NCBI GenBank assembly: GCA_902765305.1
Contig: CACWZI010000066.1
Location: forward strand, 1-33,325
Direction of reading: 5' to 3'
Length of the DNA: 33,325 nt
From: an uncultured Eubacteriales bacterium
GTDB taxonomy: Bacteria > Bacillota > Clostridia > Christensenellales > Aristaeellaceae
Shown here: piece by piece, positions 1 to 33,325 of the stretch
Position numbering within the stretch: position 1 is the stretch's first letter
Layout of the letters: every line of letters begins with the position of its first letter
Notes under the pieces: model-generated
Database searches by the model: none
Seen by the model: the letters and a program-made list of their open reading frames with translations, nothing else
What the model was told of the DNA's origin: nothing
Program-made: the position numbers and the translations under genes

Positions 1-94
1 AGAAATCCGTCAGGATTTCTACCTTCCCTAACACCTAAAACCTATAACCTAAAACCTAACTACTGATTTGTCGCAGCGCGACAAATCAGTAGTT
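1..94. repeat. Composite repeat element, copy 1 (right part; continues off the window)
   Basis: From left to right it holds an AAATCC/GGATTT mini-hairpin (3-18), a C-rich telomere-like tract built on CCTAAAACC units (about 25-57), and a perfect palindrome (58-94) with 17-bp arms AACTACTGATTTGTCGC around the loop AGC. The third arm base differs from the other copies (C instead of A) and its partner on the opposite arm differs to match. The palindrome runs into the 3' end of ispE, so it is translated. No transposase is visible in the element. Confidence 0.8.
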
Positions 95-924
95 GTCAGG
101 CTCTTCGTCAATATCGCTCCGGGCATTTCCCTGGCCGCTGCCGCGGCGGCTTCGGGATCTTCGAACGCGCCCACCACAGCTGAGCCGCTGCCGGTCATGA
201 AGGCCGTGGCGGCGCCGAGGGCGCGCATGTGCCCGATCAGCTGCCCGATCTCGGGCAGCAGCGAAACGGCGGGAGCCGTCAGGGCGTTGGCGTTCAGGCG
301 GTCGATGTCGGAAAAACGCCGCGCCGCCACGGCTTTCGCCAAAGTATCGGTGTCCAGCGCCACGTCCGGATAGCCGCCCCTGTCCCATAGCGAAAACACC
401 GCGCCGGTGGAAAGCCCGCCGCCGGGCACGACCAGCACCAGCGGGATCTCCGGAGCCTGCGCGATCGGCGTGATGGCTTCCCCGATGCCCCGCACCACGG
501 CCAGTCCGCCGGTCAGGCAGAAGGGCACATCCGCGCCGAGGCCCAGGCCGGTCTCCAACAGCGCCTCGTCTGTTAGCCCCAATTCCCAGAGGCCGTTCAG
601 CGCCCGAAGGGCTGTCGCGCAGTCGGCGCTGCCGCCGCCCAGGCCCGCCCTTGCGGGAATGCGCTTGGTCAGCCAAAGCCTTGCCCCATGCCGCGTGCCG
701 GCACGGCGGTTCAGCGCCATGGCCGCCCGAAGCACCAGGTTCTCCTCCCCCGCCGGCGCGCCGTCCACGGTCAGCGAAAGCCCTTCAGCGGGTTCGATCT
801 CAAGGGTATCGTGAAGCGCGATGGCCTGCATCAGCATGTCCAGCAGGTGATACCCGTCCGCCCGCCGCCCGGTGATGTTCAAGGCCCAGTTGATCTTGGC
901 ATGGGCGTTATAGCTGTATGTCAT
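49..924 (-). CDS. ispE: 4-diphosphocytidyl-2-C-methyl-D-erythritol kinase (IspE)
   Basis: GHMP-family kinase that phosphorylates CDP-methylerythritol with ATP in the cytosolic MEP pathway to isoprenoid precursors. The 291-residue protein starts with the family's N-terminal AKINWAL and DGYHLL motifs. It has the glycine-rich ATP loop at about residues 90-105 (LGGGSADCATA), the GADVPF segment with the likely catalytic Asp132, and the C-terminal TGSGSA motif (244-249). The ATG at 924 is chosen because AAGGAG sits 8 bases upstream; a start further upstream at 969 would add residues translated from a repeat palindrome. The normal enzyme appears to end near residue 276 (ILTKSL). Residues 278-289 are encoded by the repeat palindrome and the last two by the telomere-like tract, so the C-terminus was captured from the repeat. 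Repeat copies flank the gene on both sides. Confidence 0.95.
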   Translation of the reverse strand: MTYSYNAHAKINWALNITGRRADGYHLLDMLMQAIALHDTLEIEPAEGLSLTVDGAPAGEENLVLRAAMALNRRAGTRHGARLWLTKRIPARAGLGGGSADCATALRALNGLWELGLTDEALLETGLGLGADVPFCLTGGLAVVRGIGEAITPIAQAPEIPLVLVVPGGGLSTGAVFSLWDRGGYPDVALDTDTLAKAVAARRFSDIDRLNANALTAPAVSLLPEIGQLIGHMRALGAATAFMTGSGSAVVGAFEDPEAAAAAAREMPGAILTKSLTTTDLSRCDKSVVRF

Positions 925-942
925 TGGAGGTACTCCTTCGGT

Positions 943-1188
943 AAATACTGATTTGTCGCCACGCGACAAATCAGTATTTGAGGTTTTAGGGGTTAGGTTT
1001 TAGGGGTTAGGGAAGGAGGAAATCCTTGCGGATTTCTTTTTATTCAAAGGACCAAGAAATGTTGGAACGTTTGCTGTTCCACTTTTATAAAACAAATCCG
1101 TCAGGATTTGACCCTTCCCTAACCCCTAACCCCTAAAACCTAACCCCTGAATTCTGATTGATCGAGCATAGCTCGATCAATCAGAATT
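943..1188. repeat. Composite repeat element, copy 2 (complete, inverted architecture)
   Basis: Both halves are visible. On the left are a palindrome (943-979, arms AAATACTGATTTGTCGC), a GGTTTTAGGGGTTAGG-type tract (about 980-1014) and an AAATCC/GGATTT hairpin (1020-1035). The core is short. On the right are a second AAATCC/GGATTT hairpin (1094-1109), the complementary CCCCTAAAACC tract (about 1112-1148) and a different palindrome (1150-1188, arms AATTCTGATTGATCGAGC). The left end stops 18 bases before the ispE start codon, just upstream of its ribosome binding site. The right end overlaps the stop codon of the capA-like gene. The hairpins could terminate or stabilise transcripts of both minus-strand genes. 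MITE-like mobility is inferred only. Confidence 0.8.
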
Positions 1189-2639
1189 TATCCATTGATC
1201 AGCTGGAACTGATTCCCCATGACCTCAACGATCTCATAGTAGCTGGCGACCATGCGGTTGTAGTTCTCGTCGTCCATGCCGGTGGGGCGGTTTTCCAGAT
1301 AGCGGCCGGAGGGCAGCACCTTCACCGCGCCGTTCTGCTTCCAGGTATAGGTGGGAATATAGCCCACGTTGTCGACGGTGAACCGGCCCCCGGGCTGCTC
1401 GTTGACGGTGAAATCCAGTATCAGGCCGTTGTCCGTATATTGGACGATATGGTCGCTGATGAAGTTGCCCATGCAGAACATGGTCAGCACCTGCTTGTCC
1501 ACCCCGTCCACGGTGACGGACTGGAAGCCCATGGGCTGCACCTCGTGGGCGTGGCTGCCGATGATGATGTCCACGCCGGCCTCGGCCAGCTTCTTCGCGT
1601 ACTTCTTCTGGCTGCTGTCGGGCTCCCGCACGTATTCCGCGCCCCAGTGGGGCCAGGCGATGATGACCTCGGCGCCGGCGTCCCGCAGCTTCTTCACGTC
1701 GGCCTTGAAATCCGCCTTGCTGATATAGGGCACCAGGTCCACGGCCTCCTTGTCCACGCCCCGGTTTTCCATGCTGTTGGTGCTGTGGGTATAGGCCAGG
1801 AAGCCGAACTTGATGCCGCCCACCTCGCAGATCACCGTGCCCGCCTTCTCCGCCTTGGTGCGGTAGGCGCCCACGTGGGCGAAGCCGTACTTCTCCACGT
1901 TGTTCACGGTGTTCTCCACGCCGCCGCTCCAGCGGTCCAGCATGTGGTTGTTGGCCAGGGTCAGAAAGTCGATGCCGTAGTCCTTCAGCGGGGCCAGCGC
2001 CACGTCGGGGGCGTTGAACTGGGGATAGCCGGAATACTGGGACTTCTTATACTTGCCGATGGTGCCCTCCATGTTGCCCATGGTGTAGTCGGCGTCGGCC
2101 AGCTGCTCGGCGATCATCTCGAACTGGTTGTGGAAGTCGTAGCCGCTGTCCTTGGCGTAGACCAGCTGGCTCTGGCAGAACATGATGTCGCCCACCGCCC
2201 GCATGCGCACCGAGCGCAGCGAGCCGTCGGGCCGCCGGGTGGAGACCACGTGGTCGATGGCCTGGGGCAGCTCGGGCACGGGGGTGACCTCTGCGGCGAG
2301 GGCGGCGGCGTCCCCGCCCTCATCCCCGGACGGGGCGCTGTCCTGGGCGGCGGACTCGGTGTCGGTCATGGCCGCCAGGTCCGGCAGCGCGCTGTCGCCG
2401 GCACTGTCCGCCGCCACCGCCTGGGTCGCGACGGGCGCGGCGGTGGCCTCCACCATCGCGGTGACCGCGTCGGGGCTGCCCTTGGGCTTGAGGATCAGTA
2501 TCACCGCCGTGATGATCAGCACCGCGATGCCCGCGATGATGGCGATGGCGATCCGGTTCTGCCGCCGCTGGCGCATCAGGGCCTCGTACTGCTGGCGCGT
2601 CAGCCGCCGGGGAGCATTGGGATTGGGCCTGTTTTGCAT
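1188..2639 (-). CDS. CapA-like poly-gamma-glutamate synthesis/metallophosphatase-fold protein
   Basis: A 483-residue membrane-anchored protein of the PGA_cap (CapA) family, whose calcineurin-like fold acts at the cell surface; the exact substrate is not shown by the sequence. A basic N-terminus is followed by one membrane segment (about 30-50) and a low-complexity Ala/Asp/Glu linker (51-140). The metallophosphatase-like domain spans about 144-395. Visible signature blocks are VGDIMF (about 149-154), GNMEG (188-192), LANNH (228-232), HWG (331-333), GSHAH (361-365) and GNF (391-393). The ATG at 2639 has GGAGG about 7 bases upstream. The stop codon overlaps the end of repeat copy 2. The gene is divergent from the DUF421 gene and has its own promoter. 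Long reading frames on the opposite strand are shadows. Confidence 0.85.
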   Translation of the reverse strand: MQNRPNPNAPRRLTRQQYEALMRQRRQNRIAIAIIAGIAVLIITAVILILKPKGSPDAVTAMVEATAAPVATQAVAADSAGDSALPDLAAMTDTESAAQDSAPSGDEGGDAAALAAEVTPVPELPQAIDHVVSTRRPDGSLRSVRMRAVGDIMFCQSQLVYAKDSGYDFHNQFEMIAEQLADADYTMGNMEGTIGKYKKSQYSGYPQFNAPDVALAPLKDYGIDFLTLANNHMLDRWSGGVENTVNNVEKYGFAHVGAYRTKAEKAGTVICEVGGIKFGFLAYTHSTNSMENRGVDKEAVDLVPYISKADFKADVKKLRDAGAEVIIAWPHWGAEYVREPDSSQKKYAKKLAEAGVDIIIGSHAHEVQPMGFQSVTVDGVDKQVLTMFCMGNFISDHIVQYTDNGLILDFTVNEQPGGRFTVDNVGYIPTYTWKQNGAVKVLPSGRYLENRPTGMDDENYNRMVASYYEIVEVMGNQFQLING

Positions 2640-2698
2640 ATGTATTCCTCCGAAGCGGGCATTTCCCGCCTGTCATATCATACACGATGTACTTACAC

Positions 2699-2720
2699 AT
2701 AACTACCCTATTGTAGTTAT
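2699..2720. promoter_or_regulatory. Inverted repeat overlapping the capA-like promoter; candidate operator
   Basis: Perfect inverted repeat ATAACTAC-N6-GTAGTTAT in the divergent intergenic region. Its distal edge overlaps the -10 box of the minus-strand promoter, a usual place for a repressor site. No regulator is identified. Confidence 0.4.
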
Positions 2721-2747
2721 CATAAACCCTTTCATGGAATAAATCAA
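2719..2747 (-). promoter_or_regulatory. Predicted sigma-70 type promoter of the capA-like gene
   Basis: On the minus strand TTGATT-N17-TATGAT, with -10 at 2719-2724 and -35 at 2742-2747, about 80 bases upstream of the ATG. Spacing is ideal and each box has few mismatches. Confidence 0.55.
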
Positions 2748-2799
2748 GGGAAAAATGGGGAAAGTAGGCTTTGAAATATCAGTCGCAAAGGAGTTTCCG

Positions 2800-3516
2800 A
2801 TGTTCACCCTGTTTTTCCGCGGCGCGCTGCTGTATGTCGTGATGATCGTCACCATGCGGGCGCTGGGCAAGCGCCAGCTGGGCGAGCTGGAGCCCTACGA
2901 GCTGGCCATGACCATACTGCTGGCCGACCTGATCTCCTCGCCGATGGAGAGCGTCTCCACCCCGCTGCTGCACGGGCTGCTGCCGGTGGCGGCGATGTTC
3001 GTGGTGCACGGCGTCATCACGCTGGCCTCGATGCGCTGGGACCGGTTCCGGGCGCTGGCCTCGGGCAAGCCGGCGCTGGTGATCAACCGGGGCGTGATCG
3101 ACCGGCGGGAGCTGGACCGGCTGTGCCTGAGCCTGTCCGACCTGCTGGAGGGGCTGAGAGGCGCCGGGTTCCTGGACCCGGCGGAGGTGGGCACGGCCAT
3201 CGTGGAGGCCAACGGCGCCATCACCGCCTTTCCCGCCGGGGGCGAGCGTCCCCCCAAGGCCTCGGAGCTGGACATCGCGCCGGGCTACGAGGGCCTGCCG
3301 CTGGCGCTGATCACCGGCGGGCGGGTGCAGCCCGGCAACCTCGGGATGACCGGCCGGGACCGGCGCTGGCTGGAGCGTTTGCTTGCGGCCCGGGGGCTTG
3401 CGCCGAAGCAGGTGTTCCTGGCGTCACTGGACACCCACGGGCGCATGACCCTGCAGCTCAACGGCGGGGAGCTGATGCGCTTTTCTGCCATGGACGAATC
3501 GGAGGTGTGCTGGTGA
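2800..3516 (+). CDS. DUF421 family membrane protein (YetF/YcaP-like)
   Basis: A 238-residue inner-membrane protein. The N-terminus has hydrophobic segments (about residues 1-25, 35-55 and 60-80) that carry the family hallmark RALGKRQLGELEPYELAM. A cytosolic alpha/beta domain follows, containing the KPALVINRGVID block and a segment around LSDLLEGLRGAGF typical of DUF421. The molecular function of the family is not established; sporulation and envelope roles have been proposed. ATG 2800 is preferred over 2755 because AAAGGAG lies 6 bases before it and the protein then begins with the conserved MFTLFFRGALLYVV. The next gene starts 2 bases after the stop. The pairing with DUF4363 is recurrent in Clostridia. 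Confidence 0.88.
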   Translation: MFTLFFRGALLYVVMIVTMRALGKRQLGELEPYELAMTILLADLISSPMESVSTPLLHGLLPVAAMFVVHGVITLASMRWDRFRALASGKPALVINRGVIDRRELDRLCLSLSDLLEGLRGAGFLDPAEVGTAIVEANGAITAFPAGGERPPKASELDIAPGYEGLPLALITGGRVQPGNLGMTGRDRRWLERLLAARGLAPKQVFLASLDTHGRMTLQLNGGELMRFSAMDESEVCW

Positions 3517-3517
3517 C

Positions 3518-3901
3518 ATGCGGCGAACGCTGATACTGACGCTTACGGTGCTGGCCTGCGCGCTGGCGGTGTGCGCCCTTTCCCAGGCGACGCTGAACGG
3601 CACCGTGGAGGACGCCCGGCAGCTGCGCGCCCAGGCCCTGCTGGCCGAAAACGGCGGCGACGCCGATCGCGCCGGGGCGCTGCTTTCACAGCTGGCCCAG
3701 CTGTGGCAGGACAGGGCCGGCCTGCTGGAGAAGCTGGCCAGCCACGACGCCCTGCACGACGTGTCCGCCGCCATCGCCGAGGCGAAGATCTGCCTGGAAT
3801 GCCGGGATCACGACGACTTCCTGCGCACCATGTCCACCGTGGAAATGGGCCTAAACCACCTGAAGGACGAGGAAGCGGTCAGGTGGGAGAATTTGTATTG
3901 A
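3518..3901 (+). CDS. DUF4363 family protein
   Basis: A 127-residue protein with an N-terminal hydrophobic segment (about residues 4-24; signal anchor or signal peptide) and a helical remainder rich in Ala, Leu, Asp and Glu, ending in a motif around MSTVEMGLNHLKDEEAV. This matches the layout of DUF4363, which commonly lies beside DUF421 genes. The start is 2 bases after the upstream stop and GGAGGTG lies inside the upstream gene, so the two are probably translationally coupled. Function unknown; a partner role for the DUF421 protein is inferred from context. Confidence 0.75.
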   Translation: MRRTLILTLTVLACALAVCALSQATLNGTVEDARQLRAQALLAENGGDADRAGALLSQLAQLWQDRAGLLEKLASHDALHDVSAAIAEAKICLECRDHDDFLRTMSTVEMGLNHLKDEEAVRWENLY

Positions 3902-3925
3902 CAGGGGCGGGAGACCGGAGTAGAA

Positions 3926-4085
3926 TAATTAGAAATGAGGAATTAGGAATTAGGAATAGTGGTGCAAATCCCTACGGGATTTGATTTATTAAGTCCTGAT
4001 ACAGCGAGGCATTCACCCATTTTATCAAAGAAATCCGTAAGGATTTCCTCATCCATTCCTCATTCCTCATTCCTAATTCCCAATT
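3926..4085. repeat. Composite repeat element, copy 3 (ATTAGGAAT variant)
   Basis: The two arms are imperfect inverted copies of short GAGGAATTAGGAATTAGG units (about 3930-3957) and CATTCCTCATTCCTAATTCC units (about 4053-4080). Inside each arm lies a mini-hairpin: AAATCCC/GGGATTT at 3966-3982 and AAATCC/GGATTT at 4031-4046. The design matches copies 1 and 2 (short G-rich repeats plus AAATCC hairpins in inverted order), but the long palindromes are absent. It fills the gap between the DUF4363 gene and the MATE gene. No protein-coding capacity is seen. Confidence 0.65.
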
Positions 4086-4125
4086 CAAACGAAGCGTCAA
4101 ATCAGAATATACCAAGGAGCCTTCT

Positions 4126-5463
4126 ATGCCTTCCAAAGCCCACAACATGACCACCGGCAGCATCCCCCGGCACCTGGTGCGGTATTCGATCCCCGCGATC
4201 ATGGGCGACCTGTTCCAGGTGACCTATAACACCGTGGATTCCGTGATCGTGGGCCAGTTTGCCGGGGCGGGGGCGCTGGCGGCGGTGGGCGTGGCCAGCC
4301 CGCTGATGAGCGTGGCGATGTTCTTCATCATCGGCATGGGCATCGGCGCGTCGGTGCTGATGAGCGAGTTCTACGGCGCGGGCGACATGCCCCGGCTGCG
4401 GCGGCAGTTCGCTACGACGCTGGCCATGGGCGCGGCCTTCAGCCTGCTGATCGCCCTGGGACTGTTTGTGCTGACGGGGCCGCTGCTTCGGCTGTGCCAT
4501 ACCCCTGAAGCCATCTTCCCGGACACGGCCCGCTACCTGCGCGTCGTGGCCCTGGGCATGGTGGTCACGTCGTTATACAATATATTGGCGGCAGCCTCCC
4601 GCTCCATCGGCGACACCCTCACCCCGCTGATCTGCCTGGTGGCCGGTTCGCTGGTGAACGTGGGGCTGGATCTGCTGTTCGTGGCCCGCTTCGCCTGGGG
4701 CGTGGCCGGGGCCGCCTGGGCCACGGTGATCTCACAGGCCCTGTCGGCGCTGCTGTGCGCCTGGCTGCTTCGGCGCAACGAACCGATGCTGTTCGCTGGA
4801 CAGGGGGATTTCAAGCCGGACCGGGCGCTGTTCGGCCGCACGCTGCGCTTCAGCGCCCCCAGCGCCCTGCAGCAGGCGGGCATCTATGTGGGCAAGCTGC
4901 TGGTGCAGTCGGCGGTCAACCCGCTGGGCGTCAGCGCCATCGCCGCCTTCAACGCCGTCAACCGCATCGACGACTACGCCCTGATCCCCGAGCGTGACAT
5001 CGCAAACGGCGAGACCGTGCTGGTGGCCCAGAACCGCGGCGCGGGCAAGGCTGACCGCATGCGCTGGGGCTTCCTCGCGGCCATGGCCCTGGAGGTCGCC
5101 TATGGGCTGGTGGTGTCCGTGGCGGTGTTCGCGCTGGCGGGGCCGCTGATGGGGCTGTTCGTCGATCCCGGCGAGGCGGAGGTCATCCGCCTGGGAACGC
5201 GCTACCTGCGGCTGATGGGCCTGTTCTACATACTCCCCGGCATCACCAACGGCCTGCAGGGCTACATGCGGGCCTTGGGCAAGCTGAAGCTGACCATGGT
5301 GGTCACCTACGGCCAGATGTTCACCCGGGCCGCCTGCACCTTCCTGCTGATCGGTTCCATGGGCCTGGACGCGGTGCCGCTGGCCTGCGTCGCAGGCTGG
5401 GTAATGATGACGGTATGGGAGGTCGGACTGATGATCAAGTGGAGGAAAAACGGCCATGACTGA
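4126..5463 (+). CDS. MATE family multidrug/cation antiporter
   Basis: A 445-residue polytopic membrane protein expected to export organic cations or drugs in exchange for Na+ or H+. The sequence has about 12 hydrophobic segments in two related halves. The N-terminal half shows the MATE hallmark IPAIMGDLFQVTYNTVDSVI and GALAAVGVASPL. The second half repeats the pattern (for example SAIAAFNAVNRIDDYALIP and the ITNGLQGYMRALGK block). The length fits the family. ATG 4126 has AAGGAG six bases upstream. It overlaps the start of tadA by 8 bases, so the two are cotranscribed. The substrate cannot be told from sequence. Confidence 0.92.
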   Translation: MPSKAHNMTTGSIPRHLVRYSIPAIMGDLFQVTYNTVDSVIVGQFAGAGALAAVGVASPLMSVAMFFIIGMGIGASVLMSEFYGAGDMPRLRRQFATTLAMGAAFSLLIALGLFVLTGPLLRLCHTPEAIFPDTARYLRVVALGMVVTSLYNILAAASRSIGDTLTPLICLVAGSLVNVGLDLLFVARFAWGVAGAAWATVISQALSALLCAWLLRRNEPMLFAGQGDFKPDRALFGRTLRFSAPSALQQAGIYVGKLLVQSAVNPLGVSAIAAFNAVNRIDDYALIPERDIANGETVLVAQNRGAGKADRMRWGFLAAMALEVAYGLVVSVAVFALAGPLMGLFVDPGEAEVIRLGTRYLRLMGLFYILPGITNGLQGYMRALGKLKLTMVVTYGQMFTRAACTFLLIGSMGLDAVPLACVAGWVMMTVWEVGLMIKWRKNGHD

Positions 5464-5911
5464 CGCCGATTTCATGCGCGAGGCGCTGGTCGAGGCGCGA
5501 CTGGCCGCAGTCGCCGGCGAAATGCCCGTGGGCTGCGTGATCGCCCGGGACGGGGAAATCGTCGCCCGGGCCCACAACGAATGCGAGGCCCGGCGGGACG
5601 CCACCGCCCATGCCGAGCTGCTGGCGATCCGCCGGGCCAGCGCCGCGGCAGGCGACTGGCGGCTGAACCGCTGCACGCTCTACGTCACGCTGGAGCCCTG
5701 CCCCATGTGCGCCGGGGCCATCGTGCAGGCGCGGGTGGGCCGGCTGGTGTACGGCGCGGCGGACCCGGGCCAGGGCTGCGCCGGCAGCCTGTACCGCATC
5801 TGCGAGGACCCGGCCTTCCCCCACTTCTGCAAAAGCGAAGGCGGCGTGATGGCGGAGGAATGCCAGGCGCTGCTATATGGTTTTTTCGAGCGAGCCCGGA
5901 AGAGGCTATAA
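5456..5911 (+). CDS. tadA: tRNA-specific adenosine-34 deaminase (TadA)
   Basis: Zinc-dependent deaminase that converts the wobble adenosine of tRNA-Arg(ACG) to inosine. The 151-residue protein has the cytidine/deoxycytidylate deaminase fold with the active-site HAE motif (His52, Glu54) and the zinc ligands PCPMC (Cys82, Cys85). The MPVGCVIARDG block near residues 23-33 and the NRCTLYVTLEPCPMCAGAI stretch are diagnostic. Its start lies inside the last codons of the MATE gene (8-base overlap). The AT-rich island begins directly after its stop. Confidence 0.93.
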   Translation: MTDADFMREALVEARLAAVAGEMPVGCVIARDGEIVARAHNECEARRDATAHAELLAIRRASAAAGDWRLNRCTLYVTLEPCPMCAGAIVQARVGRLVYGAADPGQGCAGSLYRICEDPAFPHFCKSEGGVMAEECQALLYGFFERARKRL

Positions 5912-6049
5912 TCTTAAGGCAACACTTATCTTCCTATATTATCGCTTTGATACGATTCAGGAAGCAAGATTCCGCGTCTGTGTATTGTTTCAGCTTTTCT
6001 CGTATTTTCTGCCCGTTATGTTTTGTGGAGGCAACTTCCGTTTTGTTAC

Positions 6050-6078
6050 TTGAACTTTGGCGTTATTTATGGTATGAT
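6050..6078 (+). promoter_or_regulatory. Predicted promoter of the methyltransferase/Mrr operon
   Basis: TTGAAC-N17-TATGAT (-35 at 6050-6055, -10 at 6073-6078), about 175 bases before the first gene. The 5912-6253 gap is AT-rich and holds no convincing coding frame. The remaining leader of roughly 165 nt has no obvious terminator. Confidence 0.5.
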
Positions 6079-6253
6079 TCCTGATGGGATCGTATCTGGT
6101 TGATGTATTTTTTGATTTGCCATCTATAATTATTCACCAGATCAGGATCATTGTCCTCTTTTCCCGCAATAGTACCGGCATCAGTGGACTTTCACCCACT
6201 TTTCATTTGGGAAGCATGGTCGTTACATGCAGCCTTGAGGAGTAAAGTATTTT

Positions 6254-9136
6254 ATGCCAACAATAGACAGAATTCCGACGCTACAGTATATGGGCAGCAA
6301 AAGTCGAATGCTCGAAGAAATCTGTACGCCCGTAATATATAATCAAGAGATACAACAGGTTGTCGATCTGTTTGCAGGTACAGGAAGTGTCGGATATGCC
6401 CTCGCACCTTATAAAAAAATCATCAGCAATGATATCGAGTATTATTCATATGTATTGAATTCAGCCATTCTTAATGGCTGCCAGTTGAGTTCCCTGGAAT
6501 TGGAAGCCCTGCTTAAAAGCATAGATCAGAAATGGAGGATTAGCAAGCGCTTTCTTAATAGAGAGATTACTGCGGAAGAGAGCTTCTTGGCCTCTCCTTT
6601 GTCTGCCTATGAGGAATACGCGACTTTCTCACATGATACCCCCAGTGTCTTTCATGTTGACTCTAATTCTCAAGGATTCGAAGGTCTGAAAGCCTTGGTA
6701 CAAACAGTAACCCCTGGCGCGCCGAATCAGGAAGTTCCGTTTCCGTGCTTATTTGTGACCTATTTCTCAAATGCGTATTTTGGAATTAAACAATGCTGTC
6801 AAATTGACGCTATAGCTTCGACAATAGCAGAATTACCTGATGAACAACAGCGCTTTACTTTGCTTGCCGCGCTCATGACGGCTACAAGCGCTACCGCTTC
6901 ATCTACGACGCACTTCGCTCAATTCTTGACAGTCAAGAATAAAAACACATTTAGGAATATTAAGGAAAAGAGAAGCACTGATATTATACAGTTGTTTAAA
7001 GATGCCCTAACCAGGTTTGAAGACAAAGGGCTTCTGAACAAGGCAGATAAAAAACATGACTGCTTCAATATGGATTTTGAGGGTTGTCTGCGGAAAATAG
7101 ATATCGATGAGCATACACTTGTGTATGCGGATCCACCCTACTTCAAAGAACACTATTCTCGGTACTATCATGTGCTGAATACAATGTGCTTGTACGATTA
7201 TCCGCAACTGGCCATCAATCCACAGAACAAGCAATACGCTGTAGGAAGATACCGCGCAGATAGGAATATTTCGGATTTTGGCAAAAGATCAAAAGCATTG
7301 TTTGCCTTTGGCCGATTAATCAATGCCTGTGCGGATAGAAAGGCCAATCTTCTGATCAGTTATTCTGAAAATTCATTGGTCAAGATCTATGAATTACTTC
7401 GACTGACAAAAACACGATACAGCGTATCTGTAAAGAAGGTTACCCTTAAGCATTCAAGCCAAGGAAGAGCTACCGAATCTGATCAAACTGTAAAGGAGTT
7501 CCTGTTTCACTGTTCTCTACCTGACAGCCGAGAACTTGAAATCGAAAAAACCGCAAATTCCATCCGAACAATCAAGCCGGTTGTGGACAATCCTGGTGGT
7601 TTCATTCATAATTATATGGCGAGAAAACCTTATAATGTCGTATCCGCTATCATTGAAGGTTTTTCTAAGCCAAAGGATTTCGTCTATGACCCGATGTTTG
7701 GTTCAGGAACTGTTCTAATTGAAGGTAGTAAACTCGGCAGGCGTGTCATTGGAACGGACATAAACCCGATCGCTAAAGAAATTTGCTCGATTTCGCTCAG
7801 CCAATGGGATTTGGCTAAGATCAATGCATTGATTGATCAATTCGTTAAGGAAGTAGAGGTTTCCTGCTCTGATGTTTATACCTTTACTTCTGAGGGTGAA
7901 ATGCGCGTCATAGAGCGTTGTCATTTTGACTATAGGGACAATGGGTTCGTTCCCACCGCGTATTGGTATAAAACCATAGTCGGCAGTAAATGGAGTGGAC
8001 GAAAGAAGTGTGATGCATCCACATCTTTTCGCGAGAATTACGATTTACTTCGTCATGAATCCCTTGCAAGGCTTCATGATCGCCCGCTTATACCCAATTC
8101 CAGAATTGCAATCAAAGAAGGCGCTACGGTCTTCAGCTACTTCTGCAATCGGAATATCATTGCGCTGGATAGGATTCTATCTATTCTGGATCAGTACAAG
8201 AACAACTATGGATATGAGGTTCTCAGGTTGCTTGTGTCATCCTCCATCAACCTGATTAAACTATCCGACAAAAAAGCCTCCAGTCAAATGCCTTACTGGT
8301 TACCTAGGAATAACGCCACTTCACGTAATGCTGTATTCATCATTCAACAAAAGGCAAAAGCAATGAAAGACGGCCTTAGGTATCTACAAGACCATTGCCA
8401 ATCCTTCATCGACAATGGCAAGGCGTTCATCTACAATGATCCTGCGCAAAGAATCAGCTGCGATAAACTGCCAGACGATAGCGTTGATCTCGTGGTAACG
8501 GATCCACCTTACACGGATCAAGTTCCCTATCTTGAATACAATCAGCTGTGGCTATACCTCCTTGACATGGATGGAATGGTGAACTTCGATGACGAACTGG
8601 TTGTATCTGATGCTCCGCGGAGAAACAAAGATCAGCAGGATTTTGACACTGTTTTTAGTGCAATCATCGAGCGGACAGCAAAATGTCTGAGAGAGATGGG
8701 TGTATTCGTGATGTTCTATCATACTTTCGACTTGAAATCATGGTCTAATCTTTTGACCATGATGAGAACAAACGGATTAAAATACGTCTATCAGATTCCG
8801 ACACCAACGCCCCGAAAGTCATTTAAAACCATCATGTCTCCTCGAAGTACGCTGGATGGAAACTATGTGTTGTTCTTTGTTAAGGATCCGCATGGTATTA
8901 ATAAGACCTTTGGTGGCGATTTATCAGAAGCTGTCGATATGGCTATCGCGTGCGCGGAGAGGATCATTCGGTCCCAGGAGAACGTAACGACGCAAGATCT
9001 GTATGATCAAGGAATGTTGAAAGAAGCATTTGAAGAGGGTTATTTAGAAACGCTATCAGAACGATACAGAACTTTTGCGGATATCGTCAAGTATAGATTC
9101 AAATATGAAAACGGCTATTGGGAGGTGTCAGAATAG
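6254..9136 (+). CDS. Double DNA methyltransferase: D12-class adenine MTase fused to an N6/N4 MTase
   Basis: A 960-residue protein with two methylase cores. Residues about 8-420 form a D12-class (Dam/FokI-type) N6-adenine methyltransferase: YMGSKSRML (12-20), SAM-binding VVDLFAGTGSVGY (36-48) and catalytic ADPPY (292-296). Residues about 443-890 form a second core of the N6_N4_Mtase/COG1743-like group: motif X-like HNYMARKP (452-459), SAM loop DPMFGSGT (479-486) and catalytic TDPPY (749-753), separated by a long insert that may carry target recognition. No nuclease motif is seen. The ATG is preceded by GAGGAG at about 11 bases. The stop TAG shares its last base with the GTG start of the next gene, implying coupled translation. 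Base composition is clearly more AT-rich than the flanking genes, a sign of horizontal transfer. Biochemical specificity is unknown. Confidence 0.85.
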   Translation: MPTIDRIPTLQYMGSKSRMLEEICTPVIYNQEIQQVVDLFAGTGSVGYALAPYKKIISNDIEYYSYVLNSAILNGCQLSSLELEALLKSIDQKWRISKRFLNREITAEESFLASPLSAYEEYATFSHDTPSVFHVDSNSQGFEGLKALVQTVTPGAPNQEVPFPCLFVTYFSNAYFGIKQCCQIDAIASTIAELPDEQQRFTLLAALMTATSATASSTTHFAQFLTVKNKNTFRNIKEKRSTDIIQLFKDALTRFEDKGLLNKADKKHDCFNMDFEGCLRKIDIDEHTLVYADPPYFKEHYSRYYHVLNTMCLYDYPQLAINPQNKQYAVGRYRADRNISDFGKRSKALFAFGRLINACADRKANLLISYSENSLVKIYELLRLTKTRYSVSVKKVTLKHSSQGRATESDQTVKEFLFHCSLPDSRELEIEKTANSIRTIKPVVDNPGGFIHNYMARKPYNVVSAIIEGFSKPKDFVYDPMFGSGTVLIEGSKLGRRVIGTDINPIAKEICSISLSQWDLAKINALIDQFVKEVEVSCSDVYTFTSEGEMRVIERCHFDYRDNGFVPTAYWYKTIVGSKWSGRKKCDASTSFRENYDLLRHESLARLHDRPLIPNSRIAIKEGATVFSYFCNRNIIALDRILSILDQYKNNYGYEVLRLLVSSSINLIKLSDKKASSQMPYWLPRNNATSRNAVFIIQQKAKAMKDGLRYLQDHCQSFIDNGKAFIYNDPAQRISCDKLPDDSVDLVVTDPPYTDQVPYLEYNQLWLYLLDMDGMVNFDDELVVSDAPRRNKDQQDFDTVFSAIIERTAKCLREMGVFVMFYHTFDLKSWSNLLTMMRTNGLKYVYQIPTPTPRKSFKTIMSPRSTLDGNYVLFFVKDPHGINKTFGGDLSEAVDMAIACAERIIRSQENVTTQDLYDQGMLKEAFEEGYLETLSERYRTFADIVKYRFKYENGYWEVSE

Positions 9137-11505
9137 TGTATTGGCTTCTTGACTATGAAGAACAGGATAGAATACGTGAAACCATCCTTTCACTTCATAA
9201 TACTTTGGCCTTGCCCCACAGAAGAGTGCAGGAAGACCAAACCTTTCCGTTTGTCGGCAGGAAGGATCGAGGTATTGCCGCGACAATCATTGAGTCATTG
9301 TCCCCGGAGGGTGGAATGGTTTGCGACCCCTTTGCAGGCTCAGGAACCTTTGTTTACTCAGCCCTCGATTGCAATCGAAATGTTAAGGCAAATGAGTGGG
9401 AGCCGTATGCGCATGAGATGATGACCGCGCCGCTGACAGAGCTTCCTACACTATCTGAATATAATGAGGCCCTTGCTTCCTTTATTAGCTTTGTCCTTCC
9501 GGTTATGCAGAGAATCTATGAAACAACTTGCCCTGAATGCAACGAAAAGATCATGTTCGATGGAATATTCTTTGACAGAAGCCCTGAAGAATACTTCAAT
9601 CCGACTTTGCATGAGAGGCTTGGCCGGAACAATCATGAAAATGTAATCTTCAGGGGAAAGTATAAGTGTCCCAAGTGTGGATGCAAAGAAAAGAACTATG
9701 ATGATAATGACGAAGCCGTGCGGCAAGGGCTTGATCAGATAGAGTATTCATTTCCCGATGTGCCAATCATTGAAAACTCCAGGCTCAATTTCACCTCGCC
9801 CGACTTTACTCGCTATGGATCGCTGTTTTCAAAACGTCAGAAAATAGCGCTATCCACCATGTCTTCGGCAATACTGAATTTATCAGGAAAATCCAGGAAA
9901 TTCTTCTATGATACCTTCCTTTCGATCATTCATCTTGGGAAGTATACTGATTACAGGAGCAAAAGTCAGGACAACCATTGTCCCGCAAACCGATTAAAGG
10001 AAACAAATCTTTATTATCGTTATCTTGAAAAACTAAATGAACGCTGGGATTATATTACAAGATTTCGTAAAGAAAATGATACTACCAAAGCCGAAGTGTC
10101 TTTTTCGGATTTCAGGGAATTCCTAAATGAGATAGAATCAGGAAGCGTAGACCTGTTGATGACCGACCCTCCATTTGGAGACACAGCGCAGTATTTTGAA
10201 CATGCGCAGAGAGTGCATCCTTTCATTCCCTATTCATTGATGAATGATAAAGAACGACTTGCAAAGGAAGTGGTCATCAGCAATGCCCCCAGTAGGGAAG
10301 ATAAACATGGTGACGAACAGTTCATGCGTGATATTGAAGAACTGTTTATGTTAGGGTCTGCTGTGATTAAGGAACACGGCTATTTTGTATTGTATTTTCG
10401 TCCGAAGCAGAGTAGCTGGATCTCTAATCTCAATCAGCTAAAGCATTTCGGGAGAAAGCATGGACTGGAACCCTTGATGGCTATATCTCTGGAAATAAAG
10501 GATCCCTCCATGCGTGCATTAGCCTCTGCCGCGTGGACATTTAGTAAGGATACCTGTTTTGTGTTTCTGAAATTGAAAGAATCTGAGCGGAGATGGTATG
10601 AGGGAAACGTAGATGTTGACGAATTGGTCTATCTGGCTGCGTCTAAAGCAGCGTCAGACGAAGGGAGACCATTTGTTGTTTCGAAATTTTACGGTTCCCT
10701 ACAAACTAAATTGCGAAGTGAAAATCTATCAAGACTGTCATCGACCGTGTATCAAAGGCGTTTTCTTGATACGCTGTTACGCTATGCAAATAAAGATGGA
10801 GCACAGTATTATCTGAAAGGCGATTCCCCTTATGATTTCATCAATCGTGAAGAAGATGCAGAACTCAGGCTGCGGGAATTTGCGCCATTGGTTTTAGAGG
10901 AATTAGGCGCCAATGGCAAAGGGTTTTCCTTTGAAGACTATGTGTTGCGTCTTTCAACATATCTTGATAATGGCAGTCGTACAATAGTTCAAAGACTAAA
11001 GGTTGTCAATCCCCTTATTTCAGAGTTCGCAGAGAGGATGACATACAAAGCAGCCGATTCAGGCACGGACAAAGAGCAATTATTCCTAAAGCAGTATATT
11101 CCGCCAGAAGAAGATGCCGGGAAAACCAGTCTGTACAACATGGATCCTTATGATTTTGAGCGTCTAGTTGCTGACTATTTCGTCAAACGGGGCTATGTAA
11201 AAGCAGAGACAATAGGGGGATCTGGCGACAGAGGTGTCGACGTCCTTGTCACAAACTTATCAGGAGATTATGAGTTTATCCAATGCAAGCGCTATAGAAA
11301 AGGCAGTAATATTGGTTCTACCCCAATCCAACGAGTCGATAGTATGCGAATCAGCAGAGGAGCTGTAAAAGCTTGGGTATTTACTACCTCTGATTTTACC
11401 CCAGAAGGAATTGATGAGGCTCGTATCACAGGGGTAAATCTTGTGAACGGCGCAGAATTGATAAAGTCTTTGGAGCTTTACTATCCAAACAAATACTGTC
11501 TGTAA
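9136..11505 (+). CDS. Zn-ribbon DNA methyltransferase fused to Mrr-type restriction endonuclease domain
   Basis: A 789-residue fusion. The N-terminal methyltransferase has the SAM loop DPFAGSGT (64-71), a Zn-ribbon insertion with CPEC (132-135) and CPKCGC (178-183), and catalytic TDPPF (343-347). The following VVISNAPSRED block matches VVSDAPRRNKD in the upstream protein, so the two cores are paralogous. Residues about 500-665 are a largely helical linker without recognised motifs. Residues about 666-782 match an Mrr/PD-(D/E)XK nuclease: DPYDFERLVADYF, GDRGVDVLV with Asp702, and IQCKRY with Gln716 and Lys718. The start is set at GTG 9136, which follows GGGAGGTG by 7 bases and overlaps the upstream TAG; an in-frame TTG at 9118 lies before that site and is less likely. 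AT-rich like its partner. Likely a combined modification/restriction protein; cleavage rule unknown. Confidence 0.85.
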   Translation: MYWLLDYEEQDRIRETILSLHNTLALPHRRVQEDQTFPFVGRKDRGIAATIIESLSPEGGMVCDPFAGSGTFVYSALDCNRNVKANEWEPYAHEMMTAPLTELPTLSEYNEALASFISFVLPVMQRIYETTCPECNEKIMFDGIFFDRSPEEYFNPTLHERLGRNNHENVIFRGKYKCPKCGCKEKNYDDNDEAVRQGLDQIEYSFPDVPIIENSRLNFTSPDFTRYGSLFSKRQKIALSTMSSAILNLSGKSRKFFYDTFLSIIHLGKYTDYRSKSQDNHCPANRLKETNLYYRYLEKLNERWDYITRFRKENDTTKAEVSFSDFREFLNEIESGSVDLLMTDPPFGDTAQYFEHAQRVHPFIPYSLMNDKERLAKEVVISNAPSREDKHGDEQFMRDIEELFMLGSAVIKEHGYFVLYFRPKQSSWISNLNQLKHFGRKHGLEPLMAISLEIKDPSMRALASAAWTFSKDTCFVFLKLKESERRWYEGNVDVDELVYLAASKAASDEGRPFVVSKFYGSLQTKLRSENLSRLSSTVYQRRFLDTLLRYANKDGAQYYLKGDSPYDFINREEDAELRLREFAPLVLEELGANGKGFSFEDYVLRLSTYLDNGSRTIVQRLKVVNPLISEFAERMTYKAADSGTDKEQLFLKQYIPPEEDAGKTSLYNMDPYDFERLVADYFVKRGYVKAETIGGSGDRGVDVLVTNLSGDYEFIQCKRYRKGSNIGSTPIQRVDSMRISRGAVKAWVFTTSDFTPEGIDEARITGVNLVNGAELIKSLELYYPNKYCL

Positions 11506-11800
11506 AGGGGGATACGAATATATTTTCTCTTCCTTGCCAGAATAGCATTTTCATACAAGACAGTTCCGAGGACGGAACGGCGAGTGGAAGCTTTTGTAGG
11601 CGCAATGGAACCACAACGAAGTATTACAGTCAAGAACGATCGGAAGGAATACTGGTCTGAAAAGAAAAATGAATTCAATTTATCCATGGCTCTTATGTAG
11701 CTAACCTCCACGGATAAGATGCTCATCGAGGGGGCTGCGGCCTGCCCTCTCCAGATGCATAGCGGAAACGCTGTGCTGAATCGGATAAATATACATTAGT
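11506..11800. other. Gene-free gap after the methyltransferase/Mrr operon
   Basis: About 300 bases with no supported gene. A small hairpin GTTCCG-AGGA-CGGAAC occurs near 11566-11581. No U-tract terminator, tRNA gene or direct repeat marking an island boundary was recognised. The short open frames here have no ribosome binding sites. Confidence 0.5.
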
Positions 11801-11818
11801 ATGCATTATTTATGCATT
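11800..11818. promoter_or_regulatory. Candidate ArgR-type operator upstream of argG
   Basis: Contains the perfect inverted repeat TGCAT-N5-ATGCA in an AT-rich setting, 30-odd bases upstream of the argG -35 box. Size and AT-rich centre resemble arginine-repressor boxes, but the match to the TGAAT half-site consensus is only partial. Confidence 0.35.
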
Positions 11819-11847
11819 TATTTAACTGAAACAGCGCCCATCAAGGC

Positions 11848-11875
11848 TTGACTTTGCATAAAAACGGCCTATAAT
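11848..11875 (+). promoter_or_regulatory. argG promoter
   Basis: TTGACT-N16-TATAAT (-35 at 11848-11853, -10 at 11870-11875) gives a 5' leader of about 45 nt with AAGGAG at 11913-11918, 8 bases before the ATG. Confidence 0.75.
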
Positions 11876-11926
11876 ATACACAGTCGAACGAAAACAAGCG
11901 CCCACGGGCGACAAGGAGCGATAGCT

Positions 11927-13159
<1,233 letters not shown>

Positions 13160-13170
13160 GATAACAGGGT

Positions 13171-13228
13171 CAATCCAATCATTCAGCCTGGCTTCTTTGT
13201 TAAAGAACCAGGCTGAATGATTGGATTG
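13171..13228. terminator. Long hairpin between argG and the GNAT gene
   Basis: A 21-bp perfect stem (13171-13191 with 13208-13228; arm core CAATCCAATCATTCAGCC) extended inward by a TTCTTT/AAAGAA pairing with one bulge. It has no U-tract on either side, so it may be a 3'-end stabiliser or weak terminator rather than a classical intrinsic terminator. Confidence 0.55.
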
Positions 13229-13257
13229 GCTTCACATCCATCAGATGGAGGTATCCC

Positions 13258-13761
13258 ATGACCATCCGGCATTCCACCCCCCAGGACCTTGACCGCATGA
13301 TGGAAATCTATGCCCATGCCCGCTCTTTCATGGCGGCGCACGGCAACCCGAACCAGTGGGGGCCCACCCAGTGGCCGCCCCGGGCACTGATCGAGCAGGA
13401 TATCCGCGAGGGGCACAGCTATGTATGCGTTGGCGACGACGGCAGGGTCGCGGGCACGTTCTATTTCATCCAGGGCATGGACGTCGAGCCCACCTACCGA
13501 AATATCACCGACGGCGCGTGGCTGGATGACAGCCCCTACGGCGTGGTACACCGCATCGCCACGGACGGCTCCGCGCGGGGCGTCGGAGCCTTCTGCCTGA
13601 ACTGGGCCTTCGACCAGTGCGGCCATATGCGCATCGACACCCACGGGGACAACGCCGTCATGCAGCGCCTGCTGGGCAAGCTGGGCTTCATCCACTGCGG
13701 CACGATCCATGTGGAGGAGGACGCCTTTCCCAGACTGGCCTACGAAAAGGTCCGGGCATGA
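13258..13761 (+). CDS. GNAT family N-acetyltransferase
   Basis: A 167-residue protein with the GNAT fold, expected to transfer acetyl from acetyl-CoA to an unknown amine. It opens with the typical IRHSTPQDLDRMMEIY segment. The central strand-rich region contains GRVAGTFYFIQG. The C-terminal part has IDTHGDNAVMQRLLGKLGF, the usual late GNAT motif. The acetyl-CoA pyrophosphate loop is weak (RIATDGSARGVG). GGAGG lies 6 bases before the ATG. Its stop overlaps the next start (ATGA), so the membrane protein gene is coupled to it. Confidence 0.85.
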   Translation: MTIRHSTPQDLDRMMEIYAHARSFMAAHGNPNQWGPTQWPPRALIEQDIREGHSYVCVGDDGRVAGTFYFIQGMDVEPTYRNITDGAWLDDSPYGVVHRIATDGSARGVGAFCLNWAFDQCGHMRIDTHGDNAVMQRLLGKLGFIHCGTIHVEEDAFPRLAYEKVRA

Positions 13762-14426
13762 GCGGCGCAAGCCTGGACGGGCTGCTTCACCGCTACCGGC
13801 AGGACGGCGGTTTTCGCGCCCGGGTCGGGGCAATGGGCTCCCTCGCGGCCTCGGCGGCCTTCGCGCTGTACAACGGCATTGCCGGTCTGGCGTACCGCGC
13901 GCCCTGGAACGGCAGCATATGCGTCTATTACCTGCTGCTGGCCGGGATACGCGGCTATCTTCTGGTCAACCAGCGCAGGCTTGCGGGGCTGCCCCGGTCG
14001 AAGGCGCGTCGCATGGAAAAACGCGCCTGCGCCAACGCCGCCGGGGCGCTGCTGGTATTGAACCAGGCGCTGATCGCCCCCATCGCGCTGATGGTGCGAA
14101 TGGAAAGGCCGGTGAACATGGGGCTCATCCCCGCCATCGCCACCGCGGCCTATGCCACCTGGAAGATCACCCTCGCCTCGGTTCGCTACCGTAGGCGAAA
14201 GCGCAGCGCGGACGGATTCACGGCCCAGCTGCGCACGGTGGGCCTGGTGGATGCGCTGGTATCGGTGCTGACGCTGCAAAACACGCTGATCATGGTGAAG
14301 AGCGCCGGCGGCGGACGCTCGATGCTGACCCTGGCCGCCCTGACCAGCGCCGTGATCTTCGCGGGCATTGTGGCAATCTCCGTCGCCAACTGGCGGCGGA
14401 GGAAAACTTGGCCATTAGCTGGTTGA
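13758..14426 (+). CDS. Hypothetical integral membrane protein
   Basis: A 222-residue protein I do not recognise. It shows about five to six hydrophobic segments: roughly residues 26-45, 52-70, 90-112, 117-135, 155-180 and 185-208. Arg/Lys-rich connecting loops include RRRKRS near residue 150 and RRRKTW at the C-terminus. The ATG at 13758 overlaps the stop of the GNAT gene (ATGA), which implies translational coupling and supports this start. No catalytic motif is visible. Confidence 0.7.
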   Translation: MSGASLDGLLHRYRQDGGFRARVGAMGSLAASAAFALYNGIAGLAYRAPWNGSICVYYLLLAGIRGYLLVNQRRLAGLPRSKARRMEKRACANAAGALLVLNQALIAPIALMVRMERPVNMGLIPAIATAAYATWKITLASVRYRRRKRSADGFTAQLRTVGLVDALVSVLTLQNTLIMVKSAGGGRSMLTLAALTSAVIFAGIVAISVANWRRRKTWPLAG

Positions 14427-14487
14427 CGATTTGCCGCGAGGGGGACTGCACGTCGCCGAATCGATTGCAGAAGAGAATACTTCCTCT

Positions 14488-14520
14488 TGACAAAGGACCG
14501 TCCCTTTATGTGCCCTGTCA
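14488..14520. repeat. Degenerate palindromic repeat with AAAGGACCGTCCCTTT core
   Basis: Bounded by TGACA and TGTCA, with a central near-palindrome AAAGGACCGTCCCTTT. It resembles the 'GACACAAAGGGACGGT' palindromes scattered in Clostridia, often near RAYT/IS200-type transposases. Its right edge coincides with the stop codon of the RelE-like toxin. No transposase is present here. Confidence 0.4.
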
Positions 14521-14829
14521 TTCCAGAAACAGGGCTTTCACGCAATCCTGACCTTTATACAACACGCGATCTATGTTGACAACGTTGTTCCCCAGGTGAT
14601 AGTAAGCCAGATAGTTTCTGTAGGTGACGAACCGATAATCACTCTCTATGTCGATAAGCACATTCAAAGGCGTGCCGGAAAGAGGATATTCAGACATCCT
14701 GTCAATTGCGTCCATGACACCGTTGACAGTATTGATCGCCGCGTCCGGATTTTTCAGTTTAAAAGCGATGTATTCCCAGATGTTGTCAAGATCAGCCAAC
14801 GCCTCTTCAGAATAATGGATTTTAAACAT
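14518..14829 (-). CDS. Type II toxin, RelE/ParE family
   Basis: A 103-residue protein with the RelE/ParE superfamily pattern: N-terminal strand MFKIHYSEEALADLDNIWEY, then the helix around AINTVNGVMDAIDRMSEYP, the YRFVTYRNYLAYYH strands with arginine and tyrosines, and a terminal VNIDRVLYKGQD. The toxin acts in the cytosol either as a ribosome-dependent mRNA endonuclease or on gyrase; the sequence does not decide which. Its start overlaps the end of the antitoxin gene by 8 bases, the usual order (antitoxin first). The local sequence is less GC-rich than its neighbours. Confidence 0.87.
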   Translation of the reverse strand: MFKIHYSEEALADLDNIWEYIAFKLKNPDAAINTVNGVMDAIDRMSEYPLSGTPLNVLIDIESDYRFVTYRNYLAYYHLGNNVVNIDRVLYKGQDCVKALFLE

Positions 14830-15079
14830 TCGCCTTCTCCCTGAAGTGCTGGCGAACCTGCTCAGCCGTCAACCATCCCTTTTCCTCTCCGGATCTTCTG
14901 CCCTTATTCAATTCATTGATCAGTTTGATCTCAGCTTGCATCCGCTCGTATTCTTGTATCTCCATAATGGCATAGCAGCCGCGCCCATTTTTCGTCAGGA
15001 ACACAGGGGCATCCTTTTGCACTTCCCGCAGCACTTCCGTATAATTCCGCAGATCGGAAATAGGCTTGATGTTTGGCAT
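14822..15079 (-). CDS. Type II antitoxin, Phd/YefM family
   Basis: An 85-residue partner of the downstream RelE-like toxin. The N-terminal MPNIKPISDLRNY and the block around PVFLTKNGRGCYAIMEIQEYE are typical of the Phd/YefM DNA-binding fold. The C-terminal tail should wrap the toxin. ATG 15079 is chosen because AGAGG is about 11 bases upstream; a GTG at 15088 has the same Shine-Dalgarno almost touching it. The protein presumably autoregulates the promoter 30 bases upstream. Confidence 0.87.
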   Translation of the reverse strand: MPNIKPISDLRNYTEVLREVQKDAPVFLTKNGRGCYAIMEIQEYERMQAEIKLINELNKGRRSGEEKGWLTAEQVRQHFREKANV

Positions 15080-15110
15080 AACTTTCACGTCCTCTCATGA
15101 TCCTGACACC

Positions 15111-15139
15111 AGTATATCATTCTTTGCTGTAAAATACAA
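15111..15139 (-). promoter_or_regulatory. Promoter of the Phd/RelE operon
   Basis: Minus-strand TTGTAT-N17-TATACT (-10 at 15111-15116, -35 at 15134-15139), about 32 bases before the antitoxin ATG, consistent with autoregulation by the toxin-antitoxin complex. Confidence 0.55.
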
Positions 15140-15195
15140 CTGCTAATTTGCAGCGATAATCAAGCAGGATAGTATCCACGTTAACGCACAGAGCC

Positions 15196-15224
15196 TTGCG
15201 GCGCGCTCCACGATTGTGTATAAT
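15196..15224 (+). promoter_or_regulatory. argH promoter with a long 5' leader
   Basis: TTGCGG-N17-TATAAT (-10 at 15219-15224). The leader to the argH ATG is about 140 nt and AT-rich. No riboswitch, T-box or terminator was recognised in it. Confidence 0.5.
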
Positions 15225-15372
15225 GCAGGCAATCCAAATAAGGGAACAGCCGGAAAAGACAGGCGCTTATACGATGGCAATAATCTATGAACGGCAACAG
15301 GCATGAGTAGATCATAGGCAGAATAACAACACACATCCGGCAAATGATAAAACGGCAAAGGAGTATATACCT

Positions 15373-16685
15373 ATGAAACTTTGGGCAGGCCGCACCGGCG
15401 GCGACGTGGACGAGAGGCTTTCGGCCATCAACAACTCCATCGGCTTTGACAGCCGCATGTACAAACAGGACATCACCGGCTCCATCGCCCACGCAAGGAT
15501 GCTGGGCAGGCAGGGCATCATCGAGGCGGAGGACGCCGCCCAGATCGTCGAGGGCCTGAAGGGCATACTCGCCGACATCGACAGCGGGGCGCTGGCCATC
15601 GACATGGAATGCGAAGACATCCACACCTTCGTGGAGGCCACGCTGACCGAGCGCATCGGCACGGCGGGCAAGAAACTGCACACCGCCCGCAGCCGCAACG
15701 ACCAGGTGGCGCTGGACATCCGCATGTTCCTGGCGGACACGATCGACAAACTGACCAGTCTGGCGAAGGACCTGATCGCCGCCCTTTGCGACGTGGCGGA
15801 GAAGCACCTTGAGACGGTCATGCCCGGCTACACCCACCTGCAGCGGGCCCAGCCCATCACGCTGGCCCACTGGCTGATGGCCTATGCCCAGATGCTGCTG
15901 CGGGACATCTGGCGGGCACCACCTACCCCCTGGACCGGCAGTTCGTGGCCGAGCAGCTGGGCTTTAACGGCATCAGCCTGAACAGCCTGGACGGGGTCTC
16001 CGACCGGGATTTCGCGCTGGAGCTGCTCTCGGCCCTGTCCATCATGATGATGCACCTCTCCCGCTTCTCCGAGGAGATCTGCCTGTGGTGCAGCTGGGAA
16101 TTCCGCTTCGTCACGCTGGCCGACCGGTTCTCCACCGGCTCGTCCATCATGCCCCAGAAGAAGAACCCCGACATCACCGAGCTGGTGCGGGGCAAGACCG
16201 GGCGGGTGTACGGCGACCTGATGACCCTGCTGACGGCCATGAAGGCCCTGCCCCTGGCCTACAACAAGGACATGCAGGAGGACAAGGAGGCCCTGTTCGA
16301 CGCCATCGACACCGCCGAGCTGAGCCTGTCGGTGCTCACGCCGATGCTGCGCACCGCCACCTTCCATCCCGCGAACATGAAAAAGGCCGCCGCCGCGGGC
16401 TTCATCAACGCCACCGACTGCGCCGACTACATGGTGTGCAAGGGCGTGCCCTTCCGGGACGCCTACGGCGTGGTGGGCAAGCTGGTGAAGTACTGCATCG
16501 ACCGGGGCGTCACGCTGGAGGAGCTGCCCCTGGCCGAATACCGCCAGTTCAGCCTGGTGTTTGACGTGGACGTGTACGAGGCCATCGACCTGCTCACCTG
16601 CGTCAGCCAGCGCAATATTCCCGGCGGCCCCGCCCCGGAGGCGGTGCAGGCGACCATCGAAGCGACAAGGGTACGGCTGGGATAG
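15373..16685 (+). pseudogene. argH: Argininosuccinate lyase (argH), disrupted by internal deletion with frameshift
   Basis: Argininosuccinate lyase normally cleaves argininosuccinate to arginine and fumarate. The first frame (15373-15906) encodes the N-terminal part, including LWAGRTGG, HTARSRNDQVALDIRMFL and [16 protein letters not shown]. From 15912 the homology continues in another frame with [30 protein letters not shown]-like sequence, the signature [11 protein letters not shown] and [10 protein letters not shown] to the end. Between them only 5 bases (15907-15911) stand where the family has about 21 codons, so about 58 bases are missing. The lost part includes the conserved PLGSGALAG-type region just before the junction. 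Read through, the first frame ends at 15981 with about 25 unrelated residues. AAAGGAG precedes the ATG. Either a genuine pseudogene or an assembly artefact. Confidence 0.9.
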
Positions 16686-16689
16686 ATGC

Positions 16690-16718
16690 TTGACTGGTCG
16701 CAGCTATTCCTGTATAAT
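16690..16718 (+). promoter_or_regulatory. Promoter of the DUF2281/PIN toxin-antitoxin pair
   Basis: TTGACT-N17-TATAAT (-35 at 16690-16695, -10 at 16713-16718), beginning 5 bases after the argH stop. It is a strong match and gives a short leader of about 27 nt. Confidence 0.75.
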
Positions 16719-16751
16719 CAAATCAGAGTCATAGGAAAGGATGTGACAGGC

Positions 16752-16970
16752 ATGGCGATACCGGCATCAGTGCTTGAAGATTGGGAAGCCCTGACCGAGG
16801 AGGATCGTCTCAAAGCCCAGAGCTTTATTCGAGTCCTGTTGCAACAGCGCAGGGAAACTGAGCAATCCAATGATCGTCCCTCATTCCCTCTCGGCGTGTG
16901 GAATGGTGGTCTTCTTTACATGTCCGACGACTTCAACGAAACGCCTGAGGGCTTTGAGGATTATACATGA
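16752..16970 (+). CDS. Probable antitoxin of a PIN-domain toxin (DUF2281-like)
   Basis: A 72-residue acidic protein beginning MAIPASVLEDWEALTEEDR and containing KAQSFIRVLLQQRRE, like short DUF2281/VapB-type antitoxins. The C-terminal half, with GVWNGGLLYMSDDFNETPE, ends in the 'DDFD.PL'-like acidic tail common in these antitoxins. ATG 16752 is placed after the promoter; a start at 16686 would lie on the -35 box and is rejected. The stop overlaps the toxin start (ATGA), which supports a toxin-antitoxin operon. Confidence 0.75.
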   Translation: MAIPASVLEDWEALTEEDRLKAQSFIRVLLQQRRETEQSNDRPSFPLGVWNGGLLYMSDDFNETPEGFEDYT

Positions 16971-17344
16971 TATTGCTCGATACCTGCGCATTGATCTGGT
17001 CACTGTTCGAGAGCGACCACCTGTCCACACTCGCCAGGCAGGCACTTCGGGAGAATGATCGCGCAGTCAGCATCGCGTCCCTATGGGAGATGTCGATCAA
17101 GATCACGCTGGGAAAGCTACACCTTTCAAAGAGCATCACCGAGATCGCCAAGTTATGTGAAGCGTCGGGCATCGTAATATTGGCCATCACGCCAGAGGAT
17201 TGTGAAGTCATACAAGCCCTGCCACTCATCCACAAGGATCCTTTTGACAGGATCATCATGGCACAATCCATCCGTACAGGCGCAGACATTATCACCGACG
17301 ATGACAAAATCCGCCAATACCGGATGATAAAAACGATTTGGTAG
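16967..17344 (+). CDS. VapC-like PIN-domain toxin (ribonuclease)
   Basis: A 125-residue PIN-domain protein: N-terminal MILLDTCALIW with the first catalytic Asp, SIASLWEMSIK with the conserved Glu, LPLIHKDPFDRIIMAQS with the third acidic site, and ADIITDDDKIRQY with the last. These four acidic positions bind Mg2+ in VapC-type endoribonucleases that cut tRNA or rRNA. The HKDPFDR motif is typical of the Sll0205-like PIN subgroup. It overlaps the antitoxin gene by 4 bases and is followed by a strong hairpin terminator. Confidence 0.9.
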   Translation: MILLDTCALIWSLFESDHLSTLARQALRENDRAVSIASLWEMSIKITLGKLHLSKSITEIAKLCEASGIVILAITPEDCEVIQALPLIHKDPFDRIIMAQSIRTGADIITDDDKIRQYRMIKTIW

Positions 17345-17364
17345 CTCCATGTCAAATCTTCGTG

Positions 17365-17412
17365 AAGCAGGGCCGATGTCAATCAAAATCACTTGACATC
17401 GGCCCTGCTTTT
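17365..17412. terminator. Terminator hairpin after the PIN toxin gene
   Basis: An 18-bp perfect stem (17365-17382 with 17393-17410, arm AAGCAGGGCCGATGTCAA) followed by TTTT. The right arm also contains the -35 box of the next promoter. Confidence 0.8.
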
Positions 17413-17421
17413 GCGTATAAT
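17393..17421 (+). promoter_or_regulatory. Consensus promoter of ylxM-ffh-rpsP-khpA
   Basis: TTGACA-N17-TATAAT, an exact sigma-70/sigma-A consensus (-35 at 17393-17398, -10 at 17416-17421). The -35 and most of the spacer lie within the right arm of the preceding terminator. Confidence 0.85.
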
Positions 17422-17462
17422 ATACAGGCTGTCAAGTAATTTTGCTTGCGGAGGCGTATACG

Positions 17463-17819
17463 ATGGCGGACATGGACGAGCGGGTGGCGCTGAATTACCT
17501 GCTGGATTTCTACGGCCCGCTGCTGACCGAGCACCGCCAGGAGGTGCTGCGCCTGTACTGCGAGGAGGACCTGACCCAGCAGGAGATCGCCGACCAGCTG
17601 TCCATCACCCGGCAGGGCGTGTTCGACAGCCTGGCGAAGTCGAAGCGCCAGCTGAACGGCTACGAAGCCAAGCTGGGCCTGGTGCGGCGGCACCTGGAGC
17701 AGACCCGGACGGTGGAGCGCTGCCTGAGGCTGCTGGAAGGCGTAAAGGCGCTGCCCGGGGACGCCCCGGCGCTTCGGGAGGCCAGGAACGCGCTGGCCGC
17801 CATCCTGTCGAAGGACTGA
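17463..17819 (+). CDS. ylxM: YlxM/UPF0122 family helix-turn-helix protein
   Basis: A 118-residue protein of the UPF0122 family, encoded directly before ffh as in most Firmicutes; a modulatory role in the SRP pathway has been proposed. It has a sigma-70 region-4-like helix-turn-helix: YCEEDLTQQEIADQLSIT at about residues 34-51, then RQGVFDSLAKSKRQL. The C-terminal part is helical. ATG 17463 has GGAGG 10 bases upstream; a TTG at 17442 is upstream of that site and unlikely. Ffh follows after 39 bases with its own ribosome binding site. Confidence 0.9.
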   Translation: MADMDERVALNYLLDFYGPLLTEHRQEVLRLYCEEDLTQQEIADQLSITRQGVFDSLAKSKRQLNGYEAKLGLVRRHLEQTRTVERCLRLLEGVKALPGDAPALREARNALAAILSKD

Positions 17820-17858
17820 CTGAACCATACAGACCATACGGTTTGCGGAGGATATTTC

Positions 17859-19208
17859 ATGGCATTTGAAGGATTGACCGACAAGCTACAGGGCGCCTTT
17901 AAAAAGCTCAACAACAAGGGCAAGCTGAACGAGGCCGACGTCAAGGCCGCGATGCGCGACGTGCGCATGGCGCTGCTGGAGGCCGACGTCAACTTCCTGG
18001 TGGTCAAGGATTTCGTCAAGAAGGTGACCGAGCGCGCGGTGGGCCAGGACATCATGCAGAGCCTGACGCCCGGCCAGCAGGTCATCAAGATCGTCAACGA
18101 AGAGCTGACGAACCTGATGGGCGGCACCAACGCCCGGCTGACCTACTCCCCCCAGGCCCCGACGATCTACATGATGGTCGGCCTGCAGGGCGCCGGCAAG
18201 ACCACCATGTGCGGCAAGCTGGGCAACATGCTCAAGAAGGACAACAAAAAGCCCCTGTTGGTAGCCTGCGACGTATACCGCCCCGCCGCCATCAAGCAGC
18301 TGCAGGTGGTGGGCGGCCAGGTGGGCGTCGAGGTGTTCGAGCGCGGCCAGGGCGACCCGGTGCAGATCGCGAAGGAAGCCATCGAATACGCCCGTTACTA
18401 CGGGCGCGACCCAGTGATCATCGATACCGCCGGCCGGCTGCACATCGACGAGCGGCTGATGCAGGAGCTGCGGGACGTGCGCGCCGCCGTCAAGCCCCAG
18501 GAGATCCTGCTGGTGGTGGACGCCATGACCGGCCAGGACGCCGTGAACGTGGCCAAGACCTTCAACGAGCAGCTGGGCATCGACGGCGTGATCCTCACCA
18601 AGCTGGACGGCGACACCCGCGGCGGCGCGGCCATCTCCGTGCGCTCGGTGACGGGCAAGCCCATCAAGTTCTCGGGCATCGGCGAAAAGCTGACGGACAT
18701 AGAGCCCTTCCACCCCGACCGCATGGCCAGCCGTATCCTGGGCATGGGCGACGTGCTGACGCTGATCGACAAGGCCCAGGAGAACTTTGACGAGCAGCAG
18801 GCCATCGACCTGACCCGCAAGATGCGCACCAACAGCTTCACGCTGGAGGATTACCTGGAACAGCTGAAGCAGATGAACAAGATGGGCAGCATTACCGACC
18901 TGCTGAAGATGATCCCCGGCGTGGGCAGCAAGATCAAGGATGTGGACATCGACGAAGAAGCGGTGTCCAAGGCCCAGAAGAAGAACGAGGCCATCATACT
19001 TTCGATGACCCGCATGGAGCGCCGCAATCCCGACATACTCAACGCCAGCCGCAAGCGCCGCGTGGCCGCGGGCAGCGGCACCACCGTGCAGGACGTGAAC
19101 CTGCTGCTCAAGCAGTTCGACCAGGCCCGCTCGATGATGAAGAGCATGATGGGCGCCGGCAAGCGCGGCAAGATGCGCATTCCCTTCGGGAAGATGCCGA
19201 AGTTCTGA
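17859..19208 (+). CDS. ffh: Signal recognition particle protein Ffh
   Basis: SRP54-type GTPase that binds signal sequences and 4.5S RNA and delivers ribosomes to FtsY at the membrane. The 449-residue protein has the N helical domain (1-90), then the GTPase domain with G1 GLQGAGKTT (about 108-116), DVYRPAA, DTAGR (G3) and TKLDGDTRGG. The Met-rich M domain follows from about residue 300 and ends in a basic, Met-containing tail (GAGKRGKMRIPFGKMPKF). Length is typical. GGAGG precedes the ATG. It is the second gene of the operon. Confidence 0.97.
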   Translation: MAFEGLTDKLQGAFKKLNNKGKLNEADVKAAMRDVRMALLEADVNFLVVKDFVKKVTERAVGQDIMQSLTPGQQVIKIVNEELTNLMGGTNARLTYSPQAPTIYMMVGLQGAGKTTMCGKLGNMLKKDNKKPLLVACDVYRPAAIKQLQVVGGQVGVEVFERGQGDPVQIAKEAIEYARYYGRDPVIIDTAGRLHIDERLMQELRDVRAAVKPQEILLVVDAMTGQDAVNVAKTFNEQLGIDGVILTKLDGDTRGGAAISVRSVTGKPIKFSGIGEKLTDIEPFHPDRMASRILGMGDVLTLIDKAQENFDEQQAIDLTRKMRTNSFTLEDYLEQLKQMNKMGSITDLLKMIPGVGSKIKDVDIDEEAVSKAQKKNEAIILSMTRMERRNPDILNASRKRRVAAGSGTTVQDVNLLLKQFDQARSMMKSMMGAGKRGKMRIPFGKMPKF

Positions 19209-19234
19209 TAAATATCGGTCAAAACCGTATTTAT
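19208..19234 (+). other. Short hairpin between ffh and rpsP
   Basis: ATAAATA plus CGGT pair with ACCG plus TATTTAT, with one bulge. It lies right after the ffh stop and 38 bases before the rpsP start. It could be a processing or attenuation site that adjusts ribosomal protein output relative to ffh. Confidence 0.4.
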
Positions 19235-19271
19235 ATACAACTTTCTGATACAAAACAAGGAGGAATTCCCA

Positions 19272-19511
19272 ATGGTCAAGATTCGTTTGAAGAGGATGGG
19301 CATGAAGAAAAAGCCCTTCTATCGCCTGGTGGTCACCGACAGCCGCAATCCCCGCGACGGCCGCTTCATCGAGGAGATCGGCTATTACAACCCCGTGTCC
19401 AATCCCGTTGAGCTGAAGGTCAACGACGAGCGCGCCAAGTACTGGCTGGGCGTGGGCGCACAGCCCACCGACACCGTTCGCGGCCTGCTGAAGAAGGGCG
19501 GAGTCCTGTAA
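19272..19511 (+). CDS. rpsP: 30S ribosomal protein S16
   Basis: A 79-residue small-subunit protein needed for 30S assembly. The N-terminus [20 protein letters not shown] and the segments [19 protein letters not shown] and [17 protein letters not shown] are unmistakable. AAGGAGG at 19257-19263 is a strong ribosome binding site. khpA starts 1 base after its stop. Confidence 0.97.
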
Positions 19512-19512
19512 G

Positions 19513-19740
19513 ATGTTGGATCTGGTCAAATATATCGCCCAGGCCCTGGTGGACAAGCCGGAGGCCGTGGATGTCCGCGAGGTCGAGAATGAGGACAGCA
19601 TCGTGATCGAGCTGCGCGTCGACCCCGACGACATGGGCAAGGTCATCGGCAAGCAGGGCCGCATCGCCAAGGCGATCCGCACTGTGGTGAAGGCCGCTTC
19701 CGTCAAGGCCGAAAAGCCCGTGTTCGTGGAGATCATCTGA
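19513..19740 (+). CDS. khpA: KH-domain RNA-binding protein KhpA (YlqC)
   Basis: A 75-residue single KH-domain protein with the GxxG loop in VIGKQGRIAKAIR (about residues 46-58). It binds RNA and, in Firmicutes, pairs with KhpB in cell-envelope and division control. It directly follows rpsP with a 1-base gap. The genes that usually come next in Firmicutes (rimM, trmD, rplS) are absent; a terminator and a repeat element follow instead. Confidence 0.93.
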   Translation: MLDLVKYIAQALVDKPEAVDVREVENEDSIVIELRVDPDDMGKVIGKQGRIAKAIRTVVKAASVKAEKPVFVEII

Positions 19741-19754
19741 TTGGGCACATCTAT

Positions 19755-19817
19755 CCTTCGCTGCATTCAGCTCGACAGCAGTTCCGCTGTCACGCTGAAC
19801 AGGGCGAAGGATTTTTT
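19755..19817 (+). terminator. Terminator of the ylxM-khpA operon
   Basis: TCCTTCGC (from 19754) pairs with GCGAAGGA, enclosing nested pairings TTCAGC/GCTGAA and GACAGC/GCTGTC, and is followed by a TTTTTT tract. Confidence 0.75.
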
Positions 19818-19843
19818 CTCATATGCCGTTTCAAGACGCAGGC

Positions 19844-20145
19844 AAATACTGATTTGTCGCAGGGCGACAAATCAGTATTTGAGGGGTTAGGGGTTAGGTT
19901 TTAGGGGTTAGGGAATATAGCGGGATCAACCCAAAACCTTCCCCTTCAGGGGAAGGTGGGCCGCCGCAGGCGGGTCGGATGAGGTCGGTCCCCCCGCGGT
20001 AACGACAGTTTGCGCACTTCCTCTCAGGAAAACGACCTCATCCGTCTTGCCGCTGCGCGGCAATCCACCTTCCCCTGTACCGGCAGCTTCGCTGCCTGGG
20101 GAAGGCTTTGGGTCCGTCGTCATCAGCTGCGACAAATCAGTATTT
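19844..20145. repeat. Composite repeat element, copy 4, with a nested CCTTCCCC inverted repeat
   Basis: The left end is the standard palindrome (19844-19880, arms AAATACTGATTTGTCGC) followed by a GAGGGGTTAGGGGTTAGG tract. The interior is a separate GC-rich inverted repeat: CCTTCCCCTTCAGGGGAAGG (19937-19956), GATGAGGTCG (19978-19987), its complement CGACCTCATC (20033-20042), and a second CCTTCCCC...GGGGAAGG hairpin (20068-20105). The right end is only half a palindrome: GCGACAAATCAGTATTT at 20129-20145. It appears that another repeat type inserted into, or replaced, the core of this copy. Confidence 0.75.
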
Positions 20146-20349
20146 GCCGTTTCGCTGACGATTATAGTATCCCATCAAGCCATAAAAATATCTTATACGT
20201 CATATCCCTCTCCCGCCGCTTGCCTGTTATTGATCACTCCGCCAGTTTTATCTCCCTAATCCCCTCTGAATCCATCGGAATTGCATAACTGCATATTCCC
20301 CCGCATCACGGCCCACGGCGTTTCATTATGAAAGTTATGCTGTGTTAAT

Positions 20350-20460
20350 TTGCATTTTTTCATCTTCAACTTGCAGTTTTTCATGACTAACCGCCTATGT
20401 TAGCCATATATAACCGCTTCATTTGTCTGTTTTGCATTTTTTGGCCTTCGGATATTGCAT
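20350..20460 (+). promoter_or_regulatory. Four TTGCA[T/G]TTTT motifs upstream of the ferredoxin gene
   Basis: Copies begin at 20350, 20371, 20432 and 20455, and the last forms the -35 box. Spacings of 21, 61 and 23 bases put the pairs about two helical turns apart. Candidate binding sites for a redox or metal regulator, by inference. The 20146-20350 stretch before it holds nothing recognisable. Confidence 0.4.
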
Positions 20461-20483
20461 TTTTGGCGTTTTAGGTGTATAAT
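20455..20483 (+). promoter_or_regulatory. Ferredoxin promoter
   Basis: TTGCAT-N17-TATAAT (-10 at 20478-20483) gives a leader of about 25 nt with AGGAGG just before the ATG. Confidence 0.75.
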
Positions 20484-20514
20484 AGTCCTAACAATAAAAC
20501 AGGAGGTACTAAAC

Positions 20515-20685
20515 ATGGCATATCAGATCAGCGACGAGTGCGTCAAGTGTGGTGCTTGCGCAGAGGAGTGTCCCGTTTCCGCCATCTCCGAGGGCGACAG
20601 CAAGTTCGAGATCGATGCGGATATCTGCGTGTCCTGCGGCGCCTGCGCCGGGGTTTGCCCCGTTGGCGCGCCTGCCGAGGCCTAA
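20515..20685 (+). CDS. 2[4Fe-4S] ferredoxin
   Basis: A 56-residue clostridial-type ferredoxin, a soluble low-potential electron carrier. Two cluster motifs are complete: CVKCGACAEECP (residues 9-20) and CVSCGACAGVCP (38-49), each CxxCxxCxxxCP. ATG 20515 follows an AGGAGG site; the in-frame extension upstream would start within the promoter. Monocistronic, bounded by its own promoter and a strong terminator. Four repeated TTGCATTTTT motifs upstream suggest regulation. Confidence 0.96.
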   Translation: MAYQISDECVKCGACAEECPVSAISEGDSKFEIDADICVSCGACAGVCPVGAPAEA

Positions 20686-20696
20686 TCGCCTTGCAT

Positions 20697-20726
20697 AAAA
20701 AAATCCCGCTGCGGCGGGGTTTTTTT
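20697..20726 (+). terminator. Ferredoxin terminator
   Basis: A-rich left flank, stem ATCCCGC/GCGGGGT with loop TGCG, then seven T residues. Confidence 0.9.
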
Positions 20727-20746
20727 ATTATAGGAATTTCCCATCG

Positions 20747-20775
20747 TTTACATCTGACGAAAGCGTTTCGATATT
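20747..20775 (+). promoter_or_regulatory. Possible promoter of the SpoIID-like gene
   Basis: TTTACA-N17-GATATT (-35 at 20747-20752). The -10 is weak. It is the best candidate in the 170-base gap after the ferredoxin terminator. Confidence 0.35.
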
Positions 20776-20902
20776 CTCACAAATCTATTTCACGGCAGGA
20801 AAACAGGCATGGAAATAGAAAGTATTAAGGATGGTTTTTTGTCGGCCTGCGCCGGCGTGCCGTTTCCTACAGAAGATTTACAAAGGACCTACGAGGGCTT
20901 TC

Positions 20903-23617
20903 ATGCGAGCAGCGACTCAACGGAGGATCGTCAACGCCTGCGCGCGCGTACTGTGTGTCGCGCTGGCGCTGTTTGTGTTGCCTTTTGCCGTCGCTCGCGG
21001 GGAATCCAGCGGCATGCTCCGGGTCAAGCTCACGCGGTTGGGCTCCCCGGCCTCGGTGACCATGCAGGCCGATTGCGACTACACCCTCGCCGCGGACCCC
21101 GCGGTGCGCATCCCTGCGGGCAGTGAACTGACCCTCTCCGCCAAGGGGGGCAACCTGACGCTGACCATGGGCAGGCGCAGCGTGGGCCTGGGCGCGTCCG
21201 CCCGGCTTCGCCGGGGAGGCACCGGCACTTCAGGCATGGTCTTCCTCTCCCCGGCCCTCTCCAATCGCTTCTGCGGCGACCTGGTCCTGTCTGCCTCCGG
21301 CGGCACCGTCTCCGCGATCCTGCGCATCTACATCGAGGACTACCTCTACGGCGTCGTGGGCAACGAAATGCCCCCATCCAGCGGCATCGAAGCGCTGAAA
21401 GCCCAGGCCATCGTGGCCCGCAATTACGCCCTGCAGCGCAAATCGGCCCGCAACGGCTCGGGTTACGACCTATCCGATTCCGGCGACGCCCTGAGCTTCA
21501 GGGGCTACAGCGACGCCTCGGAATACAGCGGCGTGGTGAAGGCCGTGGACGAGACCCGCGGCCAGATCGCCTGCTACGGCGACAGCCCCGCCACCTGCTA
21601 CTTCTGCGATTCCAACGGTGGCCAGACAGAAGCCTCGGCCAACGCCTTCAACGCGGCGCTGCCCTACAGTCAGGTCATGGACGATCCCCACGACCTGGAG
21701 GGCGGCGGCGTCAAAAAGGCCGCCACACTGCGCCGGGACGCGCAAGAACTGGACGAGCGCCTGCAGGCCGCCCTCGATTCCGGCGTCGCCGACGCCCTCA
21801 GGCAGCAGGGGCTGACCCCGGAGGGCGCCCGGATCGACGCCATCGAGGCCATACAGCCCGTAGAACCGCGCTATGAAGCGCCCAGCAAGCTCTATCGTGC
21901 GCTGGTCTTCACGCTGTCCGTCACGACCCGCGACGCCGTTACGGCCCGGGTGACGGTGCGCGTGCCCACCTACGGCGCGCTGGAGCAGTGGTACGACCTG
22001 AGCATCAACGACGACGACAACGAGACCGTCTGGGTCAGCCAGGGCGAACAGGATTTCGAAATCACCTTCCGCCGCAAGGGCAGCGGCGTGGGCATGAGCC
22101 AGCGCGGCGCGATCGCCATGGCCCGCAAGGGCCTGTCCTGCGAGACGATACTGGATTACTACTATCCGGGCGTCAAGCTGCGCCGGGAGGCACTGAGCGA
22201 CAAAGCCCAGGAGAGCGCCGCGGAAGCAGCGCAGAGCGCCTCCGGCACCCAGCCCATCGCCTCGGCCCGTCTGAAGCAAAAAGCCCGGCTCTACGAGAGC
22301 GCCGATGCCTCCGGCCCGGCTCGAACCACGCTGCCCGCGGGGGCCGGCGTGACGGTCTACGCCGTGCGGGGCGAGTGGGCGGCCATCGGCAGCGGCAAGC
22401 TGACAGGTTTCATACACACAGACGCGCTGACCGCCTTCGCGCTGGCGGGCGCCACCGCCGCCCAGGTGCCGGGCGAGACCTACGCCCGCATCAGCGGCAG
22501 CTCGGTCAAGGTGCTCCAGCTGCCCGTCAGAAGCGCCCTGGCCGTCGACACCCTCGAAGCAGACACGCTGGTGCGGCTGAACGCCTACACCGACAAATGG
22601 GCGCTGATCGCCACGGCCTCGGGCGTCGAGGGCTTTATCCCCCGCAGTGCGCTGACCCTGCAGGCCGGCGAAGCCTCCGATAACGCGGGCGACATCGTCA
22701 CCGCCCAGGACAACCTGTTTGGGCTGCTGACCGAACGGGCGGGCCTGTACGTCAACGCGGACGACTCCGTGGACCCACAGCAGTTTCTGGAGAAGGATGC
22801 CCGGGTGCGCATACTGGCCTACAACGACACCTGGGCCCAGGTGCGCACGTCTGACGGCACAGCCGGCTTTGTGAAGCTGGCGTCGCTGTCCGCCGTGCAG
22901 CAGGTCGCCGCCACCGGTAGCGCGGCCCCCGAGGGCGGCGAGATCGTCGTGGTCAGGGACAGGCCGACGCGCTTCGTCAGCGCCGACGCACTGTCCCTGT
23001 TCAAGAGCTACTCCACCGAATCCGACATACTGGCCACGCTGAACGCCGGCGAAAAGGTGCGCCTGGGCGCCTACAACGACAAGTGGGCCTGTGTTCGCGT
23101 CCGGGGCATCACCGGCTTCGTGCTGCGCAGCGGGCTGTCTGAGGACCCGCCGAAGGCCGCTACCGACGCCATCGAGGGCGGCAGGATCACCACTGTCAAG
23201 GGCAAGCGCTATGCCACCGTCACCGCCCAGAGCGCCCCGCTGTATCCCTCCTGGAACGAGGACGACGCCCCCATCACCCGACTGGAAAGGGGCACAAGGG
23301 TCCAAATCGGCGCCTACAACGGCGCATGGGCCTGCGTGAACGCAGAAGGCGCCATGGGCTTCATGCGCATCGACGCGCTGGAGCTGACCGAGGCCCAGCC
23401 CACAGAGGATTCCGGCGTGAACTACCTGGAATGCGACGCCGTGGTCACCGCCGAAGCGGCGCTGTACAGGAGCGCCGATCTCGGCGGTACCCCCCTGGCC
23501 GAATTGCCCAAGGGCGCGGCAGTGCACGTCTATGCCTTCAACGCGCGCTGCGCCTACGTGGATTACGCGGGGCGACGCGGCTTTGTCGCGCTGCGCTATC
23601 TGAAGAAGAACGACTGA
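20903..23617 (+). CDS. Secreted SpoIID/LytB-domain protein with about six SH3-like repeats
   Basis: A 904-residue exported protein. Residues 1-33 form a signal peptide (hydrophobic core VLCVALALFVLPFAVA). A SpoIID/LytB domain spans about 125-430. It keeps the IEDYLYGVVGNEMP block with the catalytic-type Glu near 145-155, EALKAQAIVARNYAL, DSNGGQTEAS and GVGMSQRGA; the usual His of GHGVGMSQ is Ser here. SpoIID enzymes are lytic transglycosylases acting on stripped peptidoglycan. From about 450 to the end come roughly six SH3b-like units of 60-75 residues, each ending like WAxVxxxGxxGFVxxxAL, probably for wall binding. ATG 20903 has GAGGG 5 bases upstream and gives a clean signal peptide. The next gene starts 32 bases later and is likely cotranscribed. 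Confidence 0.88.
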   Translation: MRAATQRRIVNACARVLCVALALFVLPFAVARGESSGMLRVKLTRLGSPASVTMQADCDYTLAADPAVRIPAGSELTLSAKGGNLTLTMGRRSVGLGASARLRRGGTGTSGMVFLSPALSNRFCGDLVLSASGGTVSAILRIYIEDYLYGVVGNEMPPSSGIEALKAQAIVARNYALQRKSARNGSGYDLSDSGDALSFRGYSDASEYSGVVKAVDETRGQIACYGDSPATCYFCDSNGGQTEASANAFNAALPYSQVMDDPHDLEGGGVKKAATLRRDAQELDERLQAALDSGVADALRQQGLTPEGARIDAIEAIQPVEPRYEAPSKLYRALVFTLSVTTRDAVTARVTVRVPTYGALEQWYDLSINDDDNETVWVSQGEQDFEITFRRKGSGVGMSQRGAIAMARKGLSCETILDYYYPGVKLRREALSDKAQESAAEAAQSASGTQPIASARLKQKARLYESADASGPARTTLPAGAGVTVYAVRGEWAAIGSGKLTGFIHTDALTAFALAGATAAQVPGETYARISGSSVKVLQLPVRSALAVDTLEADTLVRLNAYTDKWALIATASGVEGFIPRSALTLQAGEASDNAGDIVTAQDNLFGLLTERAGLYVNADDSVDPQQFLEKDARVRILAYNDTWAQVRTSDGTAGFVKLASLSAVQQVAATGSAAPEGGEIVVVRDRPTRFVSADALSLFKSYSTESDILATLNAGEKVRLGAYNDKWACVRVRGITGFVLRSGLSEDPPKAATDAIEGGRITTVKGKRYATVTAQSAPLYPSWNEDDAPITRLERGTRVQIGAYNGAWACVNAEGAMGFMRIDALELTEAQPTEDSGVNYLECDAVVTAEAALYRSADLGGTPLAELPKGAAVHVYAFNARCAYVDYAGRRGFVALRYLKKND

Positions 23618-23649
23618 TTTTGAACCCGCCCGTCAATGAAAGGAAACCC

Positions 23650-25083
23650 ATGAAAATCAAGACGACCCTCGCGCTGCTGGCCGCACTGTCCCTGGCCGGC
23701 AGCGCACTGTCAGAGCCCGTGGATACCGAGCTGCTGGTGGAGATGACCTCGGAGCAGAAGCTCCACCTGGAGCAGAGGCTTTCGACACTGGGCTTCTTCA
23801 GCGGTGAATGCGATTCCAGCTACGACGCCGATACCCGGGCCGCGGTGGAGAGCTTCCAGCAGGCCAACGGCCTGGAGGTCACGGGCCTCGCGGACGGCGA
23901 CACGCTGGAGCGTCTGGACAGTGCCGACGCCGTTTCCCGTCAGGATTACCTGACGCGCTTTGCCAATGCCTATGCCCAGATGACCGCCCTGGAGATGGGC
24001 GCAGACAGCAATGACGTGCTGGTAATGCAGCGCCACCTGAAGGATTATGGTTATTTCTCCGGCGAGCCCTCGGGCAGCTTCGACGATGCCACGCGACAGG
24101 CGGTGGAGAGCTTTCAGATGGTCAACGGCTTGCCCATCACCGGCGTAGCCGACGGCGCGACGCTGATGCGCCTGATGGCCGATTCCCCCATCACCTGGCC
24201 CGCCTTCCTGACGGAGATGAGCGCCAGCGAGGGCGACACGGGCCTGAACGTGTACGTGCTGCAGAGCCGCCTTGCCCAGATGGGATACTTCACCGGCAGC
24301 CGGACCGCCTGCTTCGGGGAACTGACCCGCCAGGCCGTACAGCGCTTCCAGCAGGATCTGGGCCTGGAGGCCACCGGGCAGGCCGACGCTGCCACATGGG
24401 CCGCGATCTATTCCCGCTCCGGCACGGCGGACATCCCCGGCGACACCATGAAGCCCGGCGATTCCGGCGACGACGTAAAGGCCGTGCAGACGCGCCTCAA
24501 CGCGCTGGGCTTCTTTGACAACGCCATATCAGGGGTGTACGGCTACGCCACGGAAACCGCCGTGCGGCTGTTCCAGAGCGCCGCAGGCCTGGAGGTCACG
24601 GGCCTGTTGGACGGGGATACCTCATCCCGATTGATGGCGGACACCGCGCCGAACATGCTGGACGGCGGCGTCCAGCAGCGCTTTGCGTCCATGCTGTCCG
24701 AAGCGGACGCCAGCGTCAAGGCGCGCATACTCGACATTGCCATGGCCCACATCGGCGCGGCGTTCGAAGGCGAAGAGGACGACCTGTACCCCGGCTTCAG
24801 CTTCGTGCAGTACGTATGCGTGGCGGCAGGGCTGCCGGTCACCATCCCCGAAGACCTGATTGGCATGGCCAGCCAGCAGATGCAATCCATGGACAGCATC
24901 GGCGCCGGAGATATCGTCGTCTTCCAGAGCAACGGTGACAACGTCGTCAACATGGTCATGGCCATCGGCATCGGCGACGGCAGGGTCATCGGCACCAGCG
25001 AAAGCGGCGGGTGGGCTGAACCCAGCTACATGGAGCAAATGAACGGCGCGACGATCTATTGCTGGAGCGGAAGCAAATCCTGA
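23650..25083 (+). CDS. Secreted peptidoglycan-binding protein with a degenerate NlpC/P60-like domain
   Basis: A 477-residue protein with a signal peptide (1-21, MKIKTTLALLAALSLAGS) and four PG_binding_1 repeats (about 32-95, 115-180, 200-262 and 275-335). Each repeat has the LxxLGFFxGxxxxxYDxxTxxAVxxFQ pattern. The C-terminal part (about 355-477) follows the NlpC/P60 layout: AMAHIGAAF, FVQYVCVAAGLPV, GAGDIVVF and IGIGDGRVIG. The catalytic Cys expected before FVQYV is Gly in this alignment and no His stands before IGIGDG, so the domain appears inactive and may only bind muropeptides. It lies 32 bases after the SpoIID-like gene. The ATG with AAAGGAAA upstream is chosen because it starts the signal peptide. 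Confidence 0.85.
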   Translation: MKIKTTLALLAALSLAGSALSEPVDTELLVEMTSEQKLHLEQRLSTLGFFSGECDSSYDADTRAAVESFQQANGLEVTGLADGDTLERLDSADAVSRQDYLTRFANAYAQMTALEMGADSNDVLVMQRHLKDYGYFSGEPSGSFDDATRQAVESFQMVNGLPITGVADGATLMRLMADSPITWPAFLTEMSASEGDTGLNVYVLQSRLAQMGYFTGSRTACFGELTRQAVQRFQQDLGLEATGQADAATWAAIYSRSGTADIPGDTMKPGDSGDDVKAVQTRLNALGFFDNAISGVYGYATETAVRLFQSAAGLEVTGLLDGDTSSRLMADTAPNMLDGGVQQRFASMLSEADASVKARILDIAMAHIGAAFEGEEDDLYPGFSFVQYVCVAAGLPVTIPEDLIGMASQQMQSMDSIGAGDIVVFQSNGDNVVNMVMAIGIGDGRVIGTSESGGWAEPSYMEQMNGATIYCWSGSKS

Positions 25084-25100
25084 TTTATCGAGGTCTCTTC

Positions 25101-25838
25101 ATGTCGACTACGCTTTATCCCGGCGAGCGCCTGGATGATTTGCAGACGGGTGGTCTGAAGCTGATCCAGCGGCCCGACGCCTTCCGCTTCGGCACGGACA
25201 GCGTGCTGCTGGCGGACTTTGCCGCGCCTCGAAAGGACGAGGTCGCCGTGGACCTGGGCTGCGGCACAGGGGCCATCGCGCTGCTGATGGCGGGGCACCA
25301 GCCGCGCATGCGCGTGGACGCAGTGGAGCTCCAGCCGGATGTCGCCGACATGGCCGAACGCAGCGTCGCGCTGAACGGCCTGCAATCGCGGATGCGGGTA
25401 TACTGCCTGGATATGCGCGAAGCCTGGCGGACGCTTGGCGCGGGCCGCTATTCCCTGGCGGTCTGCAATCCGCCCTACGGACGTAGCGGCGCGGCGCTGG
25501 AGAGCAAGACCGAAGCCTTCCGCATCGCGCGCCACGAGGGCGAGCTGACCCCTGCAGCCGTCGCCAGGTCCGCTGCGATGCTGCTGAAGAACGGCGGACG
25601 CTTTTGCGTCATCTACCCCGCTCCCCGGGCATACGAGCTGATGCGGGCCATGGACGAGGCCGGCATCGCGCCCAAGCGCCTGCGCCCCGTACACGGCGTT
25701 GAAGGTCGCGCCCCGAAATTCGTGTTGCTGGAGGGCGTCAAGCAGGGCGGCGAGGGCCTGCACTGGCTGCCGCCGCTGGTGCTGCGCAATGAAGACGGCA
25801 GCTTCTCAGGGGAATGGCACAGGATATACGGATATTGA
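25101..25838 (+). CDS. TrmN6-like tRNA1(Val) adenine-37 N6-methyltransferase
   Basis: A 245-residue class I SAM methyltransferase of the YfiC/TrmN6 group, which methylates A37 of tRNA1(Val) in the cytosol. It opens with ERLDDLQTGGLKLIQ and FRFGTDSVLLADF, the usual Firmicutes N-terminus. The SAM loop is VDLGCGTGAIALL (about 49-61) and the catalytic motif CNPPYG (about 123-128). ATG 25101 is preceded by CGAGGT; an in-frame start at 25059 lies inside the previous gene. The 17-base gap to the previous gene suggests readthrough. Substrate assignment rests on family only. Confidence 0.85.
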   Translation: MSTTLYPGERLDDLQTGGLKLIQRPDAFRFGTDSVLLADFAAPRKDEVAVDLGCGTGAIALLMAGHQPRMRVDAVELQPDVADMAERSVALNGLQSRMRVYCLDMREAWRTLGAGRYSLAVCNPPYGRSGAALESKTEAFRIARHEGELTPAAVARSAAMLLKNGGRFCVIYPAPRAYELMRAMDEAGIAPKRLRPVHGVEGRAPKFVLLEGVKQGGEGLHWLPPLVLRNEDGSFSGEWHRIYGY

Positions 25839-25873
25839 AATAAACGCAACTGTTCTGTCCAGGCAGAGGGAAA

Positions 25874-25925
25874 TGTAGCGGCGACGCCTGCGCCGCCACA
25901 GTGGCGGCACGGGGCCGCCGCTACA
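25874..25925. repeat. TGTAGCGGCG palindromic repeat (single copy)
   Basis: Terminal arms TGTAGCGGCG and CGCCGCTACA are perfectly complementary, with internal GCGCCGCCAC/GTGGCGGCAC-type pairings. It is the same family as the tandem array at 27.5 kb. It sits downstream of the TrmN6-like gene and may act in 3'-end formation. Confidence 0.7.
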
Positions 25926-25974
25926 GGCGATACGTTTGATTGGACCGGGCAGATACAAATAAACAAGAATTTAC

Positions 25975-26003
25975 TTGTAAACGGGCACAAATCATACTAT
26001 AAT
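25975..26003 (+). promoter_or_regulatory. Promoter of the cupin gene
   Basis: TTGTAA-N17-TATAAT (-35 at 25975-25980, -10 at 25998-26003), about 77 bases before the cupin ATG. Confidence 0.65.
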
Positions 26004-26079
26004 GGGCATGTAATCGACGCCATTCTCTGCAAGACATATGGAATGCTTCACAGTCAGAGGATCAAAGGAGGTTGCTGCC

Positions 26080-26421
26080 ATGATTACCTATCAGAATCAA
26101 CAGAGCCACAGCGTGCGTGAATTCATGCGCGGGGGCAGGAAGCACGTGGAGCTGACCAAGCTGTCGGCCCAGCTTCCCGAAAACATGCGCATGTTCAACG
26201 TGCTGACGCTGATTCCCGGCGCGTCCATCGGTTATCACGTCCATGAAGGCGAAACGGAGCTTTTTTATTTCCTGGAGGGCAACGGTCGCGTGCAGGATGA
26301 CGACCGGTTCTTCGACGTCAGCGCCGGCGACGCCATGGCCACCTTCAGCAGCCACGGCCACGCGGTGGAAAACACCGGCGATACCAACCTGGTCATCCTC
26401 GCAGCCATCGTATTGGATTAA
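26080..26421 (+). CDS. Cupin-domain protein
   Basis: A 113-residue single cupin (Cupin_2-like) barrel. Motif 1 is visible as GYHVHEGETELFYFLEGNG, with two His and a Glu as metal ligands; motif 2 is the later GDAMATFSSHGHAVENTGD with another His. Such proteins bind a divalent metal and serve as small isomerases, oxygenases or binding proteins; the substrate is not evident. ATG 26080 follows AAAGGAGG. Monocistronic, with its own promoter and a strong terminator. Confidence 0.9.
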   Translation: MITYQNQQSHSVREFMRGGRKHVELTKLSAQLPENMRMFNVLTLIPGASIGYHVHEGETELFYFLEGNGRVQDDDRFFDVSAGDAMATFSSHGHAVENTGDTNLVILAAIVLD

Positions 26422-26515
26422 GGAAATACCGCACAATACGGCGGCACATCTGGCGGTGCCTTTTCCGACATCTGCTGCTTGCAGATTTCTCGATTTACCG
26501 CCAGTAAACCTTCGA

Positions 26516-26548
26516 AGCGCCGCCCGATCGGGCGGCGCTGTTTTTTTT
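26516..26548 (+). terminator. Terminator of the cupin gene
   Basis: A 24-base perfect palindrome built on AGCGCCGCCCGA/TCGGGCGGCGCT, followed by eight T residues at 26541-26548. It lies between convergent genes; the T tract favours the plus strand. Confidence 0.9.
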
Positions 26549-26554
26549 GCTCAA

Positions 26555-27220
26555 TTACTTGACCAGATGACTGTACTGGGCGGATACCCACAGATCTTTG
26601 CCGTTCTTGCGGATGCCGTAGAACCAGATACCGCGGCTGTCGATGCCAACCCTGAATCGGTATTTCAACTTGTCACCCTTGTGCAGGGCAGGGACGACCT
26701 TCTTCTGCAGGGCCGCAACCTTGTGCATCCAAACCGTCGCGTCCGCCTTGACGTGATCGTAGCAATCGGCTGTCACATCATCGATATAGTAATGCGCGGT
26801 TTCACTGGACATGCCCTTGCCCAGTTTTGAATAGGTGACATAGATGTCGACCATTCCGAAATCCGCTATGATCTGTCCCTGGGGATTTTTGAAGTTGACG
26901 TCCTTCCAATACTTTTTGGGATCGGAGATCAGCTTCAGGTTGTCAACCTTGAACCAGCCGGTCTTGCTGGCATCGAGGAAATTCAACTGCATCTTGACCC
27001 ACCTGGAACCGCGGGTGCAAATCACCTTCGCCCAGGAGCCCTTGCTTATGACGGTGTCGGTCTTGTTGCGGTCATGAGGGCCGGAATAGAGGTACGTGTT
27101 CCCGGTAAACTTCAGGTGGTCGCCCTCCTTGAACTTACAGGCCGCCATGGCAGTGCCTGTAAGGGCGAGCACCATCGTGAGAACAAGCAGCGCGGCAACG
27201 AATCTCTTCATTGTCTTCAT
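26555..27220 (-). CDS. Secreted SH3-like hypothetical protein, paralog 1
   Basis: A 221-residue exported protein with a clear signal peptide (core FVAALLVLTMVLALTGTAMA, cleavage near residue 27). The N-terminal half resembles an SH3-type barrel (EGDHLKFTGNTYLYSGP, KGSWAKVICTRGSRWVKMQL). The C-terminal half contains the block shared with paralog 2: VKADATVWMH, ALHKGDKLKYRFRVGIDSRG, then IWFYGI and YSHLVK at the end. Function unknown; envelope or extracellular binding is plausible. GGAGG stands 8 bases before the ATG. The mRNA has a leader of about 140 nt that resembles the paralog's leader. It converges with the cupin gene. Confidence 0.8.
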   Translation of the reverse strand: MKTMKRFVAALLVLTMVLALTGTAMAACKFKEGDHLKFTGNTYLYSGPHDRNKTDTVISKGSWAKVICTRGSRWVKMQLNFLDASKTGWFKVDNLKLISDPKKYWKDVNFKNPQGQIIADFGMVDIYVTYSKLGKGMSSETAHYYIDDVTADCYDHVKADATVWMHKVAALQKKVVPALHKGDKLKYRFRVGIDSRGIWFYGIRKNGKDLWVSAQYSHLVK

Positions 27221-27359
27221 AAGTATGCCCTCCTGTATTTTTTCCTGTGGGTACAGCCGCCCGAGCTTCGGATTGCCACAGCTTACGGTGCTGTGTGAAG
27301 ATCCTTCACGTTACCGGCAGCACAATACCCCACGCAGTCATACTGCGCGCCTCAATGGT
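27221..27359 (-). ncRNA. Structured 5' leader of secreted paralog 1 (candidate cis-regulatory RNA)
   Basis: In transcript order: hairpin A at 27349-27331 (CGCGCAGT/ACTGCGTG), hairpin B at 27293-27279 (CAGC-N7-GCTG) followed by TGGCAAT, hairpin C at 27262-27249 (GGGC...ACCC), then GGAGG. The same three hairpins occur at nearly the same spacing before paralog 2. It matches no riboswitch class I know well. Confidence 0.5.
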
Positions 27360-27365
27360 GCTTGG

Positions 27366-27394
27366 ATTATAGCAAAATTCAAATTGTAGATCAA
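27366..27394 (-). promoter_or_regulatory. Promoter of secreted paralog 1
   Basis: Minus-strand TTGATC-N17-TATAAT (-10 at 27366-27371, -35 at 27389-27394). Design and spacing match the promoter of paralog 2. Confidence 0.7.
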
Positions 27395-27490
27395 TATATT
27401 ACGAAATATTTAATATTATTGCCATAATATGAATGTATTTTAAGCAAGTGTTACCGCATCTATTCGGTATCTCATTATTACTATGAAGCT

Positions 27491-27715
27491 TTCTGTGGCG
27501 GCAGATTGCCGCCGCTACGGCGCGTTGCGGGGTTGTAGCGGCGACTATCAGTCGCCATGCCAGCCTTCTGTGGCGGCAGATTGCCGCCGCTACGGCGCGT
27601 TGCGGAGTTGTAGCGGCGACTATCAGTCGCCATGCAGCCTTTCTGTGGCGGCAGATTGCCGCCGCTACGGCGCGTATCTTTCGTTGTAGATGCGGCGTCT
27701 ACGCCGCCATGACGG
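27491..27715. repeat. 75-bp tandem array of paired TGTGGCGGC / TGTAGCGGCG palindromes
   Basis: Units begin at 27491, 27566 and 27641, an exact 75-base period. Each of the first two units holds two hairpins: TGTGGCGGCAGATTGCCGCC, and GTAGCGGCGACTATCAGTCG with its GCC end. The third unit diverges after about 35 bases and ends in a variant (GTAGATGCGGCGTCTACGCC). A single related copy lies at 25874-25925. It reads as an expanded REP-like element; the small open frames across it are artefacts. Confidence 0.85.
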
Positions 27716-27749
27716 ATCATCTACGTGTTGCTTTCATACAACAAAACGC

Positions 27750-27795
27750 AGGGGCTGCCTCAAACGACACTTTACTGTCGTTTCAGGCAGCCCCT
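27750..27795 (-). terminator. Long hairpin, possible terminator of secreted paralog 2
   Basis: Arms AGGGGCTGCCTCAAACGACA and its near-perfect complement (27776-27795) around a 6-base loop. On the minus strand it is followed by the T-containing GCGTTTTGTTGT. It lies about 200 bases downstream of paralog 2. Confidence 0.45.
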
Positions 27796-27854
27796 GGCTT
27801 TAGGCTTCAATCACTATCTGCTGGCAGTCCGCGGAACCGCCATTTCCGTCCGCC

Positions 27855-27880
27855 CCACCGAACCCCTCGGGGTTCGGTGG
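27855..27880. repeat. 26-bp perfect palindrome
   Basis: CCACCGAACCCC-TC-GGGGTTCGGTGG. No U-tract on either side. It lies in the gene-free gap between the tandem array and paralog 2. Confidence 0.6.
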
Positions 27881-27996
27881 AAGCGGTCGATCGGTTCGAT
27901 CAAAACCCGTGAACCTAAGGATGCTGCTCAGGCTTTTGGATGGGCTCTAACCCACACATCAGCCTTTGCCTCTGCGAAATCATATCGCTAAGTAAA

Positions 27997-28653
27997 TTAC
28001 TTGACGACCTTGCTGTAAGCGCTGGAGACGTACAGGCACTTGCCCTTGTACTTGATGCCCCAGAAGATCAAGCCGCGGGTGTCCATGCCGTACACGCGAC
28101 GGTAGGTCACCTTGTCGTCCTTATGCAGGGCGCGGCCGTAGCTGGCGCTCAGGCTGGGGCTGTAGTGCATCCAAACCTTGGCGGTAGCCTTGACGTGCTT
28201 CTTGCAGTAATCGGTGAGCTGGGTCAAGCCGGCATCGGGGATGTTCTTGGCAACAGTCTTGGACTTGCCATTGCCGCCATTGCTGAAGGTCACAGCGATG
28301 GTCTTGTGGTAATCCTTCTTGACAGTGTCAAGGTCGCCCTTCTTGAACCAGTAGCCCCAGGCATACAGGCCGGTAGCCACTTCGTAGGTGTTGCCCAGAT
28401 CCTCGGTCAGGTAGCCGGGGGTCAGCTGCAGGAACACGTAATCGCCCTTCTTGGCGACAACATAGGCGGTAGAGCCCTTGCGGACGATGACCTCGGGGTC
28501 AGAGACCTTCTTGTAGGACTTCGGCTCGGAATAGGCATAGCCGTTCTTGGTGAACTTTACATAATCACCAACGCAGATGGTTTCAGCAAAAGCAGAGCCG
28601 GTGAGAGCCAGCACCATCGTCAGAACGAGCAGCGCGGCAACGAGTTTCTTCAT
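27997..28653 (-). CDS. Secreted SH3-like hypothetical protein, paralog 2
   Basis: A 218-residue exported protein whose signal peptide (MKKLVAALLVLTMVLALTGS, cleavage after AFA) is almost identical to paralog 1. An N-terminal barrel-like region has VGDYVKFTKNGYAYSEP and GSTAYVVAKKGDYVFLQLT. The shared C-terminal block is KATAKVWMH, RALHKDDKVTYRRVYGMDTR, then IFWGIKYKGK and YSKVVK. The middle parts differ strongly, so the duplication is old. GGAGG precedes the ATG. The mRNA leader has the same hairpin plan as that of paralog 1. Function unknown. Confidence 0.8.
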   Translation of the reverse strand: MKKLVAALLVLTMVLALTGSAFAETICVGDYVKFTKNGYAYSEPKSYKKVSDPEVIVRKGSTAYVVAKKGDYVFLQLTPGYLTEDLGNTYEVATGLYAWGYWFKKGDLDTVKKDYHKTIAVTFSNGGNGKSKTVAKNIPDAGLTQLTDYCKKHVKATAKVWMHYSPSLSASYGRALHKDDKVTYRRVYGMDTRGLIFWGIKYKGKCLYVSSAYSKVVK

Positions 28654-28796
28654 GATAATTCCCTCCTAAAAAACTTGAACTTCGGGCACGCGCCCAGGCC
28701 GATGAACATCGCCACAGATCCGCGGTCTGCGCCAGTCTTCATTACCCTCGGCGTTGGATGCCCCCGCGCAGGAAATCCTACGCGTCCCTCATTGGT
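28654..28796 (-). ncRNA. Structured 5' leader of secreted paralog 2 (candidate cis-regulatory RNA)
   Basis: In transcript order: hairpin A at 28784-28765 (CGCGTAGG/CCTGCGCG), hairpin B at 28729-28715 (CAGA-N7-TCTG) followed by TGGCGAT, hairpin C at 28695-28684 (GGGC...GCCC), then the ribosome binding site. Compared with paralog 1, base pairs in A and B change on both sides (for example CAGC/GCTG to CAGA/TCTG), which suggests the structures are kept by selection. Confidence 0.5.
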
Positions 28797-28802
28797 GTAT
28801 GA

Positions 28803-28831
28803 ATTATAGCAAATTTTAGTGCCGAGGTCAA
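28803..28831 (-). promoter_or_regulatory. Promoter of secreted paralog 2
   Basis: Minus-strand TTGACC-N17-TATAAT (-10 at 28803-28808, -35 at 28826-28831). Confidence 0.75.
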
Positions 28832-28990
28832 TACGTCTTGGGAAAAGTCATAATATTTATACAATTGTAATATATTATGGTTTTCCGAAACAACACCACG
28901 ACAAAAAGTAGATCTACTTATGACAGAAATCAGACAAGGCGATTCCAGGTTCCTTCCATCGTCGCAAAGCTTGCGGCTTTGCTTGGCGGC

Positions 28991-29032
28991 CTGTTGCGGC
29001 GCGAAATCCGTTCTTCAGGGCTGCCGCAACAG
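28991..29032. repeat. Hairpin CTGTTGCGGC / GCCGCAACAG
   Basis: Ten-bp perfect arms around a 22-base loop, lying just beyond the terminator of the double-glycine-leader gene. The rest of 28832-29035 shows nothing recognisable. Confidence 0.45.
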
Positions 29033-29039
29033 TGACAGC

Positions 29040-29065
29040 GAAAAAAACCGCCCCTTTCGGGGCGG
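29040..29065 (-). terminator. Terminator of the double-glycine-leader SH3 gene
   Basis: On the minus strand CCGCCCC-GAAA-GGGGCGG followed by an eight-base T tract, 20-odd bases after the stop codon. Confidence 0.9.
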
Positions 29066-29085
29066 CTGCGCCGCTGATCACACCG

Positions 29086-29376
29086 TCAGCCGATGATCTT
29101 GGTATACTTAGAGGATACCCAACCCTTGTGGCCGTGGAAGCTGACCTTGTACCACACCACGTCTCGGTCGTCCCAGCGCTTCTCCTCGAGGTAGGGCACG
29201 GAATCGCCCCGGTACAGTACGCCATAGTCAGCCGTGTCCTTGTCGGGATGCTTGCGCACGTAGGTGTCGCCGCTGACCGCCTTGACGCGCCTGCCGCTGC
29301 TGCTCTTGCCGCCGCTGACCTCTTCCATCTCTTCGATGCTCAGCTCATTGATCTTCATGTTCTCGTTGTTTTCCAT
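29086..29376 (-). CDS. Small SH3-domain protein with a double-glycine (bacteriocin-type) leader
   Basis: A 96-residue protein. Residues 7-23 (MKINELSIEEMEEVSGG) match the leader of peptides exported and cleaved by C39-peptidase ABC transporters: an L/I/M/V-spaced acidic helix ending in Gly-Gly (22-23). After the predicted cut come KSSSGRR and an SH3b-like domain (about 34-95) with TYVRKHPDKDTADYGVLYRG and WYKVSFHGHKGWVSSKYT. The mature product of about 73 residues would be a secreted SH3 domain rather than a typical bacteriocin. AAAGGAGG lies 8 bases before the ATG and a strong terminator follows. No transporter or immunity gene is in the window. Confidence 0.8.
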   Translation of the reverse strand: MENNENMKINELSIEEMEEVSGGKSSSGRRVKAVSGDTYVRKHPDKDTADYGVLYRGDSVPYLEEKRWDDRDVVWYKVSFHGHKGWVSSKYTKIIG

Positions 29377-29578
29377 AATCGTTGCCTCCTTTATTCAGGT
29401 TGATCGTCATTGCTCTCAAGCGAACCCATTATACCCTATCCAGGTTCATCAATGTACAAAACAAATGGGCTTTTGTTGGGCATTTCCTGTCCCGCAGCAG
29501 GGTTGGCGGCCCCGCCGCGCTTCCCTCGCTTGCAGGGCCAGTATAGCAGGGGCGGCGTCACAGAAGCGTCACACGAAC

Positions 29579-29814
29579 AAATACTGATTTGTCGCTCCGC
29601 GACAAATCAGTATTTGAGGGGTTAGGGGTTAGGTTTTAGGGGTTAGGGGCGGACGTTGGGGTGTTTGGATTCTGTTCTGACAGAGGTACGAAGCGGGGTG
29701 TTAAGGAGCTATCACCCGTCTGGCCTACGACAACACCCGGCTATTTCCTAAAACCTAACCCCTAAAACCTAACCCCTGATTCTGATTTATCGAGCACGCT
29801 CGATAAATCAGAAT
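29579..29814. repeat. Composite repeat element, copy 5
   Basis: The left palindrome (29579-29615, arms AAATACTGATTTGTCGC) is followed by GAGGGGTTAGGGGTTAGG units. A core of about 110 bases follows, then CCTAAAACC/CTAACCCC units and the right palindrome (29779-29814, arms ATTCTGATTTATCGAGC). It has the same orientation and end types as copy 2, but the core is unrelated and the AAATCC hairpins are absent. Against copy 2, the right palindrome differs by one compensated pair (G/C to T/A). It ends 15 bases before the -35 box of the thiamine operon promoter. Confidence 0.8.
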
Positions 29815-29829
29815 TTACACGTCCCCCGC

Positions 29830-29858
29830 TTGACAACCTCCGCCCGCAGGCATACAAT
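29830..29858 (+). promoter_or_regulatory. Promoter of the thiXYZ operon
   Basis: TTGACA-N17-TACAAT (-35 at 29830-29835, -10 at 29853-29858). It lies directly upstream of the riboswitch, so transcription starts at its 5' edge. Confidence 0.85.
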
Positions 29859-29868
29859 ATTACTGTAA

Positions 29869-29952
29869 CCGCTGGGGGCGCCGAAAGGCTGAGATGGGCT
29901 TTGCCCGGTCCCTTGGAACCTGAAGTGGATAATCCCACCGTAGGGAAGCGGG
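29869..29952 (+). ncRNA. TPP riboswitch (THI element)
   Basis: Contains the diagnostic thi-box segments GGCTGAGATGGG, CCCTTGGAACCTGA, GTGGATAATCCCACC and GTAGGGAAGCGG. The P1 stem is CCGCT (29869-29873) with AGCGG (29947-29951). The sequence GCGGG (29948-29952) can pair either within P1 or with CCCGC (29978-29982), which overlaps the terminator stem. Bound thiamine pyrophosphate should therefore favour termination. Confidence 0.95.
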
Positions 29953-29978
29953 CTGCGCCGGCTTTGGCGCGCCGTTTC

Positions 29979-30008
29979 CCGCGTGTACGATCGTACAGGC
30001 GGTTTTTT
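29979..30008 (+). terminator. Riboswitch-controlled intrinsic terminator
   Basis: The stem is built from CCGC/GCGG and TGTAC-GATC-GTACA, followed by six T residues (30003-30008). Its 5' part (CCCGC, 29978-29982) is shared with the predicted antiterminator, so it is the expression platform of the TPP riboswitch. Confidence 0.85.
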
Positions 30009-30036
30009 ATGTCCATAAATACAGGAGGGGGTGCCC

Positions 30037-30804
30037 ATGAAGAAAACCTCCCGGGCGGCGCTGCCCGTGCTGGCCATCGTCGCGCTGCTGGCGCTGTGGG
30101 AGGCGCTGGTGCGGATCATGAAGGTGCCCTCCTACGTGCTGCCTGCCCCCACGGCGGTGCTTTCGGCGCTGTGGAAGGACCGGGCGGCGCTTATGCAGCA
30201 TTCCTCCGTCACGGTGGCCGAGGCCCTGATCGGCATGGGCATATCGCTGGTGTGCGCGCTGGCCCTGGGCATGCTGATGGACGTCAGCGAAAAGGTGAAG
30301 GCCATCGTGTATCCGATACTGGTGGTCACCCAGACCGTGCCGATGATCGTGCTCTCCCCCATACTGATACTGTACCTTGGCTTTGGCGCTGCCCCGAAGA
30401 TACTGACCGTGGTGCTGATGTGCTTCTTCCCCATCGTGGTCAGCTTCGCCGACGGCATGGCGCAGATCGACCCCGGCTACGTCAACCTGATCCGCACCTA
30501 CGGCGGAAGCCAATTGCAGGTGTACACCCTGGTGAAGATCCCCTACGCCATGCCGGCGCTGTTCTCCGGGCTGAAGGTGGCGGCCACCTACTCCATCAGC
30601 GGCGCGGTGGTGGGCGAATGGGTGGCCTCCCAGGCCGGCATCGGCTATTACCTGCTGCGGGTCAAGAACAGCTACGCCCTGGACAAGATGTTCGCAAGCG
30701 TGCTGGTCATCATATTGCTGAGCCTGATGATGAATGGGCTGATCACGTTGCTGCAGCGACTGTGTCTGCCTCATTTATATAGGAAAAGAAAAGGGAGGAA
30801 ATGA
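30037..30804 (+). CDS. thiX: ABC transporter permease for a thiamine precursor (ThiX)
   Basis: A 255-residue inner-membrane permease of the binding-protein-dependent type with about six hydrophobic segments. It has the ATPase-contact (EAA-like) loop in IRTYGGSQLQVYTLVKIPYAMP near residues 153-175. The TPP riboswitch and the following thiY and thiZ genes identify it as ThiX, which imports a pyrimidine precursor of thiamine (formylaminopyrimidine or HMP type). ATG 30037 follows AGGAGGGG by 7 bases; the GTG 6 bases upstream is too close to that site. Its stop lies 2 bases before the preferred thiY start. Confidence 0.9.
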   Translation: MKKTSRAALPVLAIVALLALWEALVRIMKVPSYVLPAPTAVLSALWKDRAALMQHSSVTVAEALIGMGISLVCALALGMLMDVSEKVKAIVYPILVVTQTVPMIVLSPILILYLGFGAAPKILTVVLMCFFPIVVSFADGMAQIDPGYVNLIRTYGGSQLQVYTLVKIPYAMPALFSGLKVAATYSISGAVVGEWVASQAGIGYYLLRVKNSYALDKMFASVLVIILLSLMMNGLITLLQRLCLPHLYRKRKGRK

Positions 30805-30806
30805 AT

Positions 30807-31781
30807 ATGAAAAAGACGATCTGCATCCTGCTCGCCGCCATGCTGGCCCTCGCGTCCCTGGGCGCGCTGGCCGAGGCGCCCACCGACGTCACCGTCATAC
30901 TGGACTACATCCCCAACACCAACCACACCGGCATGTATGTGGCGTTGGACAAGGGCTACTACGCCGATGCGGGCCTGAACGTGGAGATCATCGAGCCCAC
31001 CGAGGGCGCCACCAACACGCTGGTGGCCGTGGGCAAGGGCGATTTCGGTATCGCCTACCAGGAGGACGTCACCCTGGCCCGGGCCATGGACGAGCCGCTG
31101 CCCATCCGCGCCATCGCCGCGCTGATCCAGCACAACACCTCCGGCTTCGTATCCTGGGCCGGCAAGAACATCACCTCGGTCAGGGACTTCGAGGGCAAGA
31201 CCTACGCGGGCTGGGGTGGCCCCGGCGAGGAGGCCGTGCTGCGCGCCGTGATGGAGGCCGAGGGCCTGGACTTCTCCACGCTGAACATGGTCATCTCCGA
31301 GGGCAGCTTCACCGCCCTGGAGAAGGACGTGGACCTGATGTGGTTCTTCGAGGCCTGGGACATGGTCACCTGCCAGATGAACAACTTCGAGCTGAACTAC
31401 ATCCCCGTCCGTGAGCTGGACGCCCGGCTGGACTACTACACCCCGGTCATCATCACCAACGAGGCCATGATCGCCGAGCATCCCGACACCGTGAAGGCCT
31501 TCCTGGAGGCCACCCGCAGGGGCTACATGGACGCCATCGCCGATCCGGCGGGCTGCGCCGCCATACTGAACAAGTACGCGCCGGACTACGACCTGCAGTT
31601 CCTGACCGTCTCCCAGGAATACCTGGCCGACAAGTACATGCAGGATACCGACCGCTGGGGCGAGATGAAGCAGAGCGTGTGGGACGGCTACACCGACTTC
31701 ATGGTGGAATACGGCATGCTGGACGCGCCCATCGCCGCCGACCAGCTCTACACCAACGACTTCCTGCCCGAGGCTGAATGA
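30807..31781 (+). CDS. thiY: Thiamine-precursor substrate-binding protein (ThiY, NMT1 family)
   Basis: A 324-residue extracellular binding protein with a signal peptide (about 1-22, no lipobox Cys seen). The NMT1/THI5-like fold starts with VTVILDYIPNTNHTGMYVA and GYYADAGLNVEI. Further conserved features are the GKGDFGIAYQED strand and a tryptophan-rich segment (LMWFFEAWDM). It captures the pyrimidine precursor and delivers it to ThiX. ATG 30807 is preferred because GGGAGG is about 8 bases before it; the in-frame ATG at 30801 nearly touches that site. thiZ follows after 1 base. Confidence 0.9.
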   Translation: MKKTICILLAAMLALASLGALAEAPTDVTVILDYIPNTNHTGMYVALDKGYYADAGLNVEIIEPTEGATNTLVAVGKGDFGIAYQEDVTLARAMDEPLPIRAIAALIQHNTSGFVSWAGKNITSVRDFEGKTYAGWGGPGEEAVLRAVMEAEGLDFSTLNMVISEGSFTALEKDVDLMWFFEAWDMVTCQMNNFELNYIPVRELDARLDYYTPVIITNEAMIAEHPDTVKAFLEATRRGYMDAIADPAGCAAILNKYAPDYDLQFLTVSQEYLADKYMQDTDRWGEMKQSVWDGYTDFMVEYGMLDAPIAADQLYTNDFLPEAE

Positions 31782-31782
31782 T

Positions 31783-32526
31783 ATGAAGCTGAAGGTCGAC
31801 AACATCGCCTTTCGATACGACGAAGAGCCCCTTTTCAAGGGGCTCTCGTTCGACGTGGAAGCGGGCGAATTCGTGTCCATACTGGGGCCGTCGGGCTGCG
31901 GGAAGTCCACAGTGCTGAACCTGCTGGCGGGCATACTCACCCCCGAGGGCGGCAGCATGCTGGTGGACGGCGCGCCCATCAAAGGCATGAGCAGCCACTT
32001 TGCCTACATGCCCCAGAACGACCTGCTGTTTCCATGGAAGACCATCCTGCAAAACGTCTGCCTGCACGGCAGGCTCCACGGCACGGAAAAGGCCGCGCAG
32101 GCCCGGGCCCGGGAGCTGTTTGGCCTGTTCGGGCTGGCCGGATATGAGGACGCCTGGCCCAGCGACCTGTCCGGCGGCATGCGCCAGCGGGCGGCGTTTC
32201 TGCGCACGGCCCTGTGCGACGCCGACATACTGCTGCTGGACGAGCCCTTCGGGGCGCTGGACGTGATCTCCCGGGGGGACATGCAGGACTGGCTGGTGTC
32301 GATGAAGCAGCACCTGGGCCGCACCTGCCTGCTGGTCACCCACGACATCGACGAGGCCATCTTCCTCAGCGACCGCATACTGGTGCTGGGGGGCCGGCCC
32401 GCCGATATCCGAAGCGAATACAGGGTCGTGGAGGCCCACCGCACCCGGGACTGGCTGTACAGCCAGGGCGAGCTGCGCCACAGGCTGCACGACAGCATCC
32501 GGGGACTGGAGGCAAGGCCATGCTGA
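31783..32526 (+). CDS. thiZ: ABC transporter ATPase (ThiZ)
   Basis: A 247-residue nucleotide-binding subunit powering thiamine-precursor import. Walker A GPSGCGKST (about 35-43), Q-loop YMPQNDLLFPW, signature LSGGMRQR, Walker B ILLLDEPFGALD and the switch His in LLVTHDIDEA are all intact. The C-terminal tail is short, as in nitrate/taurine-type ATPases that pair with NMT1 binding proteins. The last 7 bases overlap the start of the TatD-like gene, implying coupled expression. Confidence 0.93.
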   Translation: MKLKVDNIAFRYDEEPLFKGLSFDVEAGEFVSILGPSGCGKSTVLNLLAGILTPEGGSMLVDGAPIKGMSSHFAYMPQNDLLFPWKTILQNVCLHGRLHGTEKAAQARARELFGLFGLAGYEDAWPSDLSGGMRQRAAFLRTALCDADILLLDEPFGALDVISRGDMQDWLVSMKQHLGRTCLLVTHDIDEAIFLSDRILVLGGRPADIRSEYRVVEAHRTRDWLYSQGELRHRLHDSIRGLEARPC

Positions 32527-33284
32527 TCGACGCCCACGCCCATTACCACCGCCCCGACGAGCTGCCCGCCCGCCGGGGCGTGCGCACGCTGTTCTGCGGC
32601 ACGAACCCCGAAACCGCCGCCCAGGTCCTTGCGCTGCGCGGGGATGGCCGGCTGGCCAGCTGCGGCCTGCACCCCTGGCAGGCCGACCGGTTCACCGTGG
32701 CGGACATGCTGCCCTATATCCGGCAGAGCGCCGCCCTGGGGGAGATCGGCCTTGACAGCGTGTGGACGGATGTGGACATGGACATCCAGCGCAGGGCGTT
32801 CACGGCCCAGCTGGACCTGGCCCAACGGCTCGGCATGCCCGTCATACTGCACACCAAGGGCATGGAGGCGGAAATCGCCGACGCCCTGCTGCCCTATTCC
32901 ATGCCGAAGCTGGTGCACTGGTATTCCTGCGGGGAACACCTGGAAAAGTACCTGGCCCGGGACTGCTGGTTCACCGTCGGAGCGGACCATGCGTCCAACC
33001 CTGCCGTACAGGCCGTGCTCAGAAGTGTCCCGACGGACCGGATCATGACCGAGACCGACGGCCTGGAGGCAATCGCCTGGGCCCTGGGCCGGGACGTTGT
33101 GTCGGAGGAAATCAAAGCGGTCATCGAAGGCGAGCTGAAAGCGATTGCCAGCGTCCACGGCATCAGTGTATTCGAGGCGGAAGACCGGGTTGAAGAGAAT
33201 TTTGCGCGGTTTTTGGGTACAAATAATGATTCAAACTTCCCACACCGAAAATGCGTGAAAACGCCTGTCAGTACGGGGAAGTAA
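32520..33284 (+). CDS. TatD-family metal-dependent hydrolase in the thiamine operon
   Basis: A 254-residue TIM-barrel hydrolase. Metal-site motifs are complete: DAHAHYH at the N-terminus, GEIGLDS, ILHTKG, HWYSCG and TETDG. TatD proteins are often DNases or exonucleases; others in the superfamily are amidohydrolases. Placement as the last gene of a TPP-controlled thiXYZ operon, overlapping thiZ by 7 bases, suggests that it may process the imported pyrimidine, by inference. GGAGG lies 7 bases before the ATG. The C-terminal tail after FARFLG (about 18 residues, basic) is longer than usual and may be degenerate. Confidence 0.85.
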   Translation: MLIDAHAHYHRPDELPARRGVRTLFCGTNPETAAQVLALRGDGRLASCGLHPWQADRFTVADMLPYIRQSAALGEIGLDSVWTDVDMDIQRRAFTAQLDLAQRLGMPVILHTKGMEAEIADALLPYSMPKLVHWYSCGEHLEKYLARDCWFTVGADHASNPAVQAVLRSVPTDRIMTETDGLEAIAWALGRDVVSEEIKAVIEGELKAIASVHGISVFEAEDRVEENFARFLGTNNDSNFPHRKCVKTPVSTGK

Positions 33285-33325
33285 GCGAAAAAATAGTCAG
33301 GAAGCGCCTAATAGAGCACGAAAAT

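Follow-up and report, generated by a model that had tools for sequence, protein, structure and literature searches.

What could a bacterium gain from two adjoining genes that together encode three DNA methylase cores and a single nuclease domain? Such a pair lies in the window analysed here, i.e. the whole stretch of 33,325 nucleotides from an uncultured Eubacteriales bacterium (contig CACWZI010000066.1), in which both open reading frames, gene A and gene B, are present and intact according to the ORF list and its translations. The initial annotation had proposed this domain content from the letters alone, and the Pfam matches in A and B agree with it; the motifs it named (FAGTG, ADPPY, DPMFGSGT and TDPPY in A; DPFAGSGT, CPEC/CPKC, TDPPF, GVD and QCK in B) can all be found and are for the most part conserved in relatives. 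The reading I favour, with a probability of roughly 0.75, is that A and B form a mobile Type II restriction-modification (R-M) system of a combined, IIC/IIG/IIS-like kind, in which A is predicted to protect and B to cut.

Gene A (6254..9136, on the forward strand like all features of the pair) encodes 960 amino acids and, judging from its ORF, its Pfam matches and its relatives, a predicted modification subunit of the M1M2 type. Residues 1-424 (6254..7525) match a D12-type adenine methylase (MethyltransfD12, 5e-21), with FAGTG at 6371-6385 and ADPPY at 7127-7141; the latter is kept in 12/12 A sequences, and motif I of this half is variable in the three A sequences of the convergent layout described below. 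Residues 425-880 (7526..8893) form a second core (N6_N4_Mtase, 6e-18), in which the AdoMet motif is followed by a long insert and then by the catalytic motif, with DPMFGSGT at 7688-7711 and TDPPY at 8498-8512. Both TDPPY and the GSG of this core occur in all 12 A sequences. In one convergent locus (L061) A is split into two overlapping genes, the second core being a gene of its own. Two methylases accompany the nuclease in either arrangement, as two cores of one chain or as two genes.

Gene B (9136..11505, 789 amino acids) is a predicted restriction subunit by its Pfam matches and its conserved start, MYWLLDY. While the mechanical ORF call places the start at 9118, the probable start is the conserved GTG at 9136, and the one-base overlap of A and B at TAGTG is confirmed; in the eight relatives of the same layout B begins at the stop of A or one base later, again as MYWLLDY, and the residue numbers initially given for the nuclease (Asp702, QCK 716-718) fit this start. 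Residues 1-499 (9136..10632) comprise a methylase core (N6_N4_Mtase, 4e-8) with a zinc-ribbon-like insert: DPFAGSGT lies at 9325-9348, the cysteine pairs CPEC and CPKC at 9529-9540 and 9667-9678, and TDPPF at 10162-10176. The four cysteines align in all 13 B proteins, but zinc binding is at best putative, as their spacing varies (CxxC, CxC, CC). Motif IV reads TDPP(F/Y) in 10 of the 13 and TDFPY in three, and in motif I a glutamate replaces the aspartate in three, so that the core of B may not methylate in all members. The region between methylase and nuclease, residues 500-660 (10633..11115), has no recognised fold: it shows no Pfam match at E values up to 1, and model confidence is mixed, with pLDDT below 50 at residues 552-598. 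Residues 667-778 (11134..11469) match the Mrr_cat nuclease (6.7e-24), with Asp702 at 11239-11241 and Gln716-Cys717-Lys718 at 11281-11289; the aspartate and the QxK are found in 13/13 B proteins, QCK in 12 and QSK in one (L060).

The earlier remark that the genes are AT-rich and probably arrived together holds up. The GC content of the A-B cassette is 0.426, against 0.607 in the rest of the window, and the pair occupies a low-GC insert of about 5.9 kb (approximately 5900..11785) between tadA (5456-5911) on the left and argG (11927-13159) on the right. DNA similarity to same-genus relatives ends at about 5899 at most and resumes at about 11785-11791 at the earliest, and the tadA-argG gap of these relatives is as short as about 145-150 bases. 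Full-length B is absent from 27 same-genus genomes, three of which carry Mrr-domain matches without it. The leader before A (5912..6253) is low in GC, with a Shine-Dalgarno-like GAGGAG near 6237, and no regulator-like ORF was recognised in it by eye; nor was a controller gene recognised in the window. The insert has no other long ORF besides A and B, nor room for one. A and B thus look like a low-GC unit that arrived as a whole, and by appearance like a mobile, self-contained restriction system.

The pairing of A with B is more than chance. Searches based on B yielded 13 full-length B proteins, including that of the window, and A adjoins B in 12/12 testable loci (the 13th contig ends at B); in 7/7 relatives on genome contigs A is full length beside B, at 52-69% identity. 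The loci come in two layouts, co-directional and convergent, which are 25-30% identical to each other, the same range as separates the most distant of the 12 pairs from that of the window. The correlation between the pairwise identities of A and those of B is 0.99 for the 12 loci together and 0.95 among the nine close ones, which is no proof of contact, since A and B are inherited together.

The spread of the pair is patchy. In the whole-genome scan, which covered Bacillota, the module was found in two of 398 sampled genomes, the source genome included. In the plasmid protein search none of 44 records for B and none of 21 for A covered 80% of the query, all being partial matches, and among phage proteins the full pair occurs in MT836948 only (one of six records for A, the only one for B). 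On prophage-like contigs the module lies near portal and terminase genes (L061), near primase and head protein genes (L051) or near a phage helicase/primase (L060), and IMG/VR contigs also carry L048 and fragments of A (L049, L050). Such copies, together with the patchy spread, could indicate that the pair serves chiefly as a selfish element or for prophage maintenance, acting by post-segregational killing rather than in host defence. I consider this very improbable, as the window copy sits by itself between tadA and argG, its insert carrying neither an integrase nor any phage gene, and several copies adjoin other defence genes: GajA and GajB (Gabija; best matches to different PADLOC models) directly follow B in L003 and L004, PDC-S06 precedes A in L005, PDC-S20 lies two genes downstream of B in L009, and GmrSD_N follows B in L007. 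Selfish and defence roles of A and B can coexist.

Among the four libraries searched, no family covers either protein over its full length: Pfam, PADLOC, NCBIfam and solved structures match parts of A or B only, and no NCBIfam model reaches its own cut-off for either. By sequence, solved structures give 10 short methylase matches for A and none for B, both at E values up to 0.1. The structure models are of moderate quality (mean pLDDT 68), and Foldseek returns weak matches to generic methyltransferases and MspJI, with query-length TM-scores of at most 0.16 among the PDB matches listed and an rmsd above 20 for MspJI. Among the open-access literature matches listed, judged by titles and abstract openings, a comparable system was not found.

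The second core of A and the core of B weakly resemble the DUF1156/COG1743-type and PglX methylases of BREX-like systems, which raises the thought that the pair is a reduced BREX/DUF1156 or MADS-type defence that blocks phages by methylation, without site-specific cutting. Weak matches to DUF1156_antiphage (NF042963), PglXI and mad2 of MADS (NF047738) point this way, as do remote methylase relatives, some found in a plasmid locus that resembles BREX and contains BrxA and PglZ genes, others beside DUF2357 genes. However, the scores are far under the curated cut-offs (44.8 bits vs 1000 for A and DUF1156_antiphage, 16.4 vs 720 for B and mad2), Pfam finds no DUF1156 domain in A or B, and a nuclease is fused to the core of B. 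Moreover, the window insert has no space for PglZ and the other core genes that adjoin the methylase in BREX, and no PglZ or BrxC-like gene was seen by eye among the listed flanking genes of the relatives. Such a defence is therefore hardly to be expected here.

The initial annotation also held that classical Type I, II and III systems lack this layout. This stands for Type I and Type III, which use an ATP-driven helicase/translocase subunit: up to an E value of 1, Pfam shows no helicase in either protein, and the insert holds no other long ORF. For Type II it is too strong, given the descriptions of BtgZI, BpuSI and FokI in PMC4081073. BtgZI (Type IIC, GCGATG 10/14) has an N-terminal alpha-class methylase and a C-terminal PD-(D/E)XK domain with Q for E (PMC4081073); this is the predicted layout of B, in whose sequence an alpha-class methylase likewise precedes a PD-QxK nuclease in one chain. 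BpuSI (Type IIS/C/G, GGGAC 10/14) is a fused enzyme accompanied by two methylases (PMC4081073, PMC3817140), its own methylase being believed to play no leading part in protection (PMC3817140), and resembles A-B in having three methylase cores and one nuclease. RM.BpuSI differs from B in its N-terminal nuclease and gamma-class methylase (PMC3817140); M2.BpuSI targets cytosine, and the names M1 and M2 denote two methylases, whereas A is one fused chain. Twin methylases in a single chain, as in A, are described for FokI (PMC4081073) and for MhoVII, where a YhdJ-type is joined to a D12-type methylase and GATG and CATC are marked (PMC12898733); in these sources their endonuclease is a separate protein, not described with a methylase core, unlike B. 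The combination of parts looks new in the sense of not found in the sources searched, while each part has a known counterpart.

Of the two explanations first offered, a dual-strand modifier with a fused nuclease is kept as the best one. The fused methylase pair of A would protect host DNA on both strands of an asymmetric site, the D12 half putatively marking one strand (N6-adenine) and the second half the opposite strand (N6-adenine or N4-cytosine). The methylase core of B would bind AdoMet and may recognise this site, or one that overlaps it, by means of its cysteine-bearing insert. Where protective marks are lacking, the Mrr PD-QxK domain would cut the DNA beyond the site, probably once two bound copies of B have paired. 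Judging from BtgZI (10/14) and MspJI (12/16) as analogues, the predicted ends carry a 4-base 5' overhang and lie some 10-16 bases away from the recognised sequence.

The other explanation, in which the nuclease guards against foreign methylation, is the less likely one. Here B would be a modification-dependent, Type IV-like nuclease whose core senses and whose Mrr domain cuts foreign methylation, A supplying the tolerated pattern. B shares its Mrr-type PD-QxK domain with the modification-dependent E. coli Mrr and MspJI, which, according to PMC12707154, carry winged-helix or SRA readers; the weak Foldseek match to MspJI and the TDFPY motif, carried by three of the four convergent-group B proteins, would also suit this explanation. 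Yet no winged-helix or SRA modified-base reader is found in B by Pfam at E values up to 1; in its place stands a methylase core, in which most members have TDPP(F/Y). Type IV nucleases require no cognate methylase, but B was never found without A in testable loci. Altogether, I regard a Type IV-like B as unlikely.

All three cores are alpha-class, i.e. the AdoMet motif is followed by an insert and then by the catalytic motif, an order read from the sequence. The suspected paralogy of the C-terminal half of A and the N-terminal half of B is borne out by hhalign, which aligns A residues 425-960 with the B core over 438 columns (E 1.1e-47). In an unrooted tree of 33 methylase cores (12 A second cores, 13 B cores and eight outside relatives), which contains two long branches, A and B cores fall into separate groups, each with both layouts, and the outside relatives form a third; support is 90/89 for the A group, short of what the program counts as strong, and 100/99 for the B group. 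This points to a divergence of the A and B cores that predates the split into two layouts, the tree being silent on a duplication inside the module. In the favoured reading the B core is an old paralogue of the second half of A. Over 12 loci, the inserts of the two cores are 18.6% identical when taken from the same locus and 18.8% when taken from different loci, with no sign of co-evolution (permutation p 0.72), and shared recognition by A and B is thus unsupported by this test.

A bolder version, which I put forward tentatively and think rather improbable, is that the B core is a reader derived from a modification methylase of the A-second-half kind, kept for recognition and AdoMet sensing instead of protection. 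All three methylase cores and the Mrr domain would then belong to one obligate A-B complex, and the nuclease would check a mark written by its sister domain, in a pairing of writer and reader whose logic recalls a heterodimer of active and inactive methylases. If so, the locus would offer a direct route to study methylase-derived restriction specificity and what keeps the two partners matched, in a restriction family whose origin I did not find described. The system is compact, its three methylase cores, of which two are paralogous, being split across a predicted protective and a predicted cutting protein; it would probably be a further source of nucleases that cut outside their site, and would give annotators a nameable family.

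Regulatory genes and relatives of single parts also fit R-M surroundings. R-M controller genes often sit directly upstream, and an HTH gene lies immediately upstream of B in 4/4 convergent-group loci; a small Cro/C1-type HTH gene precedes A in L008 and L048, and in L009 the ORF at this place is HTH-like but does not reach the Pfam cut-off. Relatives of the D12 half of A occur in R-M-like cassettes, where they adjoin BglII/BstYI-family nucleases, PLD-type genes accompanied by a second methylase (the PLD match clears the Pfam cut-off in L104 but not in L103), or a DUF2357 gene.

The pair of genes A and B is a real, mobile and co-conserved module, best read as a restriction-modification system. 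In the window, both are intact open frames on the plus strand. Gene A (6254-9136), the predicted modification protein of 960 aa, matches MethyltransfD12 (5e-21) and N6_N4_Mtase (6e-18) in Pfam, and gene B, the predicted restriction protein of 789 aa, matches N6_N4_Mtase (4e-8) and Mrr_cat (7e-24). A mechanical open reading frame call lets B open at 9118; because eight relatives of the same layout begin at MYWLLDY, the GTG at 9136 is taken as its start, which overlaps the stop of A by one base. Every motif that the initial annotation had named in the two proteins was found in the window sequence. No helicase, winged-helix or SRA domain was detected in A or B (Pfam, E up to 1), and as the same search finds no motor in either, a Type I or Type III system is rejected. 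According to PMC12839542, DUF1156 methylases occur in BREX-related systems; A and B score far under the curated cut-offs of the models for antiphage DUF1156 systems and for MADS, and the domain content of B does not fit Type IV. No known family covering A and B over their full length was found in Pfam, PADLOC, NCBIfam or solved structures.

A scan of genome contigs for B yielded seven relatives (L003-L009, 58-83% identity), all seven with A directly upstream (52-69% identity). Viral contigs and phage records, scanned with B or B alignments, contributed L047/L048, L052 (MT836948), L060 and L061, while L051 of genome G085 came from a phylum-wide search. A and B are conserved together: A adjoins 12 of the 13 B genes, the window's included, and the contig of the thirteenth (L060) stops at the last base of B. 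In whole-genome sampling the module is rare, B being present in 2/398 Bacillota genomes and 2/391 genomes of the class, both times the window's own genome and G085. Among 120 genomes from the G085 family, two give B matches, one being G085 itself and the other an Mrr-domain fragment. When the 398 Bacillota genomes were searched for A (E 1e-25), 12 matched, with full-length A only in the own genome and G085 and partial matches in the other 10. An Mrr-domain fragment that matches the B nuclease (E 1e-21) lies in genome G863 (C1, 160730-161110); its open frame has 175 aa, the matched stretch contains two stops, and it is possibly a decayed or truncated relative.

The module occurs in two layouts. 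A and B are co-directional, overlapping or abutting, at nine loci (window, L003-L009, L048) and convergent at three (L051, L052, L061), the B of L060 falling in the same group; the convergent-group proteins are 25-30% identical to those of the window. In L061, separate genes that overlap encode the two parts of A, a D12 methylase of 411 aa and a methylase of 536 aa, and A is therefore a fusion of two separable enzymes. All four convergent-group loci carry a helix-turn-helix (HTH) gene immediately upstream of B, and L008 and L048 have a small HTH gene of Cro/C1 type ahead of A; none was recognised in the window. The HTH gene that precedes B in L052 (MT836948.1) is overlapped by a gene for a PvuII-like restriction endonuclease (7347-8189; Pfam 28.3 bits against a cut-off of 25), and the operon may thus contain a further nuclease; inspection of L051, L060 and L061 by eye showed no such gene.

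The alignment of the second core of A with the core of B spans 438 columns (E 1.1e-47, probability 100), which bears out the paralogy suspected from their shared VVxSxAP block. The D12 half is farther off (E 2e-13 to the B core, 7e-7 to the second A core). A 33-core tree separates the 12 cores from A (support 90/89) from the 13 B cores (100/99), with both layouts present in each group, and the phylogeny suggests that the three-core composition predates the split between layouts. No matching of recognition inserts within loci was found.

All 12 A sequences share ADPPY and TDPPY and retain the GSG of the second core, while D12 motif I varies in the three convergent loci; the cysteine motif of the second core looks complete only in the convergent group. 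The D and QxK of the B nuclease are invariant in all 13 B sequences (QSK in L060). Motif IV of B reads TDPP(F/Y) in 10/13 and TDFPY in 3/13, and in L003, L004 and L051 the D of motif I is replaced by E. The two catalytic motifs of A and the nuclease of B are thus conserved, and from these residues methylation by B itself is less certain. Four cysteines align in all 13 B sequences, and a zinc ribbon is only presumed because their spacing varies (CxxC or CC in the first pair, CxxC or CxC in the second).

Type IIS enzymes usually come with a methylase for each strand, and the two are sometimes joined in one chain, as in FokI; the number of separate methylases that accompany a combined Type IIC enzyme can be zero, one or two (BpuSI); and in BtgZI an alpha-class methylase at the N-terminus is joined to a C-terminal nuclease in which Q stands in place of E (PMC4081073). 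The methylase of RM.BpuSI is thought not to be its main protection, and an AdoMet-binding mutant lost cleavage (PMC3817140). A YhdJ-D12 fusion marks GATG and CATC (PMC12898733), PD-QxK Mrr-type domains occur in MspJI and Mrr, and both strands of asymmetric sites need separate recognition (PMC12707154). Putting these precedents together, A would most likely write both protective marks, and B would recognise unmarked sites and cut them, its methylase core probably serving mainly recognition and AdoMet sensing. The domain content, conservation and setting are observed, whereas activity, target and cleavage geometry are inferred. Among combined Type II systems the module forms a new combination, in which a D12 methylase fused to a second methylase is accompanied by a paralogous fusion of methylase and Mrr nuclease.

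The GC content of the cassette is 0.426 vs. 0.607 for the remaining window. Among 27 other same-genus genomes, none has full-length B and three have Mrr-domain matches only. The tadA locus was obtained from 26; argG lies within its ~1.5-kb flank in 17 and is absent there in nine, in some of which the contig stops. The tightest tadA-argG spacing in relatives is ~145-150 bases. DNA similarity to relatives ends at most at ~5899 and resumes earliest at ~11785-11791, and therefore ~5.9 kb of DNA came in. Eight longer tadA-argG regions (L111-L118) were examined: the gap is 0.2-1.1 kb in L114, L115 and L118, and 5-7 kb with other genes inside in L111, L112, L113 and L116, so that it also accepts other DNA; argG is not on the contig of L117. 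In three sister genomes (L111 of G008, 2136-7419; L112 of G025, 6051-12957; L113 of G017, 2165-9069) the gap holds a large gene with a TIR domain and leucine-rich and DUF285 repeats (L113 alike by eye), an ion-channel gene (Ion_trans_2 in L111; a RyR hit under its cut-off; L113 judged by eye) and then a gene of ~600 aa with no assignment, which looks like a candidate TIR-LRR defence operon. In L116 (G005, 2483-7730) the gap is filled by ~5.2 kb of other DNA, in which two long ORFs on the minus strand look by eye like genes for secreted proteins.

Elsewhere, GajA and GajB directly follow B in L003 (12410-15536) and L004 (7643-11186), beginning ~16-21 bases past it; because the best-matching PADLOC models differ between the two loci, Gabija seems to have joined independently at the same spot. 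In L005, A is preceded by a PDC-S06 gene, and B is followed first by a gene that matches Type II restriction enzymes and then by one that has no PADLOC match and looks McrC-like by eye. A PDC-S20 gene comes second after B in L009, behind a DUF6414 gene, and a GmrSD_N gene follows B in L007. Nearby genes encode portal and terminase proteins in L061, a primase and a head protein in L051, and a phage helicase/primase in L060. Relatives of the second A core stand beside DUF2357 genes or inside a BREX-like locus, and those of the D12 half adjoin BglII/BstYI-family nucleases, PLD-type genes and another methylase, or a DUF2357 gene. The cassettes L103 (G139, 1201-4991) and L104 (G294, 1924-5594), which I take to resemble BfiI-type systems, each combine three genes: a PLD-like one, whose match is under the cut-off in L103 and over it in L104, one for a D12 methylase akin to the first half of A (open frames of 462 and 440 aa), and one for another methylase.
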